Shown in pieces: positions 1 to 64,000 of a stretch of DNA of 64,000 nt (positions are counted from its first letter, which is position 1; every line of letters starts with the position of its first letter). This DNA is from an uncultured Algimonas sp. (lineage in GTDB: Bacteria; Pseudomonadota; Alphaproteobacteria; Caulobacterales; Maricaulaceae). The stretch is taken from contig NZ_CANMJB010000001.1 of NCBI RefSeq assembly GCF_947498175.1, positions 186,001-250,000 of the forward strand. Direction: 5' to 3'. Made by a program: the position numbers and the translations under genes. The notes beneath the pieces are model-generated. The model saw nothing but the letters and a program-made list of their open reading frames with translations. It was not told where the DNA came from and searched no databases.

Positions 1-1
1 A

Positions 2-1699
2 GGCGGCGACATACTGATCTCCGCCGGCGCGCGCGGGCGGGCGCAGTCTCTGCTCGGTCTCGTGAACCAGCCGCCCTTCCGCTACCTCGACCGATACGGT
101 GTCGATCCGGACGGGTTTGCAGGGGAGGCGGATGTCACTCTGAACATCAGGCGGCCCTTGCTCGAGCATTTCGACGAAGACCGCATCGAATACGACATTT
201 CCGGCACGTTCACCGATGCTGCCGCGCCGTTCTCTTTCGGGCCGCACGCGCTGCACGATGCCGATGTGACCATAAAAGGCGGCAAGGACGGGCTGTTCCT
301 GACCGGTCCGGCCAATCTGGGACCTTGGCGTGCCGATCTGGTCTGGGCCGAACGGTTCGGACAGAACGGCGAACCGACGCGTTACAGGCTGACCGGTCCC
401 GTGAACCGCGAAACCCTGGACGGGTTCGGAATCGGTCTGCGCGAATATTTCGGCGGCGAGATCGGGATGGACATCGAAGCGAGCGGAACCGGCTTGACCA
501 TCGAAGCCGCGACCATCGATCTGGATTTCGCACAGTCCGAGCTGTTTTTGCCGGACCTGTGGTCGAAACCAATCGGCATGCCGGGATCCGCCAGTCTGGA
601 CATCGTCTGGCAGAACGATGGCATGGCCGTTCCCCGCGCGACCGCCGTGGCGCCGGGCCTGGATCTGTCGGGATCGGCAGCGTTCAAGTCGGGGTTTGCT
701 CTTCGCGAGGCGCGGCTGGACCGCGCCCGTATCGACGGGTTCATCGACGGGCGCGTCCTGCTTCGGCGCGACGAGGCGGCGCAACGGCTGGCTGTGGAAG
801 CCAGCGGGAACCGGCTCGATCTGACTCCTTTCGTCAAAGCGGCTTTGCAGGGTGCGGGGGGCGAAACCCCGGACTTGCCGATCTCGTTGGACGCGGCCTT
901 CAACCAGATCGTACTGGGCGACGATTACGCCCTGGCTGAAGCCGCATTGACCTATCGGCACGATGGTCAGGCGGTCGACCGGTTTTCGCTCAAGGGCGAC
1001 CGGCCGGCCGGCCGTCTGGTCGCCATCATGGACGACGCGCCGGGATCCGGGCGATCGGTCAACGTCGTCGTTCCCGATGCGTCCGCCATCGCCAGGTCGC
1101 TGCTCGGCCTGGAGGCAATCCGCGACGGCTCTTTGCGCCTTCAGGCCACGATGCCACCGGCCGGAGCGAAGGGTCCGACCATCGGCAGGCTCGTCGCGCG
1201 GGATTTCACGGTCATCCGCGCGCCTTTCCTGGCGCAGATCCTGTCACTCGCCTCGCTGACGGGCATCGTCGATACGTTATCGGGCAGCGGGTTGGGTTTC
1301 GACGCATTGGAATTCGACTTCGCGCTGGAAGACGGCACCCTGTCGGTGCGCGACGCCAAGTTGTGCGGTCCCGCCATCGGGATGACGGGCGAAGGCGATG
1401 TCGATCTGACCGGAAAGCATGTGGACTTCGGCGGCACGCTCGTGCCCGCCTATACGGCCAACTCGATCCTCGGCCACATACCGCTGCTCGGTCCGCTCCT
1501 GATCGGCCGGGACGGGGAGGGAGTGTTCGCCGTCACCTACTCGGTCGAGGGACCGTTTTCGGGCGCGCTGATCGCCATCAATCCGCTATCCGCCCTGACG
1601 CCCGGCTTCATCCGAGGCATCTTCCGCGAAAGTCGCGAAGACCTTCCGGACAGCGTCATGGACGAAATCGAATCGGTCAGGCCCGCGCCGACCGACTAG
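2..1699 (+). CDS. AsmA/YhdP-like (DUF3971-type) protein, C-terminal part
   Basis: The frame is open from base 2, so the true start lies upstream and only about 565 C-terminal residues are present. The chain is rich in alternating beta-strand patterns with Gly/Asp turns. Near its end it has a hydrophobic amphipathic segment (ANSILGHIPLLGPLLIG) followed by a short Arg/Asp-rich tail. This is typical of the end of AsmA/YhdP-like proteins, which form long beta-groove bridges and are linked to lipid movement between inner and outer membranes. The function is inferred from family only. The stop codon lies inside a CTAG that also supplies the stop of the convergent tyrS. The GTG at 62 is an internal codon, not a convincing start. 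Confidence 0.75.
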   Translation, partial: GGDILISAGARGRAQSLLGLVNQPPFRYLDRYGVDPDGFAGEADVTLNIRRPLLEHFDEDRIEYDISGTFTDAAAPFSFGPHALHDADVTIKGGKDGLFLTGPANLGPWRADLVWAERFGQNGEPTRYRLTGPVNRETLDGFGIGLREYFGGEIGMDIEASGTGLTIEAATIDLDFAQSELFLPDLWSKPIGMPGSASLDIVWQNDGMAVPRATAVAPGLDLSGSAAFKSGFALREARLDRARIDGFIDGRVLLRRDEAAQRLAVEASGNRLDLTPFVKAALQGAGGETPDLPISLDAAFNQIVLGDDYALAEAALTYRHDGQAVDRFSLKGDRPAGRLVAIMDDAPGSGRSVNVVVPDASAIARSLLGLEAIRDGSLRLQATMPPAGAKGPTIGRLVARDFTVIRAPFLAQILSLASLTGIVDTLSGSGLGFDALEFDFALEDGTLSVRDAKLCGPAIGMTGEGDVDLTGKHVDFGGTLVPAYTANSILGHIPLLGPLLIGRDGEGVFAVTYSVEGPFSGALIAINPLSALTPGFIRGIFRESREDLPDSVMDEIESVRPAPTD

Positions 1700-2961
1700 C
1701 CCACGGTCGCGCGCAGCAAGGCATGGCGCTTTTTCCCGACCGAAAGCTTGACGATCCCGTCATGGATGTCGCGGTCGCCGATGGAGGTTTCGTGGGACGC
1801 GACCGCATCGTCATTGAGCTTCAACGCGCCTGCCTTGATGTGGCGGCGTGCTTCGCCGTTCGACGCCGCCAAGCCAGCCGTGACCGTGGCGTTCAGAATG
1901 CCCATCCCGAGCAGCACGTCGAGCGTGACGTCGGTCGTCGGCAAGCCCTCCGCCGCGCCGCCCGCAAAAACCTCGCGCGCCGTCGCCTTGGCGGTCTGCG
2001 ACGCATCCGCCCCGTGCAGCAAGGCCGTCGCTTCATCGGCGAGTTTGGTCTTGGCCGTATTGATATCCGCGCCTTCCATGGCTTCGAACGCGGCGATCTC
2101 GCTCAGCGGCATATCCGTGAACAGCCGCATGAAGCGACCGACATCGGCATCGTCCGTGTTGCGCCAGAATTGCCAATATTCATAGGGACTTCGAGTGAAG
2201 TCTTCGCCCAGCTCAGGATCGCCGTTCAGCCAGACGGCGCCGTCCGCCGTCTTCCCCATCTTGCCGCCGGACGCCGTCGTGATGAGCGGCGTGGTGAAGC
2301 CGAAGACTTCGGCGCCTTCCATGCGCCGGGTCAGATCGACCCCGGTCGTGATATTGCCCCATTGGTCCGACCCGCCGAGTTGCAGACGGCAGCCATGGCG
2401 GCGGTAAAGTTCGACGAAATCGTAACTCTGCAGCAGCGGGTAGTTGAACTCCAGAAAGGTCATCGGCTGTTCGTTCTCCAGCCGCCGCTTGACCGTGTCC
2501 ATCGTCACCATCCGGTTGATCGTGAACTCCTTGCCGACCTCGCGCAGAAAATCGAGATAGCCGAGGCCGCCGAGCCAGTCGTCATTATCTACCATGATGG
2601 CGGCATTGGGACCGTCGAAGTCGAGGAATCTGGCAAAGACCTGGCGGATCCCGGCCTTGTTCGCTTCGATGGCGTCCTGCGTCAGGATCGGGCGCGACTT
2701 GTCCTTGTCGGTCGGATCGCCGATTTTGGTCGTGCCCCCGCCCAGCAAGACGATCGGCGTGCCGCCGCTTCGCTGCAGGATGCGCAGCATCATGATCTGG
2801 ACCAGGGATCCGACATGCAGGCTCGGCGCGGTGCAGTCGAAGCCGATATAGCCGGTGATGCCGTCCGCCGCAGCCGTGTCGAGGCCATCCGCATTGGTGC
2901 ATTGGTAGAGATAGCCGCGCTCCGTCAGCGTGGTCATCAGGTCCGATTTGTAATCCGTCAT
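1696..2961 (-). CDS. tyrS: Tyrosyl-tRNA synthetase
   Basis: Class I aminoacyl-tRNA synthetase charging tRNA-Tyr in the cytoplasm. The 421-residue length is normal for bacterial TyrRS. The HIGH-like motif appears as HVGS near residue 49. It is followed by a Gly-rich GGGTTKIGDPT loop and a KMSKS-like KMGKT near residue 240. The C-terminal 65 residues resemble the S4-like RNA-binding domain (NGEARRHIKAGALKLND). It is convergent with the upstream AsmA-like gene, sharing CTAG at the stops, and divergent from anmK with only 45 bp between. A good sigma-70-like promoter lies so close to the ATG that the transcript would have almost no leader. Confidence 0.97.
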   Translation of the reverse strand: MTDYKSDLMTTLTERGYLYQCTNADGLDTAAADGITGYIGFDCTAPSLHVGSLVQIMMLRILQRSGGTPIVLLGGGTTKIGDPTDKDKSRPILTQDAIEANKAGIRQVFARFLDFDGPNAAIMVDNDDWLGGLGYLDFLREVGKEFTINRMVTMDTVKRRLENEQPMTFLEFNYPLLQSYDFVELYRRHGCRLQLGGSDQWGNITTGVDLTRRMEGAEVFGFTTPLITTASGGKMGKTADGAVWLNGDPELGEDFTRSPYEYWQFWRNTDDADVGRFMRLFTDMPLSEIAAFEAMEGADINTAKTKLADEATALLHGADASQTAKATAREVFAGGAAEGLPTTDVTLDVLLGMGILNATVTAGLAASNGEARRHIKAGALKLNDDAVASHETSIGDRDIHDGIVKLSVGKKRHALLRATVG

Positions 2962-2970
2962 AGGGCGCGG

Positions 2971-2998
2971 CTTCTAATTGCCGCACGAATAGTGTCAA
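2971..2998 (-). promoter_or_regulatory. Putative tyrS promoter
   Basis: On the minus strand TTGACA (2998-2993, 6/6 match) is separated by 16 nt from TAGAAG (2976-2971, 4/6). The -10 box ends only about 9 nt before the tyrS ATG at 2961, so a start site 6-8 nt downstream would give a nearly leaderless mRNA. This is an inference from consensus only. Confidence 0.5.
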
Positions 2999-3006
2999 AG
3001 GCGCAG

Positions 3007-4116
3007 ATGACAAAGATTTACAAAGCGCTCGGCCTGATGAGCGGCACTTCGCTGGACGGGGTCGATGCGGCCATCATCGAAACGGACGGCGTGACCATCC
3101 AGACCTTCGGCCCGGCGCGCACGACCGCGTTCACGGCCTCGCAGCAGGACACATTATCGGAAGCGACGCAGGCGGCGGTCCGTTGGAATTTCGATGGACC
3201 GCGCCCGAATTCCTTGTTCCGCGCGGAGGACATCGCCGATGCGGAACATGCGGCCGCCGTGAAATCGCTGTTGGCGGCGCATGGCCTGACGCCGCACGAT
3301 ATCGACGTGGTGGGATATCATGGTCAGACCGTCTTGCATGACGGGGCCGGCGGACGGACCTTGCAGATCGGCGACGGGCAGCGGCTGGCAGACCGGCTGG
3401 GAATCACCACGGTCTGGGATTTCCGCTCCGCCGATGTCGCCGCAGGCGGGCAGGGCGCACCGATCGCGCCGATCTTCCACAAGGCGCTGGTGGCGCGCAG
3501 CGGGCTGGACGGTGTGACGGCCGTGTTGAACCTCGGCGGCGTCGGCAACGTCTCCATCATCGACGACGAGGCGTTGTCGGCATCGGATACAGGTCCGGCC
3601 AATGGGCCGCTCGACAGTTTCCTGCGCGAACGCGGCATCGCCCAGGACGAAGCCGGGTCGGTGTCGATGTCGGGCGACATCGATTTCGCACTCGTGGAGC
3701 GTTGGACCGACCGGGCCTTCTTCCGCCAGACGCCGCCCCGGTCCGCCGACCGCCACGATTTCGATGTCTGGCATGATCTGGCCGCGCACGGAACGGCGGA
3801 CGGAGCGGCCACGCTATGCGCCTTTGCGGCGCGCGGCGTGGCGCAGACCTTGCGCGCGATGGCGGCCGTGCCCGCCCGTATCGTGCTGTGCGGCGGCGGG
3901 CGTCACAACCGCACCCTGGCGACATTGATCGCGATGGAGACAGGCTGTCAGGTCGTTCCGGCGGAGCGGCTTGGCTGGAACAGCGATTCGATCGAAAGCC
4001 AGGCCTTCGCCTATCTGGCGGTGCGGGTGCTGGAAGGTCTGCCGAACAGTTTTCCGGAAACGACCGGCGTGCGGGAACCGACCGTCGGCGGTGTGGTGTC
4101 GTGGCCCGGAGCGTAG
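3007..4116 (+). CDS. anmK: Anhydro-N-acetylmuramic acid kinase
   Basis: Phosphorylates and opens 1,6-anhydro-MurNAc to MurNAc-6-phosphate during peptidoglycan recycling in the cytoplasm. The 369 residues match the family length. The N-terminal signature GLMSGTSLDGVDAAI, the VGYHGQTV segment, the DFRSADVAAGGQGAPI block and the LNLGGVGNVS/DTGPAN motifs are all present. I chose the ATG at 3007 because the family signature begins eight residues later; the frame extends further upstream but only through the tyrS antisense strand. The gene is divergent from tyrS and ends 27 bp from the convergent hydrolase gene. Confidence 0.95.
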   Translation: MTKIYKALGLMSGTSLDGVDAAIIETDGVTIQTFGPARTTAFTASQQDTLSEATQAAVRWNFDGPRPNSLFRAEDIADAEHAAAVKSLLAAHGLTPHDIDVVGYHGQTVLHDGAGGRTLQIGDGQRLADRLGITTVWDFRSADVAAGGQGAPIAPIFHKALVARSGLDGVTAVLNLGGVGNVSIIDDEALSASDTGPANGPLDSFLRERGIAQDEAGSVSMSGDIDFALVERWTDRAFFRQTPPRSADRHDFDVWHDLAAHGTADGAATLCAFAARGVAQTLRAMAAVPARIVLCGGGRHNRTLATLIAMETGCQVVPAERLGWNSDSIESQAFAYLAVRVLEGLPNSFPETTGVREPTVGGVVSWPGA

Positions 4117-4143
4117 CTTTGCCGGACTTCAGTGGCGAAAGGC

Positions 4144-4824
4144 TCAGCCCTCCAGCAACTTCGGCTCGCGTGGCGGCGAATAACGCGGGTCCAGATGTTC
4201 GTCGAGATAGTCCTCGATCACGTCGGTCGCTTCCTCCAGATGATCGGTATAGAAGTGATCGGCGCCTTCGATCAGGTGCGTCGAGATGACGTGGCCCTTC
4301 TGAACCCGGATCTTCTCGGCCACGCGGACGACGTCTTCGTGCGGGACGACCGGATCTTCGTCGCCGTAGACGATCAAGCCCGATGCCGGACAGGGGGCGA
4401 GAAACGAGAAGTCGTACGTGTTGGTCGGCAGGCTCATCGAGATGAAGCCGGCGATCTCCGGACGGCGCATCAAGAGCTGCATCCCGATCCAGGCGCCGAA
4501 ACTGTATCCCGACACCCAGGAGAAGGGCGCATTCTGGTTGAAGCTCTGCATCCAGTCGAGCGCATAGGCCGCGTCCTGCAGCTCGCCCTGACCGTTGTCA
4601 TAGGTGCCCATCGAGCGGCCGATGCCGCGGAAGTTGAAGCGCAGAACGGAAAAGCCGCGGCGCTTATACTGTTCATACATGGCGACCGGAATGCGGTGAT
4701 CCATATGCCCGCCCGCCTTCGGATGCGGCGACAGGATCAGGGCGCAGGGCGCGGCCGCGTCGTCGGACGGATGGTAACGGCCTTCGAGACGGCCTTCTGG
4801 GCCGGCGAAAATGACTTCGGGCAT
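4144..4824 (-). CDS. Alpha/beta hydrolase
   Basis: A 226-residue cytoplasmic protein of the alpha/beta-hydrolase fold. Visible features are the SPHPKAGGHMDH oxyanion-side strand, the RFNFRGIGRS motif, a nucleophile elbow G-Y-S-F-G (SGYSFGAW), an acid near YGDEDPVV and a late histidine in EGADHFY. This combination resembles the small dienelactone-hydrolase-like/YghX group, but the substrate is unknown. I use the ATG at 4824 (MPEVIF), where family similarity starts; an upstream ATG at 4854 would add ten residues of low-complexity sequence. It ends convergent to anmK and is divergent from iscR. Confidence 0.85.
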   Translation of the reverse strand: MPEVIFAGPEGRLEGRYHPSDDAAAPCALILSPHPKAGGHMDHRIPVAMYEQYKRRGFSVLRFNFRGIGRSMGTYDNGQGELQDAAYALDWMQSFNQNAPFSWVSGYSFGAWIGMQLLMRRPEIAGFISMSLPTNTYDFSFLAPCPASGLIVYGDEDPVVPHEDVVRVAEKIRVQKGHVISTHLIEGADHFYTDHLEEATDVIEDYLDEHLDPRYSPPREPKLLEG

Positions 4825-4853
4825 AAGGGATCGCGCTTCGCAAGCTATGCGCA

Positions 4854-4870
4854 AACGCCGCAGCGGCGTT
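4854..4870. repeat. 7-bp hairpin upstream of hydrolase
   Basis: AACGCCG (4854-4860) and CGGCGTT (4864-4870) form a perfect stem with a 3-nt loop. It lies in the hydrolase leader or the divergent regulatory region. No T-tract follows on either strand, so it is not an obvious terminator. Confidence 0.4.
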
Positions 4871-4892
4871 GCAGCTGTTATTCTTGACTGGG

Positions 4893-4920
4893 TTGGTCGG
4901 AAATACTATTCGCCGACCAA
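4893..4920. promoter_or_regulatory. Inverted-repeat operator candidate in iscR promoter region
   Basis: TTGGTCGG (4893-4900) and CCGACCAA (4913-4920) form a perfect 8-bp inverted repeat with a 12-bp spacer. It lies in the 180-bp region between the divergent hydrolase and iscR genes. A good -10 (TATGAT, 4931-4936) sits 10 bp downstream, which would place the repeat over the -35. A TTGACT at 4884-4889 lies just upstream. The symmetry and position suit a dimeric regulator; IscR itself is a guess. Confidence 0.5.
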
Positions 4921-5004
4921 ATCCGGATTCTATGATGGTTCCGGAGCGCCCTAACAACGGGGCGCACGCATTGCAAAAAAAATGACAGTGGAGACCGGTA
5001 AAGC

Positions 5005-5451
5005 GTGAAGCTCAGTGCGAAAGGACGAACGGCCGTGACCGCCGTGGCCGATCTGGCCGCTCAGACCGCCATAAGCGGCCCTGACGCGCGTGTGCGCCTG
5101 ACCGAGATCGCGCAGCGCCAGGGGCTCAGCCAGTCCTTCCTGGAGCAGGTCTTCGGCGATCTGCGCCGCGCCGGGCTTGTCGACAGCAAGCGCGGCCCGA
5201 CGGGCGGCTATGCGCTGACCCGTCCGGCGGCGCAATTGCGGGTCGCCGACATCATCGCCGCGGTGGAAGAGGAAGTCCGCGCCCATGGCTGCCGGCCCGA
5301 CCAAGCGCTGGGCTGCACCGGCCGGACCGCCAAATGCCTGACCCACAGCCTGTGGGGCGCGCTGGAGGATCATATCGGCCTATTCCTGGACACGGTGACC
5401 GTGCAGATGATCGTGGACGGCGAGCTGCCGCGCATGGACGTTCCGGCATGA
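5005..5451 (+). CDS. iscR: IscR-type Rrf2 family transcriptional regulator
   Basis: A 148-residue Rrf2 winged-helix protein that leads the Fe-S assembly operon. The N-terminal wHTH (KLSAKGRTAVTAVADLA, then the RQGLSQSFLEQVF recognition region) is followed by the cluster-binding cysteine group CRPDQALGC...C (C-x7-C-x6-C, about residues 94-109). Three cysteines are the usual sign of a [2Fe-2S]-sensing IscR. The start is a GTG. It overlaps by one base-step (GTGA) the stop of an 8-codon leader frame beginning at ATG 4982. The stop codon overlaps the next gene as ATGA. It probably represses its own operon when Fe-S is sufficient. Confidence 0.9.
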   Translation: MKLSAKGRTAVTAVADLAAQTAISGPDARVRLTEIAQRQGLSQSFLEQVFGDLRRAGLVDSKRGPTGGYALTRPAAQLRVADIIAAVEEEVRAHGCRPDQALGCTGRTAKCLTHSLWGALEDHIGLFLDTVTVQMIVDGELPRMDVPA

Positions 5452-6560
5452 GCGTCTATCTGGACCATAACGCGACCAGCCCCGCCCCGCAGTCGGTCAT
5501 CGATGCCGTGGCGCACGCCATGACGGTCGTCGGCAATGCGTCGGCGCAGCATGCGCATGGGCGCGCCGCTGCCGCACTGGTCGCCGATGCGCGCGAATCC
5601 GTCGGCCTGGCGATGTGTCAATGCGCGCAGGACATCGTCTTCACAGGCTCCGGTACGGAAGCGATCAACACGGCCATTCATTCCGCCGTTTCAAACGGTT
5701 GCCGCCATCTGCTCGTCTCCTCGCTCGACCATCCGGCGTCCATCATGGCGGCGGAGGCGAGCGGAGCGCGCGTGACGCTGTTGCCCGCCACGCCGAGCGG
5801 GCAGACCGATCTGGACGCGCTGGCCGCGATTCTGAGGGATTGGGACGATGCGGATGGCCGCCCCTTCCTTTCGATGGTCGCCGCGAACAGCGAAACGGGC
5901 GTGATCCAGAATACGGACCCTGCCATCGATCTTGTCCAGGACGTCGGCGGGCTGGTTCTGATCGACGCGGTGCAGGTGCTGGGCAAGGGGCCGATGCTCT
6001 ATCCGGCCGACTATGTCGCGGTGTCGGCCCACAAGATTGGCGGGCCGCAAGGCGTCGGCGCGCTCTACGTGTCGCCGGACGCGCCGTTTACACCGCTGAT
6101 CCATGGCGGCGGGCAGGAACAGCGCCGCCGCGCCGGGACGCTCAATGTGCCGGGCATTGCGGGTTTCGGCGCCGCCGCTCGCGATGCGTCGGAACGCTTT
6201 TCTGGGCTGGCGCCATTGCGCGACGCGCTGCAGGCGGAATTGACGGCGATCGATCCGGGCATCGTCATGTTCGGCGCGGACGACGCGCGCCTGCCCAACA
6301 CGCTCTTTTTCTCCGCGCCGGGCCTGCGGGCCATGACGGCGATGATGCGTTTCGATCTCGCCGGACTTAGCGTCAGCACGGGCACGGCTTGTTCAAGCGG
6401 AAAGGTCGGCGAAAGCCGCGCCCTGCGCGCCATGGGCCGTATCGAAGACGCTCCGGATGGCGCGGTCCGCGTTAGCTTCGGGCCCGGCAACACAATGAAT
6501 GACGTGGAGGCCTTCGCAAATGCGTGGGCCGATTTGCGCAAGGCGAAGAAAGCCGCATAG
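5448..6560 (+). CDS. Cysteine desulfurase, IscS/NifS-type (group I)
   Basis: PLP enzyme of 370 residues that takes sulfur from cysteine for cluster assembly. It starts YLDHNATSP, has SAHKIGGPQG with the PLP lysine near residue 200, and carries the catalytic-loop cysteine in GTACSSGKVG near residue 315. The extended CSSG loop marks it as group I (IscS/NifS), different from the SufS encoded later in the same operon. The ATG overlaps the iscR stop (ATGA), and the gene ends directly at the sufB ATG. Two desulfurases in one suf operon is a known alphaproteobacterial arrangement. Their division of labour is not visible from sequence. Confidence 0.93.
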   Translation: MSVYLDHNATSPAPQSVIDAVAHAMTVVGNASAQHAHGRAAAALVADARESVGLAMCQCAQDIVFTGSGTEAINTAIHSAVSNGCRHLLVSSLDHPASIMAAEASGARVTLLPATPSGQTDLDALAAILRDWDDADGRPFLSMVAANSETGVIQNTDPAIDLVQDVGGLVLIDAVQVLGKGPMLYPADYVAVSAHKIGGPQGVGALYVSPDAPFTPLIHGGGQEQRRRAGTLNVPGIAGFGAAARDASERFSGLAPLRDALQAELTAIDPGIVMFGADDARLPNTLFFSAPGLRAMTAMMRFDLAGLSVSTGTACSSGKVGESRALRAMGRIEDAPDGAVRVSFGPGNTMNDVEAFANAWADLRKAKKAA

Positions 6561-8054
6561 ATGACTGAAACAAAAGTGAAAGATGGCATCGAAGCCGAAA
6601 CCGTCGAAGGCGTTCGCGCGCTGGAAGCGGACAAGTATAAATATGGCTTCGACTCTGACATCGAACAGGAATTCGCGCCCAAGGGTCTGAACGAGGACAT
6701 CGTTCGGTTCATTTCCGCCAAGAAGGACGAACCGCAATGGCTGCTCGACTGGCGGCTGGAAGCCTATCGCCGCTGGCTGACGCTGGACGAACCCGAATGG
6801 GCGATGGTCGATTATCCGAAGATCGATTTCCAGGACATGTATTACTACGCTTCTCCGGTGAAGAAGAAGGAGCTGGAGTCGCTCGACGAGGTCGATCCGG
6901 AGATCCTGGAAGTCTACAACAAGCTCGGCATCTCCTTGAAAGAGCAGGAAGTACTGGCGGGCGTGAAGGGCGCGCCGAAAGTGGCCGTGGACGCCGTGTT
7001 CGACAGCGTGTCCGTCGTGACGACCTTCAAGAAGGAACTGGCCAAGCACGGCGTGATCTTCTGCTCCTTCTCCGAAGCGGTGAAGGATCATCCCGAACTG
7101 GTGCGCAAATATATGGGCTCGGTCGTCCCGGTCACGGATAATTACTACGCGACGCTCAACAATGCCGTCTTCTCGGACGGTTCCTTCGTCTACATTCCGC
7201 CGGGCGTGCGCTGTCCGATGGAGCTGTCGACCTATTTCCGCATGAATGCGCAGGGCACGGGCCAGTTCGAACGCACGCTCATCATCGCCGACGAAGGCTC
7301 CTACGTCTCCTATCTGGAAGGCTGCACGGCGCCGATGCGCGACGAAAACCAACTGCACGCCGCCATCGTCGAGATCGTGGCGCTGAAGGATGCGGAAGTG
7401 AAATACTCGACCGTCCAGAACTGGTGGCCGGGCGACAGCGAAGGCAAGGGCGGGGTCTACAACTTCGTGACCAAGCGCGCCGATTGCCGGGGCGAGAACT
7501 CGAAGGTCAGCTGGACGCAGGTCGAGACCGGATCCGCCGTGACGTGGAAATATCCGTCCTGTATCCTGCGCGGCGATGGCAGCCAGGGTGAGTTCTATTC
7601 CATCGCCATCACCAACGGCCATCAGCAGGCCGATACGGGCACGAAGATGATCCATCTGGGCAAGGACACGAAGTCGCGCGTCATCTCCAAGGGCATCAGC
7701 GCGGGCAAGTCCAATTCGACCTATCGCGGCCTGGTCTCGGCCCACCGCAAGGCGAAGAACGCCCGCAACTTCACCCAGTGCGACAGCCTGCTGATCGGCG
7801 ACCAATGCGGGGCGCACACCGTGCCCTATATCGAGTCAGGCACGCCGACCGCGCAGTTCGAGCACGAGGCGACGACGTCCAAACTGTCGGACGACCAGCT
7901 CTTCTATTGCCGTCAGCGCGGCCTGTCGGAAGAGGATGCGGTCGCTCTGCTCGTCAACGGCTTCTGCCGCGACGTGCTGCAGGAGCTGCCGATGGAATTC
8001 GCCGTGGAAGCGCAGAAGCTCGTCGCCATTTCGCTCGAAGGCAGCGTCGGCTGA
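6561..8054 (+). CDS. sufB: Fe-S cluster assembly scaffold SufB
   Basis: SufB (497 residues) is the scaffold subunit of the SufBC2D complex. The sequence has the SufB N-terminal region ([18 protein letters not shown]) and the beta-helix core with [13 protein letters not shown]. It has the [16 protein letters not shown] block and the [18 protein letters not shown] segment containing the cysteine used in cluster assembly in E. coli SufB. The ATG abuts the upstream stop, and the stop overlaps the next gene as TGATG. Confidence 0.97.
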
Positions 8055-8611
8055 TGACGGTCGCGCGCAAACGCCTCGTCTGGATCATCGCTGCGCTCGG
8101 CGCGGTGCTGATCGGCGGTATGCTGATCCTCAAGATCTGGTTCGCCGCCAGCGTCTTCATGCCGCTGGACGACACCGCCGTGGCGCAGACCGCCCCGGAC
8201 GAGCCGTTGGATGCGGAGGAGCAACAGGTCCGCGACATGGTCACGCCGGTGTCGCCCGGCACGCCGGTCATGCCCGTCGCCGACGCGGCACTCGACCCGG
8301 ATGACTATTCGCGCGAACTGGCGGCTCCCGTTCCGATCGCGATGGGCATGGACCGTTACGCTGCAGTGGACGCGCTGCTGCTCTACTACAATGCCGAGCC
8401 GGAGAGCGGCGCCAAGGTCAGTTCGTCGGAACGCACGGTCGATGGTGCAACCCTGTTCGTCATCCGTCGCAGCGGCCTTGCGGATGATGCTCTGTCGGCC
8501 GAGGAGACATTCGCCCTGTTCGACGACGGCGCGCTGGTCGATTTCGGGTCGCGCGTGCAATGCCGGCGCGGCGACACGCCGGACACATGGACGACGGAGC
8601 TTTGCCCATGA
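8054..8611 (+). CDS. Single-span membrane protein inside suf operon
   Basis: I do not recognise this 185-residue protein. A short basic N-terminus (MTVARKR) precedes one hydrophobic segment at about residues 8-33, then a roughly 150-residue acidic region that should face the periplasm. Two cysteines lie near the C-terminus (VQCRRGD...ELCP). The gene is translationally coupled to sufB (TGATG) and to the next gene (ATGA), so it belongs to the suf transcript. It is one of three non-Suf genes between sufB and sufC. Function unknown. Confidence 0.8.
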   Translation: MTVARKRLVWIIAALGAVLIGGMLILKIWFAASVFMPLDDTAVAQTAPDEPLDAEEQQVRDMVTPVSPGTPVMPVADAALDPDDYSRELAAPVPIAMGMDRYAAVDALLLYYNAEPESGAKVSSSERTVDGATLFVIRRSGLADDALSAEETFALFDDGALVDFGSRVQCRRGDTPDTWTTELCP

Positions 8612-9039
8612 GACCTCTTCTTTTCTTAGGCCTGGTCCTGGCCGCTGGATGCAGTCAGGCACCCGCCGCGCCGGACTTCGACGCGGCGCTGCAGGCGCAT
8701 CTCGACTCGGTGCAGTCGCGCGACCTCGAGGCCTATGCGCGAACGATCACGACGGGTGACGAGCTGCCATTGATCTTTCCGGACGGAACGCTCGTGACAT
8801 CGCGCGACGACATCCTCGCCTTTCATGAGGACTGGTTCGGCAACCCGGACTGGCGCATGGGTTTCGAGCCCGTTCACATGCGCGTCGGCGAGACGACCGC
8901 CATCGCCTTGATGCGCGTCAGCTACCGCGACACACCGGACGGTGAAGACCGTTTCAACTACCTCACCCTGGTCTTCCAGCTCGAAGACGGGGCTTGGCGT
9001 CTCGTCCACGACCAGAATACGCGGATCGCGGCCCCATGA
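8608..9039 (+). CDS. SnoaL/NTF2-like lipoprotein
   Basis: A 143-residue protein with a signal peptide and lipobox (LVLAAGCSQ), predicted to be lipidated at Cys15. The mature part has an NTF2-like/SnoaL-like layout. An N-terminal helix (LQAHLDSVQSRDLEAYA) is followed by strands with a late W in the FQLEDGAWRLVHDQN motif, as in DUF4440/SnoaL stress proteins. Ligand and role are unknown. The ATG overlaps the upstream stop and the stop overlaps ridA, so it is co-translated with the suf operon. Confidence 0.78.
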   Translation: MRPLLFLGLVLAAGCSQAPAAPDFDAALQAHLDSVQSRDLEAYARTITTGDELPLIFPDGTLVTSRDDILAFHEDWFGNPDWRMGFEPVHMRVGETTAIALMRVSYRDTPDGEDRFNYLTLVFQLEDGAWRLVHDQNTRIAAP

Positions 9040-9428
9040 GCGATCCGGATCCGAAACGCATCCTCATCGAGCTGAGCGACAGCGAGGAACGCTACGCCAT
9101 GAGCCGCGCCGTCGTGCAGGGCGATTGGTGCTTCGTCTCCGGCACGGTCGGCTATGATTACAATACGGGCGAACTCCCGGACGATCCGGCGCAGCAGGCG
9201 ATGAACGCGTTCGCCAACATCATGGCGGCGCTGGACGGCGGCGGGTTCGAGCTCGGTCACACGGTCCGCGTTCAGTACACTCTGAGCGACCGCGCCCACA
9301 TGGACGCCGTCCTCCCGGTCATCCGCCAGCATTTCGGGGCGATCCGTCCCGCAGCAACCATGGTCATCGCCGACCTGGTGGATGAACGCATGAAGGTCGA
9401 AATCGAAGTGACGGCGTTCAAAGGTTGA
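9036..9428 (+). CDS. RidA family (YjgF/YER057c/UK114) protein
   Basis: A 130-residue RidA-like protein. The canonical family hydrolyses reactive enamine/imine intermediates made by PLP enzymes. Visible are the VSGTVGYDYNTGELPDD strand-turn, the QQAMNAFANIMAALDGGGF helix, and IRPAATMVIADLVDERMKVEIEVTA. The last segment holds the Arg (IRPA) that anchors the substrate carboxylate in the family. Its place among PLP desulfurase genes fits imine clean-up, but that link is inferred. The ATG overlaps the lipoprotein stop. Confidence 0.9.
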   Translation: MSDPDPKRILIELSDSEERYAMSRAVVQGDWCFVSGTVGYDYNTGELPDDPAQQAMNAFANIMAALDGGGFELGHTVRVQYTLSDRAHMDAVLPVIRQHFGAIRPAATMVIADLVDERMKVEIEVTAFKG

Positions 9429-9439
9429 AAAATTTCCAA

Positions 9440-9462
9440 TCATTCCCAGCGTGTCTGGGAAT
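9440..9462. repeat. Perfect hairpin between ridA and sufC
   Basis: CATTCCCAG and CTGGGAATG pair perfectly around the 5-nt loop CGTGT, in the only real gap (58 nt) inside the first part of the suf operon. No T-run follows. It could be an RNA processing or stability element that sets the ratio of the sufB and sufC segments, or a solitary REP-like copy. Confidence 0.55.
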
Positions 9463-9486
9463 GAGCGAAATAGATGAGATAAAACA

Positions 9487-10230
9487 ATGCTTAACATAAC
9501 AAACCTCACCGCCACCGTCGACGACGGCAGGAAGACCATTCTCGACGGTCTTTCCCTGTCCGTGCCGGCTGGCGAAGTCCACGCCATCATGGGTCCGAAC
9601 GGAGCCGGGAAATCGACCTTGTCCTATGTCGTGACGGGACGGGACGGCTACGATGTCACGGGTGGCTCCGTCACGCTGGACGGCGAAGACCTGCTGGACA
9701 TGGATCCGGAGGAGCGGGCGGCGAAGGGCGTGTTTCTGTCCTTCCAATACCCGCTGGAAATTCCCGGCGTGCCGACGCTGACCTTTCTGCGCACCGCCAT
9801 GAATGCCCAGCGCAAGGCGCGCGGGGAGGAGCCGATCAGCGCGCCCGACTTCATGAAGCGCGCGCGAGACGTCGCCAAGCAGCTCAAGATCGCTCCGGAG
9901 ATGCTCCGCCGCCCGCTCAATGTCGGCTTCTCCGGCGGCGAGAAGAAGCGCATGGAGATCTTCCAGATGATGGTGCTGGAGCCGCGTTTCATCGTCATGG
10001 ACGAGACCGACTCCGGGCTCGACGTTGATGCGCTGCGGGTCGTGGCGGACGGGGTGAACGCGCTTCGCGCGCCAGACCGGGGCATCCTCATCATCACCCA
10101 CTATCAGCGTCTGCTCGACTATATCGTGCCGGACCAGGTGCATGTGCTGGCGGGCGGGGCGATCCGCGCGAGCGGCGACGCCGGTTTCGCCAAGACGCTC
10201 GAAACGGAAGGCTATGACGCCTATGCGTGA
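9487..10230 (+). CDS. sufC: Fe-S assembly ATPase SufC
   Basis: ABC-type ATPase (247 residues) of the soluble SufBC2D complex; it drives the conformational change for cluster assembly and is not a transporter subunit. It has Walker A GPNGAGKST, a degenerate signature GFSGGEKKRME, Walker B FIVMDETDSGLD and the H-loop IITHYQR. The DETDSGLD form is typical of SufC. The 3' end overlaps the start of sufD. Confidence 0.97.
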   Translation: MLNITNLTATVDDGRKTILDGLSLSVPAGEVHAIMGPNGAGKSTLSYVVTGRDGYDVTGGSVTLDGEDLLDMDPEERAAKGVFLSFQYPLEIPGVPTLTFLRTAMNAQRKARGEEPISAPDFMKRARDVAKQLKIAPEMLRRPLNVGFSGGEKKRMEIFQMMVLEPRFIVMDETDSGLDVDALRVVADGVNALRAPDRGILIITHYQRLLDYIVPDQVHVLAGGAIRASGDAGFAKTLETEGYDAYA

Positions 10231-11230
10231 TCAGCTCCCGCACCGCGGCCTGGAAGCCTGGAAATGGTCGGACCTTCGCGCCGAAGTGGCCAAGCACGAC
10301 CCGGCCGGGTTCGACGCATCCATGGAGGCGACAGTGTCCTTGCCGGGCGATGTCGGCGAAGCGCGCGCGACGGTGGCCGAACCGGACGACCTGATGGGCC
10401 GCATCGCCGCGGAGTATGCCGCCGACTCGGTCGCGCTCCGCATTCCGGACGGTGCGTCCTACGACCGCCCGCTGGAACTCTCGAACCTGTCGCAAGGCAA
10501 TGGCCGCGTCGTCATCGAAGTCGGCGAGGGCGCGACCTTGGATGTGATCGAGCGTCATGACGGCGAGAGCGGTTTCGCCAATCTCGACATCCGCTACGTG
10601 GTCAAGGCGGGCGGCACGCTGCACCGGACCGTTCTGTCCAGTGACGGGCCGGAGATGATCCGGCATGTCCGCGCGCATGTGACGCTTTGGGACCGGGCCG
10701 GTTTCAAACAGACCAAGCTCACCTTCGGCGGGGCGTTTTCCCGGCTGGAAACTCGGCTTGCCTGCATGGGCGCGGTCGATGTGGAGATGAGCGGCGCCTA
10801 CCTGCTGGATGGCAGCCGCCATGCCGACATCACCCACTACATCGATTTCGCCGCGCCCGGCTCGACGGTGCGCGACGCGGTCGCGGGCGTCGTGACCGAC
10901 AAGGCGCGCGGCGTCTTCCAGGGCAAGTTCCATGTCCGACGCCCGGCGCAGCAGACCGACGCGGAGATGCGCCACGATGCGCTGATGCTGTCGGACACTT
11001 CCCGGGTGAACGCGAAGCCGGAGCTGGAAATCTATGCTGACGACGTGGAATGCGCCCACGGCAATACGATCGGCCAGCTTGACGAGAACGCGCTGTTCTA
11101 CATGCGCCAGCGCGGCATTCCGGAAACGCAGGCGCGGGCGCTGCTGATCGAGGCGTTCGTGGCGGCGCGGCTGGGTGACGACGAAGACATGCTGGGCCTG
11201 GTGCGCGATTGGCTCGCGGCACGCGCATGA
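10223..11230 (+). CDS. sufD: Fe-S cluster assembly protein SufD
   Basis: SufD, about 335 residues, pairs with SufB and SufC. The start LEAWKWSDLR and the C-terminal block HGNTIGQLDENALFYMRQRG with RALLIEAF are family signatures. Two ATGs are possible (10214 and 10223), both overlapping sufC. GGAAGG at 10206-10211 is too close to the first, so 10223 is preferred with low certainty. The stop overlaps the next small gene as ATGA. Confidence 0.94.
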   Translation: MRDQLPHRGLEAWKWSDLRAEVAKHDPAGFDASMEATVSLPGDVGEARATVAEPDDLMGRIAAEYAADSVALRIPDGASYDRPLELSNLSQGNGRVVIEVGEGATLDVIERHDGESGFANLDIRYVVKAGGTLHRTVLSSDGPEMIRHVRAHVTLWDRAGFKQTKLTFGGAFSRLETRLACMGAVDVEMSGAYLLDGSRHADITHYIDFAAPGSTVRDAVAGVVTDKARGVFQGKFHVRRPAQQTDAEMRHDALMLSDTSRVNAKPELEIYADDVECAHGNTIGQLDENALFYMRQRGIPETQARALLIEAFVAARLGDDEDMLGLVRDWLAARA

Positions 11231-11397
11231 ACCTCGCTCTGATCCTGGCCGGTTTGTCCGTGACGCTGTTCGCGGCGTCGCAATATGAACGCCGGGCGGC
11301 TTCGGCGCCGGCTTGGCTGTCTGCGCTCATCCGCATCCTTGCGGTCGTCATTCTGTTGCTGGCGGCCTTCTATTTCTATCAACGGTTTACGGCATGA
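11227..11397 (+). CDS. 56-residue two-helix membrane protein in suf operon
   Basis: A very small protein with two hydrophobic stretches (about residues 2-17 and 32-52) separated by a basic loop (SQYERRAAS). It is coupled by ATGA overlaps to both sufD and sufS, which argues strongly that it is translated. I know no function. Position inside suf suggests a membrane link or accessory role, but that is only a guess. Confidence 0.75.
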   Translation: MNLALILAGLSVTLFAASQYERRAASAPAWLSALIRILAVVILLLAAFYFYQRFTA

Positions 11398-12611
11398 CCT
11401 TCGACGTCCGCTCCATCCGCGACCAGTTCCCCATCCTCTCCCGCGAGGTGAACGGCCATCCGCTCGCCTATCTCGACAACGCGGCCTCCGCCCAGAAGCC
11501 GACCGCCGTCATCGACGCGCTTGCGGACCAGATGCGTTCCGCCTACGCCAACGTCCACCGCGGCCTGCACACATTGGCCAACGAGACGACGGATGCATTC
11601 GAAGCGGCACGCGCTTCCGTCGCCCGCCATCTCGGCGCGCCCTCGCCGGACACTATCGTCTTCACGCGCGGGGCGACGGAAGCGTTGAACCTTTGCGCCT
11701 ACGGTCTATCCCACCTGATCGAGCCGGGCGACGAGATCGTCATCACCCAAATGGAGCACCATTCCAACATCGTGCCGTGGCATTTTCTGCGCGAACGTCA
11801 TGGCGCGGTGCTGAAGTTCATCCCGGTTCTGGACGACGGATCGCTCGACATGAAGGCTTTCCGTGAACTCATTGGAACGAAAACGAAAATCGTTTCCGTC
11901 GTCCACATGTCCAACGTGCTCGGCACCGTCAACGACATTGCCGAGATCGCCCGTTGGGCCAAGGCGGCCGGGGCCGTCATGGTCTCGGACGGAACGCAGG
12001 CGGCCGTTCATATGGATGTGGATGTGCAGGCGCTCGGCGTCGATCTCTACGCCATGACGGGTCACAAGCTTTACGGCCCGACGGCCATCGGCGCGCTCTA
12101 CGGCACGACGGACATTCTGGAACGGATGCAGCCCTTCAATGGCGGCGGGGAAATGATCGAGGATGTCTGGCAGGACCGGATCACCTATGCCGACGCTCCC
12201 GCCAAGTTCGAAGCCGGTACGCCGCCGATCCTCGAAGCGATCGGTTTGGGCGCGGCCATCGATTGGTATGCGCAATACGATATAGCCGAAATCCACCAGC
12301 ACGAAATGGCCTGCTATCATGCCGCACGCGACGGGCTGCGCGACCTGAACACTGTGAGGATATTCGGCGAAACCCTTGAAAAAGGTCCGGTTCTGGCCTT
12401 CAATCTCGACGGCGCCCACGCTCATGACGTGGCCCAAATCCTCGATAAATACGGTATCGCCGTTCGCGCCGGACAGCATTGCACGCAGCCCCTGATGGAA
12501 CGGTTCGGCGTGCATTCGACCGTGCGGGCGAGTTTCGGGATCTACAACACGCTGGACGAGGCGGACCGGTTTGTCGGCGCGGTGAAGAAGGCGGCAATGA
12601 TGCTGACTTAG
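11394..12611 (+). CDS. sufS: Cysteine desulfurase SufS (group II)
   Basis: PLP-dependent desulfurase of 405 residues. It has the SufS-type N-terminus (FPILSREVNGHPLAYLDNAAS), HRGLHTLANE, the PLP lysine in MTGHKLYGPT and the catalytic cysteine in VRAGQHCTQPLM. The short active-site loop without CSSG marks group II, which normally needs SufE or SufU to accept sulfur. No sufE or sufU is seen in this window. The start overlaps the small membrane protein stop (ATGA). Confidence 0.96.
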   Translation: MTFDVRSIRDQFPILSREVNGHPLAYLDNAASAQKPTAVIDALADQMRSAYANVHRGLHTLANETTDAFEAARASVARHLGAPSPDTIVFTRGATEALNLCAYGLSHLIEPGDEIVITQMEHHSNIVPWHFLRERHGAVLKFIPVLDDGSLDMKAFRELIGTKTKIVSVVHMSNVLGTVNDIAEIARWAKAAGAVMVSDGTQAAVHMDVDVQALGVDLYAMTGHKLYGPTAIGALYGTTDILERMQPFNGGGEMIEDVWQDRITYADAPAKFEAGTPPILEAIGLGAAIDWYAQYDIAEIHQHEMACYHAARDGLRDLNTVRIFGETLEKGPVLAFNLDGAHAHDVAQILDKYGIAVRAGQHCTQPLMERFGVHSTVRASFGIYNTLDEADRFVGAVKKAAMMLT

Positions 12612-12708
12612 GTGCGTTTCCTGACCGGAGTTCGGCAATGGACGGCTCAGCTGCTGAAAAGGCTGGAAAATGGCTCCCGGATCAAGTTCGCGATTGGGGT
12701 CGTTTAGG

Positions 12709-12741
12709 AAACTCGCTGATCACGACAGCGAGAGCGAGTTT
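12709..12741. repeat. 9-bp hairpin in the sufS-sufT gap
   Basis: AAACTCGCT (12709-12717) and AGCGAGTTT (12733-12741) pair perfectly with a 15-nt loop. It lies in the 166-nt gap after sufS, about 35 nt before sufT. No T-run follows on the plus strand. It could be an mRNA processing site or weak attenuator. The rest of the gap shows no gene. Confidence 0.5.
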
Positions 12742-12777
12742 CAAACAAGAGCGACATATCCTATATTGGATGGTGAC

Positions 12778-13248
12778 ATGGACGATTTGACGAACAGACA
12801 GCGCCAGGCGGAAGCGCTCGCCAATGCGCAGATTCCCGGCTACGTGCCCGAGATGGACGCGCCTGCGCCTGTCGATGACAAGGCCGGGCGCGACGTCATG
12901 GATGTGTCCGGCGCCCCGGTGGAAGCCCCGACGGACGCTGAAATCGCCCGCATCACGCACGATGTCGTCGAAGAGCTCAAGACCGTCTACGATCCCGAAA
13001 TCCCGACCGACATCTATGAGCTCGGCCTGATCTACAAGGTCGAGCTCGAAGACGACCGCACCCTTCTGGTTACGATGACCTTGACTGCGCCGGGCTGCCC
13101 CGTCGCGGGCGAGATGCCCCTCTGGGTGCAGGAAGCGTGCGCACGGGTGGACGGCGTGCGCCGCGTCGAGGTCGAGATGACCTTCGATCCGCCCTGGACC
13201 CCCGACCGAATGAGCGAGGAGGCTCGGCTCGAGCTGAACATGCTATGA
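12778..13248 (+). CDS. sufT: SufT-like Fe-S maturation factor (MIP18/DUF59)
   Basis: A 156-residue MIP18-family protein involved in Fe-S maturation. The conserved core VKTVYDPEIPTDIYELGLIY-type segment appears here as VYDPEIPTDIYELGLIY, followed by MTLTAPGCPVAGEMP with the conserved cysteine and by TFDPPWTPDRMSEEAR. The first 55 residues are a variable acidic extension. I chose the ATG at 12778; the frame is open to 12670 but without a ribosome-binding site. The stop overlaps sufA as ATGA. Confidence 0.92.
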   Translation: MDDLTNRQRQAEALANAQIPGYVPEMDAPAPVDDKAGRDVMDVSGAPVEAPTDAEIARITHDVVEELKTVYDPEIPTDIYELGLIYKVELEDDRTLLVTMTLTAPGCPVAGEMPLWVQEACARVDGVRRVEVEMTFDPPWTPDRMSEEARLELNML

Positions 13249-13619
13249 CCGACACGATGACGAAAACCCGCCGTCCCAGGCCGAAGCTCGTAACGCTGAC
13301 CGAAGCCGCCGCCGAAGCCGTGCGCGACATCCTGGCCGAACGCGGCGAAGGCTATCTTCGCGTCGGCGTCAGCAATGGCGGCTGCGCCGGCATGGAATAT
13401 GTCATGGACTATGTGTCCGAGCCGGAGACGTTCGACGAAATCGTCGAGGACAAAGGCGTCCAGATCGTCGTGGACTCCAAGGCCGTGCTGTTCATTCTCG
13501 GCTGCGTCGTCGATCACGAAACGACCTTGCTGCACAGCAAGTTCGTGTTCCGCAATCCGAACCAGACCGATGCCTGCGGATGCGGCGAAAGCGTGACCAT
13601 CGTTCCGGCCAAAGCCTGA
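13245..13619 (+). CDS. sufA: A-type Fe-S carrier SufA/IscA
   Basis: A-type carrier (124 residues) that passes clusters to target apoproteins. The three family cysteines are visible in SNGGCAGMEY and in the C-terminal ACGCGES. A basic leader of about 15 residues (MTDTMTKTRRPRPK) precedes the core. It is the last gene of the suf operon and its stop is immediately adjacent to the stop of the convergent monooxygenase gene. Confidence 0.95.
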   Translation: MTDTMTKTRRPRPKLVTLTEAAAEAVRDILAERGEGYLRVGVSNGGCAGMEYVMDYVSEPETFDEIVEDKGVQIVVDSKAVLFILGCVVDHETTLLHSKFVFRNPNQTDACGCGESVTIVPAKA

Positions 13620-14786
13620 TCAGACGCCCGTCGGGACCAGCCGTCCCGAAATCAGCCTCGTCAGCATCCGGGTCGCGGGCCAGACCTGGCTGGCGGGATG
13701 AAAGACGTTGTTGCGCAGGAACGGCGGGACCGGACTTCCGGACTGGTAGAGGGGCGTGAAAACGTCCGAGACCGTCTGGTAGAACCGGACGTGAGTTTTC
13801 CGACGTTTCGCATAGGTCGCAAGCGCATCGGGCAAATCGCGCCCTTCCAGCGCATCGGCCAGGCCCATCGCATCCAGCAGCGCCATGTTCGCCCCTTGTC
13901 CCAGTTGCGGGCTGGCCTGGTGCGCGGCGTCGCCGATATAGGCGATATGCAGACCGTAAGGCTTGGCCAGCGTACCGTGGCGGTAGCGCGCCGGAATCAT
14001 CTGGTCGTGCGTCGTGATCTGTTCGGCGAAGGGACGAAATTCCGGCCACAGAGCGACCGCCTTGCGTTTCCAGTCATCGAGATCGCATTGAAACCATTCG
14101 CTCAGCCGATCCGTCGGTTCGCTCCAGAAAATCGCCGTGCGTCCGTCGTCCGAGAGCGGCAGCACACCCAGCATGTGATGGGCGCCGCGATAGCATTGCG
14201 ATAGGTGATCCGTCGGCAAGGCCGTATCCTCCGGCCATTGCACCGTGCTCCAAAGGGCGCCGTAGGGCAGGGCCTTCGTCTTGATTGGCGACAGAGGCGA
14301 TCGGGATCCGGAGGCATCGACGACGAGGTCGAACGACCCGAAGCGGCGTCCGTCCACGGTCGAAAGCGTTCGTTCCGACCCCGTCAGCCCGGTCGCGACG
14401 ATCTCGGCCGAGGGGACGATGTCGCAGGGCCGTTGCCGCGCTGCGGAAAACAGCAGGTCGAACAGATCGGCGCGATGGATCGCCAACCCGTAATCGTCGC
14501 CGCCGACCTGGCTGTAATCGGCCCGCAGCACGGTTCGCCGCGACGCGCTTTCGATCCCGTGCAACCGGTGGATCGGACGCCCGCGTTGGATGGCGGCCCG
14601 CATCAGGCCCAGCCTGTCGAGACAGACCTTGCCGACGGGCTGGATCACGAGGCCCGAGCCAACCGGCTGCGGCGCGTCAAACCGGTCGAAGAGGCTCACC
14701 TTATGCCCAATATCGGACAGCCGGATCGCAAGTGCGAGCCCCCCGATCCCGCAGCCGGCGATGCCGATATCGAGCCGTCCGGTCAT
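13620..14786 (-). CDS. FAD-dependent monooxygenase
   Basis: A 388-residue class A flavoprotein monooxygenase. It has the N-terminal GxGxxG dinucleotide motif (IAGCGIGGLALAIRL), a VDASGSRSPL segment and the second FAD motif YIGDAAHQASPQLGQGANMALLDA. It resembles salicylate hydroxylase/UbiH-like enzymes. The substrate is unknown and no catabolic neighbours help. Two starts are possible (14786 and 14810); neither has a clear ribosome-binding site. The gene is convergent with sufA with no spacer. Confidence 0.87.
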   Translation of the reverse strand: MTGRLDIGIAGCGIGGLALAIRLSDIGHKVSLFDRFDAPQPVGSGLVIQPVGKVCLDRLGLMRAAIQRGRPIHRLHGIESASRRTVLRADYSQVGGDDYGLAIHRADLFDLLFSAARQRPCDIVPSAEIVATGLTGSERTLSTVDGRRFGSFDLVVDASGSRSPLSPIKTKALPYGALWSTVQWPEDTALPTDHLSQCYRGAHHMLGVLPLSDDGRTAIFWSEPTDRLSEWFQCDLDDWKRKAVALWPEFRPFAEQITTHDQMIPARYRHGTLAKPYGLHIAYIGDAAHQASPQLGQGANMALLDAMGLADALEGRDLPDALATYAKRRKTHVRFYQTVSDVFTPLYQSGSPVPPFLRNNVFHPASQVWPATRMLTRLISGRLVPTGV

Positions 14787-14832
14787 GGGGCGGGACGAAA
14801 GGCGGGCCATAGGCGCGGCATGAACCCTCTTG

Positions 14833-14859
14833 CGTCCCCGGCAATGAATGCTGGGGACG
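14833..14859. repeat. REP-like hairpin, family A, copy 1
   Basis: CGTCCCCGGC (14833-14842) and GCTGGGGACG (14850-14859) form a 10-bp stem with one G-T pair and the loop AATGAAT. The same element occurs at 39261, 47842 (opposite orientation) and 48752. It sits between the ABC exporter and the monooxygenase. Confidence 0.75.
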
Positions 14860-14868
14860 GCATGATCA

Positions 14869-16722
14869 TTACCCGGCCCCGAATTGCAGCTCCGCCAGCC
14901 GGGCATAAAGGCCACCGCGCGCGACCAGCTCAGCATGCGGGCCCGTGTCCACCACGCGGCCTTGGTCCAGCACGACGATCCGGTCGGCTGTCAGAACGGT
15001 GGCCAGCCTGTGGGCGATGACGAGCGTGGTACGGCCCCGGCGTAGCGTCTCGAAGGCCTGCTGCACGGCGCGTTCGCTTTCGCTGTCCAGCGCCGAGGTC
15101 GCCTCGTCCAGAAGCAGGATCGGCGCGTCGCGCAGCACGGCGCGGGCGATGGCGATTCGCTGGCGCTGGCCGCCGGACAGGGTCGCGCCGCGTTCGCCGA
15201 TGTCGGTCTCGTACCCATCAGGTAGGGCGGTGATGAAGTCATGGGCGTAGGCGGCCTTCGCGGAGGCGACGACCTCGTCGCGGCTCGCACCCTCGCGCCC
15301 ATAGGCGATGTTTTCGTAGGCTGTGCCGGAAAAGAGCGGCGCGCCCTGTTGCACGACGCTGATGCGACTGCGCAGCCCTTCAGGATCGATCTGTCTGACA
15401 TCGGTGCCGCCGACCTGCACCGTTCCCGATCGGGTATCGTAGAAACGCAAGATCAACTGGAACACGGTCGTCTTGCCTGCCCCGCTAGGGCCGACCAGCG
15501 CAACCGTCTCGCCCGGCGCGACATCGAAAGTCACTTTGTGCAAGGCCGGCGCGTCGGGACGGGACGGATAGGCGAAATCGACCCGGTCGAAGGCGACGGT
15601 TCCATTTTCGGACGGAAGCGTTGCGCCGGTCAGCGTCGGGGTTTCGTCCAGGATGTCGATCAGCCGCTCGGATGCGCCCGCCGCGCGCAGCAGGTTCGTC
15701 CAGGTCTCGGTCAGCGAGGACAGAGCGGACACGGCCAGAATGGCGTAGAGGGTGAAGGCGACGATGCTGCCGCCGTCCATCGTTCCGGCCAGCACTTGGC
15801 GCGCCCCGTACCACAGGATCCCCGCAATGCCCGCCATGCCGATGGCGAACAGCACGGCGGTCAGCCAGCTCTGCACGCCGATCCGTTTGGCCTGGACATC
15901 GTAGGTGCGCTCGATGGCGGCGCCGAACAGCTCGCGTTCCAGACGCTCGCGCGTATAGGCCTGCACCGTCTGGATCGAAGAGATCGCTTCGCCTGCGCGG
16001 CCCGACGCTTCCGCCAGCCGGTCCTGCCCGTCCCTGGACAGGCGGCGGATGACGGGGGTGACGAAGACGACGATGGCGACGATCACGCCGCCGACGGCCA
16101 CGACGAGCAGCCCGAGCTGCCAGCTGACCACGAACATCAGTGCGACCGATCCGACGATGGTCGCGATCGACCGCAGCGCAAAGGATACGGAGCCGGTGAC
16201 GACGGTTTCCACCAACGTCGTGTCGGTCGTCAGGCGGGACAGGACTTCGCCGGTGCGGATGCGTTCGAAATATTGCGGACTGAGCAGGGTCAGCCGGTCG
16301 AACACGGCGCGGCGCAGGTCCGCGACGACCCTCTGGCCGAGCGTCGTCACGAAGAAGAAGCGCAGCGCCCCGAAGGCCGAAAACAATACGGCGAAACCGA
16401 TCACCAGCATGAAATAGCCGTCCACACCGGCTGCCGGATCGACGGGCAGTTGCGCGCAATAGGGCGGGGCGTCGTCCGAGAAGCCGCAATCGACGATGAC
16501 CTTCAGAACGCCCGGCAAGGACAGGGTGAACACCGATGACAGGACGAGGAAGACGAGGAACCCGGCAATCCGTCCCGGATAGCGCCGCACGAAGGGCCAC
16601 AGCTTCGCGAGCGGCCGGAGCGAACGCGATCGGGCGCGGTGACCTTTTTCCTGCTCGACCTGCGCGGTGAAGGCGGCCCCGGCGGACCGGGACGGATCAG
16701 ACATGTCGGAACGGTCCGTCAT
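14869..16722 (-). CDS. ABC exporter, fused membrane and ATPase domains (ABCB/MsbA-like)
   Basis: A 617-residue half-transporter. About 330 residues form an N-terminal six-helix domain (for example RIAGFLVFLVLSSVFTLSL and GYFMLVIGFAVLFSAFGAL). The ATPase domain follows, with Walker A VGPSGAGKTTV, signature TLSGGQRQRIAIA, Walker B ILLLDEATSALD and H-loop VIAHRLA. It should act as a dimer exporting a lipid, drug or peptide; the substrate is unknown. The start is ATG 16722 or 16704. It is divergent from recQ across 99 bp. Confidence 0.93.
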   Translation of the reverse strand: MTDRSDMSDPSRSAGAAFTAQVEQEKGHRARSRSLRPLAKLWPFVRRYPGRIAGFLVFLVLSSVFTLSLPGVLKVIVDCGFSDDAPPYCAQLPVDPAAGVDGYFMLVIGFAVLFSAFGALRFFFVTTLGQRVVADLRRAVFDRLTLLSPQYFERIRTGEVLSRLTTDTTLVETVVTGSVSFALRSIATIVGSVALMFVVSWQLGLLVVAVGGVIVAIVVFVTPVIRRLSRDGQDRLAEASGRAGEAISSIQTVQAYTRERLERELFGAAIERTYDVQAKRIGVQSWLTAVLFAIGMAGIAGILWYGARQVLAGTMDGGSIVAFTLYAILAVSALSSLTETWTNLLRAAGASERLIDILDETPTLTGATLPSENGTVAFDRVDFAYPSRPDAPALHKVTFDVAPGETVALVGPSGAGKTTVFQLILRFYDTRSGTVQVGGTDVRQIDPEGLRSRISVVQQGAPLFSGTAYENIAYGREGASRDEVVASAKAAYAHDFITALPDGYETDIGERGATLSGGQRQRIAIARAVLRDAPILLLDEATSALDSESERAVQQAFETLRRGRTTLVIAHRLATVLTADRIVVLDQGRVVDTGPHAELVARGGLYARLAELQFGAG

Positions 16723-16821
16723 CGGGTGCGCGACTAGCGGGGAAGAGGGGCTGTGGAAAGCGCTGAAAATGCATGGCGGCCGCTCTTGCAGTGGACGGCG
16801 AAGCGCCGCAACTGACAGGGG

Positions 16822-18615
16822 ATGCCGCAAGCCCATGCCGACAAATACGACGCGCTGAAAACGGTCTTCGGACACGACGCTTTCCGGCCCGGCCAGGAAG
16901 AGGTGATCGACACCGTCCTGGCCGGCGAAAACGTGCTGGCCGTCATGCCGACGGGGGCGGGCAAGTCGCTCTGTTACCAAGTCCCGGCGTTGCTGCTGGA
17001 CGGTCCGGCCATCGTCATCAGTCCGTTGGTTGCGCTGATGGACAACCAGGCCGCGGCCTTGCGCGCGAACGGCGTGGCGGTCAGCTGCATCCATTCTGGG
17101 CAGGAGCGCGGCCGCAATGTCGAGGAATGGCGGCGCGTGGCCAAGGGCGAAGCGGATTTGCTCTACCTCTCGCCGGAACGGTTGATGACGGACCGGATGC
17201 TGGCCGCGATGCACAAGCTGCAACCGCCGCTCTTCGTCGTCGACGAAGCGCATTGCGTCTCCAAATGGGGTCCGGCCTTCCGGCCTGAATATGCGCAGCT
17301 GTCGGAGCTGAAATCGCGCTTTCCGCAAGCTCGCGTCGCCGCGTTCACCGCCACGGCGGACGAAGGCACGCGCGCCGACATCGCCGATCAGCTGTTCGGC
17401 GGACGCGGCAAGACGATCGTGCAGGGTTTCGACCGGCCGAACCTGTCCCTGACCGTGCGGCCGAAGACGAACCGAACGCAACAACTGCTTGATTTCATGA
17501 AGGACCGGCGCGGCGAAAGCGGCATCGTCTATGCCCTGTCGCGCAAGAATACGGAAGAACATGCCGCGGCTCTGGTCGCGGAAGGCTATACCGCCTTGCC
17601 CTATCACGCCGGCATGAGCCCGGAGGCGCGGTTCGAGAACCAGGAGCGCTTCATCGCCGAGGAGGGCATTGTCATGGTCGCGACGATTGCGTTCGGCATG
17701 GGGATCGACAAGCCGGACATCCGCTTCGTCTTCCACGTCAATCTGCCGAGCAGCCCGGAAGCCTATTATCAGGAGATCGGCCGCGCCGGCCGCGACGGCC
17801 AGCCGGCCGACACGGTGCTGCTCTACGGTCTCGACGATATCCGCATGCGCCGCCAGTTCATCACCCAGGAAGACACCGACCCGGAGCACCAGCTGCGCGA
17901 ACATAAGCGCCTCGATGCGCTGCTCGGCTATTGCGAGGCCTCGACGTGCCGACGTCAGGTTCTGATGGCCTATTTCGGCGAAGATCTGCCGCCTTGCGGC
18001 CAATGCGACGTCTGCGAGAACCCGCCCGAACGGATCGATGCGACCGGTGCGGCCGTGGCGCTCATCAACGCGGTTCTGGAAACGGGCGAGCGCTTCGGCG
18101 CCAACCACGTCATCGCGGTCGCGCGCGGTGCGGATACGGACAAGATCCGGCAGTTCGGTCACGATCAGCTGCCCAGCCACGGCACCGGCGAGCGATGGGG
18201 CGACGCTTTCTTCAAATCGCTTGTGCGCCAAGCGATCGCGACGGGCTATCTGCGGGTGGATATGTCGCGTTACGGTCGGTTGGTCGCGACCGCGTCCGGC
18301 CGCGACCTGGCGTCGGGCAATGGCGACTTCCTGATGACGGAGCCCAAAGCCCCGAAGAAAAAGATGCGCAAGCGCAAGCCCGCGCCGGAACTGCTGGACG
18401 ATGCCGACCAGGAATTGCTGGTCCGTCTGAAGGGGCTGCGGCGCGAGATGGCGCGCGATCTCGGCAAACCGGCCTATATCATCTTCTCGGACGCGACCCT
18501 GATCGACATGGCTCAGAAACGGCCCATGAGCCGGGCGCAGATGCTGGATGTGTCCGGGGTGGGCGAAACCAAATTCGAACGGTTCGGCGAAGCCTTCCTC
18601 GCGGCGATGAATTAG
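16822..18615 (+). CDS. recQ: ATP-dependent DNA helicase RecQ
   Basis: RecQ helicase (597 residues) for recombination and repair. In order: helicase motif I TGAGKSLCYQ, DEAH box VVDEAHCVSKWG, the motif around AFTATAD, and motif VI QEIGRAGRDGQ. A zinc-binding set with CEASTC and PPCGQCDVC follows, then a winged-helix region, and a C-terminal HRDC domain from about residue 525 (LRREMARDLGKPAYIIFSD). The ATG is preceded by AGGGG. The basic KKKMRKRK linker before HRDC is unusual only in its charge. Confidence 0.96.
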   Translation: MPQAHADKYDALKTVFGHDAFRPGQEEVIDTVLAGENVLAVMPTGAGKSLCYQVPALLLDGPAIVISPLVALMDNQAAALRANGVAVSCIHSGQERGRNVEEWRRVAKGEADLLYLSPERLMTDRMLAAMHKLQPPLFVVDEAHCVSKWGPAFRPEYAQLSELKSRFPQARVAAFTATADEGTRADIADQLFGGRGKTIVQGFDRPNLSLTVRPKTNRTQQLLDFMKDRRGESGIVYALSRKNTEEHAAALVAEGYTALPYHAGMSPEARFENQERFIAEEGIVMVATIAFGMGIDKPDIRFVFHVNLPSSPEAYYQEIGRAGRDGQPADTVLLYGLDDIRMRRQFITQEDTDPEHQLREHKRLDALLGYCEASTCRRQVLMAYFGEDLPPCGQCDVCENPPERIDATGAAVALINAVLETGERFGANHVIAVARGADTDKIRQFGHDQLPSHGTGERWGDAFFKSLVRQAIATGYLRVDMSRYGRLVATASGRDLASGNGDFLMTEPKAPKKKMRKRKPAPELLDDADQELLVRLKGLRREMARDLGKPAYIIFSDATLIDMAQKRPMSRAQMLDVSGVGETKFERFGEAFLAAMN

Positions 18616-18631
18616 GGCGGCGATAAATTAG

Positions 18632-18651
18632 GGTCGGGAGACATCCCGACC
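18632..18651. terminator. Hairpin downstream of recQ
   Basis: GGTCGGGA (18632-18639) and TCCCGACC (18644-18651) form a perfect 8-bp stem with loop GACA, 17 nt after the recQ stop. There is no T-run, so it may be a weak or Rho-assisted terminator or a 3'-end stability hairpin. The rest of the 188-nt gap to queC shows no gene, and I see no convincing preQ1 riboswitch. Confidence 0.45.
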
Positions 18652-18803
18652 GTCCACGGCGATCCGTCCCTCGCCTTTGCCGGCGGGGACGACATGGCAC
18701 CGAGGATTGCGCCGATGGGCTGATGTCGGGGTGGTCCGCCCGCTGGTGCACATGGTGCGCCGGAGCGCTTGAGACGCGGGGCCGGGACGCCTAAGTGGCC
18801 GCC

Positions 18804-19508
18804 ATGACCGATGCCGCCAAGACAGCCGGTGTCCTCTTCTCCGGAGGGCAGGACAGCGCGACCGTTCTTGCCTGGGCGCTCGAGCGGTTCGGCCATGTCG
18901 AGACGATCGGCTTCGACTACGGCCAGCGTCACGACATCGAAATGCAGGTCCGGGCCGATTTGCTGGGCCGTATCCGCTCCGATTTTTCATGTTGGGCGGA
19001 TCGTCTCGGCGACGACCATCTGGTCGACCTGTCCGGTTTCGGCGCCATCAGCGACACGGCGCTGACGCGGGAGCGGGAGATCGACACGCTCGGGTCCGGC
19101 CTGCCCAACACGTTCGTGCCGGGCCGTAATCTCGTCTTTCTGACCTATGCGGCCGCCATTGGCTGGCGTCGCGGTTTCGCCGACCTCGTGGCCGGCATGT
19201 GCGAAGCCGATTTCTCCGGATATCCCGACTGCCGCAAGGATACGCTGGATAAGCAGATGGAAGCGATTTCAATGGGTTTGGACCGCGACTTCATCCTGCA
19301 CACGCCGCTCATGCACCGCTCTAAGGCCCAAGCCTGGCAGCTTGCGGGCGAGCTTGGCGGCGACGCTCTGGTCGAATTGATCCGGACCGGCAGCCATACC
19401 TGCTATGTCGGCGAACGCGGAGCCTTGCATGCGTGGGGGTATGGCTGTGGCGCGTGTCCGGCGTGTGAGTTGCGCGCCCAAGGGTGGACGGAGTTCGCAC
19501 AGCCGTGA
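18804..19508 (+). CDS. queC: 7-cyano-7-deazaguanine synthase
   Basis: QueC (234 residues) converts 7-carboxy-7-deazaguanine to preQ0 using ATP and ammonia, for queuosine or other 7-deazaguanines. The PP-loop [15 protein letters not shown] is at the N-terminus. Others are IGFDYGQRH and the zinc-binding cysteines in the C-terminal CGACPAC and HTCYVGERG segments. I chose ATG 18804 over GTG 18795. The stop overlaps the queE GTG. The pathway's QueD could be the QueD-like protein at 41137 only if that protein is active. Confidence 0.95.
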
Positions 19509-20134
19509 GCTACGCCGTCAAGGAACTCTATCTGACCGTTCAGGGCGAAGGCGCCCAGGCTGGGCGCGTGGCGGTCTTCCTGCGCTTCGCCGGATGCAAC
19601 CTGTGGAGCGGACGCGAAGAAGACCGCGCGGCGGCGGTCTGCGATTTCTGCGATACGGATTTCGTCGGCCTGGACGGTCCAGGCGGCGGGCGCTTCGAGG
19701 CGGACGGTCTGGGGGACGCGGTGTTGGCGGCCTGGCCGGACGGACGGGCGGATCGCTGGGTCGTCTGCACGGGCGGCGAGCCTCTGCTCCAGCTCGATGC
19801 GCCGCTGATCGGCGCGCTGAAACGGCGCGGCTTCAAGATCGCCGTGGAAACGAACGGCACGATCAAAGCGCCCGACGGCATCGACTGGATCTGCGTCAGC
19901 CCGAAGTCGAACGCGCCCGTCGTGCAAACGTCGGGGCAGGAATTGAAACTGGTCTATCCGCAAGCGGGAAACCGGCCCGAGGACTTCGCCCATCTCGGTT
20001 TCGAGCATTTTTTCCTGCAACCGCTCGACAGCGCACAGCGCCAGGCGAACACCGACGCGGCCTTCCGATACTGTCTCGCCCATCCGCAATGGCGGCTGAG
20101 CGTGCAGTCGCACAAATATATCGGCGTGCCGTAG
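19505..20134 (+). CDS. queE: 7-carboxy-7-deazaguanine synthase (radical SAM)
   Basis: QueE (209 residues) makes 7-carboxy-7-deazaguanine from 6-carboxytetrahydropterin. The N-terminal [13 protein letters not shown] is typical. The radical-SAM cluster is C-x14-C-x2-C (C from AGCNLW, then CDFC), not the usual C-x3-C-x2-C. An expanded loop is known in some QueE enzymes. [11 protein letters not shown] and VETNGTIK follow. It begins at a GTG that overlaps queC's stop (GTGA), which fixes the start. It needs a [4Fe-4S] cluster, consistent with the nearby suf operon. Confidence 0.95.
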
Positions 20135-20140
20135 ACGCGG

Positions 20141-20758
20141 TTACGACAAGGCGTCGGACGTCTTGCGCGCGAAACGGGAAATGGCGCGGCGGGCGTCGGT
20201 CCAGATGCCGTTGGCCTGCGCGAATTGGAACGACAGGCCGCCACCGGTCTCGAACCAGCTATAGCTGACGGTACCCAATTGTCCGCCATCGGCCGTCAGC
20301 AATTCGCCGCTCAGCTCCGCCCCGCCGAAGCCGAAACTATCGAAGCTCAGACCGGGCTGCCGCGACAATTGTTCGAAAGTGGGGCGGTTGTTCTTCACGT
20401 CCTCGAGCGTGACGCGGAAGGTCAGTCCGGCATCGTCGCTGACTTCGATACCGTGCTTGGCGAAATCCTCGGAGAGTTCCTCATGGACCTCTTCCACCAG
20501 CAGGCTCAGCGACTTCTCGCCGTAGAAGCCGTTATTGGCGAAACCCGACCGCAGGCCGCGCGCATTGCCGCGCTTGCGCAGTTCGGTCGGCAGATTGTTC
20601 GCCCGGTGCACGAGGCTGTCGGACAGGACCACTTCGATCTTCACCGGAGCGTAAAGAGGCTGGTCGATCGTCGTGTCGAAACCGCGCGGCGCGGCGTCGG
20701 CCATGGCCGGGGCGAGCAGAAGGGCGGCGAGAGCGGCGTAGGACGTAAAGCGGATCAT
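20141..20758 (-). CDS. Exported protein of unknown function
   Basis: A 205-residue protein with a clear signal peptide (MIRFTSYAALAALLLAPAMADA, cleavage near residue 22). The mature part is mixed alpha/beta with no motif I recognise; segments such as KIEVVLSDSL and VEEVHEELSEDF suggest a soluble periplasmic domain. It is preceded by a good promoter and by AAGGAGT. Its neighbour at 20835 is a lipoprotein on the same strand, but the promoter between them suggests separate transcription. Function unknown. Confidence 0.8.
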   Translation of the reverse strand: MIRFTSYAALAALLLAPAMADAAPRGFDTTIDQPLYAPVKIEVVLSDSLVHRANNLPTELRKRGNARGLRSGFANNGFYGEKSLSLLVEEVHEELSEDFAKHGIEVSDDAGLTFRVTLEDVKNNRPTFEQLSRQPGLSFDSFGFGGAELSGELLTADGGQLGTVSYSWFETGGGLSFQFAQANGIWTDARRAISRFARKTSDALS

Positions 20759-20786
20759 GGTCAGGGACTCCTTGTTCGGCCCTGGC

Positions 20787-20815
20787 AATATAGCATTTTC
20801 GGACGTTTTCGACAA
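20787..20815 (-). promoter_or_regulatory. Sigma-70-like promoter of the exported protein gene
   Basis: Minus strand: TTGTCG (20815-20810) and TATATT (20792-20787, 5/6) with a 17-nt spacer, followed by AAGGAG about 10 nt before the ATG at 20758. This is one of the best consensus promoters in the window. Confidence 0.6.
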
Positions 20816-20834
20816 ATCGGCTGCTGTCACGCGC

Positions 20835-21236
20835 CTATGTCGCGGCATCCACGAAGACCGAAACGACGTTCTCCGCCTGTTCGAGACTGCGGAGTTCGGC
20901 GTCGAGCTGGCTTGCCTGAATGGTGCGTGTGGTCGCGATGAGCCGCCCCGTCGCATCGACCAGTTGCGTCGTCACGACCAGCATGTCGGTCGTTGCGGAT
21001 AGGGCCCGGTCCGTGATGCGCACCGGAATCGATCCGACGTAATAGACGCCTTCGCCGGTCGCCTTCGCTCCGCTGCCCGCCAGCTTGCCGACCCCGACGA
21101 CGCCTTTGCCGACGGCCTTGCCGGCATGATAGGTCGCTTTGACCGGCAAGGTCGCGACGCCGACCACCGTTTTCGCGGCCGTGATGCAGCCAGACAGGAG
21201 AATGGCCGCCAGGCCGGTTGTGATCATCAAGCGCAT
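20835..21236 (-). CDS. Small Gly/Ala-rich lipoprotein
   Basis: A 133-residue protein with a signal peptide and lipobox (AAILLSGCIT; lipidated Cys about residue 17). The mature start is rich in Gly, Ala, Val and Lys with a repetitive character (VGKGVVGVGKLAGSGAKATG). A more regular C-terminal half ends with QLDAELRSLEQAENVVSVFV. This resembles small outer-membrane lipoproteins of unknown function. It lies just downstream of the MoxR cluster, on the same strand. Confidence 0.75.
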   Translation of the reverse strand: MRLMITTGLAAILLSGCITAAKTVVGVATLPVKATYHAGKAVGKGVVGVGKLAGSGAKATGEGVYYVGSIPVRITDRALSATTDMLVVTTQLVDATGRLIATTRTIQASQLDAELRSLEQAENVVSVFVDAAT

Positions 21237-21298
21237 CGCAAAACCTCTTTTTCCAACCCTTACGGGTAGAGGGCTGAACCTCGCCTTAATCCGCCGGA

Positions 21299-23395
21299 CT
21301 ATTTCGCTTCGCGCATCCAGCCCCAGGCGAGGGCGGCGAAGAAGGCCAGGAAGAAGATGAGAGGCGGCGCCAGCGGGCGGCGCTGGGACCGCGTCACCGT
21401 GAAAGCCTCATTGTCGCGGACTCCGATCCAGCCGGATCCCGCCGTCGCGCCGGAGCGGACGCGGCGGATGTCGGGGACGGCCTGCGCGTCCAGTCCGATC
21501 ATGCGGGCCGCGCCGCCCGTGGCATTGGCCAGCGGTGCCAGCTTGGCGGCCGTCGGGAGGAGTTCGGAAAACTCGACCGGGTTGAGCATACCGACCGCGG
21601 TCACGGTCGATAGGGTGCCATGGCTCAGCCGGTACGCGCCCAGCCCGCTGGTCGGCAGCGTGCCGGTATAGTAGCCCGGTTCGATTTCGGTCATGGCGAT
21701 GGTGCTCGCGCTGCCGTCCGGGGCGATGATCTCCGCCGTGCCGGGCGCTTCGTCCAGGGTCCGCCGTTCGACCAGAAGCCGGTCGTTCTCCACGCGCGCC
21801 GACAGGGTCTCGCCGTCCAGATCGGGTTCGCCGAGCAGCCAGTGCGCCGTGCGGCGGAACATTTCGCGGTAGGGCCCGCCGCCATCGTGGCCCTTGGCCC
21901 AGAGCCAGGCCTGATCGCTCATCAGCATGGCGACGCGGCCGTCGCCGACCCGGTCGATGACGAAGAGCGGCGTGCCGTCCTGGCCCTCCATCAGGACGTT
22001 GCCGGAGAGCGGATCGTTGCCGATGGCGCGGTACCATCCGCCCCAGTTCTGGTCTTCGCGACCCGCGAACGACCGGGTGATCGGGTGCAGCCGGCCCTTG
22101 TCGTTCAGTTCCGGCCGGAACTGGTCTTCCAGCGTTTCGCCCGACGGGCGCGTCGGCAGCACGCCGGCCAACGGCGTCAGATAGAGGCTGTCGCCGGACG
22201 CGAAGTCCGGCCCAGTCGCGAGCAGCAAGGCGCCGCCGTCTTCGACATAGCGGGCGATGTTGGAGAAATAGCGGGGCGGGATCGTCGGCTCGAAGAGCCC
22301 GTTCATGCGCGGCACGTTGCGCCGCTGGTACTGATCGAAGATGATGAGGTCGAAATCGTCCAGCCGTTCCTCGAACAGCTGATCGCGGGGAAACCGGATC
22401 AGGGCCAGCTCGCGGTCGGCCGCATTGGTGTTCTTGACCCGGGGTTGGGTGAGGATGGTGAACTGTACGAGTTCGATCGCCGGGTCGGATTTCAGCAGAT
22501 TGCGCCAGGACCGACCGCCATTGTGCGGCTCGCCCGTGATCAGCAGGACACGCATCTGATCGCGGATGCCCGAAATCTCCGCGATGAAGAGATTGTTGTT
22601 GAGCGTCAGTTCGCCGCCATCGGCCGGAATGACGCTCATTTCGACGATGTTGCGCCCGCGCCGCTCGATCTCCAGCGGGATGGGCAGGGTCTGGCCGATG
22701 GTGATCGGGAACCGCGCCTTGCGCTCGCCGTTCAGCCGGACTTCGATTTCCGCGCGCTCGCCTTCGAAGCCGGGATCGTCGACGCGCAATTCGAAATCGG
22801 CCATTTCGCCGACCACGCCGAATTTGGGCGCCGTCACCGCGCGGATGCGCCGGTCGCGCGCGTCCGGATCGCCGATGACCAGTGCGTGGACCGGCACGCC
22901 GTCGGGCATGATGTCGGCGGTCGCGTCCGGCACGTCATGGACCTGTCCGTCGGTCAGAGCGATGACCCCGCCCAGGCGACCGGTCGGGACGGACGCCAGC
23001 GCGTCGTTCAGCGTCCGGGCGAGGCGGGTGCCTTCCGGATCGGCCGGAACCTCGACGGTGACGACATCCACCGCTCCGGTCGCCGTCAGGCGGTCCCGCA
23101 CGACCGCTTCGGCCTCGTCTGCGACGGTGCTGCGCGTTCCGAGGTCCATCGAGCCGGACGCGTCCTTCAGGATCAGGACCGTATCGGGCAAGGGCGTCCG
23201 GTCCTCCTCGACCCATTGCGGACCCGACAGGGCCAGGCCGAGGAAAAGCGCGGCCAACAGGCGTTGGAAGTCGGACCGCAGACGCAGGATCGTCGCCGTC
23301 AGAGCCGACAGCGCCGCCAAGCCGACGAAGACGCCGACCCAGAGCCACGGCAGGAGCGGGTCGAACCCGATGGATGAAAGCCAGCTCTCGATCAC
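21299..23395 (-). CDS. VWA-like membrane protein of MoxR cluster
   Basis: A 698-residue protein and the last gene of the MoxR cluster. Two N-terminal membrane segments (PWLWVGVFVGLAALSALTA and LLAALFLGLALSGP) precede a VWA-like domain with a MIDAS motif (DASGS in LILKDASGSMD, then ALTDGQ). A large region with a glutamine-amidotransferase-like fold follows (VLLITGEP... YVEDGGALLLATG), and a C-terminal membrane helix (PPLIFFLAFFAALAWGW). The start is the GTG at 23395, overlapping the previous stop as GTGA. It is probably a metal-binding partner for substrates handled by the MoxR ATPase. Confidence 0.87.
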   Translation of the reverse strand: MIESWLSSIGFDPLLPWLWVGVFVGLAALSALTATILRLRSDFQRLLAALFLGLALSGPQWVEEDRTPLPDTVLILKDASGSMDLGTRSTVADEAEAVVRDRLTATGAVDVVTVEVPADPEGTRLARTLNDALASVPTGRLGGVIALTDGQVHDVPDATADIMPDGVPVHALVIGDPDARDRRIRAVTAPKFGVVGEMADFELRVDDPGFEGERAEIEVRLNGERKARFPITIGQTLPIPLEIERRGRNIVEMSVIPADGGELTLNNNLFIAEISGIRDQMRVLLITGEPHNGGRSWRNLLKSDPAIELVQFTILTQPRVKNTNAADRELALIRFPRDQLFEERLDDFDLIIFDQYQRRNVPRMNGLFEPTIPPRYFSNIARYVEDGGALLLATGPDFASGDSLYLTPLAGVLPTRPSGETLEDQFRPELNDKGRLHPITRSFAGREDQNWGGWYRAIGNDPLSGNVLMEGQDGTPLFVIDRVGDGRVAMLMSDQAWLWAKGHDGGGPYREMFRRTAHWLLGEPDLDGETLSARVENDRLLVERRTLDEAPGTAEIIAPDGSASTIAMTEIEPGYYTGTLPTSGLGAYRLSHGTLSTVTAVGMLNPVEFSELLPTAAKLAPLANATGGAARMIGLDAQAVPDIRRVRSGATAGSGWIGVRDNEAFTVTRSQRRPLAPPLIFFLAFFAALAWGWMREAK

Positions 23396-26028
23396 CGGTT
23401 CTGCATTCCGAGCCGTTCGATCAGCTCCTTGGCGTGGACCTGATCGGCCTTGTAGTTGCCGGACAGGGTGTACATGGCGACGTTGACGCCGAAGCGGATC
23501 GCCATTTCGCGCTGGCGCGGAATATCGTTGGACAGATCGACCAACGGCCCGGTGGTCTCGTCCAGCGCCCAGCCCGATGCCCAATCGTTCGACCCTATGA
23601 TGACGGCGGACACGCCGTCGCGCCCGCCCTGCGTCGCGCCGTCCGCTTCGACATAGACCGGGCCGTTCGCCCATCGTCCGGGAAAGACGAAGGACAGGTA
23701 GAAGGATTTGGTCAGCACGTGATCGTCCGGCACGCGCGCCAGGCGCCCGATGTTCAACCCGTCCGTCACGCGGGCCAGCCCCGGATGGGCCGCGTCGCCG
23801 CGAAAGGACCGCTCCGCCTCGTCGGCCGTGTCGAGAACCAGCGTCCCGCCGGCGGCGATGTAGTTGTTGATCGACACCCGTTCGGTTTCGCTCAGCGCCG
23901 GCGTGTCGAGACGGACGGGCCAGTAGAGGAAGGGATACATGACGAGCCCTTCGCTGTCGGGCGCGACACCGTGCACCCCGACCGGTTCGATCGTGGTGCG
24001 GCGGGTGAGTTCGCGCGACAGCGACTCCATGGCGATGCGGCTGAGGTCGTCCGTGCGTCCGTCGCCGGTTTCGACATAGGCCAGATGTAGGCCCAGCGCG
24101 GCGTCGCGGACACGGTCCTGCGCCAACCCGTCCGTCGGCACGGAAACCAACGTCACGGCCACGAGCGCCGCGGCGACGGCCCCCGCCGGACGCCACCGTC
24201 CCGACATGAGGGCGGAGACGAGCATGTCGAGCGCCAGCATCACCAGCGCGGCGGCCAACAGGAGCCCCGCGAGAGAGCGCGGCTCCGCGCCGTCCATCCG
24301 TTCGACGCGCAAACCCTGGACGCCGAAGGGTGCGATGTCTTCCGGATTTGCGACGGGCTGCACCGCGCGCTGCCGCGTGCCGGACCGGTAATAGCCGGGC
24401 GATAGGCCGTCTTGCGCGGTGTCCCAGTCCGCGTCCGCGACCGTGACGGGCTGCGGCGGCGGCGGGCGCAGTTCGCCGAAGGGGCCGAGCAGCCGGTCGA
24501 GCGTCCAGGCCCCGCCGTCGCCGGACGGCGCGAGGCGGCGCGACTTGGCGAGCGGGAGAATCCGCTTGAGCATGTCGATGTAGAGCCCTGAAATGGCGAG
24601 GTTCGACCATTCCGGTCCGGCCGTCACATGGAACAGCACGATCCGCCCTTCGCCGCGTGCGGCCGACGTCACGACGGGCGAGCCGTCTTCCAGCCTTGCC
24701 CAGGTCGCGGCGTCCGTTTCCGCGCCGGGGCTGGCCATGACCTGCCGGGACACGGTCACGTCCGCCGGGACGGCCAATCCGGCAAACGGCGACTCGGACG
24801 CGAACGGGGCCAGCGCCTGCGGGGTCTCCCACGCCAGCGCACCGCCGATCGAGCGGCCGCCGCGGCGCAGCGGCACGGGGGAGAGCGTATCGTCGCCTTC
24901 GGCCAGCTGAGGCCCGGCGAAGCGGATCAGGATGCCGCCCGCTTCCACGAAATCGATGATTTCGGTGGCGTCCGAACTCATCGAGTCCGGCATGACCAGC
25001 ACGGTCGGATTGAGCGACAGGACGGTTTCCGGATCGCCGATGAACAAGTCCGCGAACGGGCCCAGAGCCTGCTCGGCATAGAAGTCCTCCGACAGAAGCG
25101 GGCTGGACGTGCCCGACGGCGGGGCGAGCACGCCGACGAGCGGGCGCCCGAAACTGTCGTCCAGCAACTTCGTCGCCGCCCCCGCCCGCATTCCGGCGAT
25201 GCGCAAGCGGGTGACGCGGGACCGGAGCTGCGGGGGCAGGGAAATCGATGCGGTGGCGAGACTGCGTCCCGGAGCGAAGCCCAACGTTTCCGACGACAGC
25301 ACGTCGCCATTCGGGCTCAGCGCATCGACGACTGCGGTGCGCGGGGCGTGGGCGCTGAACCAGTCAGTCTCGAACCCGTCCGCCGTTTCGCGCACTGCGC
25401 CCGGCACGATGACGGTCGCCCCCGGGTCGGGCATGACGACAAGCGCGCCCGCGTCCTGCAGCCGGTCTTGCAGCGCGTCGTCGTCGCCGAAGCCGACGCC
25501 CGACGACAAGAAGACCGTGTCGCGGCCGGGCGGAAGATCCGGCAATGTCGCCGGGGCGGTATCGAGACGCGGCGAGGCGCTTCGGAGCCGTTGCAGGGCT
25601 TCGGCGGCCGGCACGGCGTCGAACCGTTCCGTCTCTCCCGTGATCAGCACGACGTCCAGATTGCGTCGCTGGGCGTCCCGCACGCGGTGTCTCGCCTCGT
25701 CCATCATGTCGGACCAGACCGGCGCGGCGGCGGCGCTGTCGTCGATGACCAAGGTCAGCGGGCGGCCATCATCCTCGGCACCGGATTGCAGCAGCGGCAG
25801 GCTGAGCGCGAAAACGGCCAGGGCGACCATCAGCAGGCGGTAGAGCAGGACCCAGAGCGGCGTCGCGTTCGGCGTCTCCTCGTCCGTCTCGACACCCTTC
25901 AGGATCGACAGGGCCGGAAAGAGGCGGCGCTTCGGAGCAGGCGGGCTGACCTTCAGGATCCACCAGACCAGCGGCAGGGTCAGCAGGCCGATCAGGGTGA
26001 GCGGGGCGAGCAGGGTCAGGCCGCTCAC
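23392..26028 (-). CDS. BatA-N/DUF4159 membrane protein
   Basis: An 878-residue protein. The N-terminal two helices (PLTLIGLLTLPLVWWIL; LLYRLLMVALAVFALSLPLL) match the aerotolerance-regulator BatA N-terminal region. A long periplasmic part and two more membrane segments (LLLAAALVMLALDMLVSAL; AVAAALVAVTLVSV) precede a C-terminal DUF4159 domain of about 210 residues (LHLAYVETGDGRTDDLS...LSNDIPRQREMAIRFGVNV). Its ATG overlaps the DUF58 stop. Role: membrane partner in a MoxR chaperone system, inferred from context. Confidence 0.88.
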   Translation of the reverse strand: MSGLTLLAPLTLIGLLTLPLVWWILKVSPPAPKRRLFPALSILKGVETDEETPNATPLWVLLYRLLMVALAVFALSLPLLQSGAEDDGRPLTLVIDDSAAAAPVWSDMMDEARHRVRDAQRRNLDVVLITGETERFDAVPAAEALQRLRSASPRLDTAPATLPDLPPGRDTVFLSSGVGFGDDDALQDRLQDAGALVVMPDPGATVIVPGAVRETADGFETDWFSAHAPRTAVVDALSPNGDVLSSETLGFAPGRSLATASISLPPQLRSRVTRLRIAGMRAGAATKLLDDSFGRPLVGVLAPPSGTSSPLLSEDFYAEQALGPFADLFIGDPETVLSLNPTVLVMPDSMSSDATEIIDFVEAGGILIRFAGPQLAEGDDTLSPVPLRRGGRSIGGALAWETPQALAPFASESPFAGLAVPADVTVSRQVMASPGAETDAATWARLEDGSPVVTSAARGEGRIVLFHVTAGPEWSNLAISGLYIDMLKRILPLAKSRRLAPSGDGGAWTLDRLLGPFGELRPPPPQPVTVADADWDTAQDGLSPGYYRSGTRQRAVQPVANPEDIAPFGVQGLRVERMDGAEPRSLAGLLLAAALVMLALDMLVSALMSGRWRPAGAVAAALVAVTLVSVPTDGLAQDRVRDAALGLHLAYVETGDGRTDDLSRIAMESLSRELTRRTTIEPVGVHGVAPDSEGLVMYPFLYWPVRLDTPALSETERVSINNYIAAGGTLVLDTADEAERSFRGDAAHPGLARVTDGLNIGRLARVPDDHVLTKSFYLSFVFPGRWANGPVYVEADGATQGGRDGVSAVIIGSNDWASGWALDETTGPLVDLSNDIPRQREMAIRFGVNVAMYTLSGNYKADQVHAKELIERLGMQNR

Positions 26029-26906
26029 GTCAGCGTGCCTTCGAAAGCCTGATAGAGCAGGGTCAGCGCCGGGCCGGGCGGTTGGTCGGTGCGGTGCCGG
26101 ACCAGCGTGAAGCCAAGCTGGCGCGCCGTCATGTCGATGCGGGCGCAGTGGGCGGCGAACTTGCGGCGATATTCATCCTTCGCCCGCTCCGCCCGGCCCA
26201 GCAGATAAGGCGACAGCCAGCCGCCGGGCGTCCTGAATTCGACGCGGCCCTTGAAGGGGAAACTCTCCTCCGCGGGGTCGATGAGGTGCAGGATCACGCC
26301 TGAAGCGGGCCGCGCGGCCAGCGCGGCGAGCCGCGCGGGCCAGTCCTCCGGTCGGGAGAGGAAATCGCTGGCGATGAGCAATTTGGCGTGGCGGGGGAAA
26401 CGCGCGCTCAGATGGTCCATCTCTCCGTCCGAACGGGCCAGCCGGTCGGCCAGCCGCTCATAGCCGACGCGTCCGGCGCGGGGCCGTTCGCTTTCGCCCA
26501 GAATGGCGCAGCGTTCGCCGCCGCGCATGAGCAGCGAGGCCAGCGCGAGGCACAGCACGCTGGCGCGGTCGCGCTTGGTGGGCAGAGACTTTGCGGACGC
26601 CCAGTCCATGCCCGGGCCGCCGTCGCGCCAGATATAGACCGAATTGGCGGCTTCCCATTCATTGTCGCGCACATAGACCGAATCGCCGCGTCCCGAACGC
26701 CGCCAGTCGATCCGGTTGACCGGGTCGGACACATCATAGGGCCGGTATTGCCAGAAGGTTTCGCCCTGTCCGGCGCGGCGGCGGCCATGCACCCCGGCCG
26801 CGACGAGCGCGGCCACCCGGTCGGCTTCGGCCAGCAGGGCCGGATAGCCCGACGCCAGCCGGTCGGCGTCCTGTCTGAGTGCGTGGGCGGAGGTCGCGAC
26901 CGGCAT
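26025..26906 (-). CDS. DUF58 domain protein
   Basis: A 293-residue DUF58 protein, the usual companion of MoxR ATPases. It has the family block GEFxxxRxYxxGDxxRxIDWxxxARxxxLxVRxxE, seen here as FWQYRPYDVSDPVNRIDWRR with VYVRDNEWE. A VWA-like region follows. It is soluble, with no membrane segment. The stop overlaps the next gene (ATGA) and the start is 2 nt from the moxR stop, so the cluster is one operon. Confidence 0.92.
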   Translation of the reverse strand: MPVATSAHALRQDADRLASGYPALLAEADRVAALVAAGVHGRRRAGQGETFWQYRPYDVSDPVNRIDWRRSGRGDSVYVRDNEWEAANSVYIWRDGGPGMDWASAKSLPTKRDRASVLCLALASLLMRGGERCAILGESERPRAGRVGYERLADRLARSDGEMDHLSARFPRHAKLLIASDFLSRPEDWPARLAALAARPASGVILHLIDPAEESFPFKGRVEFRTPGGWLSPYLLGRAERAKDEYRRKFAAHCARIDMTARQLGFTLVRHRTDQPPGPALTLLYQAFEGTLT

Positions 26907-26908
26907 GC

Positions 26909-27925
26909 CTAGCGGATGCGATCCTTCAATCGGTCGATCGTGCCGTCGATGGTCGCGCCGTCGGCGCGCGCCGCGAAGCTGAGCGCCATGCGGTGGCGTA
27001 GCACGGGACCGGCGAGATCGAGCACATCGTCGACCGATGGCGCCACGCGCCCATCGATCAGCGCCTTGGCGCGGCTGGCCAGCATCAGTGCCTGTCCGGC
27101 GCGGGGGCCGGGGCCCCAGGAAACGGTCTTGCGGATCGTCTCGTCGTCCGACTGATCGGGACGGGCGTTCCGGACCAGCGACAAAATGGCGTCGAGCACG
27201 TTTTCGCTGACCGGGAGTTTGCGCACGAGCGTCTGCATCTCCATCAGCTTTTTCGCCGTCATCGCCTTGGCGGCGTCCGGCAGGCTCGCGCCTGTCGTGG
27301 CGATGAGGATGTCGCGTTCGGTCGCCAGTTCAGGAAAGCCGACATCGATCTGGAACAGGAAGCGGTCGAGCTGGGCTTCGGGCAGGGGATAGGTGCCTTC
27401 CTGCTCGATCGGGTTCTGCGTCGCCAGCACGTGGAACGGCCGGGGCAGAGCGTGCGGCTTGCCCGCGATGGTGACGTGTCGTTCCTGCATGGCCTGCAGC
27501 AGGGCGGACTGGGTGCGCGGGCTGGCGCGGTTGATCTCGTCCGCCATCAGCAGCTGGGTGAAGATCGGGCCCTTGATGAAGCGGAAGGAGCGCTGGCCGC
27601 CCTCGGCCTGGTCCAGCACCTCGGAGCCGAGAATGTCGGCGGGCATCAGGTCCGGCGTGAACTGGATGCGCGACTCCTTCAGGCCCAGCACCGTGCCGAG
27701 CGTTTCCACCAGCAGCGTCTTGGCCAGACCCGGAACCCCGACGAGCAGCGCGTGCCCGCCCGACAGGATCGCCGTCAGAGCCAGATCGACCACGCGGTCC
27801 TGGCCGTAGATGACGTCGCCGATATTGGTGCGGGCTTGGGCGAGGGTTTCGACGGCCTGGCGGGCGGCATCCTGCGTGGCGGTGTCGATTGTCTGATCCA
27901 TTGTTCGATCCAGGGGCTGGCCCAT
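26909..27925 (-). CDS. MoxR family AAA+ ATPase
   Basis: A 338-residue AAA+ ATPase thought to act as a chaperone or metal-insertion factor with VWA partners. Walker A is LLVGVPGLAKTLL, Walker B LLMADEINRASPRTQ, sensor 1 LATQNPIEQEGTYPLPEAQLD-like (seen as FHVLATQNPIEQEGTY), and the lid domain follows. Two starts are possible (27925 and 27901); neither has a strong ribosome-binding site. First gene of the MoxR-DUF58-BatA/DUF4159-VWA operon. It is divergent from the DUF1285 gene by 67 bp. Confidence 0.93.
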   Translation of the reverse strand: MGQPLDRTMDQTIDTATQDAARQAVETLAQARTNIGDVIYGQDRVVDLALTAILSGGHALLVGVPGLAKTLLVETLGTVLGLKESRIQFTPDLMPADILGSEVLDQAEGGQRSFRFIKGPIFTQLLMADEINRASPRTQSALLQAMQERHVTIAGKPHALPRPFHVLATQNPIEQEGTYPLPEAQLDRFLFQIDVGFPELATERDILIATTGASLPDAAKAMTAKKLMEMQTLVRKLPVSENVLDAILSLVRNARPDQSDDETIRKTVSWGPGPRAGQALMLASRAKALIDGRVAPSVDDVLDLAGPVLRHRMALSFAARADGATIDGTIDRLKDRIR

Positions 27926-27992
27926 AATGCGTATCCATGCGTAAACTGTCTGATAGACCGCGTAACGATGCGCTCGCCGACGGGAAAGGCCC

Positions 27993-28601
27993 ATGACCAC
28001 TGAAAACACGTTAAATGGCGGTAAGTCCGACGATAAGTCGCAAGGTTTCTCCTTGCAGGACCTGATGGACGCGCTGGCCGACACATCGGACGGGCAACGG
28101 CCGGTCGACCGCTGGGATCCGGACTATTGCGGCGAGATGGATCTGGTCATCAAGGCAGATGGGTCGTGGTGGCACGAAGGGTCGCGGATCACCCGCAAGG
28201 GTCTGGTCGAACTGTTCGCCTCCGTCCTGCGCAAGGACGAAGACGGCCGCACCTATCTGGTCACGCCGGTCGAGAAGCTGGGCGTCCGGGTCGAACGCGC
28301 GCCCTTCATCGCGATTCGGGTGGACGCGACCGGCGAGGGCGAGGCCCAGCGCCTTTTCTTCACGACCAATCTGGACGAAACGGTCGAAGCCGGGCCGGAC
28401 CATCCGATCCGCGTGGAAACCGATGCGGAGACGATGGAGCCCGACCCGTTCGTCCTGGTCCGGGGCCGTCTGGAAGCCGCGATCAACCGCCCGGTCTTCT
28501 ACGAACTGGTGGAACTGGCCGTCGAGAATGACGGGGTGCTTGGCGTGTGGGCCGGCGGAGCGTTCTTCCCGCTCGGCCCAAAGGGCGCGCACGAGGCCTA
28601 G
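27993..28601 (+). CDS. DUF1285 family protein
   Basis: A 202-residue cytoplasmic protein of the DUF1285 family. It has the typical sequence DLVIKADGSWWHEGSRITRKGLVELFA-like core (seen as DGSWWHEGSRITRKGLVEL), then LVTPVEKLGVRVE and PFVLVRGRLEAAINRPVFYEL. The biochemical role is unknown. It is followed after 10 nt by a 4-copy 13-nt repeat and the NUDIX gene, a pairing (DUF1285, CoA pyrophosphatase, cca) that recurs in alphaproteobacteria and suggests co-transcription. Confidence 0.92.
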   Translation: MTTENTLNGGKSDDKSQGFSLQDLMDALADTSDGQRPVDRWDPDYCGEMDLVIKADGSWWHEGSRITRKGLVELFASVLRKDEDGRTYLVTPVEKLGVRVERAPFIAIRVDATGEGEAQRLFFTTNLDETVEAGPDHPIRVETDAETMEPDPFVLVRGRLEAAINRPVFYELVELAVENDGVLGVWAGGAFFPLGPKGAHEA

Positions 28602-28611
28602 TTGGATCCGG

Positions 28612-28663
28612 CCCGATGGACTTGCCCGATGGATTTGCGCAATGGACTTGCCCAGTGGACTTG
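28612..28663 (+). repeat. Four tandem 13-nt repeats at the NUDIX start
   Basis: Units cccgatggacttg, cccgatggatttg, cgcaatggacttg and cccagtggacttg begin at 28612, 28625, 28638 and 28651. Each carries ATG or GTG at the same place (28616, 28629, 28642, 28655). Because 13 is not a multiple of 3, only the first (ATG) and fourth (GTG) are in frame with the NUDIX protein. Confidence 0.9.
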
Positions 28664-29248
28664 ATCGAGCGGAAGCTGCGCCGGGCGTTCCTGCCCGTCG
28701 TCATCGATGACGGATCGGACGAGGTGACGCGCGAGACTCAGCGCGTCGCCGCCGTCCTGTTGCCCTTCGTCAAGCGCGCCTCCGGCTGGCACCTGATCTT
28801 CACACAGCGGCCCGAAACCATGCCCAACCATGCGGGGCAGATCAGCTTTCCCGGCGGCAAGGCGGAAGTCGGCGAATCGGTGTTCGACGCGGCTTTGCGC
28901 GAAACGAAGGAAGAGATCGGACTGGAGCGCACGGAGATCGAGGTGATCGGCCGCCTGCCGTCGTTCGACGCGGCGGGCCATTTCCGGGTGACGCCCTATG
29001 CCGGGATCGTCGATCCGGACGCCGAACTCGTCATCGACGCCCACGAAGTCGCGGAGGTCTTCGAAGTGCCGCTGAGCTTCCTGATGGATCCGGACAATCA
29101 CGTGGCCAGGCCCGTGACCTTCGACGGTCGAACGGTGACCGTCTACTACATGCCCTATACGGGCCCGGATGCGGTCGAGCGCAACATCTGGGGCATGACG
29201 GCGGGCATGACGCGCCGGGTCTGGAACCGGGCTTTCAACGCGTCCTGA
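28616..29248 (+). CDS. NUDIX hydrolase, CoA pyrophosphatase-like
   Basis: A 210-residue NUDIX enzyme. The NUDIX box is GGKAEVGESVFDAALRETKEEIG (G-x5-E-x7-REUxEE form, split here across about residues 80-102), preceded by PNHAGQISFP, the signature of the NudL/CoA-pyrophosphatase group. The predicted reaction is cleavage of CoA-type nucleotides. The start is uncertain: ATG 28616 gives an odd 13-residue leader encoded by the tandem repeat, while GTG 28655 would begin VDLIERKLRRAF, closer to where a family protein should start. Confidence 0.92.
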   Translation: MDLPDGFAQWTCPVDLIERKLRRAFLPVVIDDGSDEVTRETQRVAAVLLPFVKRASGWHLIFTQRPETMPNHAGQISFPGGKAEVGESVFDAALRETKEEIGLERTEIEVIGRLPSFDAAGHFRVTPYAGIVDPDAELVIDAHEVAEVFEVPLSFLMDPDNHVARPVTFDGRTVTVYYMPYTGPDAVERNIWGMTAGMTRRVWNRAFNAS

Positions 29249-29297
29249 ACGAACCAATCGCTTGCGGGAGGCGCCGCCTGGGCTATGAGCGGCGGCG

Positions 29298-30527
29298 ATG
29301 GACACACCGCAACAGACATGGCCATTTCTGGACGACACCGGCGCGCAGCGGATCCTCGCCGCGCTGCCCGGCGGATCCACCCGTTTCGTCGGCGGTTGCG
29401 TGCGCAACGCGCTCTGGGACCTGCCCGTCTCCGACATCGACATGGCGACGCAACTGGAACCGGACGCCGTTCGGAAAACGCTGAAGACGGCGAAGATCAA
29501 GACCGTGCCGACCGGGATCGCGCACGGGACGCTGACCGCGGTCATATCCGGAAAGCCCTATGAAATCACGACGTTGCGGCGCGATATCGAGACGGATGGC
29601 CGCCGCGCCGTGATCGCCTATACCCGGAATTGGGCGGAAGATGCGCAGCGTCGCGACTTCACCGTCAACGCGCTCTATGCCGATGCGTCGGGCCAGGTCT
29701 TCGATCCGACGGGCGAGGGGCTGGACGATATCGCGGCCAAGCGCTTCCGTTTCGTCGGCGAAGCGGAAGACCGGGTGCGGGAGGACTATCTACGCATCCT
29801 GCGACTGTTCCGTTTCGTGGCCTGGTATGGCCAGGACGCGAAAATCACGAAGGACGCGTTGACGGCCTGCCGCAACAATCGCGCGGGCATGAAGATGCTG
29901 TCGGCCGAGCGGGTCTGGAGCGAGCTGAAGAAACTCCTCTCCGCGCGCGACCCCGTCCGCGCCGTGCGGATCATGTTGCAGCAGGAACTGCTCGAAACCC
30001 TGTTGCCCGAAGCGACGAATGTCGATGGGTTGGCGAAACTGGTCACTCTGGAAGCGCGAGAAGGGATCGTCCCGGATCCGATGCTGCGCCTGATGGCCAT
30101 GATGGCGCGCGAGCCATTGTCGGCCGCGCTGCTGTCCAAGCGATTGAAGCTGTCAAACAGGGAATCTGAGCGGCTGAAGGCGTGGGCGTCCGATGGGGAA
30201 GACTTGTCGTCCGACATGCCGGAGCGCGCGCGGTTGCAGGCGATCTACCGGTCCGGCAAGCAGCCCATTCTCGACCGCGCGCGACTGCGCGCCGCCGGGG
30301 CGAGCGACGCGATCGAATCCGCGCGCTGGATGGGGCTGGCCGATCTGGCCATGGGCTGGACGCCGCCGGTTTTCCCGGTCCGCGGTGCCGATCTCCTCGC
30401 GGCGGGCGTGCCCAAGGGCCCGGGGCTGGGCAAGGCGATGAAAGCGCTTGAAGCGCTTTGGATAAAGTCCGGATTTTCCACGGAAAAACCTAAGCTGCTC
30501 GCCGCGCTGAAACTGCTGGGATATTGA
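29298..30527 (+). CDS. cca: CCA-adding tRNA nucleotidyltransferase / poly(A) polymerase family
   Basis: A 409-residue class II nucleotidyltransferase that adds or repairs the tRNA 3' CCA. It has FVGGCVRNALWD, catalytic DID (SDIDMAT), the RRDFTVNALY motif and the ERVWSELKKLL motif of the neck/body domain. Only this enzyme is visible, so a poly(A)-polymerase role cannot be fully excluded. The ATG lies 49 bp after the NUDIX stop; the stop is 1 nt before the GST start. Confidence 0.93.
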   Translation: MDTPQQTWPFLDDTGAQRILAALPGGSTRFVGGCVRNALWDLPVSDIDMATQLEPDAVRKTLKTAKIKTVPTGIAHGTLTAVISGKPYEITTLRRDIETDGRRAVIAYTRNWAEDAQRRDFTVNALYADASGQVFDPTGEGLDDIAAKRFRFVGEAEDRVREDYLRILRLFRFVAWYGQDAKITKDALTACRNNRAGMKMLSAERVWSELKKLLSARDPVRAVRIMLQQELLETLLPEATNVDGLAKLVTLEAREGIVPDPMLRLMAMMAREPLSAALLSKRLKLSNRESERLKAWASDGEDLSSDMPERARLQAIYRSGKQPILDRARLRAAGASDAIESARWMGLADLAMGWTPPVFPVRGADLLAAGVPKGPGLGKAMKALEALWIKSGFSTEKPKLLAALKLLGY

Positions 30528-30528
30528 C

Positions 30529-31176
30529 ATGGCGCTGACGTTGTTCATCGGCAACTACACCTATTCCAGCTGGTCGCTGAGGCCTTGGCTGGTCCTGCGC
30601 AAGATGGACGTGCCGTTCCAGAGCGTGGTGATCGATCTAGACGTTCCGGGTTACAAGGACCGCCTGCTGGAGCTCAGCCCGGCGGGAACCGTGCCCGTTC
30701 TGGACGTGAACGGCGAACGCATCCCCGACAGTCTCGCCATTGCGGAATTCTGCGCCCAGATGGTGCCGAACCTCTGGCCGAAGGACGAGGCCGATAAAGT
30801 CGAAGCGCGGCGCGTGACGCAGAGGATGCATGAAGGCTTCGAGGCCCTGCGCCGCGAAGCGCCGATGAACCTCAAGCGCCGGACGGATGGCCGCATGCCC
30901 GAAAGCTGCCTGAAGGACGCGGCGCAGGTCGTTGAAATGTGGGATGATCTGCTCTCCCGCCATGACGGCCCGTATCTGTTTGACGAATGGTCCATCGCCG
31001 ATGCCTTCTACACGCCGGTCGCGACCCGGTTCGAAAGCTACGGCCTGCCGCGCTCTCGCCGGTCCGATACCTATATTTCGGAGCTGATGAGCGACGAGCA
31101 TTTCCAGGAATGGGAAGCGCTCGCCTTCGCCGAAACGCATGTCCTGCCCGAAACGGATGCCGTGAATGCCCCCTAG
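30529..31176 (+). CDS. Glutathione S-transferase family protein
   Basis: A 215-residue cytosolic GST. The N-terminal thioredoxin-like domain has NYTYSSWSLRPWLVL (a serine in the active-site position) and the cis-proline and glutathione-binding segments GTVPVLDV and DSLAIAEF. The helical domain follows with the WSIADAFYTPV motif. Substrate unknown. The gene starts 1 nt after cca and overlaps apt by 11 nt, suggesting one transcript. Confidence 0.9.
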   Translation: MALTLFIGNYTYSSWSLRPWLVLRKMDVPFQSVVIDLDVPGYKDRLLELSPAGTVPVLDVNGERIPDSLAIAEFCAQMVPNLWPKDEADKVEARRVTQRMHEGFEALRREAPMNLKRRTDGRMPESCLKDAAQVVEMWDDLLSRHDGPYLFDEWSIADAFYTPVATRFESYGLPRSRRSDTYISELMSDEHFQEWEALAFAETHVLPETDAVNAP

Positions 31177-31711
31177 ATCCGATGTCTGTTTGAAGTCCAT
31201 CATCCGCACCGTGCCGGACTTTCCCAAGCCCGGCGTGCAGTATCGCGACATCACGACCCTTTTGAGCCACCCCGAAGCGCTGGCCGCCTCCGTGCAGCGT
31301 CTGGCTGACCCGTACCGCGACGCCGGTGTGCACAAGGTCGCGGGCATCGATGCGCGCGGCTTCATCTTCGGCACGGCCGTGGCTATCGAACTCGGCGTCG
31401 GGTTCATCCCGGTGCGAAAGGCGGGCAAGCTGCCCTTCGACACGCTGGAGGAGGATTACGCGCTGGAATACGGCTCTGACACGTTGCAAATCCACGCCGA
31501 CGCGGCCGCGCCGGGCGACAACGTCCTGCTGGTCGACGATCTGATCGCCACGGGCGGAACGGCGGCAGCGGCGATTTCGTTGCTTCGCCAGACGGGCTGC
31601 GACGTTCTCGGCGCGGCCTTCCTTGTGGATCTGCCCGACCTGCATGGCGCCACCCGCATCCGCAGCATGGACGTGCCTGTCACGGCGTTGGTGAGTTTCG
31701 ATGGTGACTGA
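31166..31711 (+). CDS. apt: Adenine phosphoribosyltransferase
   Basis: APRT (181 residues) makes AMP from adenine and PRPP in purine salvage. It has VPDFPKPGVQYRDITTLL at the N-terminus, IDARGFIFGTAVA, KAGKLP and the PRPP-binding loop VLLVDDLIATGGT. The start overlaps the GST 3' end and the gene overlaps the next by 11 nt. Confidence 0.95.
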   Translation: MPPRSDVCLKSIIRTVPDFPKPGVQYRDITTLLSHPEALAASVQRLADPYRDAGVHKVAGIDARGFIFGTAVAIELGVGFIPVRKAGKLPFDTLEEDYALEYGSDTLQIHADAAAPGDNVLLVDDLIATGGTAAAAISLLRQTGCDVLGAAFLVDLPDLHGATRIRSMDVPVTALVSFDGD

Positions 31712-32150
31712 GAGGGATTTTCCGGAAACGTCGCTGTCGCGGTATGTGCGGTTCTATGCCCTGGTTCTCGCTCCGACGCTTCTCGCAGCGATCTGGGCCA
31801 CGAAATATTTTCCGATAGCCGGCATGATGATCGTGTTCGCGGCGTCGCTATCCGCAGGCTTCACCGCACAACGTTTCGTGAAACGCGAAAGGCGCTCTCC
31901 GACGAAGCGCGAACGGGATCATCTGACCCATGTCAGCCTGCTGATCTGGTTGGCCTATCTCGTCATTCCGGGGATCATATACGGCCCCGGGCTGTTCCGG
32001 AACGTCGAATTCGACGTGTCGAGCCCGATACTGCTTGTCATCATGGTGGTGTTCGCCGCCATGATGATCGGCATCGCCGGCCTGCTTGTCGAAATCGCCT
32101 ATGGCAGTTCCGCCGAGCGGCTCGCCAGGAAACGATCCGTCAAACGTTGA
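31701..32150 (+). CDS. Four-helix membrane protein, ABZJ_00895-like
   Basis: A 149-residue inner-membrane protein with four likely helices (about residues 17-34, 39-54, 78-95, 106-130) and a basic cytoplasmic loop with RRSPTKRERDHLTHVSLL. The P-T-K-x-E/R motif after helix 2 is like the ABZJ_00895 family of unknown function, but this match is from memory of the pattern and uncertain. It overlaps apt at its start and overlaps the convergent ychF stop by 11 nt. Confidence 0.8.
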   Translation: MVTERDFPETSLSRYVRFYALVLAPTLLAAIWATKYFPIAGMMIVFAASLSAGFTAQRFVKRERRSPTKRERDHLTHVSLLIWLAYLVIPGIIYGPGLFRNVEFDVSSPILLVIMVVFAAMMIGIAGLLVEIAYGSSAERLARKRSVKR

Positions 32151-33237
32151 ATTTGAACAACAGGACGTCCCCGTCCTTCACCAGATAGTCCTTGCCCTCC
32201 TGCCGGACTTTGCCGGCTTCCTTCGAGCCTTGCTCGCCGCCATGCTCGACATAGTCGTCATAGGCGGTGGTTTCGGCGCGAATGAAACCCTTTTCGAAAT
32301 CGCCGTGGATGACGCCCGCGCAACGCGGGGCGGTCCAGCCGTCGCGGAAAGTCCAGGCGCGGGCTTCCTTCGGTCCGGCCGTGAAATAGGTCTTCAGGCC
32401 GAGCAGGTCGTACCCGGCGCGGATCAAGCGGTTCAGGCCCGGCTCTTCCAACCCGATGGCCTCTAGATATTCGGCTTGCTCTTCATCGTCCAGCACGGCC
32501 ATTTCCGACTCGATCTGGGCGGATATGATGACAGCCTGGCTGCCTTCGGACTTGGCGTGGGCGACGACCTTGTCGGAGTAGGCATTGCCGGTCGCGGCGC
32601 TGTCCTCATCCACATTGGCGACATAGAGGACCGGCTTGGTCGTCAGCAGCTGCAGCATGCGCCACGCCTTCCGGTCGTCCGCGTCCACCTCGACCGTGCG
32701 GGCGGGCTTGCCTTCCTCGAGCGCGGCGATGGCCGTTTCGATCAGGCGCATGGTCTGCTCGGCTTCGGGGTCGCGCTGCTTGAGCTTCTTGTCCAGACCC
32801 GGCTTGCGCTTCTCCAGGCTTTCCAGATCGGCGAGCATCAGCTCGGTCTCGATGGTCTCGTAATCGGCCATCGGGTCGATCCGGCCTTCGACATGGGTGA
32901 TATCCTCGTCCTCGAAACAGCGAAGAACATAGATGATGGCGTCAGTTTCGCGGATGTTGGCGAGGAACTGGTTGCCCATGCCTTCGCCTTTGGACGCGCC
33001 TTTCACCAGGCCCGCAATATCCACGAAGTTCATGCGAGCCGGAACGATCTGGGCGGACCTGGCGATCTTGGCGATGTCGAACAGGCGCGATTCCGGAACC
33101 GCCACGTCGCCGACATTCGGCTCGATGGTGCAAAAGGGATAGTTGGCGGCTTGTGCGTTAGCCGTTTTCGTCAACGCATTGAAAAGCGTGGACTTTCCGA
33201 CATTGGGAAGCCCGACGATGCCGCATTTGAAACCCAT
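32140..33237 (-). CDS. ychF: Ribosome-binding ATPase YchF (Obg family)
   Basis: A 365-residue P-loop NTPase of the OBG-HflX class that prefers ATP. It has [29 protein letters not shown], the altered G4 motif NVDE (YVANVDE), and the C-terminal TGS domain ([16 protein letters not shown]). It binds ribosomes and takes part in stress control. It follows pth by 6 nt; the order prs, rplY, pth, ychF is a common alphaproteobacterial cluster. Confidence 0.97.
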
Positions 33238-33243
33238 GGTGGT

Positions 33244-33816
33244 CTACCTTGCAATATATTCGGCGACGCGCGTCTGGAAGACATCCGTCGCGCCTTCCGC
33301 CAAGTCGTCCGCGTAACGCGCGACGCCGTTGCACATGTCGTCGCGCAGATCGATCTCGTCCTTGGCGAAGCCCGACAGGACATAGCCGCTGACACGGTCC
33401 TTGTGACCCGGATGGCCGATGCCGAGCCGGATCCGCTGGAAGTCAGGCCCGCCGCACATCTGGTTGATCGATCGCAGGCCGTTATGACCGGCCAGACCGC
33501 CGCCCATCTTCACGCGCACCTTGCCGGGCGCGATATCGAGTTCGTCATGGAAGACCGTGACGCGGTCTAGCGGCACCTTGTAGAAGGCCATGGCCTTCTG
33601 CACGGCGATGCCGGACTTGTTCATGAAGGTCGTCGGCTTAAGGATCAGGATCTTCTCGGCGCCGATCGTGCCGGTGCGGGACAGGCCGTTGAACTTGGCC
33701 TGCTCCGATCCGAACCCGTGATCGTCGGCGATCGCGTCGACGACCATGAAGCCGATATTGTGGCGGTCGAGCGAGTGTTTCGCGCCCGGATTGCCGAGAC
33801 CGACCCAGATCTGCAT
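33244..33816 (-). CDS. pth: Peptidyl-tRNA hydrolase
   Basis: Pth (190 residues) recycles peptidyl-tRNA released from ribosomes. It starts IWVGLGNPGAKHSLDRHNIGF, which contains the catalytic Asn and His, then KPTTFMNKSG, FHDELDIAPGK with the catalytic Asp, and GHNGLRSI. I chose ATG 33816 because GGAAGAGAG lies 9 nt upstream. A GTG at 33855, overlapping the rplY stop, would add 13 residues. Confidence 0.95.
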   Translation of the reverse strand: MQIWVGLGNPGAKHSLDRHNIGFMVVDAIADDHGFGSEQAKFNGLSRTGTIGAEKILILKPTTFMNKSGIAVQKAMAFYKVPLDRVTVFHDELDIAPGKVRVKMGGGLAGHNGLRSINQMCGGPDFQRIRLGIGHPGHKDRVSGYVLSGFAKDEIDLRDDMCNGVARYADDLAEGATDVFQTRVAEYIAR

Positions 33817-33854
33817 GATGTCGGGCTCTCTTCCGGGAAAGAGCCAGCGAAGCA

Positions 33855-34514
33855 CTAAGCCTCGCCGTCGCCGTCCGTGTCGATTTCAGGATTCTGTTCG
33901 ATGGCCGGCACTTCGTCCGCATCGACGTCTTCCTCGACGTCTTCCTCGATGGCCGCGCGCGACGCCTGCACGGTCGCGATCGTGAAGTCGCGGTCCGTGA
34001 TGGTCGGCTTGGACCCTTTGGGCAGCGCAATGTCGGAGATGTTCAGCGTGTCGCCGATTTCCATCTTGGAGACGTCGGCTTCGAAGTGGTCCGGAATGTC
34101 GCCGGCCGGGCAGGTGACTTCGACGCTGTAGCGCACGACGTTCAGCGTGCCGCCTTCCTTGAGGCCCGGCGACTGGTCTTCACCGACGAATTGCACGGTG
34201 ACCTCGACGTCGATCAGCGTCTTGTTGGTGACGCGGAAGAAATCGACATGTTGCGGGAAATCCGTGACGGGATGGAACTGAACGTCCTTGGTGAAGACCT
34301 TCTGCGTCTTGCCTTCGTGCGAGAGCTCGATCATCGAGCCGAGAAAGTCACCGGAATTGATGGCTTTCAGCACTTCGTTCATTTTCACGGAAACGGGAAC
34401 GGCGTTTTCGTCGCCGCCGTAAACCACACCTGGCACCATGCCGTTGCGGCGGGCTTCGCGCGCCACGCCGGTTCCCGTGTTTTCACGCACGGTCACATCG
34501 AGAACAACACCCAT
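33855..34514 (-). CDS. rplY: 50S ribosomal protein L25/general stress protein Ctc
   Basis: A 219-residue long-form L25 (CTC type) that binds 5S rRNA. The N-terminal L25 domain runs from VTVRENTG through GMVPGVVYGG to about residue 95. The TL5 C-terminal beta domain includes NVVRYSVEVTCPAGDIP, and the acidic tail (EEDVEEDVDADEVPAIEQ) is typical. ATG 34514 with AGGA about 8 nt upstream is preferred over TTG 34532. A terminator-like hairpin lies 30-60 nt upstream. Confidence 0.95.
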   Translation of the reverse strand: MGVVLDVTVRENTGTGVAREARRNGMVPGVVYGGDENAVPVSVKMNEVLKAINSGDFLGSMIELSHEGKTQKVFTKDVQFHPVTDFPQHVDFFRVTNKTLIDVEVTVQFVGEDQSPGLKEGGTLNVVRYSVEVTCPAGDIPDHFEADVSKMEIGDTLNISDIALPKGSKPTITDRDFTIATVQASRAAIEEDVEEDVDADEVPAIEQNPEIDTDGDGEA

Positions 34515-34542
34515 CGGATCGATCCTACTCAATTGTTCGGTT

Positions 34543-34577
34543 TCAAAAGGAAAGCCGCCCCGGAAAGTGGAGCGGCT
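34543..34577 (-). terminator. Rho-independent terminator/attenuator between prs and rplY
   Basis: Read on the minus strand, AGCCGCTCC (34577-34569) pairs with GGGGCGGCT (34561-34553), with one G-U and a 7-nt loop. TTCCTTTTG follows (34552-34544). This is the clearest intrinsic terminator in the window. It ends prs transcription, or works as an attenuator for the rplY-pth-ychF genes that begin 29 nt downstream. Confidence 0.75.
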
Positions 34578-34627
34578 CGTTCGGGCGACCGTTTAGGCGA
34601 CGCGCGGTCTCGATGCAAGTGGATGCG

Positions 34628-35569
34628 TCAGCCGAACAGCTTGCTCACGCTTTCGTCGTTGGCGATGCGGCGGATGGCTTCGCCGAGCAGGGTGGCGGCG
34701 GAAAGTTCGCGGATCTTGTCGCAGGCCTTCACGGCTTCGGGCTGGCCGATCGTGTCGAGGATGACGACTTCCTTCAGCTCGCTGTTCGTGATGCGCTCCA
34801 CGGCCGGGCCGGACAGGACGCCGTGGGTGATGTAGGCGGAGACGGACGACGCGCCGTGATCCTTCAGCGCGGAGGCGGCGTTGGCGATGGTGCCGCCGCT
34901 ATCGATGATGTCGTCATAGAGGATGCAGTTGCGTCCGGCCACGTCGCCGATGATGTTCATGACCTCGCTCTCGCCCGCCTTAGGGCGCCGCTTGTCCACG
35001 ATGGCGATGTCGGCGTTGAACATCTTCGCGATGGAACGCGTCCGCACCACGCCGCCCGTGTCGGGCGAGACGAACATCAGGTCCTCGCGGTCCTTGGCCG
35101 ACCATTGGTCCTTGATGTCGGTGACGAAGACCGGCTGGCCGAACAGATTGTCGGTCGGGATGTCGAAGAAGCCCTGGATCTGCCCGGCATGCAGATCGAC
35201 GGTCAGGACGCGGTCGGCGCCTGCCGTGCTGATGAGGTTGGCGACCAGCTTGGCCGAAATCGGCGTGCGGCCGCCGGTCTTCCGGTCCTGCCGGGCATAG
35301 CCGTAATAGGGCACCACCGCCGTGATTCGCTTGGCCGAGGCCCGCACCAGCGCGTCGATCAGGATCAGCAATTCCATCAGATGGTCGTTGGCCGGGGCCG
35401 ATGTCGGCTGGATCAGGAAGATGTCCTCGCCGCGGACATTCTCGTTGATGCGGGCGAAGATTTCCTGGTCCCGGAACCGCTCGATGTCGATATTGGTCAG
35501 GGGGACGTCCAGGACGTCGGCAATGTCACGGGCGAGTGTTTCGTTCGCCGTGCCGCTGATGAGCTTCAT
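34628..35569 (-). CDS. prs: Ribose-phosphate pyrophosphokinase
   Basis: PRPP synthetase (313 residues). It has MKLISGTAN, the [15 protein letters not shown] region, the ATP/flexible-loop [34 protein letters not shown] and the PRPP-binding loop [12 protein letters not shown]. The product feeds purine, pyrimidine, histidine and Apt reactions. ATG 35569 is fixed by the family N-terminus. A strong terminator lies downstream. Confidence 0.97.
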
Positions 35570-35630
35570 TGAGGGTCCCTCCCAAGGGCAATCGCGCGCG
35601 TCCCCTAGACGGGATGAATGGGCGTGTAAA

Positions 35631-36371
35631 TCAGGCTGGGAGCATGATTGCGGATATGTTGCGCCCGAAGTCGCTTTTGCCGTTGTGAAGGCTGTGACGA
35701 TAGCTGAACAGCCGGTCGGGTTCCGCATAGGTGTCGTGCCGACTGGGCGCCGCTTCGACGCCCAGCTTCGCCAATCGCGCCCGGACATAGGCGGGCAGGT
35801 CGAAATGCAGCTTGCCGCCCCGGACGAAGAACGCGTCCGCGTCACGGTCCTGGTCAAGCACGGCCGTTTCGAAGTCCGACCGCACTTCGAACGATCGCGG
35901 ACCGATGCACGGTCCGATGGCGGCGCGGATGTCTCGGGCGCCTTGTCGGACCATCAGGTCGTGCGTCGCTTCGAGAATGCCGCCGACCGCCCCGCGCCAA
36001 CCCGCATGACAGGCGCCGACGACCCCGGCCTCTGCGTCCTCCCACAGAACGGGGACGCAGTCCGCCGCCAGCGCGGCCAGCGCCAGGCCCGGCGTGCGGG
36101 TCACGAGTCCGTCGCCCTTGGGCCGCTCGGGCAGGGGCGCATCGATCAGATGCGCCGTCGCGGAATGGGTCTGCCAGCAATTCTGCAGCGCGGCGGCGCC
36201 CAGCCATCGCCGCACGCGGTCGCGGTTTTCCTCGACATTGGACCGCGCATCTTCGGAGCCGAGACCGCAGTTCAGACTGTCCCAGGGCGGCGGCGAGACG
36301 CCCCCCGCACGACCCCAGAACCCATGCGGGACACGCAGATGCGCGCTATGGTGAACCCGGTGATCCGTCAC
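35631..36371 (-). CDS. pgeF: Multicopper-oxidase-like laccase/purine nucleoside phosphorylase (YfiH/PgeF family)
   Basis: A 246-residue YfiH-family protein. The zinc/copper ligands are seen in [14 protein letters not shown] and [13 protein letters not shown] (His, Cys, His). Family members are linked to peptidoglycan editing and to purine nucleoside phosphorolysis. I set the start at the GTG 36371 because it overlaps the upstream stop (GTGA) and leaves a normal family N-terminus ([11 protein letters not shown]). A longer TTG-started frame is unlikely. Confidence 0.92.
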
Positions 36372-37459
36372 GTGAAGCCCAGCGGATGAGGCAGGCCGGA
36401 CGAGGACAGGCAAACCGACTTGAACAATGTGCCCATCTCGTCCTCATCCAGCAGTCTATGCAGCTGCCGGAGAAGTTTGGGGCGCGCGCCCTCATGCTCG
36501 CGCAGCAGCGCGGCCGCCCGCACTTCGATGCCGAGACGCGACAGGAAGGTCCGTTGCGGCACGGGACCGTGAACGACGAGGCCCGCTTGGAGGGCGAGCG
36601 CGGCCAGCCCGGCGAAGTCCACGCGCGCGGTCAGGTCCGTGTCGCCCGGTGCGTCGAACGCGCCGACCTTTTCATGCCGCTTGATCGCTTGCAGCGTATC
36701 GCCGAATTCCGTGTGCGCGGGGCCGTAATCGATGAACAGCGCCCGGCCGCCACGCTGGGCGAACCGGTCGCGCAGATGGTCCACGATCTGTGCCGCGGCG
36801 GGGCAGATTTCCAGAAGGTCTCCATCCGCCGGGTCGGGATGCGTACCAGGAAAGGCCGTCGTCACGCTCTCGGGTGCGGTATGGCCGTCCGTTTCGAACC
36901 GCAGCTCGCTGCCGTCCGCGCCGACGCACCGTTCGCTCCAGCCGTCCGAAGTCTGGATGAATTGGCGGATGGGCAGGCAGTCGAGGAACTCGTTGCCGAC
37001 GATCAGCGTCGGGCGGTTGTCCACATCGTCGAGCGTGTCCGCCCAGCCGACCTGGACGCCGCTCGCGCCGAGCGTTTTCGCTTGCACCGCCTGCAACGCC
37101 GCCGAGGCCTCGATGAGGACGACGTTGGCGGCCTTGAAGCAATCCGGTTGCAAGGCGACCGTCTTCAGCATGTCCGCCATCATCACGCCGCGTCCCGGTC
37201 CGAGTTCGACCAGGTTGAACCGGTCGGGCCGGCCGAGATCGTCCCAGCTCTGGATCACCCACAGGCCGAGGCATTCGCCGAACATCTGGCTGATTTCCGG
37301 CGCGGTGACGAAATCGCCGTCCGAGCCGAGCGGGTCGCGGGTCGGGTAATAGCCGTCCACCGGATCGAGCAGGCAGAGCGTCATGTATTCCGCGACGCTG
37401 ATCGGGCCAGTCCGGTCGATCCGCGCACGGATGCGCTGGGCGAGCGCCGTGGATGCCAT
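36368..37459 (-). CDS. SAM-dependent methyltransferase, MidA/NDUFAF7 family
   Basis: A 363-residue class I methyltransferase of the MidA/NDUFAF7 family (COG1565). It has SVAEYMTLCLLDPVDGYYPTRDPLG-like opening sequence (seen as VAEYMTLCLLDPVDGYY), SAM motif VELGPGRGVMMADML, NEFLDCLPIRQF and FIDYGPA. In mitochondria NDUFAF7 methylates an arginine of the complex I 49-kDa subunit, the homologue of NuoD, which is also in this window; the bacterial role is not settled. It starts 4 nt after lgt and overlaps pgeF. Confidence 0.9.
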   Translation of the reverse strand: MASTALAQRIRARIDRTGPISVAEYMTLCLLDPVDGYYPTRDPLGSDGDFVTAPEISQMFGECLGLWVIQSWDDLGRPDRFNLVELGPGRGVMMADMLKTVALQPDCFKAANVVLIEASAALQAVQAKTLGASGVQVGWADTLDDVDNRPTLIVGNEFLDCLPIRQFIQTSDGWSERCVGADGSELRFETDGHTAPESVTTAFPGTHPDPADGDLLEICPAAAQIVDHLRDRFAQRGGRALFIDYGPAHTEFGDTLQAIKRHEKVGAFDAPGDTDLTARVDFAGLAALALQAGLVVHGPVPQRTFLSRLGIEVRAAALLREHEGARPKLLRQLHRLLDEDEMGTLFKSVCLSSSGLPHPLGFT

Positions 37460-37463
37460 CGAT

Positions 37464-38378
37464 CTAGGCCGTTCCAGGCGTGGCCGTCTTGCCGGTCCCG
37501 ATCCTGCGGCTGGCATAGGCGGGCTCGACCGCGGCCCGGCGCGCCGCCCAGATCGCGACACCCAGACCCACGGCGACCATGGGCAAGCTGTAGGCCATGC
37601 CGCGCGTCAACATTCCGAATTGCGGGATATTGTCCGGTGTGCGGACGAATTCGACCATGAAGCGGAACACGCCGTAGCCCATGACGAACACGCCCGTGAT
37701 CAGTCCGGGCTTGGTCAGACCCTTGAAGCGCGTCGTCAGCACGCGCAGGATCAGCCACAGGACGAACCCCTCCAGAAAGGCTTCGTAAAGCTGACTCGGA
37801 TGGCGCGGCAGGCTGTCCGGCGCCGTTTGGAAGATCACGCCCCAGGGCAGGTCAGTCGGGTGGCCGTAGAGTTCCTGATTGACGAAATTGGTGATGCGCA
37901 CCAGGCCGAGCCCGATCGGCGCGCCGATGCAGGCCAGATCGGCGAACCGCATGTAGGAGGTCTTCTTGCGCCAAGCCGCATAGCCCACGGCGGCGCAGAC
38001 GCCGAGAAAACCGCCGTGAAAGCTCATTCCCCCGTCCCAGATCTTTAAAACGTCAAAGGGCGCCGTCCAGATCATGTCGATCGAATAGAGCAGGACGAAG
38101 CCGATACGGCCGCCAATCAGGATTCCGAGGAAGGCATAGAACATGAGGTCCGAGAGATCCTCACGCGTCGGGATGATTTGCGGGCCGCGGGTCGGACCCG
38201 GCGGCAGCCAATGCTTGCCGGTTTCCGCGATGCGAACTGCGTATAGGTAGGCCGCGAACAGTCCGACCACATAGGCGATGCCGTACCATTTCACGGACAC
38301 GGGCCCGATCTCGAGCGCCGTCTCGTCCAGCCATGTCGGAAAAACGATCGCGCCGAAAAGGTCGATGAGGGAAATCAT
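37464..38378 (-). CDS. lgt: Prolipoprotein diacylglyceryl transferase
   Basis: Lgt (304 residues) is an inner-membrane enzyme that attaches diacylglyceryl to the lipobox cysteine of prolipoproteins. It has seven hydrophobic segments, KWYGIAYVVGLF, the ILIGGRIGFVLLY and GGMSFHGGFLGV motifs, and the Lgt signature RITNFVNQELYGHPT. The window also encodes several of its likely substrates (8608, 20835, 38810, 54934). First gene of the lgt-MidA-pgeF operon; divergent from ubiK. Confidence 0.96.
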   Translation of the reverse strand: MISLIDLFGAIVFPTWLDETALEIGPVSVKWYGIAYVVGLFAAYLYAVRIAETGKHWLPPGPTRGPQIIPTREDLSDLMFYAFLGILIGGRIGFVLLYSIDMIWTAPFDVLKIWDGGMSFHGGFLGVCAAVGYAAWRKKTSYMRFADLACIGAPIGLGLVRITNFVNQELYGHPTDLPWGVIFQTAPDSLPRHPSQLYEAFLEGFVLWLILRVLTTRFKGLTKPGLITGVFVMGYGVFRFMVEFVRTPDNIPQFGMLTRGMAYSLPMVAVGLGVAIWAARRAAVEPAYASRRIGTGKTATPGTA

Positions 38379-38487
38379 GGGGCCGCTCTACCGAAGGGAA
38401 GGGGGCGTGGGAACCCGCAACTGGCAATCGGAGGCGCCCATACCTAGATGATGCCTAGACGAAGCGTGACATCATACGGAGCCCCTC

Positions 38488-38772
38488 ATGCAAACCCGCA
38501 ACAAGCCGCTATCCGACATCTCCAATCTGTTCGCCAGTGCCGTGGGCGCAGCCAAGGGCGTGGGCGACGAGCTGAAGGCCGTCACCCGGTCGCAGGCGGA
38601 GAAATTCATCGCCGACATGGATCTCGTCACGCGCGAGGAACATGATGTGCTGAAAGCCCGCTTGGACGTGATGCAGGCCGAGCTGGATTCACTCAAGTCC
38701 GCGTCGAAGCCGACACGGGCCCGCAAAGCCGCGCCGAAGCGGCGGACGACCCAGTCAGACAAGAAAACCTGA
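38488..38772 (+). CDS. ubiK: Ubiquinone biosynthesis accessory factor UbiK-like (BMFP)
   Basis: A 94-residue coiled-coil protein of the UbiK/BMFP family. The N-terminal region LSDISNLFASAVGAAKGVGDEL, the conserved motif DLVTREEHDVLKARLD and the strongly basic tail (RARKAAPKRRTTQSDKK) match the family. UbiK supports the Ubi complex for ubiquinone synthesis, in line with the nuo genes. ATG 38488 is preceded by GGAGCC. It is divergent from lgt. Confidence 0.9.
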   Translation: MQTRNKPLSDISNLFASAVGAAKGVGDELKAVTRSQAEKFIADMDLVTREEHDVLKARLDVMQAELDSLKSASKPTRARKAAPKRRTTQSDKKT

Positions 38773-38809
38773 CTTCTGCCCCGCTTCGAAATGTGATAGT
38801 CTCGGAGCC

Positions 38810-39241
38810 ATGAAACTCTTCGGACATGCCAGTCTGTTCTGCCTGGCCGCCATCGCATCCGGCTGCGCGACCTCTGACCGCCAGAGCCGGGACGACGCGG
38901 TCGCGGAGCTGCTCGCCGATCCGCGTGTCGGACCGCCGGCTGAGCGCGTCTGTTTCGCCAGCAACATCGACCGCTTCACGGACTCGACGCCCTATTCGGT
39001 CGTTCTGAGCGTTTCGCCAAGCCAAGACTATCTGGTGACGACGCGCTACTGCCGGGATCTGGAGCGCGCTCAGAGCCTGAGGCTGGACTCGAACATGAAT
39101 TGTCTGGCGCGTTTCGACGGCATCCGGATCTACGAGACCGCGTTCGGAACCAATTCTCGAGGCGCGCTGGGGTTCAATCGATGCGTCGTCGATGAAATCT
39201 ACGAGTGGGACGCGGATGCAGCCGAGGATGGCGGGGGCTGA
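38810..39241 (+). CDS. Lipoprotein, DUF6491-like
   Basis: A 143-residue protein with a signal peptide and lipobox (LAAIASGCAT; Cys19). The mature part has ERVCFASNIDRFTDSTPYSVVLSVSPSQDYLV and ends with a cysteine pair (NMNCLARF...NRCVVDEIYEW). This pattern resembles the DUF6491 lipoproteins common in alpha- and gammaproteobacteria. Function unknown. It is convergent with the Kbp-like gene, with a REP-like hairpin between them. Confidence 0.8.
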   Translation: MKLFGHASLFCLAAIASGCATSDRQSRDDAVAELLADPRVGPPAERVCFASNIDRFTDSTPYSVVLSVSPSQDYLVTTRYCRDLERAQSLRLDSNMNCLARFDGIRIYETAFGTNSRGALGFNRCVVDEIYEWDADAAEDGGG

Positions 39242-39260
39242 CTTCGGTTTCCAGGCCGGG

Positions 39261-39287
39261 CGTCCCCGGCACGACATGCCGGGGACG
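39261..39287. repeat. REP-like hairpin, family A, copy 2
   Basis: CGTCCCCGGC (39261-39270) and GCCGGGGACG (39278-39287) pair perfectly with loop ACGACAT, and the outer TTCGG/CCGAA (39243-39247/39291-39295) can extend the stem. It lies between two convergent genes and could act as a bidirectional terminator. Confidence 0.8.
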
Positions 39288-39312
39288 GGGCCGAAACGGT
39301 GCCATCCTAGTC

Positions 39313-39774
39313 TCAGACGGACCTTGTGCCGCCGTCGAGGTCCGGGATCCGCAGGACTTGGCCGGGATAGATTTCGTCCGGATCCTTCAGCATCGGCCGG
39401 TTGGCGTCGAAGATCTTCGGATACAGGCTCGCCTTGCCGTAATGGGTCTGCGCGATGGCCGACAGCGTATCGCCGCGTTCGACCGTGTGGAAGCGCGAGG
39501 CCCGTCCGGCCGTGCGCGTGGACAGGCCGTCCTTCACGCCGCTGACACCTTCGATATTGCCGACCGAGAGAATGATCTTTTCCTTCATCTCCTGGCTGGC
39601 CGCTTCGCCCTTGACGGTCACGACGCCGTCTTCGTCGACGGACATGTTCACGCCGTCCGTTTCGAGGTCGTAGCTTTTGACTTCCTTTTTGAGCTTCTCT
39701 TCGGCGTCGTCGTCTCCGAACAGTTTTCCGAGGCCGCGGCCCGCCGCTTTGACGAAGGGGATCAATCCGAACAT
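39313..39774 (-). CDS. BON-LysM protein (Kbp/YgaU-like)
   Basis: A 153-residue cytoplasmic protein with no signal peptide. A BON domain (about residues 30-90, VKSYDLETDGVNMSVDEDG) is followed by a LysM domain (about 95-145, FHTVERGDTLSAIAQTHYG...KIFDANRPML). It matches the K+-binding protein Kbp (YgaU) of E. coli in size and domain order. ATG 39774 is preceded by AGGAG 7 nt upstream. Potassium binding is inferred from the family. Confidence 0.9.
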   Translation of the reverse strand: MFGLIPFVKAAGRGLGKLFGDDDAEEKLKKEVKSYDLETDGVNMSVDEDGVVTVKGEAASQEMKEKIILSVGNIEGVSGVKDGLSTRTAGRASRFHTVERGDTLSAIAQTHYGKASLYPKIFDANRPMLKDPDEIYPGQVLRIPDLDGGTRSV

Positions 39775-39860
39775 GCGTTATTCTCCTGCGAGTGGATAAA
39801 GGTTGGATAGCGGGGACATCCCGCTTCCCGAAAGCCTAACGCGCTGGAACCGCTTCGGTG

Positions 39861-39892
39861 CCATTTCGCGCAACCCCCATTTCGCGCAACCC
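39861..39892. repeat. Perfect 16-nt tandem duplication
   Basis: ccatttcgcgcaaccc occurs twice head to tail (39861-39876 and 39877-39892) in the 236-nt gap between the Kbp-like gene and the 43-residue microprotein. It is followed by the G-rich GGGGGATCAAGAGGGGGAT. It could be a binding site pair or a chance slippage product. No gene is seen in the rest of this gap. Confidence 0.7.
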
Positions 39893-40010
39893 CTAGGGGG
39901 ATCAAGAGGGGGATTAAGGTGTTGGCCTGGGACAAGGGGTTCGCTATTGGCGCACGCAATACCTTCAACGTGCCGCCCGCGCGGCGCTGCCAACGCGACA
40001 AGGACCGTTC

Positions 40011-40142
40011 ATGGCCTCTCTCATCCAAGCCGGCGTCAGCATTTTCGGTCTGTTCACCATGGACCCGGCCCTGCTGGCGTTTGCGATGATCTTCGTCTTC
40101 TTCGCCGTGCTGAACTATATCGACAAGAAGCGCATCGACTAG
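40011..40142 (+). CDS. 43-residue membrane microprotein
   Basis: A short frame starting ATG 40011 after AAGGAC (6-8 nt spacing) and ending TAG 40142, 12 nt before the antiporter GTG. It encodes an amphipathic start (MASLIQAGVSIFGLFTM), one clear membrane helix (ALLAFAMIFVFFAVLNYI) and a basic end DKKRID, as expected for a small inner-membrane protein with a cytoplasmic C-terminus. Position suggests an antiporter accessory or regulator. No homologue is known to me. Confidence 0.65.
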   Translation: MASLIQAGVSIFGLFTMDPALLAFAMIFVFFAVLNYIDKKRID

Positions 40143-40154
40143 AGCGACGCTCTC

Positions 40155-41132
40155 GTGGCGTTGCTCGCCCCCACGCTTTTGCTGATCCTCGGCCTCGTCA
40201 TCCTCGTCGTGGCGGGGGACGTGCTCGTGCGCGGGGCGGCCGCGCTGGCGCGCCGGTGGGGCATACCGGCCCTGATCGTCGGCCTGACCATCGTGGCGTT
40301 CGGCACGTCGGCCCCCGAACTGGTCGTCAGCGTCGGGGCCGTGCTGGACGGGGTCGGCAACATGGCGGCCGGCAATGTGGTCGGCTCCAACATCGCCAAC
40401 GTCCTGCTGGCGCTGGGACTGCCCGCGCTGATCATGGCCATTCCGACCAATCTGAGCGGCGTGGCGCGCAACACCTTCGTCTGCATCGTCGCGACGCTGC
40501 TCTTCATCGGTCTGGCGTTCCTGGGCAATCCCATCATCTGGTGGCAGGGCGCGATCCTGTTCGCCGGGATCGTGATCTACCTGACCTGGATGTTCTTCCT
40601 CGCCCGCGCGGGCGTGGACGAGACGATCCTGGAGGAGATGGCCGAGATCGAGGAAGGCCAGGGCGGTCTGCCGAAATCCATCTGGGTCGATGTCCTGTAT
40701 GTCGGCGCCGGACTGGTCGGCCTCTTCTTGGGCGGAGAACTCATCGTCGGCAACGGCATCGCGCTGGCCTCCGGACTGGGCGTCTCGGAAACCGTCATCG
40801 GCCTGACCATCGTCGCCATCGGCACCTCCCTGCCGGAAATCGCGACAGTCGTCTTGGCGACCTTGCGCGGCCATTCCGAAGTGGCCATCGGCAACGTGCT
40901 GGGCTCTAACGTGTTCAACCTGTTCGCCGTGATGGGCGCGGCCGGTCTGGCCGGGCCCGTGCTGGTGGAACCGAGCCTCTTCCGGTTCGACTTCTGGGTC
41001 ATGCTGGCCACGACATTCATCCTGATGCTGTTCGTGATGACGCGCAAACCGATCGGCCGGAAGACCGGGGCGCTGTTCGTGCTATGCTATATTCTCTACA
41101 TGGCTGCCGTCGGCTTCGGCCTGGCCGGATAG
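40155..41132 (+). CDS. Calcium/sodium antiporter (CaCA family, YrbG-like)
   Basis: A 325-residue inner-membrane cation/Ca2+ exchanger with about ten helices in two inverted halves. The alpha-repeats are GLTIVAFGTSAPELVVSVGA (about residues 43-62) and GLTIVAIGTSLPEIATVVLA (about 216-235), both with the GTS-PE motif that binds the cation. A cytoplasmic acidic loop (DETILEEMAEIEEGQ) separates the halves. The start is a GTG. It follows the 43-residue microprotein and precedes the pterin cluster by 4 nt. Confidence 0.94.
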   Translation: MALLAPTLLLILGLVILVVAGDVLVRGAAALARRWGIPALIVGLTIVAFGTSAPELVVSVGAVLDGVGNMAAGNVVGSNIANVLLALGLPALIMAIPTNLSGVARNTFVCIVATLLFIGLAFLGNPIIWWQGAILFAGIVIYLTWMFFLARAGVDETILEEMAEIEEGQGGLPKSIWVDVLYVGAGLVGLFLGGELIVGNGIALASGLGVSETVIGLTIVAIGTSLPEIATVVLATLRGHSEVAIGNVLGSNVFNLFAVMGAAGLAGPVLVEPSLFRFDFWVMLATTFILMLFVMTRKPIGRKTGALFVLCYILYMAAVGFGLAG

Positions 41133-41136
41133 TCCC

Positions 41137-41517
41137 GTGCAAGTCGAAATCGAAAAGGATTTCCAGTTCGAAGCGGCGCATTATTTCGGCCATGCCGACG
41201 CCAACGACCTGTTCAAGAAGATCCATGGCCACAGCTTCAAGGGCCGCGTGACGATCCGCGGTGAGGCACAGTCCGACAAGGGCTGGGTGCGCGACCTCTG
41301 GAAGATCGAGACCATCGTGAAGGATACGGTCGCCCCGCTCGACCACGCCTTGCTCAACGAGGTCGAAGGCCTGGAACAACCGGCGCTGGAGCGCATCGCG
41401 CTGTGGATCTTCGAGCGGCTGGAGCCGCAACTGCCGGGCCTGCACTGCGTCGAAGTGGGCCGCCCGTCCTGCGGCGAACGCGCGCGGATCTATGCCGACA
41501 GCGTGAGGGCCGGTTGA
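41137..41517 (+). CDS. QueD/PTPS-family protein with altered active site
   Basis: A 126-residue 6-pyruvoyltetrahydropterin-synthase-fold protein. The zinc histidines are kept (FEAAH and the IHGHSF motif), as is the Asp-His pair (PLDHALLNEV). However, aligned with E. coli QueD without gaps from FEAAH to HGHSF, the catalytic cysteine is replaced by Phe (FKKIHGH instead of CGRLHGH). The C-terminal substrate-binding Glu is also not in place (GRPSCG instead of KETC). So it may not be a standard QueD. It starts at GTG 41137 and its stop overlaps the next gene (TTGA), forming a pterin cluster with the FolM-like and FolB genes. Confidence 0.88.
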   Translation: MQVEIEKDFQFEAAHYFGHADANDLFKKIHGHSFKGRVTIRGEAQSDKGWVRDLWKIETIVKDTVAPLDHALLNEVEGLEQPALERIALWIFERLEPQLPGLHCVEVGRPSCGERARIYADSVRAG

Positions 41518-42224
41518 GAACGGTCCTGATCACCGGCGGCGCGGCGCGCATCGGCGCGTACATTGCGCGCGGCCTGGCCGCCGATGGCTGGACCGTCTGC
41601 ATCCACTACCGCACCTCCGGCGCTCCGGCCGAAGCCTTGGCCTCGGAAATAGGCGGCGTGGCAGTCAGGGCGAACCTGCGCGTTCCGGCCGACGTGTCCG
41701 GTCTGGTGGACGCTGCCAGAGCCGCCCTGGGCGCACCGCTCTATGCGTTGATCAACAATGCCTCGACCTTCGATCCTGACGGTGCGGACGACTTCACCGA
41801 CGCGACCTTCGATCATCATATCGATGTGAACCTGCGCGCCGCGCTGCACCTGTCGCGCGACTTCGCGGCACAGGCGCCGGGGCAGGGCGCGATCGTCAAC
41901 ATGCTCGACCAGCGCATGCTGCGCCCCCATCCCGGCTATTTCACCTATGGTGTGGCCAAGGCCGGACTGCACTGGGCGACCCGGACCATGGCGCAGGCCT
42001 TCGCGCCGGACGTGCGCGTCAACGCCGTCGGCCCGGGCCCGACCCTGCGCAACCACATGCAGACCGAGGACGAGTTCGAGCGGGAACGGCGGGGCACCTT
42101 GCTCGGCCACGGCTCGCCACCGGACCAGATCGTGGACACGGTGCGCTACCTGCTCAGCGCGACCAGCGTCACCGGACAGATGGTCGCCGTCGATGGCGGC
42201 CAGCACCTCAATACCGAGCCCTGA
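41514..42224 (+). CDS. SDR oxidoreductase, FolM/PTR1-like pteridine reductase
   Basis: A 236-residue short-chain dehydrogenase. It has the NADP-binding start LITGGAARIGAYIARGL, LINNASTFDPDGADDF, and catalytic Tyr/Lys in YFTYGVAKAGLHWATRTMA, and ends GQMVAVDGGQHL. The arginine-containing cofactor loop (HYRTSGAPAE) fits NADPH-using FolM/PTR1/PruA pteridine reductases. The TTG start at 41514 is set by the TTGA overlap with the upstream gene; without it the protein would lack the first strand. The flanking QueD-like and FolB genes support a pterin substrate. Confidence 0.87.
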   Translation: MRTVLITGGAARIGAYIARGLAADGWTVCIHYRTSGAPAEALASEIGGVAVRANLRVPADVSGLVDAARAALGAPLYALINNASTFDPDGADDFTDATFDHHIDVNLRAALHLSRDFAAQAPGQGAIVNMLDQRMLRPHPGYFTYGVAKAGLHWATRTMAQAFAPDVRVNAVGPGPTLRNHMQTEDEFERERRGTLLGHGSPPDQIVDTVRYLLSATSVTGQMVAVDGGQHLNTEP

Positions 42225-42226
42225 CC

Positions 42227-42625
42227 ATGAACCGACCCGTCTTCCGCCGTTTTTCCCGCCGCGAGAAGGTTTCGACCCGCATCATGGTGCGCGGCCTGCT
42301 GATCCAGGCCAGCATCGGCGTGCACCCGCACGAACACGAACAGACCCAGCCGGTCGTCATCGACATCGAACTGGACATGGGCGGCATGGCGCTGCCCAAA
42401 GGCGACCGGCTGTCCGAAACGCTCGACTACGCCCTCGTGGCCGAAGCGGCGGAACGGATCGCCTTGAAGGCCCACGTCCAACTCGTTGAAACATTGGCCG
42501 AACGCATCGCCGATTGGGCGTTGGCCGAAGACAGCCGCGTCCAGCGCGTCGCCGTCTCCATCGCCAAGCCGCAAGCCTTGCTGAAGGCGGATGCGGCAGG
42601 CGTGGAGGTGGTGAAGAGCCGCTAG
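42227..42625 (+). CDS. folB: Dihydroneopterin aldolase/epimerase (FolB family)
   Basis: A 132-residue FolB-family enzyme: aldol cleavage of dihydroneopterin in folate synthesis, with possible epimerase activity. It has VRGLLIQASIGVHPHEHEQTQPV (family GVxxxE region), the DYALVAEA segment, LVETLAERIADW and the lysine motif SIAKPQAL. The N-terminal 20 basic residues are an extension. It starts 2 nt after the SDR stop. Whether it acts in folate or in a tetrahydropterin branch (FolX-like) is open. Confidence 0.88.
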   Translation: MNRPVFRRFSRREKVSTRIMVRGLLIQASIGVHPHEHEQTQPVVIDIELDMGGMALPKGDRLSETLDYALVAEAAERIALKAHVQLVETLAERIADWALAEDSRVQRVAVSIAKPQALLKADAAGVEVVKSR

Positions 42626-42685
42626 GTCCCGGTTGCGGGGCGGCCGGCCACATTCGCGCCGCATTTCGACCACAGGCGAGACAAC

Positions 42686-43840
42686 ATGATCCGACTGTGT
42701 TCCAGCGTTGTCTTCGTTGCGGGCGTGTCACTGATGCCAATGGCGGCTCAGGCGCACATCAACGGCCATAAGCAATGCACGGCGCAGATCGGCGACCTTT
42801 TGCCCGCGCCGGATTTCAAGACGGCGCTGCCGGGATTGAAAACGCAAACCGCGCAATCGGCGCCGGTCGATCAATATTCCACGCCGGAGGAAATCCGCGC
42901 AGCCGCGAGCGCTTCACCGACCCTGGTCTTCTCGATGCCCTGGTACGGCCCCTATCCCGACCGCACCAGCCCGGACACGTACGAACAACCCGTCACGACG
43001 CCGGCCTACGATGTCGAAAACCAGCGCTTCTCGATCACGGACGGCGCGCTTCGCGCCCATTTCGCCACGCAGCAAGGCGTCGACCAATACGGCACGTTCG
43101 CCGTCCGTTACAATGCGAGCTTCGTCGCAACCGGCACGGCGATGATCGCGAATAGCTGGGGCGACAGTTTCGAGCGCAAGACCTACAAGGGCGAGGCGTA
43201 TCAGATCTTCGATCACTGGGCGGCCGACCCGCCCCCCAACATGCCCAAGACCGGGATCCATTCCGGCGATCCGGACGAACGCGCGCGAGCCTGCGGGTCG
43301 GATTGCGCCATCGGCAAGCGCCCGCTCATGGTGCACATGCCGATCGGACGCGACCATGCGTGGGAACGGAAACAGAATCTCGACCGGCCCGTCCATAAAC
43401 CCATGCAGTTCATCAACATGTCGCCTGCGGAAGCCCGCGCCAACGACAAGGCCCTCAAGCGCGTCGTCGTCGCCACGCCCAAGGCGCCGTATTACGTGAC
43501 GCAGACGGAGAACGCCCCGATCAAGGGCCTGCCGCGCCACAGCGAGACCATTGTGCACACATTGCATGCCGACATTCACTGCATCATCGTGACGGATCGC
43601 GACGACAGGATTCAGGGCGTGTACCAGACGACCTACAACAAGACCGCCTACGGCCCGCTGGGCCATCAGGTGCAGTCGGGTCACGAAGCATCCGGCGCCC
43701 ATTCGAAGACCAGCGTGATCGACCGCTACATGCCGGCGGACTGCGCGTCCGACACGGTCAGGGACAGCCCCGCTCTGACGGCGCAATGCCAGGCGATCCG
43801 GGCTCAGCTCCAGAAAACCTACGACACGGTCATGGACTGA
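42686..43840 (+). CDS. Secreted protein of unknown function
   Basis: A 384-residue protein with a signal peptide (SSVVFVAGVSLMPMAAQA, cleavage before HINGHKQ). The mature protein is rich in Asp, His, Tyr and Pro and has at least seven cysteines (KQCTAQ, RACGSDCAIG, IHCIIV, DCASD, AQCQAI), several likely disulfide-bonded. Motifs such as PLMVHMPIGRDHAWERKQNL and HTLHADIHCIIVTDRDDRIQG do not match a family I know. ATG 42686 is preceded by a weak GAGACAAC. It is single, with 60-75 nt gaps on both sides. Confidence 0.78.
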   Translation: MIRLCSSVVFVAGVSLMPMAAQAHINGHKQCTAQIGDLLPAPDFKTALPGLKTQTAQSAPVDQYSTPEEIRAAASASPTLVFSMPWYGPYPDRTSPDTYEQPVTTPAYDVENQRFSITDGALRAHFATQQGVDQYGTFAVRYNASFVATGTAMIANSWGDSFERKTYKGEAYQIFDHWAADPPPNMPKTGIHSGDPDERARACGSDCAIGKRPLMVHMPIGRDHAWERKQNLDRPVHKPMQFINMSPAEARANDKALKRVVVATPKAPYYVTQTENAPIKGLPRHSETIVHTLHADIHCIIVTDRDDRIQGVYQTTYNKTAYGPLGHQVQSGHEASGAHSKTSVIDRYMPADCASDTVRDSPALTAQCQAIRAQLQKTYDTVMD

Positions 43841-43915
43841 ACGGGGCGCATTTTGCACGCTGCAACCGGCCCGATTTCGATAGGCGCGTCCGGCGCGCTG
43901 ATATAACTCTCCTGC

Positions 43916-44302
43916 ATGACCTCCCGCTTCGACAGCCTCAACGTCCTCGGCACGCCGTTGCAGGCCTGTTCGACCGATCCCATGACCGGCTGGTTCCGGG
44001 ACGGGTGCTGCGAGACGCAGGCGGCGGACCGGGGGCGGCACATCGTCTGCGCCGTGATGACGGACGACTTCCTGCAGTTCAGCAAGGTGCAAGGCAATGA
44101 CCTGACCACGCCGCGGCCCCAATACCGGTTTCCCGGATTGAAGGCGGGCGACCGCTGGTGCCTGTGCCTGGACCGGTGGCGCGAAGCCCATGCGGCGGGC
44201 CGGGCGCCGTCCGTCGTGCTGGAGGCCACGCACCAGATCGCGCTAGAGCGTGTGACACTTTCTACACTGCGGGCGTTTGCAGTGGAGGCTTCGGACTCCT
44301 AG
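43916..44302 (+). CDS. DUF2237 family protein
   Basis: A 128-residue DUF2237 protein, strongly conserved over its whole length: NVLGTPLQACSTDPMTGWFRDGCC, then HIVCAVMTDDFLQFSKVQGNDL-type sequence, PGLKAGDRWCLCLDRW and VVLEATHQIALERV. Five to six cysteines are conserved in the family. The function is unknown. The C-terminal end overlaps the region in front of uvrC; the true uvrC GTG is 8 nt after the stop. Confidence 0.93.
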   Translation: MTSRFDSLNVLGTPLQACSTDPMTGWFRDGCCETQAADRGRHIVCAVMTDDFLQFSKVQGNDLTTPRPQYRFPGLKAGDRWCLCLDRWREAHAAGRAPSVVLEATHQIALERVTLSTLRAFAVEASDS

Positions 44303-44312
44303 ATTCAATCGT

Positions 44313-46229
44313 GTGAACCCGCACGAATCGGACAGCAAGGTCGAGGACTTGACCGCCGAAGGCGACGCGCCCGCGCGGCTGGCCGACGTGCGCGTGCGCC
44401 AGCACGGCCCCGACCGCATCAAGCACTATGTCGCCCGCCTGCCCAACAAGCCGGGCGTCTACCGCATGACGGACGAGCACGGCACGGTCCTCTATGTCGG
44501 CAAGGCCAAGGACCTGAAGAAGCGGGTCACCGCCTATACGGCCTATGACCGGCACCCGACCCGGCTGCGCCGCATGATCCGCGCGACGACCAACATGGAA
44601 TTCGTCGTCACCGAGAGCGAGGTCGAGGCGCTCCTGCTCGAAGCGCAGCTGATCAAGCGGCTCAAGCCGCGCTACAACATCCTGCTGCGCGACGACAAAA
44701 GCTTTCCCTACATCCTCGTGCGCAAGGACCATCCGGCCGCGCAAGTGGTCAAACATCGCGGCGCGAAGAAGATCGAGGGCGACTATTACGGTCCGTTCGC
44801 CAGCGCGGGCGCTGTCAACCGCACGCTGGACACGCTGCAACGCGCCTTCCGCCTGCGCAATTGCTCGGACAGCATCTACGAGTCGCGCACGCGGCCCTGC
44901 CTGCAATACCAGATCAAACGCTGCTCAGCGCCCTGCACGGGCGTGGTCGATCTGGACGAATACGGCAAGCTGGTCGACGACGCCGAAGACTTCCTGAAAG
45001 GCCGCTCCGACACGCTGCGCCAACGCCTGCAGGCCGAAATGGACGAGGCCTCCAAGGCGATGCGGTTCGAGAAGGCGGCCGAGCTGCGCGATCGGCTGCA
45101 CGCGCTGGCGCGGATCACCGGCGGCAGCCTGGGCAAGATCAACCCGAAGACGTTCAGCGACGGCGACGTCATCGCCGTGCATTCGGCGGGTGGGCAGAGC
45201 TGCGTGCAGGTGTTCTTCTTCCGCGCAGGTCAGAACTGGGGCAACAGCGCCCATTTCCCGCGCCACGAGAAAGACCAGGGCCCCGAAGAGGTGCTGGATG
45301 CCTTCGTCGCGCAATTCTATTCCGACAAGCCGGTTCCGAAAGAAATCTTCCTCTCCCACGTCCTGCCGAGCCACGCCTTGATCGAAACCGCCCTGTCGGA
45401 ACGCGCCGACCGCAAGATCACGCTCAGCGTGCCCCAGCGCGGCGAGAAGAAGACGCTGCTGGAGACGGCCCGGCGCAACGCCGAGGAAGCGCTCGGCCGT
45501 CGCATGGCGGAGACCAAGAACCAGGCCAGATTGCTCGACGGAGTGCGCGAACTGTTCGGCATGGAACAGCCGCCGAACCGCATCGAGGTGTACGACAACA
45601 GCCACAATCAGGGCAGCAACGCCATCGGCGCCTTCGTCGTCGCCGGACCGGAAGGCTTCCGAAAGCGCGACTACCGCACCTTCAACATCAAGGAGACCGA
45701 AGTCACGAACGACGATTTCGGCATGATGCGCGAAGTGCTGACGCGGCGTTTTTCCCGGCTGGTCAAGGACGACACGCTGGAATGGCCGGACCTGGTGCTG
45801 ATCGACGGTGGCAAGGGGCAGCTCTCGGCCGTGACCGGCGTGCTGGACGAGCTCGGCGTGCTGGGCCGGATCACGCTGGTCGCCATCGCCAAGGGACCGG
45901 ACCGTAACGCCGGGCGGGAGACCTTCTACATGAACGACCGCGACCCGTTCACCCTGCCGCCGCGCGAACCGGTCATGTACTATCTGCAACGCCTGCGCGA
46001 TGAGTCGCACCGCTTTGCCATCGGCACGCATCGCTCGCGGCGAAAAAAGGACATGAAACGCAGCCCGCTCGATGGTATCCCCGGAGTCGGGCCGGGGCGC
46101 AAACGCGCTCTGCTGGCGCATTTCGGTTCGGCCAAGGCCGTCAAGAACGCGTCCGTGGACGAACTGTCCGGTGTGGAGGGCGTCAGTCGAAAGCTGGCGC
46201 AGGCGATACATGACTACTTCCACGAATGA
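44313..46229 (+). CDS. uvrC: UvrABC system protein C
   Basis: UvrC (638 residues) makes both incisions in nucleotide excision repair. The N-terminal GIY-YIG nuclease (PGVYRMTDEHGTVLYVGKAK), the Cys cluster CLQYQIKRCSAPCTG, a UVR domain (SKAMRFEKAAELRDRL), the RNase H-like nuclease (EVYDNSHNQGSNAIGAFVV, DLVLIDGGKGQ) and C-terminal helix-hairpin-helix (IPGVGPGRKRALLAHFG) are all present. I chose GTG 44313; a TTG 36 nt upstream overlaps DUF2237 and is less likely. The stop overlaps the next gene by 20 nt. Confidence 0.96.
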   Translation: MNPHESDSKVEDLTAEGDAPARLADVRVRQHGPDRIKHYVARLPNKPGVYRMTDEHGTVLYVGKAKDLKKRVTAYTAYDRHPTRLRRMIRATTNMEFVVTESEVEALLLEAQLIKRLKPRYNILLRDDKSFPYILVRKDHPAAQVVKHRGAKKIEGDYYGPFASAGAVNRTLDTLQRAFRLRNCSDSIYESRTRPCLQYQIKRCSAPCTGVVDLDEYGKLVDDAEDFLKGRSDTLRQRLQAEMDEASKAMRFEKAAELRDRLHALARITGGSLGKINPKTFSDGDVIAVHSAGGQSCVQVFFFRAGQNWGNSAHFPRHEKDQGPEEVLDAFVAQFYSDKPVPKEIFLSHVLPSHALIETALSERADRKITLSVPQRGEKKTLLETARRNAEEALGRRMAETKNQARLLDGVRELFGMEQPPNRIEVYDNSHNQGSNAIGAFVVAGPEGFRKRDYRTFNIKETEVTNDDFGMMREVLTRRFSRLVKDDTLEWPDLVLIDGGKGQLSAVTGVLDELGVLGRITLVAIAKGPDRNAGRETFYMNDRDPFTLPPREPVMYYLQRLRDESHRFAIGTHRSRRKKDMKRSPLDGIPGVGPGRKRALLAHFGSAKAVKNASVDELSGVEGVSRKLAQAIHDYFHE

Positions 46230-46905
46230 GCCGCGCTCCGACGATGACGCCGTCATAGCGCCCGGAGGCGGGGGCGGCGCGTTCGCCGACGGGCTGACCT
46301 TCGTCCGGCTGGCGGTCACGCCCCTCATCATGGCGCTGATCCTCTGGCAATGGCCGGAGCCGCAGATCGCGATCCTGGCCAGTGTCCTGTTCATCGTCGC
46401 GGCGCTGTCGGACGTGTTCGACGACTTTTTCGGCGGCGCGGCGCGCGGCGCGCTCAGACGTTATGGGTATCTCGATGACGTGGCGGACACGGTGTTGATC
46501 GTGGGCGTGCTAATTGCGCTGAGCGTCGTGCTGTGGCGCAACGGCTTGTTCCAATGGGCCTTTGCCGTGCCGGCGGTCATTCTGGTCGGACGCGAGTTGC
46601 TGGTCGGCCTGGTCAAGGGCTACGAACTGTCGCGCTTCGGCTGGCCAGACAATCCTTTGTCCAATGCCAAGGGCGGGTTCGCCATGCTCGGCACCTGCCT
46701 GCTGGTGGCCTCGCCCTGGCTGACCCAATGGACGGACAGCCTGCGCGCCGGGACGGACCGGGCCATGGATGTCTACGGATCCGTCTCGCCCTGGCTCTGG
46801 ATCGCGGGCCAGGCCTGCCTGTGGATCGCCGCCGTCTTTTCCGTCCTGTCGGCCTACCGCATCCTGACGCATGTGCGTTCGCCGGAAAGCGACCCGGATG
46901 TCTGA
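46210..46905 (+). CDS. CDP-alcohol phosphatidyltransferase-like protein, divergent
   Basis: A 231-residue membrane protein with about six helices and a CDP-alcohol phosphotransferase layout. The active-site motif D-x2-D-G-x2-A-R-x8-G-x3-D-x3-D is altered: DVFDD (Gly to Asp), a three-residue insertion before AAR, and GYLDDVAD. The next gene is a normal pgsA. The pair may share ancestry; this copy could use another alcohol or be inactive. ATG 46210 lies inside the uvrC 3' end, so it is probably co-transcribed. Substrate unknown. Confidence 0.82.
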   Translation: MTTSTNEPRSDDDAVIAPGGGGGAFADGLTFVRLAVTPLIMALILWQWPEPQIAILASVLFIVAALSDVFDDFFGGAARGALRRYGYLDDVADTVLIVGVLIALSVVLWRNGLFQWAFAVPAVILVGRELLVGLVKGYELSRFGWPDNPLSNAKGGFAMLGTCLLVASPWLTQWTDSLRAGTDRAMDVYGSVSPWLWIAGQACLWIAAVFSVLSAYRILTHVRSPESDPDV

Positions 46906-47524
46906 CCTCGACCTGGCGTCCCGGCATCCGCTGTTCTGGGTGCCGAATGCGCTGACCATCGCCCGCATCCTGCTGATCCCCGTCTTCATCATCGGCATCC
47001 TGTCGCTGGAATTCGGCTGGGGCAGCCCGCTGGGGCAGCTGGTCGTTCTGGGCCCGCTTTTCGCGCTCGCCGCCTTCACCGACTGGCTCGACGGCTATCT
47101 GGCGCGCCGCTGGTCCGTCGTGACCGGCTTCGGGCGGATGATCGATCCGATCGCCGACAAGCTGCTGGTGGCCGGATGCCTGATCGCTTTCATGATCGCC
47201 GCCAGAGGCGATTGGCTGTTCCTCGTGCCCGGCCTCGTCATCATCTTCCGCGACATCCTCGTCTCGGGCGCGCGCGAACACGCGGCGCTCACGGGCCGCG
47301 TCATGAGCCCGACCCAGCTGGCCAAGTGGAAGACGGCGTTCGAACTGCTGGGCATCGCCGTCCTGATCGTCTGGGCGTTGTCGCGGGCCTATCTGCCGAT
47401 CGATTCGGTGATCCCGGACATCGCCGACGCGTCCTACGCACTCGGCCTCGGCCTCATCTGGCTCGCCGCGCTCCTGTCCGCCTATACCGGGTCGCTCTAT
47501 CTGCGGGACGCGATCCGCGATTAG
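46898..47524 (+). CDS. pgsA: CDP-diacylglycerol-glycerol-3-phosphate 3-phosphatidyltransferase
   Basis: PgsA (208 residues) makes phosphatidylglycerophosphate, the first step to phosphatidylglycerol and cardiolipin. The full motif D-WL-DG-YL-AR...G-RMI-D-PIA-D is present (TDWLDGYLARRW and GRMIDPIADKLL). It has about six membrane helices and WVPNALTIARILLIP at the N-terminus. ATG 46898 overlaps the upstream stop. It is the last gene before the 1.3-kb non-coding region. Confidence 0.95.
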   Translation: MSDLDLASRHPLFWVPNALTIARILLIPVFIIGILSLEFGWGSPLGQLVVLGPLFALAAFTDWLDGYLARRWSVVTGFGRMIDPIADKLLVAGCLIAFMIAARGDWLFLVPGLVIIFRDILVSGAREHAALTGRVMSPTQLAKWKTAFELLGIAVLIVWALSRAYLPIDSVIPDIADASYALGLGLIWLAALLSAYTGSLYLRDAIRD

Positions 47525-47573
47525 GGCAGGGACGCCACAGTGCAAGGCCGACCGACGGCTGCTTGCCTGTCCT

Positions 47574-47679
47574 GATCCCCATTCCGCTCATACCAGGCAT
47601 GTCGGCGCCGAGGTCGAAGCCGCACAGCCCCGGAGAGGCCGAACCCTGGTTCACGATATCCGTTGGGATAATGGGGATC
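47574..47679 (+). ncRNA. Rod-like structured RNA candidate downstream of pgsA
   Basis: Three nested helices in register: GATCCCCATT (47574-47583) with AATGGGGATC (47670-47679), ACCAGG (47592-47597) with CCTGGT (47645-47650), and TCGGC (47602-47606) with GCCGA (47638-47642). A small hairpin (TATCC/GGATA, 47657-47670) lies in the 3' side of the large bulge. Such a rod with an asymmetric bubble recalls 6S-like RNAs, but no sequence match is claimed, and it may instead be the 3' end of the pgsA transcript. Strand is not certain. Confidence 0.35.
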
Positions 47680-47738
47680 GAGGAGTGTCGCGCGCCTGCT
47701 TACGACATCCGGTCACGCCATGGCTCTCCCCACCCCTC

Positions 47739-47759
47739 ATCCCGGGCTCGACCCGGGAT
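47739..47759. repeat. REP-like hairpin, family B, copy 1
   Basis: ATCCCGGG and CCCGGGAT pair perfectly around CTCGA. It belongs to the alphaproteobacterial GGATCCCGGGTCGAGCC type of intergenic repeat, seen again in opposite orientation at 48668-48688. Confidence 0.85.
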
Positions 47760-47802
47760 CCATCTCCCAACGGTTCCAGCTGGCCCAGCCGTCCCGTGAT
47801 GG

Positions 47803-47823
47803 ACCCCGGATCAAGTCCGGGGT
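47803..47823. repeat. REP-like hairpin, family B variant
   Basis: ACCCCGGA and TCCGGGGT pair perfectly around TCAAG. It is the common alphaproteobacterial TGGACCCCGGATCAAGTC repeat and lies 44 nt from copy 1, so the two form a paired (BIME-like) unit. Confidence 0.88.
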
Positions 47824-47841
47824 GAGGTGTATGGGAGACGC

Positions 47842-47867
47842 CGTCCCCGACATTCGTGGCCGGGGAC
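47842..47867. repeat. REP-like hairpin, family A, copy 3 (inverted)
   Basis: GTCCCC (47843-47848) and GGGGAC (47862-47867) close a stem whose centre (gacattcgtggcc) is the reverse complement of the family A centre (GGCCATGAATGCC) with two changes. It is in opposite orientation to the copies at 14833 and 48752. Confidence 0.75.
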
Positions 47868-48005
47868 AGACGGGGGAAGACCGCACAGGCCGCCCTTTCC
47901 CGACGCCCATCCTCGTTTATCGCACAAACCTTCCGCGTCTTCGCCCGCGCCAACCCCTTGTCCCCCCACGCTTTCCCTCCCGCCCATCCGAAAGAATCGA
48001 CAATT

Positions 48006-48343
48006 AGATCCCCACTCTGCGAACCTGTGCTATCTTCCGCCCCGTTCGCTGCAAGACACGAGGAGGGGCGTAACCCTCGGTGCAGCGGGCAGGAGCGAGG
48101 GCTCGGTAGTGTGAGCGGGGATCCTTCCGCCGCATGAGGACTGTGAAGAGCAGTCCGCGGGTCGTCTCCGGGAGAGCCGACGCCGGGGTCTGACAAACCC
48201 CGGTGCAATCGTAGCCCCGGAGAGGACCGCGCACCGCCGGGTGGAGAGGTCGGCCGACCTACGCAGCGGCCGATCGCCTCCGACGTAACGCTCCGACGTG
48301 TGGCTGGTCCCTGCGATCCGCGCGCGCTTAAGATCCCCGCTCT
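48006..48343. repeat. Near-identical 13-nt direct repeats flanking the RNA candidate
   Basis: agatccccactct (48006-48018) and agatccccgctct (48331-48343) differ at one base and bracket 312 bp containing the structured RNA candidate. Inside, GAGCGGGGATC (48113-48123) is a perfect 11-nt complement to the right copy and complements seven bases in a row of the left copy. The repeats could be element ends, a target duplication or alternate pairing partners. Confidence 0.6.
48041..48342 (+). ncRNA. Candidate structured non-coding RNA
   Basis: Many helices can be drawn: CGCTGCA/TGCAGCG (48047-48053/48081-48087) enclosing CGAGG/CCTCG; GGACTG/CAGTCC (48138-48143/48151-48156) extended by CCGC/GCGG; GTCG-TCTC/GAGA-CGAC (48161-48168/48172-48181); CCGGGGT/ACCCCGG (48183-48189/48197-48203); CGGGG/CCCCG (48116-48120/48215-48219); and long-range GCAGG/CCTGC (48089-48093/48310-48314). 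A 14-nt palindrome lies at 48247-48260. An 11-bp alternative helix joins 48113-48123 to 48332-48342. Signature motifs of RNase P RNA, tmRNA and SRP RNA are absent. The class is unknown; a HEARO/omegaRNA-like stand-alone RNA is one idea. Strand by best guess. Confidence 0.5.
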
Positions 48344-48667
48344 CGCCAGGGTCGGCGGTCGGGGGGAGGCCGTGGAGCGCAGAGGGTGGGCCGCACGCCG
48401 GGCGGCGATGTCGGGCCGGACTCCTCGCGCGGGCCTTGCCTTCGTGAAAATGGTTCTTGTTTCCCCTTCCCCGTCACGGGGCAGGGCCCGCGCCTCGTGT
48501 CGCCTTCGCGGCACAAACGCAACCCCGCCGTGGCCCCGATGCCCGGTCGCACGATGACACTCGCCCGATGATCAATCAGCCCTCGCCCCCGGACAGGGAC
48601 GCCCTCGCGCGGTTGCGTGCGGTCCATCGCCCGACCCTTTGCAGCCAGACGAAACGGCCGGAGACGG

Positions 48668-48688
48668 ATCCCGGATCGAGCCCGGGAT
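48668..48688. repeat. REP-like hairpin, family B, copy 2 (inverted)
   Basis: ATCCCGGATCGAGCCCGGGAT equivalents: ATCCCGG (48668-48674) pairs with CCGGGAT (48682-48688). This is the reverse complement of the copy at 47739 with one change, so the two family B hairpins face each other across the RNA candidate. Confidence 0.82.
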
Positions 48689-48751
48689 GAGGGAGAGGAG
48701 AAAGGGTGCCGGGAGCGAATGTGACAGCACGACCGGAAAAGACCAAACCGT

Positions 48752-48778
48752 CGTCCCCGGCCATGAATGCCGAGGACG
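48752..48778. repeat. REP-like hairpin, family A, copy 4
   Basis: CGTCCCCGGC (48752-48761) and GCCGAGGACG (48769-48778) with loop CATGAAT and one C-A mismatch; same orientation as the copies at 14833 and 39261. It lies 62 nt from the ilvE stop and may help end ilvE transcription. Confidence 0.78.
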
Positions 48779-48839
48779 GAAAGGAGAGGCCGGAGAGAAG
48801 GGGTGCTTCGCGATGAGCAGACGGAGCCGCCGCCTGGGG

Positions 48840-49718
48840 CTAGAGGCTGATCTTCCCCCGCACCAGCGCGTCATAGTCGGCCGCCAGTTCCTTGATCGTG
48901 TCGCCCACGCGATAGTGAATGCCCTGGATTTCGCGAACCGGCGTGACCTCGGCGGCCGTGCCGACCACGAAGGCGCCTTCGAAATGCGGCATTTCGCTGG
49001 GGTAGATGTCGCGGCGGTGGACGGTGATGCCGCGCTTTTCCGCCAACTGGATGACCGTATCGTAGGTGATCCCTTCCAGCAATATGTCGTTGGTCGGCGT
49101 GTGCAGCTCGCCGTCGCGCACGAAGAAGATATGCGCGCCGGTGCATTCGGCGACGCGGCCGCGATAGTCGTACATCAGCGCGTCGTCCCAGCCTCCGGCG
49201 GCTGCCTTGTCCTTGGACAAGGTGCAGATCATGTAGAGCCCGGCCGCCTTCGCCTTGCACGGAATGGTGTCGGGCGCGGGGCGTTTCCAGTCGGAGATCA
49301 TCAGGCGGATGCCGGCCATCTTGTCCGGGAAGTAGTTGCCCCAGTGCCAGCAGGCGACGGCCAGATGGATGACGTTGTTCTTCGACGCCACGCCCATCAT
49401 CTCAGATCCGCGCCAGGCGACGGGGCGGACATAGGCGTCGCCCAGGCCCGATCTGGCGAGCGCGTCCACGCAGGCCTGGTCGATCTGTTCGGTCGTGTAC
49501 GGAATCTCGTAACCCAGCAGATCGGCCGAATTTCGCAACCGCGCGCTGTGATCCGTCAGGCGGAAGATCTCGCCCTCATAGGCGCGGTCGCCTTCGAACA
49601 CGGCGGAGCCGTAATGGAGCGAATGGGTCAGCACATGCACTTTCGCGTCGCGCCAATCGATGAATTCGCCATCGACCCAGATATGGCCGTCGCGGTCGTG
49701 ATAGGGTTTTTCGAGCAT
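48840..49718 (-). CDS. ilvE: Branched-chain amino acid aminotransferase
   Basis: A 292-residue class IV PLP aminotransferase catalysing the last step of Leu/Ile/Val synthesis. It has HYGSAVFEGDRAYEGEIF, RPVAWRGSEMMGV, CKAKAAGLYMICTLSKDKA with the probable PLP lysine, DALMYDYRGRVAECTGAHIFFV, GITYDTVIQLAE and GTAAEVTPVREI. ATG 49718 fits the family start (MLEKPYHDRDGHIWVDGEF-like opening). It is divergent from the two-component genes by about 135 bp. Confidence 0.95.
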   Translation of the reverse strand: MLEKPYHDRDGHIWVDGEFIDWRDAKVHVLTHSLHYGSAVFEGDRAYEGEIFRLTDHSARLRNSADLLGYEIPYTTEQIDQACVDALARSGLGDAYVRPVAWRGSEMMGVASKNNVIHLAVACWHWGNYFPDKMAGIRLMISDWKRPAPDTIPCKAKAAGLYMICTLSKDKAAAGGWDDALMYDYRGRVAECTGAHIFFVRDGELHTPTNDILLEGITYDTVIQLAEKRGITVHRRDIYPSEMPHFEGAFVVGTAAEVTPVREIQGIHYRVGDTIKELAADYDALVRGKISL

Positions 49719-49852
49719 GGGGAACGTTTCCACTTGGACGCGGGAGAAAGGATGCGGGATGAGGGCCGTCGAAGCGGCCGCCTGCACTGCGGCGCATTCT
49801 TGTCTTGGTGCGCGGTAAGTCAACCGCCATAAGGACGCGAAGGGAGTATGAA

Positions 49853-50584
49853 TTGGATCAGCAGGCAACATATCTCGACCGCAGCGACACGCATGTGCTC
49901 GTCATCGACGATGACGACCGCATCCGGGACCTGCTCGCCCGCTATCTGGGGCGCGAGGGCTACCGGGTGTCCACGGCGCGCAGCGCGGCGGAGGCGCGCG
50001 CCAAGATGGCCGGGATCGAATACGACCTGCTGATCGTGGACGTGATGATGCCGGGCGAGGACGGGGTCAGCCTGGTCGCGGACCTGCGCACGCTGATGGA
50101 CATTCCTGTGATCCTGCTGACGGCGTTGGGGGACCCGGCGCACCGCATCCGCGGCCTCAAGGCCGGGGCGGACGACTATCTGGCCAAGCCGTTCGAGCCC
50201 GAAGAGCTGTTGCTGCGCATGGACGCGATCTTCCGCCGCACGGGCCGGAAGACTGTGGGCGACCGGGTGCTGTTCGGCGATTTCGTCTTCGACCTGCGCA
50301 CCAGCGTGCTGACGAAGGACGGCGACGTCGTGCGCCTGACGACGAGCGAGACGGATCTGCTGGATCTGCTGGCGCGGCAAGGCGGCGGGACGGTGTCGCG
50401 CTACGTCCTGTCGGAAAACGTCAACGGCGACAGCGAGCGCGCCGTGGACGTGCAGATGACGCGGCTGCGCCGCAAGCTGGAAGACAATCCGTCCGAGCCG
50501 TGCCACCTGTTGACGGTGCGCGGCAAGGGCTACCGCCTGGTCGCCGAGCCGGAAAGCCCCCCGATACCCGCAACCGGCACCTAA
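49853..50584 (+). CDS. OmpR-family response regulator
   Basis: A 243-residue response regulator. The receiver domain has the acidic pocket DDDDR, the phospho-acceptor Asp in LLIVDVMMPGEDG (about residue 58), conserved Thr in LLTALGD and Lys in YLAKPFEP. The OmpR winged-helix domain follows (LTTSETDLLDLLARQ...VDVQMTRLRRKLEDNP...TVRGKGYRL). The start is the TTG at 49853, 6 nt after AAGGGAG. A closer ATG at 49848 is in another frame and too near the Shine-Dalgarno. It is followed 1 nt later by its histidine kinase. Confidence 0.93.
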   Translation: MDQQATYLDRSDTHVLVIDDDDRIRDLLARYLGREGYRVSTARSAAEARAKMAGIEYDLLIVDVMMPGEDGVSLVADLRTLMDIPVILLTALGDPAHRIRGLKAGADDYLAKPFEPEELLLRMDAIFRRTGRKTVGDRVLFGDFVFDLRTSVLTKDGDVVRLTTSETDLLDLLARQGGGTVSRYVLSENVNGDSERAVDVQMTRLRRKLEDNPSEPCHLLTVRGKGYRLVAEPESPPIPATGT

Positions 50585-50585
50585 G

Positions 50586-51887
50586 GTGGGGCTGAGCCTG
50601 CGCCAGATCGCGCCCAAGTCGATCTTCGGGCGCAGCCTGCTGATCATCATCCTGCCGATCGTGATCATGCAGATGATCGTCGCCTACATCTTCTTCAACG
50701 CGCATTGGGCGACGGTCACGGCGAACATGACCGAATCGGTGGCGGCCAGCGTGGCCGTGGCGACGGAGCTGTACGACCGCAATCCGACGGAACGCAACGC
50801 GCAGGCGCTGGACGACCTGCTGCGGCCCGACATGCAGTTGTCGGTGCGGCTCAAGCCCGGCGACGCGCTGCCGACCTCGCGGCGGCGCAACTTCTATTCC
50901 GTGCTGGACCAGTCGATCGGCCGGGCCTTGTCCAATGCGATCGACGAACCCTACTGGTTCGACACGACGCGCTATCCGAACCATATCGACATCCGCGTCC
51001 AGGTCGATGAAGGCGTGCTGCAATTCTACGCCGCGCGCGACCGGGTCTTCGCGCCGACGGGCTATGTCTTCATCTTCTGGCTGGTGACGGCGACGATCCT
51101 GCTGACTTTGGTCTCGGTCGTCTACATCCGCCGCCAGAGCGTGCCGATCCGCGAACTGGCCGACGCCGCCGACGCCTTCGGCAAGGGCCAGGATATCGGT
51201 CCCTACAAGCCGCACGGCGCGGTCGAGGTGAGGCGCGCCGGGCAGTCCTTCCTGAAGATGCGCCAGCGCATCCGCCGGCATATCGAACAGCGCACCTTGA
51301 TGCTGGCCGGCGTCAGCCACGATCTGCGCACGCCCCTGACCCGGCTGAAGCTGGCCCTGTCCATGGCCGAGACGCCCGAGGACATCGCGGCCGCGCGCCG
51401 CGATCTGGACGAGATGGAGGCGATGCTGTCCGCCTATCTGGATTTCGCCCACGGAGCCGGGCAGGGCGCACCGGAGGAGATCGCTCTGGACGGCTTCGTG
51501 GCGGAGATCGCCGCGGCCGAAGGCGTCGCCGCCGAAAGCGACGGACCGGTCGAGATCGAGGCGCGGCCGCAGCTGCTGCGCCGCGCGGTCGTGAACCTGA
51601 TCAACAATGCGCGAAAATATGCGGGCGAGCCGCGCCTGTCATCGGAGACGACCGACACGCACGTCTTGATCCACGTGGACGATGCGGGCGGCGGCATACC
51701 GGAACACAAGCGAGAGGACGTGCTGCGGCCGTTCTCGCGGCTGGACGATGCGCGCACGCAGAACGTCGAAGGGGTCGGGTTGGGTCTGGCCGTGGCGCGC
51801 GACATCGCGCAGACCCATGGCGGGCGGCTCAAGCTCGACGACAGCCCGTGCGGCGGGCTGCGGGCGACGATCCAGCTGCCGCGCTAA
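50586..51887 (+). CDS. Sensor histidine kinase (EnvZ-like)
   Basis: A 433-residue membrane kinase. Helix 1 (LLIIILPIVIMQMIVAYIFF), a periplasmic sensor of about 130 residues, helix 2 (YVFIFWLVTATILLTLVSVVYI), HAMP, HisKA with AGVSHDLRTPLTRLKLAL (phospho-His about residue 245) and HATPase_c (VNLINNARKYA, DDAGGGIP, GVGLGLAVARDI) follow in order, as in EnvZ. The GTG at 50586 is 1 nt after the regulator stop. It is convergent with proC, sharing CTAA. The signal is unknown. Confidence 0.93.
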   Translation: MGLSLRQIAPKSIFGRSLLIIILPIVIMQMIVAYIFFNAHWATVTANMTESVAASVAVATELYDRNPTERNAQALDDLLRPDMQLSVRLKPGDALPTSRRRNFYSVLDQSIGRALSNAIDEPYWFDTTRYPNHIDIRVQVDEGVLQFYAARDRVFAPTGYVFIFWLVTATILLTLVSVVYIRRQSVPIRELADAADAFGKGQDIGPYKPHGAVEVRRAGQSFLKMRQRIRRHIEQRTLMLAGVSHDLRTPLTRLKLALSMAETPEDIAAARRDLDEMEAMLSAYLDFAHGAGQGAPEEIALDGFVAEIAAAEGVAAESDGPVEIEARPQLLRRAVVNLINNARKYAGEPRLSSETTDTHVLIHVDDAGGGIPEHKREDVLRPFSRLDDARTQNVEGVGLGLAVARDIAQTHGGRLKLDDSPCGGLRATIQLPR

Positions 51888-52690
51888 CCGGACAGCTCGC
51901 CGGCGCGGCGAAAGGCGGCCTGCGCAGCGCGGCGCATCAGCGCTTCCAGTTCGCCGGAGCCTCCCAGCACGTCGAGCGCGGCCTGGGTCGTGCCGCCGGG
52001 CGAGGTCACGGCTTCGCGCAATTCCGCGGCGGATGCGTCGGACGCCTCCAGCATGGCACTCGCGCCGATGACGGTCTGCCGCGCCAACTGCCGGGCCGTC
52101 TCCTCCGGCAGCCCGATGGCGAGACCGGCGGCGGCCAGCGTCTCGCAGACGTGGAAGAGGTAGGCCGGGCCCGATCCGGATATGGCGGTGACCGCGTCGA
52201 TTTGCGTGTCGCTTTCGACGCGCAGCACCGCGCCGCTCGCCCCCAGCAGCGCTTCGACCTGTGCCAGATGCCTGTCCGGAAAGTCGTCGGCGACGAACGC
52301 TGTCATGCCTTGTCCGACGGAAACGGGCATGTTGGGCATGGCCCGGACGATAGGATTGTCTTCGAAGACGGCGCTCAGCGTCCCGAGCGTCAGTCCCGCC
52401 ATGATGGAGATGATCAGGGCGTCGGGGCCGACCGCCTTGGCGATATCGGCGCCGATGTCCGGAAACAATTGCGGTTTGACCGCCAAGAGGACGGTCTCGA
52501 TGGTGCGCGGGATATCGCCGGGACCGGGCAAGTGTTTCGCGCCGCGTTCGATTGCATAGACGGCTTCGGTTCCCGGAGCGGGGTCGAGGACGGCGACATG
52601 GCGCGGTGCCATGAGGCCGCTCTGCAGCCAACCGGCCAGCAGGGCGCCGCCCATATGGCCGGCACCGACGATGAGATGGGTTTGCGCCAT
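51884..52690 (-). CDS. proC: Pyrroline-5-carboxylate reductase
   Basis: ProC (268 residues) catalyses the last step of proline synthesis with NAD(P)H. It has the Rossmann start LIVGAGHMGGALLAGW, VLLAVKPQLF, RAMPNMPVSVGQGMTAF, AISGSGPAYLFHVCETLA and the SPGGTTQAALDVL motif. The stop codon overlaps the convergent kinase stop (CTAA). Upstream is the YbjN gene on the same strand, 9 nt away. Confidence 0.95.
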   Translation of the reverse strand: MAQTHLIVGAGHMGGALLAGWLQSGLMAPRHVAVLDPAPGTEAVYAIERGAKHLPGPGDIPRTIETVLLAVKPQLFPDIGADIAKAVGPDALIISIMAGLTLGTLSAVFEDNPIVRAMPNMPVSVGQGMTAFVADDFPDRHLAQVEALLGASGAVLRVESDTQIDAVTAISGSGPAYLFHVCETLAAAGLAIGLPEETARQLARQTVIGASAMLEASDASAAELREAVTSPGGTTQAALDVLGGSGELEALMRRAAQAAFRRAGELSG

Positions 52691-52699
52691 GCGGCGTCG

Positions 52700-53233
52700 C
52701 TAGCCGTGCGAGGCGATGTCCACAAGGGCTTCGGCGAGCGCGTCCTCGGGCGACTTTCCGGCCCAGATCACATATTGCGCGGCCGGGTAGCCGCGTTCGG
52801 CCGCGTCCAGCGCCTGGCTCATCAGGTCGAGCGCCTGGTCGATGGAAAGCTTCGCACCGCCGCGCAAAGAGACCGCATGGCGGTAGACGAGTGTGCCGTT
52901 GCGCTGCCAGTAATCGAAATGACCGGCACTCAGCTGTTCGTTCAGAAGCGACAGCAACCGGCAGATCGAGTCCGACCGGCCGCCCGGCACCTTGCCGTCG
53001 AACAGGATGAACAGAGACAGGTGTTCGTCGGCCGCGTTCCAAGCCAGGGACAGGTCGTGATCGCACCACAGGCCGGTCAGGCTGATATGGACTTCATGCT
53101 CGCCGATCCGCTCGAACGCGTAGGTCTCGGCCGTGGCGATGCGCACGAAGGTCTCGATCGGATTGCCGCGCAGGACGGTCGATGTCTTGAGTGTCGGCGC
53201 GGGCCGGATGCATCTGTCGTCGGCAAAAGCCAT
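52700..53233 (-). CDS. YbjN domain protein
   Basis: A 177-residue YbjN-like protein with the type III secretion chaperone-like fold of that family. Visible are FVRIATAETYAFERIGEHEVHISLTG, DLSLAWNAADEHLSLFILFD, LLSLLNEQLSAGHFDYW and DQALDLMSQALDAAERGYPA. The role is unknown; YbjN proteins are pleiotropic in E. coli. ATG 53233 is preceded by AGGACAG. It is probably co-transcribed with proC. The 96-nt gap upstream has no gene. Confidence 0.88.
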   Translation of the reverse strand: MAFADDRCIRPAPTLKTSTVLRGNPIETFVRIATAETYAFERIGEHEVHISLTGLWCDHDLSLAWNAADEHLSLFILFDGKVPGGRSDSICRLLSLLNEQLSAGHFDYWQRNGTLVYRHAVSLRGGAKLSIDQALDLMSQALDAAERGYPAAQYVIWAGKSPEDALAEALVDIASHG

Positions 53234-53329
53234 GGTCTGTCCTGCGAATCTCCTGATTCAACCGCTAAGCAATTTCAGGCGCTTGGCAAGCAGGGCTCAC
53301 GAGGCTTGTGTTGATAAGAAGCGCGCGGG

Positions 53330-53971
53330 TCAGCCATTCCTGGCGGCTTCGGGATCCCAGAGCGGCCATTTGCGCATGATCCGCTTGAAGCGCGGCGAGG
53401 CCAGATGCCCCGCTAGCCAGCGCTGCACCCCTTCCGGTGCGGCCTGCGCCCACCAGTCCGGTTCGACCGCTGCGAACTGTCGCACGAAGGGGAAGGTCGC
53501 GATATCGACGAGCCGCGGCGCGGCGCCCCGCAGAAAAGGCGTGCCGTTCAGGGTTGCAGCGAAGTGGGTCAGGACCTGCATCGCCGCATCGCGCTGGTCG
53601 GGGTCGACGGCTCCGCGGGGTTGCTCGGGATCGTAGCGGCTCGCATATTTGTAACGGTCGAGGCGGTCCTTGAAGGCGTCCAGGAACCGCTCGGCGTCGG
53701 CCTGGTCGCACGCCTGGTCGGCCAGCCAGTTTTCCGGATCGTGACGGCGGAGCGCCCAGATCATGATGTCCAGGCTTTCATCCAGGACGCCGTTATCGTC
53801 CGTGACGAGCACCGGCACGGTGCCTTTGGGCGAAGCGTCCAGCATGGCGGCGGGCTTGTCGCGCAGCAGCACCTCGCGGTGTTCGACCCATGTGTCCGAT
53901 GCGTCCAGCGCCATGCGGGCGCGCATCGCGAAGGGGCAACGCCGGAAGGAATAGAGGATCGGCAGGCTCAT
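53330..53971 (-). CDS. Glutathione S-transferase-like protein
   Basis: A 213-residue GST-fold protein. The N-terminal thioredoxin domain starts ILYSFRRCPFAMRARMAL, with a cysteine (RRCPF) at the active-site end of helix 1, and has SPKGTVPVLVTDDN and LDESLDIMIW. The helical domain follows. The cysteine suggests a glutaredoxin-like or omega/beta-type chemistry. ATG 53971 is chosen because it precedes the fold; it lies 25 nt after the trhO stop, so co-transcription is likely. Confidence 0.9.
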   Translation of the reverse strand: MSLPILYSFRRCPFAMRARMALDASDTWVEHREVLLRDKPAAMLDASPKGTVPVLVTDDNGVLDESLDIMIWALRRHDPENWLADQACDQADAERFLDAFKDRLDRYKYASRYDPEQPRGAVDPDQRDAAMQVLTHFAATLNGTPFLRGAAPRLVDIATFPFVRQFAAVEPDWWAQAAPEGVQRWLAGHLASPRFKRIMRKWPLWDPEAARNG

Positions 53972-53996
53972 CGGATTGGGACGTTCGATACCGGTA

Positions 53997-54902
53997 TCAC
54001 GCCCGTTGGCCAAGATGGACCTCGTCCCGGGCGGCGGCGAGCTCGATCTGGCGCTGGCGTTCTTCGAAGCGCCGCCGGTCGGTGCGGTCGTCGACGCAGT
54101 GTGGACAGGAAACGCCTTTGACGTAGGAGTCGGCGCGCAAGTCGTCAGGCGACAGCGGCATGCGGCAGGCGAAACATTGCTCCCAATCGGTTTCGCGCAA
54201 GCCATGGCCCACGGCGACACGCTGGTCGAAGACGAAACAGTCGCCGGTCCAGCGGCTGGTTTCCTCCGGCTGCGTCTCGAGATATTTCAGGATGCCGCCC
54301 TTCAAATGCAGCACATCGGGAAAACCCTGCGACTTCATGTAGGACGAGGCTTTCTCGCACCGGATGCCGCCCGTGCAGAACATGGCGACGCGCTTGCCGT
54401 CCAGCCGGTCGCGATTGCGCTCGACCCATTCGGGAAACTCGCGGAAGGAGTCGGTTTTCGGATCGACGGCGCCTTCGAACGTGCCGACCTCGATCTCGTA
54501 ACGGTTGCGCGTGTCGATCAGCACCGTGTCGGGATCGGCAATGACGTCGTTCCAGTCCGACGGTGCGACATAGGTGCCGACGATGCGGTTCGGATCCGTG
54601 CCGTCCACGCCCAGCGTGACGATCTCCTTCTTCAGGCGCACCTTGTAGCGCAGGAACGGCATGTCGTCGGACCGGCTGAACTTGACGTCCAGATCGGCCA
54701 GCCGCGGATCGGCGCGCAGATAGTCGAGCATATGCCGAACCGCGCCTTCGGAGCCGGCGATCGTGCCGTTGATGCCTTCACGGGCCAGCAGCAGCGTGCC
54801 GCGCACGCCGAGTTGTTCGCCCATGGCTTTCAGCCAGGGCTGCAACGCCGCCGCGTCGGGCAGGGGGGTGAACTTGTAGAGAGCGGCGACCGTGTGGGAC
54901 AT
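53997..54902 (-). CDS. trhO: tRNA uridine(34) hydroxylase TrhO (rhodanese, YceA family)
   Basis: A 301-residue UPF0176 protein. It has an N-terminal acylphosphatase-like domain (LYKFTPLPDAAALQPWLKA), a rhodanese domain with the catalytic cysteine in MFCTGGIRCEKASSYM, and a C-terminal cysteine-rich part (CFACRMPLSPDD...VSCPHC) that may bind zinc. TrhO makes 5-hydroxyuridine at tRNA position 34. The start ATG 54902 is clear. The gene heads a likely pair with the GST. Confidence 0.94.
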   Translation of the reverse strand: MSHTVAALYKFTPLPDAAALQPWLKAMGEQLGVRGTLLLAREGINGTIAGSEGAVRHMLDYLRADPRLADLDVKFSRSDDMPFLRYKVRLKKEIVTLGVDGTDPNRIVGTYVAPSDWNDVIADPDTVLIDTRNRYEIEVGTFEGAVDPKTDSFREFPEWVERNRDRLDGKRVAMFCTGGIRCEKASSYMKSQGFPDVLHLKGGILKYLETQPEETSRWTGDCFVFDQRVAVGHGLRETDWEQCFACRMPLSPDDLRADSYVKGVSCPHCVDDRTDRRRFEERQRQIELAAARDEVHLGQRA

Positions 54903-54933
54903 GGCCGCGAGCTAGAAAGGCCTGGGCGCGGGG

Positions 54934-55392
54934 TCAACCGCTCCGGTCAGCTTGGCGGGTCGGTCCTTCCGCCGTGCGGATGATTTCGTCCAGCAATCCG
55001 GTCGCTTCGAGAAATCCGGTGAGGGATGCGGAGACGCCGCGACGTTCCAGCATCGACAGGATCTCGGTGCGGATCAGATCGGGGTTGTCGCAAGTGGACG
55101 CCACCAGGCGCAGATCGCGCACACCCCGGCCGTCCTTCAATTCCTTCTCCAGCGCCTTGGCCGAGTTGGACAGCCGGAACATCGTCAGCGGACCGGGCGA
55201 ACGACCGTCGACCCAGCTCTCCCCGGCATCCAGCAAGGCGCCGAGCGCCTTGTCGAGACGCGTTTCGATGCGGCCCACGGCGCGGTCCACGCGCGGTTCG
55301 ATCCAGTCCGCCGTGCAGATTTGTTCCGCGGTCGGCGCGGTCGCGCAGCCGCTCAGGGCGACAAATGCGGCGATGGTGATGACGTGTCGCAT
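54934..55392 (-). CDS. Lipoprotein of unknown function
   Basis: A 152-residue protein with a short signal peptide and lipobox (AAFVALSGCATAP; lipidated Cys about residue 16). The mature part is helical and charged (RVDRAVGRIETRLDKALGALL; KALEKELKDGRGVRDL) with two further cysteines. ATG 55392 has AGGAG 6 nt upstream, which decides the start over a longer frame. I do not recognise the family. Confidence 0.82.
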   Translation of the reverse strand: MRHVITIAAFVALSGCATAPTAEQICTADWIEPRVDRAVGRIETRLDKALGALLDAGESWVDGRSPGPLTMFRLSNSAKALEKELKDGRGVRDLRLVASTCDNPDLIRTEILSMLERRGVSASLTGFLEATGLLDEIIRTAEGPTRQADRSG

Positions 55393-55452
55393 GAATGCTC
55401 CTGAGCCCAAGGGGGCCTGTCGGCCCTCTATCACAGCCCCAGCCGCGGGAGG

Positions 55453-56175
55453 CTAGTGGAGATCGCGGGATCCGAGAGGGCCGGTGTCCAACGGTTCGGC
55501 GACCAGCATCGCCCAGTAGGTCGAATAGGTCGTGCGAGGCTCATAGACCAGCGCGATGCCGAATTCCGACACGTCGGGCCGCAGGAGGTTCTCATTGTGA
55601 CCGGGGCTCTTCTTCCAGGCCTCGAACACTTGGTCCCAGCTCTTCTGGCCGGTCGCGACGTTTTCGCCCGCGATCAGGAAATTGTAGCCGACCCGGTGCG
55701 CCCTGTCGCCATGCGTGGATCCGTCCGTGCCGTTGTGGGAAATGATGCCGGCCTTGGACAGGTCGTCGGCATGGATGCGCGAAGCTTCGATCAGTTTGGG
55801 CTCGATCGTGACGGGCTTCAGGCCGTGGCTGGCACGGTAGGCATTCAGGTCGCCGACCGCGCGGCTGAGGTTCAAGGGTTGCGGCGCCACTTGCGGGAAG
55901 ACAGGGTTGCTGCCGAAACCGTCATTGAGGCGGCAGACGGCCTCGGGCTTTCGCACGTCCGGTTGGTAGGTCACGGCACCGCGGCATTTCGGGTCCGCCT
56001 TGCAGAGCGCGGAGCATTGATCCGGACTCGATATTGGCACGACCTTGTACGTCCCGTCATCGGGTTCGAACGTCGTCTGCACCACTCCGGTCTTCGCGGT
56101 CGCGGGCAGCGTGCTCATGATGATCAGAGGCAGCGCGACGGCTGCGAGTTTCCCCAGCTTCATGCCATTGAACAT
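55453..56175 (-). CDS. Secreted CAP-domain protein with N-terminal PAN/apple-like module
   Basis: A 240-residue exported protein. A signal peptide (KLAAVALPLIIMSTLPATA) is followed by a cysteine module of about 60 residues (SSPDQCSALCKADPKCRGAVTYQP...AVCRLNDGF) resembling a PAN/apple domain. The CAP/SCP-PR1 domain follows with NAYRASHGLKPV, the cavity His/Glu in RIHADDLSKAG and GENVATGQKSWDQVFEAWKKSPGHNENLL. GAGGAGG lies 7 nt before the ATG. The ligand or target is unknown; the combination suggests cell-surface binding. Confidence 0.88.
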   Translation of the reverse strand: MFNGMKLGKLAAVALPLIIMSTLPATAKTGVVQTTFEPDDGTYKVVPISSPDQCSALCKADPKCRGAVTYQPDVRKPEAVCRLNDGFGSNPVFPQVAPQPLNLSRAVGDLNAYRASHGLKPVTIEPKLIEASRIHADDLSKAGIISHNGTDGSTHGDRAHRVGYNFLIAGENVATGQKSWDQVFEAWKKSPGHNENLLRPDVSEFGIALVYEPRTTYSTYWAMLVAEPLDTGPLGSRDLH

Positions 56176-56244
56176 AATAGGCCCTCCTCGGTTCGGAAGC
56201 CCATTAGGCAGCTCAAATCCTAGGAAATCGTTAGATTGTCCTTA

Positions 56245-56273
56245 ATTATCAGCAAACAATTGCGGCAGTTTAA
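56245..56273 (-). promoter_or_regulatory. Sigma-70-like promoter of the CAP gene
   Basis: Minus strand TTAAAC (56273-56268) and GATAAT (56250-56245, 5/6) with a 17-nt spacer, in an AT-rich 135-bp gap between the PBP1A and CAP genes. About 65 nt leader to the ATG at 56175. Confidence 0.5.
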
Positions 56274-56310
56274 GCCCATTCTCCGCAGGGTTGTCCGCAA
56301 AAGGCGATGT

Positions 56311-58302
56311 TCACCGCCCAGCGTTCGTGGAGACGGTCGTGCGGACGCTGTTGCCCGAGGCCAGATCGCGTTCCTGCCGCAGCGCGGCCGCCAGACCCGA
56401 ATAGAACACCATGATCGCCGATTCCCCGTCACCATCCGATCCGATGTCGGGCAAGGGCAGGTCTTCGCGCGGCAGGCCGTCATGGGCCGCCGTCATGAAC
56501 TCCTTCCAGACATCGGCCGGCAGCAATCCGCCCGTGACTTCGTTCATCGGGCTGTTGTCGTCATTGCCCATCCAGACGCCGGTCGTCAGCTGCTTGGTGA
56601 AGCCCAGGAACCAGGCGTCGCGGTAGTCCTGCGATGTGCCGGTCTTGCCGCCCGCCATGCGCGGCAGGATCCGCGCCCCGTGGGCCGTTCCGCTTTCCAC
56701 GGTCTCGCGCAGCATCGCCGTCATCTGACGAGCGTAGGGGATCGCGTAGACGCGTTCGCCCTCGTCGCGGCGCCGCGTATGGAGGACGTCGCCGCTCGTG
56801 CTTTCGACGCGCTGGATGATGTAGGGGTCGCGCCGGACGCCCTCCGCCGGGAAGACTGAATAGGCGCTCGTCATCTCCAGCAGATTCACTTCGGATACGC
56901 CGAGCGACAGCGACAGGGTCGGTCGCAGCTCGGATTCGATGCCGAACTTGCGGGCGGTCTCGGCGACCCGGATGGCTCCGATTTCCGCGCCGACCTGGGC
57001 GGCGACCGTGTTGATGGATAGCTTCAGCGCCTCGCGCAGCGTCATCGGGCCGCGGTAGCGCAACGTGTAGTTCTTAGGCGTCCAGCCATCGATGGTCGTC
57101 GGCTGATCGACGCGAACCGTGCCCGGCGTGAAGCCGTCTTCGAGCGCAGCCGAATAGACGAAAGTCTTGAAGCTGGATCCCGGCTGTCGCTGCGCCTGGA
57201 TCGTGCGGTTGAACTGGCTGGCGCCGTAGTCCCGGCCGCCCAGCATGACGCGGATGGCGCCGGTTTCGTTGTCCAGGGCGATGATGGCCCCTTGCGAAAC
57301 CTTGCGACGCTCGGCGTTGGCATCGAGCACGGTTGCCAGACTGTCGCGCGCGGCGCTCATGTAATCGGCATCCAGCGTCGTGGTGACGACGAGATCGGGA
57401 CTGTCGGGACCGGCCAGTTCCCGCGCCCGCTCCGTGACGAAATCGAAGGCGTAACCCAGCGTGCTTTCGTTCAGGGCCAGATCGACTTCCTCGACGATTT
57501 CCGGAGGATTGGCGATGGCGGCGTCGAATTCGGCTTCGGTGATGTAGAGATTGGCGCGCATGCGGCGGAGCACGAGATGCGACCGGGTTAATGCACGCTC
57601 ATAGTTGCGGCGCGGGTTGAAGCGGCTCGGCGCCTGGGCCAGTCCGGCGAGCATGGCGGCTTCGGGCAGGTCGAGGTCGCGCGCGCTCTTGCCGAAGAAG
57701 ATCCGGCTCGCGCTTTCCGCGCCGAAGATCTGCGGGCCGAGGCTGACGCGGTTGATGTAGAGTTCGAGGATCTCCGGCTTGGACAGGACCGCTTCCATGT
57801 CGCGGGCCAGCAGCGCTTCCTGGAATTTTCGCCTGTAGGTCTTCTCCGGCGTCAGGATCATCAGCTTGACCAACTGTTGCGTCAGGGTCGATCCGCCTTG
57901 GCTGCGCGCCCCGGACCGGGCGTTGCTGATGAGGGCGCGCAGGATGGCGCGGTTGTCCACGCCTTCGTGCTCGAAGAAGCGTTCGTCCTCGATCGCCAGC
58001 ACGGCATTGGGCAGATAGGCCGGCATGTCGTCCAGCTTGAGCGGCTGGCCGATCCACGGTCCGCGATGGCCGATCGTGCGCCCCTTGCGGTCGACCAGCG
58101 TGATCGTCTCCTGCAGGTTCAGCTGCCACATGGTTTCCTTGTCGGGAAGCTTCGGCAATCCATCGAGGAGATAGGCGCGGCCCAGGACGAAGGTCGCCGC
58201 CGCCAGGGCCGTGAGGGCGCCGAGTATGCCGAGCGCCCACATGGAGCGGCGCCTGCGCACACCTGTCTCCACCACATTGATATCGGCCCTGTAGGTCGGC
58301 AT
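56311..58302 (-). CDS. Penicillin-binding protein 1A family (bifunctional)
   Basis: A 663-residue class A PBP with a short cytoplasmic N-terminus and one membrane anchor (MWALGILGALTALAAATFVLG). The glycosyltransferase domain has EDERFFEHEGVD, GGSTLTQQLVKLM and FQEALLARDME. The transpeptidase domain has SxxK (GSSFKTFVYSAAL), SxN (LSINTVAAQ) and KTG (GGKTGTSQDYRDAWFLGF). It polymerises and cross-links peptidoglycan. It is shorter than E. coli PBP1A and lacks an obvious OB insert. It is divergent from the YcgN gene by 46 bp, with the promoters in that gap. Confidence 0.94.
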   Translation of the reverse strand: MPTYRADINVVETGVRRRRSMWALGILGALTALAAATFVLGRAYLLDGLPKLPDKETMWQLNLQETITLVDRKGRTIGHRGPWIGQPLKLDDMPAYLPNAVLAIEDERFFEHEGVDNRAILRALISNARSGARSQGGSTLTQQLVKLMILTPEKTYRRKFQEALLARDMEAVLSKPEILELYINRVSLGPQIFGAESASRIFFGKSARDLDLPEAAMLAGLAQAPSRFNPRRNYERALTRSHLVLRRMRANLYITEAEFDAAIANPPEIVEEVDLALNESTLGYAFDFVTERARELAGPDSPDLVVTTTLDADYMSAARDSLATVLDANAERRKVSQGAIIALDNETGAIRVMLGGRDYGASQFNRTIQAQRQPGSSFKTFVYSAALEDGFTPGTVRVDQPTTIDGWTPKNYTLRYRGPMTLREALKLSINTVAAQVGAEIGAIRVAETARKFGIESELRPTLSLSLGVSEVNLLEMTSAYSVFPAEGVRRDPYIIQRVESTSGDVLHTRRRDEGERVYAIPYARQMTAMLRETVESGTAHGARILPRMAGGKTGTSQDYRDAWFLGFTKQLTTGVWMGNDDNSPMNEVTGGLLPADVWKEFMTAAHDGLPREDLPLPDIGSDGDGESAIMVFYSGLAAALRQERDLASGNSVRTTVSTNAGR

Positions 58303-58348
58303 AGGGTCCGTCTATCCGGCTTTACGCCGCTTGATAACCGCCTTCGTC

Positions 58349-58822
58349 ATGACCGATCCTCAATTCCCCAAGCCGTTCTGGCAAACCAAGCCGCTCGCGG
58401 ACATGTCCGCAGACGAATGGGAAAGCCTGTGCGACGGATGCGGAAAATGCTGCCTGATCCGCCTCGAAGACGAAGAGACCGGCGAAGTCCACAACACCGA
58501 CGCGCATTGCAAGCTGTTCGACAGTGGATCCTGTGAATGCAAGGATTATGTCAATCGCAAGGCAGTGGTCAGCGATTGCGTCATACTGAAGCCGGCCAAC
58601 ATCAAGGCGTTGAAGTGGATGCCGCGAAGTTGTGCCTACCGCCTGTTGTCAGAGGGCGCGGAATTGCCGGAATGGCATCACCTGCGCACGGGCAGCCGGG
58701 ACTCGATCCACGAGGCCGGCATGAGCGTGCGGAATGCGACCGTCACGGAAGAAGGGCTGAGCGAGGCGGCGTTGCTGAGCCGCATCACGCTCTGGCCGGG
58801 AGAGCCGGGATGGGAAGACTGA
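58349..58822 (+). CDS. YcgN/UPF0260 cysteine-cluster protein
   Basis: A 157-residue protein of the UPF0260 (YcgN) family, with the metal- or Fe-S-like cluster LCDGCGKCCLI...HCKLFDSGSCECKDYVNRK...DCVIL. PFWQTKPLADMSADEWESLC at the N-terminus and the WHHLRTGSRDSIHEAG segment are conserved. Function unknown; a zinc or iron role is suggested by the related CxxCxxxCC family. ATG 58349 is chosen over TTG 58331. It is divergent from the PBP gene. Confidence 0.92.
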   Translation: MTDPQFPKPFWQTKPLADMSADEWESLCDGCGKCCLIRLEDEETGEVHNTDAHCKLFDSGSCECKDYVNRKAVVSDCVILKPANIKALKWMPRSCAYRLLSEGAELPEWHHLRTGSRDSIHEAGMSVRNATVTEEGLSEAALLSRITLWPGEPGWED

Positions 58823-59035
58823 CGGAATGGACACAGGACAGTCGGCACTTGCGTATCGTTCTCAATAAGCCAATGGTTTCAACCGTGAATGGGGAATTCG
58901 TCGCACAGATGTCGCGCCCTTTTCGCTGATAACGACGTTGCAAAGCCGAAGCCCGCCAATTAGGTTCCGCCCGATTTCAAGGCCCCGGCGAATCCTCCCG
59001 ATCATTGCCGCGGACAGAGACATCCAGAGGTGCGA

Positions 59036-59401
59036 ATGCCCGATCTTCTGATCGAATATCTTCCCATCGTCATGATGTTCGGCATCGCATTGGTGCTGTC
59101 CATCGCGTTCCTCGTCGTGCCGGCGGTCATTGCGCCCGCCGACCCGGACTCGGAGAAAGTCTCCACCTATGAATGCGGGTTCGAGGCGTTCGACGATTCG
59201 CGCATGAAGTTCGACGTGCGATTCTACCTGGTCGCCATCCTGTTCATCATCTTCGACATCGAAGTCGCCTTCCTGTTCCCGATCGCCGTCAGCCTCGACG
59301 TGGTCGGCCTTTACGGTTGGATCATCATGGTCATCTTCCTGCTCGAGCTGCTGGCCGGCCTCGTCTACGCCTGGAAGATCGGCGCGCTGGACTGGGAATA
59401 G
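59036..59401 (+). CDS. nuoA: NADH-quinone oxidoreductase subunit A
   Basis: NuoA (121 residues), a three-helix membrane subunit of complex [20 protein letters not shown], the conserved [25 protein letters not shown]-type loop (seen as [17 protein letters not shown]), [15 protein letters not shown] and the last helix are clear. AGAGG 5 nt before ATG 59036 decides the start over GTG 59030. First gene of the nuo operon. The 213-nt gap upstream holds the promoter; no gene is seen in it. Confidence 0.95.
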
Positions 59402-59410
59402 GAGAGACAC

Positions 59411-59977
59411 GTGGCCGACATTCTCGTTACCCAAGGCGCTGCCGCCCGCGATCTCGGCACGCCCGCCTACGATCCGCGCCTGCATGACGGCGGCTTCGAC
59501 GGTCTGTCTGACCAGCTGGCCGACAAAGGGTTCATCACGGCGGCGTCCGACGACTTGATCACCTGGGCGCGCACGGGCTCGCTGATGTGGATGACGTTCG
59601 GGCTGGCCTGCTGTGCCGTCGAAATGATGCAGGCGTCCATGCCGCGCTACGACCTGGAACGGTTCGGTTTCGCGCCGCGGGCGTCCCCGCGCCAGTCCGA
59701 CGTCATGATTGTGGCGGGGACCCTCACCAACAAGATGGCGCCGGCGCTGCGCAAGGTCTATGACCAGATGCCGAACCCGCGCTACGTCATCTCGATGGGG
59801 TCGTGCGCCAATGGCGGCGGTTACTACCATTATAGCTACAGCGTCGTGCGCGGTTGCGACCGGATCGTGCCGGTTGACGTTTACGTGCCCGGCTGTCCGC
59901 CGACCGCCGAAGCGCTTATCTATGGTATCCTGCAGCTGCAGAAGAAGATCCGCCGCGAGGGAAGCATCATCCGATGA
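59411..59977 (+). CDS. nuoB: NADH-quinone oxidoreductase subunit B
   Basis: NuoB (188 residues) carries the terminal [4Fe-4S] cluster N2 of complex I. The cluster ligands are in [21 protein letters not shown] and [15 protein letters not shown]. The GTG start at 59411 follows GGAGAGA. The stop overlaps nuoC as ATGA. Confidence 0.96.
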
Positions 59978-60609
59978 CCGGCCCTGTGTCCCATCAAGAA
60001 GCGTCGGAGACCTGGGCCGACATCCGCGATCATATCGAAATGCATCATGCCGACGATGTTCGCGACATGCAGGAGTCGCATGGCGAGTTGACGCTGATCG
60101 TTCGCCGGGCGTCGATCCTGAACATCATCGCCTTTCTGCGCGACGACCCCATCTGCAAGTTCAACCAGCTGATCGACCTGTGCGGCGTCGACTATCCGGC
60201 GCGCGCGCGTCGTTTCGACATCGTCTATCACCTGCTCAGCATGGCGCATAACCGACGCATCCGCGTCAAGTGCACGACCGACGAGGACGCGCCCGTCATG
60301 TCTGTCGTCTCGCTGTTTCCGAACGCCGACTGGTACGAACGCGAAGCCTTCGACATGTACGGCATCGTCTTCGACCAGCATCCGGACCTGCGCCGGATCC
60401 TCACGGATTACGGCTTCGAAGGCTATCCGCTGCGCAAGGACTTCCCGCTGACGGGCTATGTCGAGGTCCGCTACGACGAGGAGCGCAAGGAAGTCGTGTA
60501 TGAGCCGGTCGTGCTGCAGCAGGAGTATCGGTCGTTCGACTTCCTGAGTCCGTGGGAAGGTGCGAAATACATCTTGCCGGGCGATGAAAAGAGCGAGGCT
60601 GCCAACTGA
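59974..60609 (+). CDS. nuoC: NADH-quinone oxidoreductase subunit C
   Basis: NuoC (211 residues), the 30-kDa peripheral-arm subunit. The family signature [27 protein letters not shown] (seen as [16 protein letters not shown] and [19 protein letters not shown]) is near the middle. It overlaps nuoB (ATGA) and nuoD (TGATG). It is separate from nuoD, not fused as in E. coli. Confidence 0.96.
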
Positions 60610-61808
60610 TGGCCACTACCGAAGCCTTAGTCACCGACGAACAAGATCGTCGTTTCACCATCAACTTCGGCCCGCAGCACCCGGCCGCGCACGGCGTGTT
60701 GCGCCTCGTGCTGGAGCTGGAAGGCGAGGTCGTGGAGCGAGTCGACCCGCATATCGGCTTGCTACACCGCGGCACCGAGAAGCTGATCGAGCACAAGACC
60801 TATCTGCAGGCGATCCCCTATTTCGACCGGCTCGACTATGTCGCGCCAATGAACCAGGAGCATGCCTTCTGCCTCGCCATCGAGCGTCTGGCGGGCATCG
60901 ATGTGCCGCGTCGGGCGTCGTTCATCCGGGTCGTCTATTGCGAGATCGGCCGGATCCTGTCGCATCTGCTCAACATCACGACGCAGGCGCTGGACGTCGG
61001 CGCTCTGACCCCGCCGCTGTGGGGGTTCGAGGAGCGCGAAAAGCTGATGGTGTTCTATGAGCGCGCCTGTGGGGCGCGGATGCACTCCAACTATTTCCGC
61101 CCCGGCGGCGTGCATCAGGACCTGCCGCCCGCTCTGGTCAACGACATCCTCGTCTGGTGCGAGCAATTCCCGGACCGGTTGCGCGAGATCGAGACGTTGC
61201 TGACCGAGAACCGGATCTTCAAGCAGCGCAACGTCGATATCGGTGTCGTGTCCAAGCAGGACTGTTATGATCTGGGCTTCACCGGCGTGATGGTGCGCGG
61301 CTCCGGCATCCCTTGGGACCTGCGCCGCAACCAGCCTTACGAGGTCTATAACGAGCTCGATTTTTCCATCCCGCTCGGCAAGAACGGCGACTGCTACGAC
61401 CGCTATCTCTGCCGCGTCGAGGAGATGTATGAATCCGTGAAGATCATGCAGCAAGCCCTTGAAATGATGCCGGAAGGTCCGGTCATGACGGAAGACAACA
61501 AGTGGGTGCCGCCGCGCCGCGCCGAGATGAAACAGTCGATGGAAGCGCTGATCCATCACTTCAAACACTATACGGAAGGCATCAAGGTGCCCGAAGGCGA
61601 AATCTATGCCGCCGTTGAGTGTCCGAAGGGCGAGTTCGGCGTCTATCTCGTCTCCGACGGGACAAACCAGCCTTACCGCTGCAAGATCCGCGCGCCGGGT
61701 TTCCCGCATCTGGCCGCCATGGACTATCTCAACAAGGGTCACATGCTCGCCGACGTTTCCGCCATTCTGGGTTCGCTCGACATCGTCTTCGGGGAGATCG
61801 ACCGATGA
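60609..61808 (+). CDS. nuoD: NADH-quinone oxidoreductase subunit D
   Basis: NuoD (399 residues), the 49-kDa subunit lining the quinone site. It has [18 protein letters not shown], the [14 protein letters not shown] segment, [15 protein letters not shown], and KCKIRAPGF-type C-terminal sequence (seen as [16 protein letters not shown]). It overlaps nuoE as ATGA. In mitochondria the homologue is methylated by the MidA/NDUFAF7 family; a family member is encoded at 36368. Confidence 0.96.
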
Positions 61809-62998
61809 GCTCGCGCCGCTTCTCGCCCGTCCAGCCGACGGATGTGTATCTGTCTCCTGAAGCGCAGGCCGAAATCCTGGCTTGGACGAAGAAATATCCG
61901 ACCGGACGGCAGCGGTCGGCGCTGATCCCGGCGCTCTGGATCGCGCAGAAGGATGCGGGCGGCTGGCTCCCGGAAATGATCCTGCGCGAAGTCGGCGACA
62001 GGCTCGGCATGGCCTACATCCGGGTTTACGAAGTCGCGACTTTCTATACCATGTTCAACCTGGCCCCGGTTGGGAAGTACCACATCCAGCTCTGCGGGAC
62101 GACGCCGTGCTGGCTGCGCGGTTCGGACGCGCTGAAAGACGTTCTGGCGCGCCGGGTCGGGCCGCAGAACACGATCGGCGCCGACGGCACTTTCAGCTGG
62201 ATCGAGGTGGAGTGCCTGGGGGCCTGCGCCAATGCGCCGATGATGCAGGTGTCCGCCGATATCGATGACGATCCTTATTACGAAGACCTGACGCCGGACA
62301 CGCTCGAAGCCATTCTCGACGACCTGGCCGCGGGGCGCGAGCCTGCGCGCGGACCGCAGATCGACCGCATCAATTCCGCACCGGAAGGCGGTCCGAAGAC
62401 TTTGAATTCAAAGGATCTCTATGCGGCGGCCCAGAAGCTGTCCCAGCTTCCCCATCAAGACAAGAAGGTGGCGATCAAGCGCCATGCGGACGATCCAAAA
62501 GGCGTGCGCGCCACAATCGCCGGCCGCCGCAACAAACCGAAGTCGCCGCCCAAGACCCGTGTCGATCACGAGCGCAGCCCGGCCGGCGAACTGCTCGACA
62601 AGGCCAAGGACATGGCCAAGGCCGTGGTGCCCGACAATAGAGGGACGCCTGTCACGGACCGAAAACCGGTCAAGGCCGACGGAAAGCCGACTCCCGATCC
62701 AAAAGGCGCCGCTGTCGCCCCGCGCCGCCGGACATCGGGCGCCGTGCCGGAGGTGCTCTACCGCGAAGGCCCGACCGATGGTCAGGCGGACGACCTGAAG
62801 AAAATCAAGGGTATCGGCCCGGTTCTTGAACGAGAGCTCAACGAAGGCGGCATCTATTATTACCGTCAGATCGGGGCCTGGAAGGTGGCGGACATCAAGA
62901 CCGTCGAGCGCGAGGCGCTCGGACGTCATCCGGGGCGCATCAAGCGTGAAGGTTGGGTGAAGCAGGCCAAGGCGCTCGCCAAGAAGGCTGAAACATGA
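61805..62998 (+). CDS. nuoE: NADH-quinone oxidoreductase subunit E with long C-terminal HhH extension
   Basis: NuoE of 397 residues, while the core 24-kDa subunit is usually about 160-240. Residues 1-185 form the core with [2Fe-2S] ligands in [12 protein letters not shown] and [13 protein letters not shown] basic, Pro/Lys-rich linker of about 140 residues (for example [20 protein letters not shown]) leads to a C-terminal helix-hairpin-helix-like domain of about 65 residues ([20 protein letters not shown]...[11 protein letters not shown]). HhH motifs normally bind nucleic acid, so the role here is unclear. It overlaps nuoD and nuoF by ATGA. Confidence 0.93.
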
Positions 62999-64000
62999 CG
63001 CAGCTTCTCAAAGACGAAGACCGCATCTTCAAGAATCTCTACGGCACGCAGGACTGGGGCCTGGACGGCGCGCGGCAACGCGGAGCCTGGGAGGGTACGG
63101 GCGCGATGCTGGCGCAAGGCCGCGACTGGATCATCGAACAGGTCAAGGCGTCGGGCCTGCGTGGGCGCGGCGGCGCCGGTTTCCCGACCGGCTTGAAATG
63201 GTCCTTCATGCCCAAGGAAGTCGGCGAGCGGCCGCACTACCTTGTCGTCAACGCCGACGAATCCGAGCCCGGCACGTGCAAGGACCGCGAAATGATGCGG
63301 CACGACCCGCATTTGCTGATCGAAGGATGCTTGGTTGCCTCGTTCGGGATGCAGGCCCATGCGGCCTATATCTACCTGCGCGGTGAATACACGTTCGAAC
63401 GCAAGCGGCTCCAAGCTGCCGTGGACCAGGCTTACGAGGCCGGTCTGATCGGCAAGAACGCCTGCGGTTCCGGTTGGGACTTCGATGTCTTCGTCCATCA
63501 CGGCGCCGGCGCCTACATCTGCGGCGAGGAAACGGCCTTGCTCGAAAGCCTCGAAGGCAAGAAGGGCCAGCCGCGCCTCAAGCCGCCATTTCCGGCCAAT
63601 GCCGGTCTTTACGGTTGCCCGACGACCGTGAACAATGTCGAGTCGATCGCGGTCGTGCCGACGATCCTGCGCAAGGGTGCGGATTGGTTCGCCGGCTTCG
63701 GTCGGGAAAATAACAAGGGTACCAAGGTCTTCTCCATCAGCGGGCACGTAAACGCGCCTTGCAACGTTGAAGAAGCCCTATCCATCCCGTTGAAAACATT
63801 GATCGACACGCATGCGGGCGGTGTGCGTGGAGGCTGGGATAATCTGAAGGCGATCATTCCGGGCGGTTCCTCCGTGCCGCTGCTGCCCAAGGAAATCTGC
63901 GATACGGTCCTGATGGATTTCGATGCATTGCGCGAGCACCAGTCCGGTCTCGGTACGGCGGCCGTGATCGTCATGGACCAGTCCACCGACATCGTGAAAG
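62995..64000 (+). CDS. nuoF: NADH-quinone oxidoreductase subunit F, N-terminal part
   Basis: NuoF, the FMN- and NADH-binding 51-kDa subunit. The window ends inside the gene after about 335 residues. The FMN site [16 protein letters not shown], the [16 protein letters not shown] motif and [19 protein letters not shown] are present. Start ATG 62995 overlaps the nuoE stop (ATGA). The C-terminal [4Fe-4S] region is outside the window. Confidence 0.95.

Follow-up and report, generated by a model that had tools for sequence, protein, structure and literature searches.

The window analysed here is a 64,000-nt stretch of a 2.85-Mb genome (G000) of the genus Algimonas (Robiginitomaculaceae). Between pgsA (stop at 47524) and ilvE, which lies on the minus strand and ends at 48840, the window contains an intergenic gap of 1.3 kb, as an earlier note on this DNA had stated and the ORF coordinates bear out. 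The paired REP hairpins that were noticed at the same time are also present, as inverted REP-like arms at 47734-47776 and 48651-48693 (86% over 43 nt). The stretch 48006-48343, which had been proposed as a structured RNA candidate, is predicted to fold stably (MFE -171.2; z -3.69 on the plus strand and -2.74 on the minus strand versus shuffles).

More decisive than the fold z-score alone is the fact that the element is a repeat in its own genome. A BLASTN search with a 421-base query yielded nine matches at E <= 1e-36 in G000, the window's own among them, and several contigs end within the repeat. One further copy (C4:82067-83033) repeats an entire REP-bounded composite (47735-48696, plus strand; 88% over this range). 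Some copies are common to the window only over approximately 48041-48552 and do not carry the arms, which indicates that the RNA unit is separate from the REP arms; the BLAST edges of the shared unit are 48041 and 48552/48553. The flanking arms, as short palindromes repeated in intergenic DNA, resemble REP/REPIN elements, but the RNA is a separate 340-495-nt unit. Because the RNA can travel with the REP arms in G000, some of the copies could have multiplied passively. REP-like palindromes at 47725-47830 and 48581-48706 have many further matches in the genome, and the whole gap has 94, RNA copies included.

The ends of the RNA were inferred from the block that several pairs of G000 paralogues have in common (roughly -385 to +128, counted from 48427; the shared block is longer in other pairs), giving a predicted plus-strand RNA of ~514 nt at 48042-48555. 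The candidate proposed earlier is part of a real structured RNA, but the edges assigned to it (48006 and 48343) were wrong, and the predicted RNA runs ~160-210 nt beyond the right one. The 13-nt direct repeats that were thought to bound it, AGATCCCCACTCT (48006-48018) and AGATCCCCGCTCT (48331-48343), do exist and differ by a single mismatch, but the left one is unconserved as a 13-mer and contains an ATCC box that precedes many copies (see below), and the right one sits within the RNA core.

The RNA is closed by an 8-bp long-range helix, P1, in which 48055-48062 pairs with 48494-48501. All eight pairs are kept in 15 of 15 aligned copies, and three of them show changes on both sides. P1 reads GACACGAG/CTCGTGTC in the window, GGCACGGG/CCCGTGCC in G000_L149, G000_L152 and G012_L166, and GACATAGG/CCTATGTT in G006_L056. 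A best-partner search, which is biased towards pairing, gave a score of at least 8 out of 11 in 51 of 64 copies (in one, L096, at a spurious place; three copies lie at contig ends). Among the copies, P1 spans ~340-495 nt. Alignment of the window copy with the Algimonas porphyrae copies revealed constant ends and a variable centre. In the RNAalifold consensus of 15 copies, the centre is a multi-branched domain (48091-48425) that comprises a base helix (48091-48100/48416-48425), two arms (48101-48113/48230-48242 and 48243-48256/48267-48278) and a long arm (48279-48325/48369-48415) with an apical hairpin (48335-48347/48354-48365). An inserted palindromic sequence around GTGCATTTT was observed in the variable arms of L238, L260 and L272. 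Six mechanical ORFs overlap the element, and none has a Pfam match at E <= 0.01.

The constant 3' part begins with a hairpin (48427-48493) that carries a conserved GURAAA..GG..CC motif and is the basis of our search models R1-R3. The upper 3' strand of this hairpin has two possible partners (A4 columns 12-16, 47-52 and 59-64). The nested apical helix, which pairs in 86.6% of cells, is better supported than the alternative using the same 3' columns (73.1%), and the hairpin may switch between the two pairings. A terminal bulged hairpin, GCCG-T-GGC-[CCCGAT]-GCC-CGGT (48527-48547), follows 25 nt after P1. In its strict form (4 bp, one bulge, 3 bp and a loop ending in GAT), it was found in 49 of 105 copies; control windows had it in 10 of 2372 cases and shuffles in 7 of 2100. 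In 47 of these 49 copies it lies 19-33 nt downstream of P1. The strict form is missing from the other 56 copies, some of which contain variants by a looser search and others nothing alike.

Promoter-like boxes precede P1. In the window, these are a -35-like ATCCCC (48008-48013) and, after a 17-nt spacer, a -10-like TATCTT (48031-48036), both on the plus strand, and they predict a start at ~48042-48044. Of 58 copies, 46 have ATCC at ~37-52 nt upstream of P1 and 12 do not, compared with a frequency of 4.4% in 1663 same-locus control windows; the corresponding values are 33 of 58 versus 8.2% for a -10-like match and 26 of 58 versus 0.2% for both boxes. The homology among several G000 copies starts ~13 nt before P1, near the predicted start.

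Two further structural proposals of the earlier note fared less well against the 15-copy alignment. An 11-mer, GAGCGGGGATC (48113-48123), is the perfect complement of 48332-48342, as had been pointed out, and this pairing forms when the truncated stretch 48006-48343 is folded as a single sequence. The proposed switch between two competing folds was rejected, because the pairing is broken at several positions in 8-9 rows and the local helix 48335-48338/48362-48365 is kept in 80-93%. The long-range GCAGG/CCTGC closing pair (48089-48093/48310-48314) is absent from the consensus, in which both strands are paired elsewhere.

Covariation in the predicted structure well exceeds that in shuffled controls. 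In 54 distinct copies of the 3' hairpin, 14 of 22 pairs show both-side changes, and 182 compensated cells were counted versus 66.7 in shuffled alignments and at most 61 in slid versions, although the A4 structure is favoured in the slid-column control, having been drawn by hand after viewing the alignment. For the whole RNA, RNAalifold identified 67 pairs with both-side changes in 15 copies versus 30.4 +- 4.7 in 40 column-shuffled alignments. Of the 58 full copies, 48 entered the subfamily alignments (A 15, BC 11, D 19 and E 3); eight similar copies and the short L151 and G007_L170 were excluded. In the three subfamilies folded whole with shuffled controls (A, BC and D), 67, 51 and 72 pairs changed on both sides versus shuffled means of 30.4, 23.6 and 22.7, and none of the 40 column shuffles per subfamily reached the observed count.

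The pairing also identifies the RNA strand. Most pairs in the conserved helices are Watson-Crick; the G-U/A-C counts are 100/34, 54/19 and 102/25 in the sense orientation but 22/85, 29/39 and 27/99 in antisense folds, with the weakest contrast in subfamily BC. G-U is thus tolerated on the plus strand and not on the other, which argues that the plus strand is the RNA. The raw G-U excess in RNAalifold structures was discarded as evidence because column shuffles show the same excess.

No Rfam family accounts for the element. Searches with Rfam release 15 (4227 families) detected no gathering-score match in the window, and in 47500-48900 only six sub-threshold matches up to E 10 (three miRNAs, one snoRNA, one lncRNA and the Pseudomonas sRNA P10). 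Searches of 11 loci of other copies up to E 1 gave one tRNA and a CRISPR repeat below threshold. RNase P, tmRNA and SRP RNA, already thought to be absent, gave no Rfam or ARAGORN match. Our literature search revealed no description of a multi-copy Algimonas RNA family among the matches listed, and a term search of PMC8632094 for five related genera gave no matches. With homologues, covariation and no Rfam match, it is nearly certain that the flagged locus belongs to a real new class of structured RNA, one of the possibilities raised in the earlier note.

The class, which occurs in marine bacteria, appears to be narrowly distributed, partly as an artefact of the reach of models R1 and R2 and of strict filters; all three models were trained on sequences from genomes that were later counted. 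R1 matched 5 of 137 family genomes and, among 385 class genomes, only the window's own. At the order level, R2 matched 4 genomes out of 398, each of them from Algimonas. Among 18 Algimonas genomes, R2 was strong in five (G015 29 matches, G000 26, G006 13, G012 11 and G007 6), the 26 in G000 representing 24 loci since two of them read the same hairpins on the opposite strand. Weak R2 matches in four more (G004, G010, G014 and G017) turned out, when inspected, to be distant members that share the layout. R3, which was built after the distant members were known and applied to 18 + 40 genomes, reached wider and matched 16 of the 18 Algimonas genomes at E <= 0.01 (all except G001 and G003); the members of 11 of these genomes (G000, G006, G007, G012, G015, G004, G008, G010, G014, G016 and G017) were inspected, and G002, G005, G009, G011 and G013 are counted by their R3 matches. 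Beyond the genus, R3 matched 4 of 40 further genomes, all Robiginitomaculaceae; of their six loci, four (L252, L253, L254 and L256) show the layout, and L255 and L257 of G118 are matches alone. A pattern search of genome contigs gave 49 stretches, of which R1 matched four at E <= 1e-5, all four from Algimonas, and that of viral contigs gave one stretch. Searches of 72,556 plasmid and 50,697 phage records found no match to the window's RNA.

Many copies occupy sites shared across species. Collinear neighbours were found for 10 of 17 copies in G000, 8 of 11 in G006, 12 of 27 in G015, 5 of 15 in G008, 3 of 11 in G014, 2 of 7 in G010, 1 of 4 in G007 and 0 of 15 over G012, G004, G016 and G017; these counts are upper bounds, as a seven-member group depends partly on a repeated gene family and some groups were merged by single links. 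By our own estimate, the chance level is a few percent. At five sites, the resident copies of different species are not all of one subfamily: G000_L079 (A) and G006_L160 (D); G000_L058 (A) and G006_L096 (D); G006_L161 (D) and G015_L085 (BC); G000_L002 (A), G006_L158 (D) and G015_L084 (BC); and G000_L151 (BC), G006_L157 (D) and G015_L140 (BC). We infer that RNA copies may overwrite one another at their sites.

Within the fetched flanks (~1.5 kb), a copy occupies the ilvE site in G000 and G015, two of the 18 genomes. In G004, G001, G007 and G012, the alignments of pgsA and ilvE stop 3, 29, 103 and 259 bp short of each other and the RNA was not found; in the other twelve genomes, pgsA lies outside the fetched flank. 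The site is thus filled in G000 and G015 and empty in some relatives, suggesting gain or loss over time. Just after ilvE in G006, L294 is possibly a decayed remnant of the 3' tail of the RNA.

The genes adjoining the copies that we read are diverse, and the orientation of neighbours, based on crude ORF calls, is mixed (23/14/10/4 of 51 copies). The downstream genes read, presumably ettA, lon, typA, mdh, serC and a degP-like gene, are unrelated. In three species (L143, L155 and L159), the RNA is followed at a short distance by the start of a similar small protein, whose C-P/T-x-CGG motif looks zinc-binding. Another repeated small gene, which we take to be GIY-YIG-like, lies near G000_L149, G000_L155, G006_L159, G008_L265 and G015_L137.

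The explanation that we favour, with moderate confidence, is a new class of RNA genes that are autonomous, present in many copies and trans-acting, with constant ends that probably dock a protein and central arms that change fast. Each copy would be transcribed from its own sigma70-type promoter, starting ~13 nt before P1, and the transcript would close through P1. The constant ends (the GURAAA 3' hairpin and the terminal bulged hairpin with its ..GAU loop) would serve to dock a shared partner, most probably a protein, and the central arms, which differ by subfamily, would set activity or specificity. Since the neighbouring genes vary, the RNA probably acts in trans, a reading that we consider somewhat better than even. 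The copies would have arisen by old dispersal, with paralogues overwriting each other at fixed sites through cassette replacement or gene conversion.

The most serious rival, though an unlikely one, is that the RNA belongs to a non-autonomous mobile element, a REP-bounded cassette or other transposon that is kept mainly by spreading and that the RNA serves. The many copies, the near-identical paralogues, the duplication of the REP-bounded composite as a unit and the closely spaced, RNA-free pgsA and ilvE in four relatives would fit such an element, whereas the strong structural constraint, the many shared sites, the Pfam-negative overlapping ORFs and the lack of matches in plasmid or phage records argue against it. 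Reverse transcriptase (PF00078) is also absent from G000, G006, G012 (70% complete) and G015, which led us to reject a retron, DRT or group II intron RNA as well; the domain occurs in six of the 18 genomes (G007, a strong carrier, and G001, G008, G010, G016 and G017). The earlier suggestion of a formerly mobile RNA is supported in part, by the dispersal of the RNA and by the empty pgsA-ilvE site in relatives. A cis-acting leader or attenuator on neighbouring genes is improbable. The downstream gene is co-directional in 33 of 51 copies, so cis action is possible at some loci, and the small protein gene following copies in three species would suit it, but in 18 of 51 the downstream gene is opposing, as ilvE is here, and the downstream genes read are unrelated. 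Least probable is a DNA-level repeat (a REP/BIME-like cruciform) that makes no RNA: it would be consistent with the REP nest and the palindromic stems, but not with strand-asymmetric G-U tolerance, the long reach of P1 or the promoter-like boxes. Nor is there a strand bias by eye around the G015 chromosome, a single 3,169,281-bp contig with 13 plus and 16 minus matches (6/8 and 7/8 by halves set without a located origin).

Among known systems, REP/REPIN elements are found on both sides of the RNA here and are scattered through intergenic DNA, but the RNA is separate from them, some copies being without arms. The REP-derived naRNA4 of Escherichia coli is a short non-coding RNA from a REP-rich repeat; the Algimonas RNA is longer and has a conserved multi-domain fold. 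HEARO, the IsrB omegaRNA (presumably RF02033), had been one idea for this locus and resembles the RNA in being structured, of similar length and of mobile-element flavour. As far as tested, it was rejected: no HEARO match was detected even at E <= 10, no Pfam family in the six overlapping ORFs, and the central arms are variable. By eye, we saw no IscB-, IsrB- or TnpB-type ORF among the neighbours read, nor by Pfam in those six ORFs. According to PMC12286853, a 343-nt HEARO functions with IsrB, phages and prophages encode GOLLD and ROOL, and GOLLD, ROOL and OLE, like the Algimonas RNA, are hundreds of nucleotides long, with a multi-branched fold and a poorly understood function. Unlike GOLLD and ROOL, the Algimonas RNA lies among housekeeping genes, in up to ~29 copies, and the window copy has no phage-record match; neither these two nor OLE matched it in Rfam.

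A chromosome would then carry ~10-29 RNA paralogues, many at conserved sites, with protein-docking ends, diversifying centres and whole domains swapped as cassettes; that this amounts to an RNA multigene family with variable specificity modules is a possibility that we advance tentatively. We know of no bacterial RNA system like such a cassette-swapping family. Bacteria have few classes of large structured RNA, and among those that are understood several are ribozymes, riboswitches or RNP cores. A class that combines up to ~29 paralogues per genome with strong structural constraint and rapid turnover is unusual, and it can be tested in Algimonas porphyrae LMG 26424, a type strain that is in culture, has a complete genome sequence and gives 29 R2 matches.
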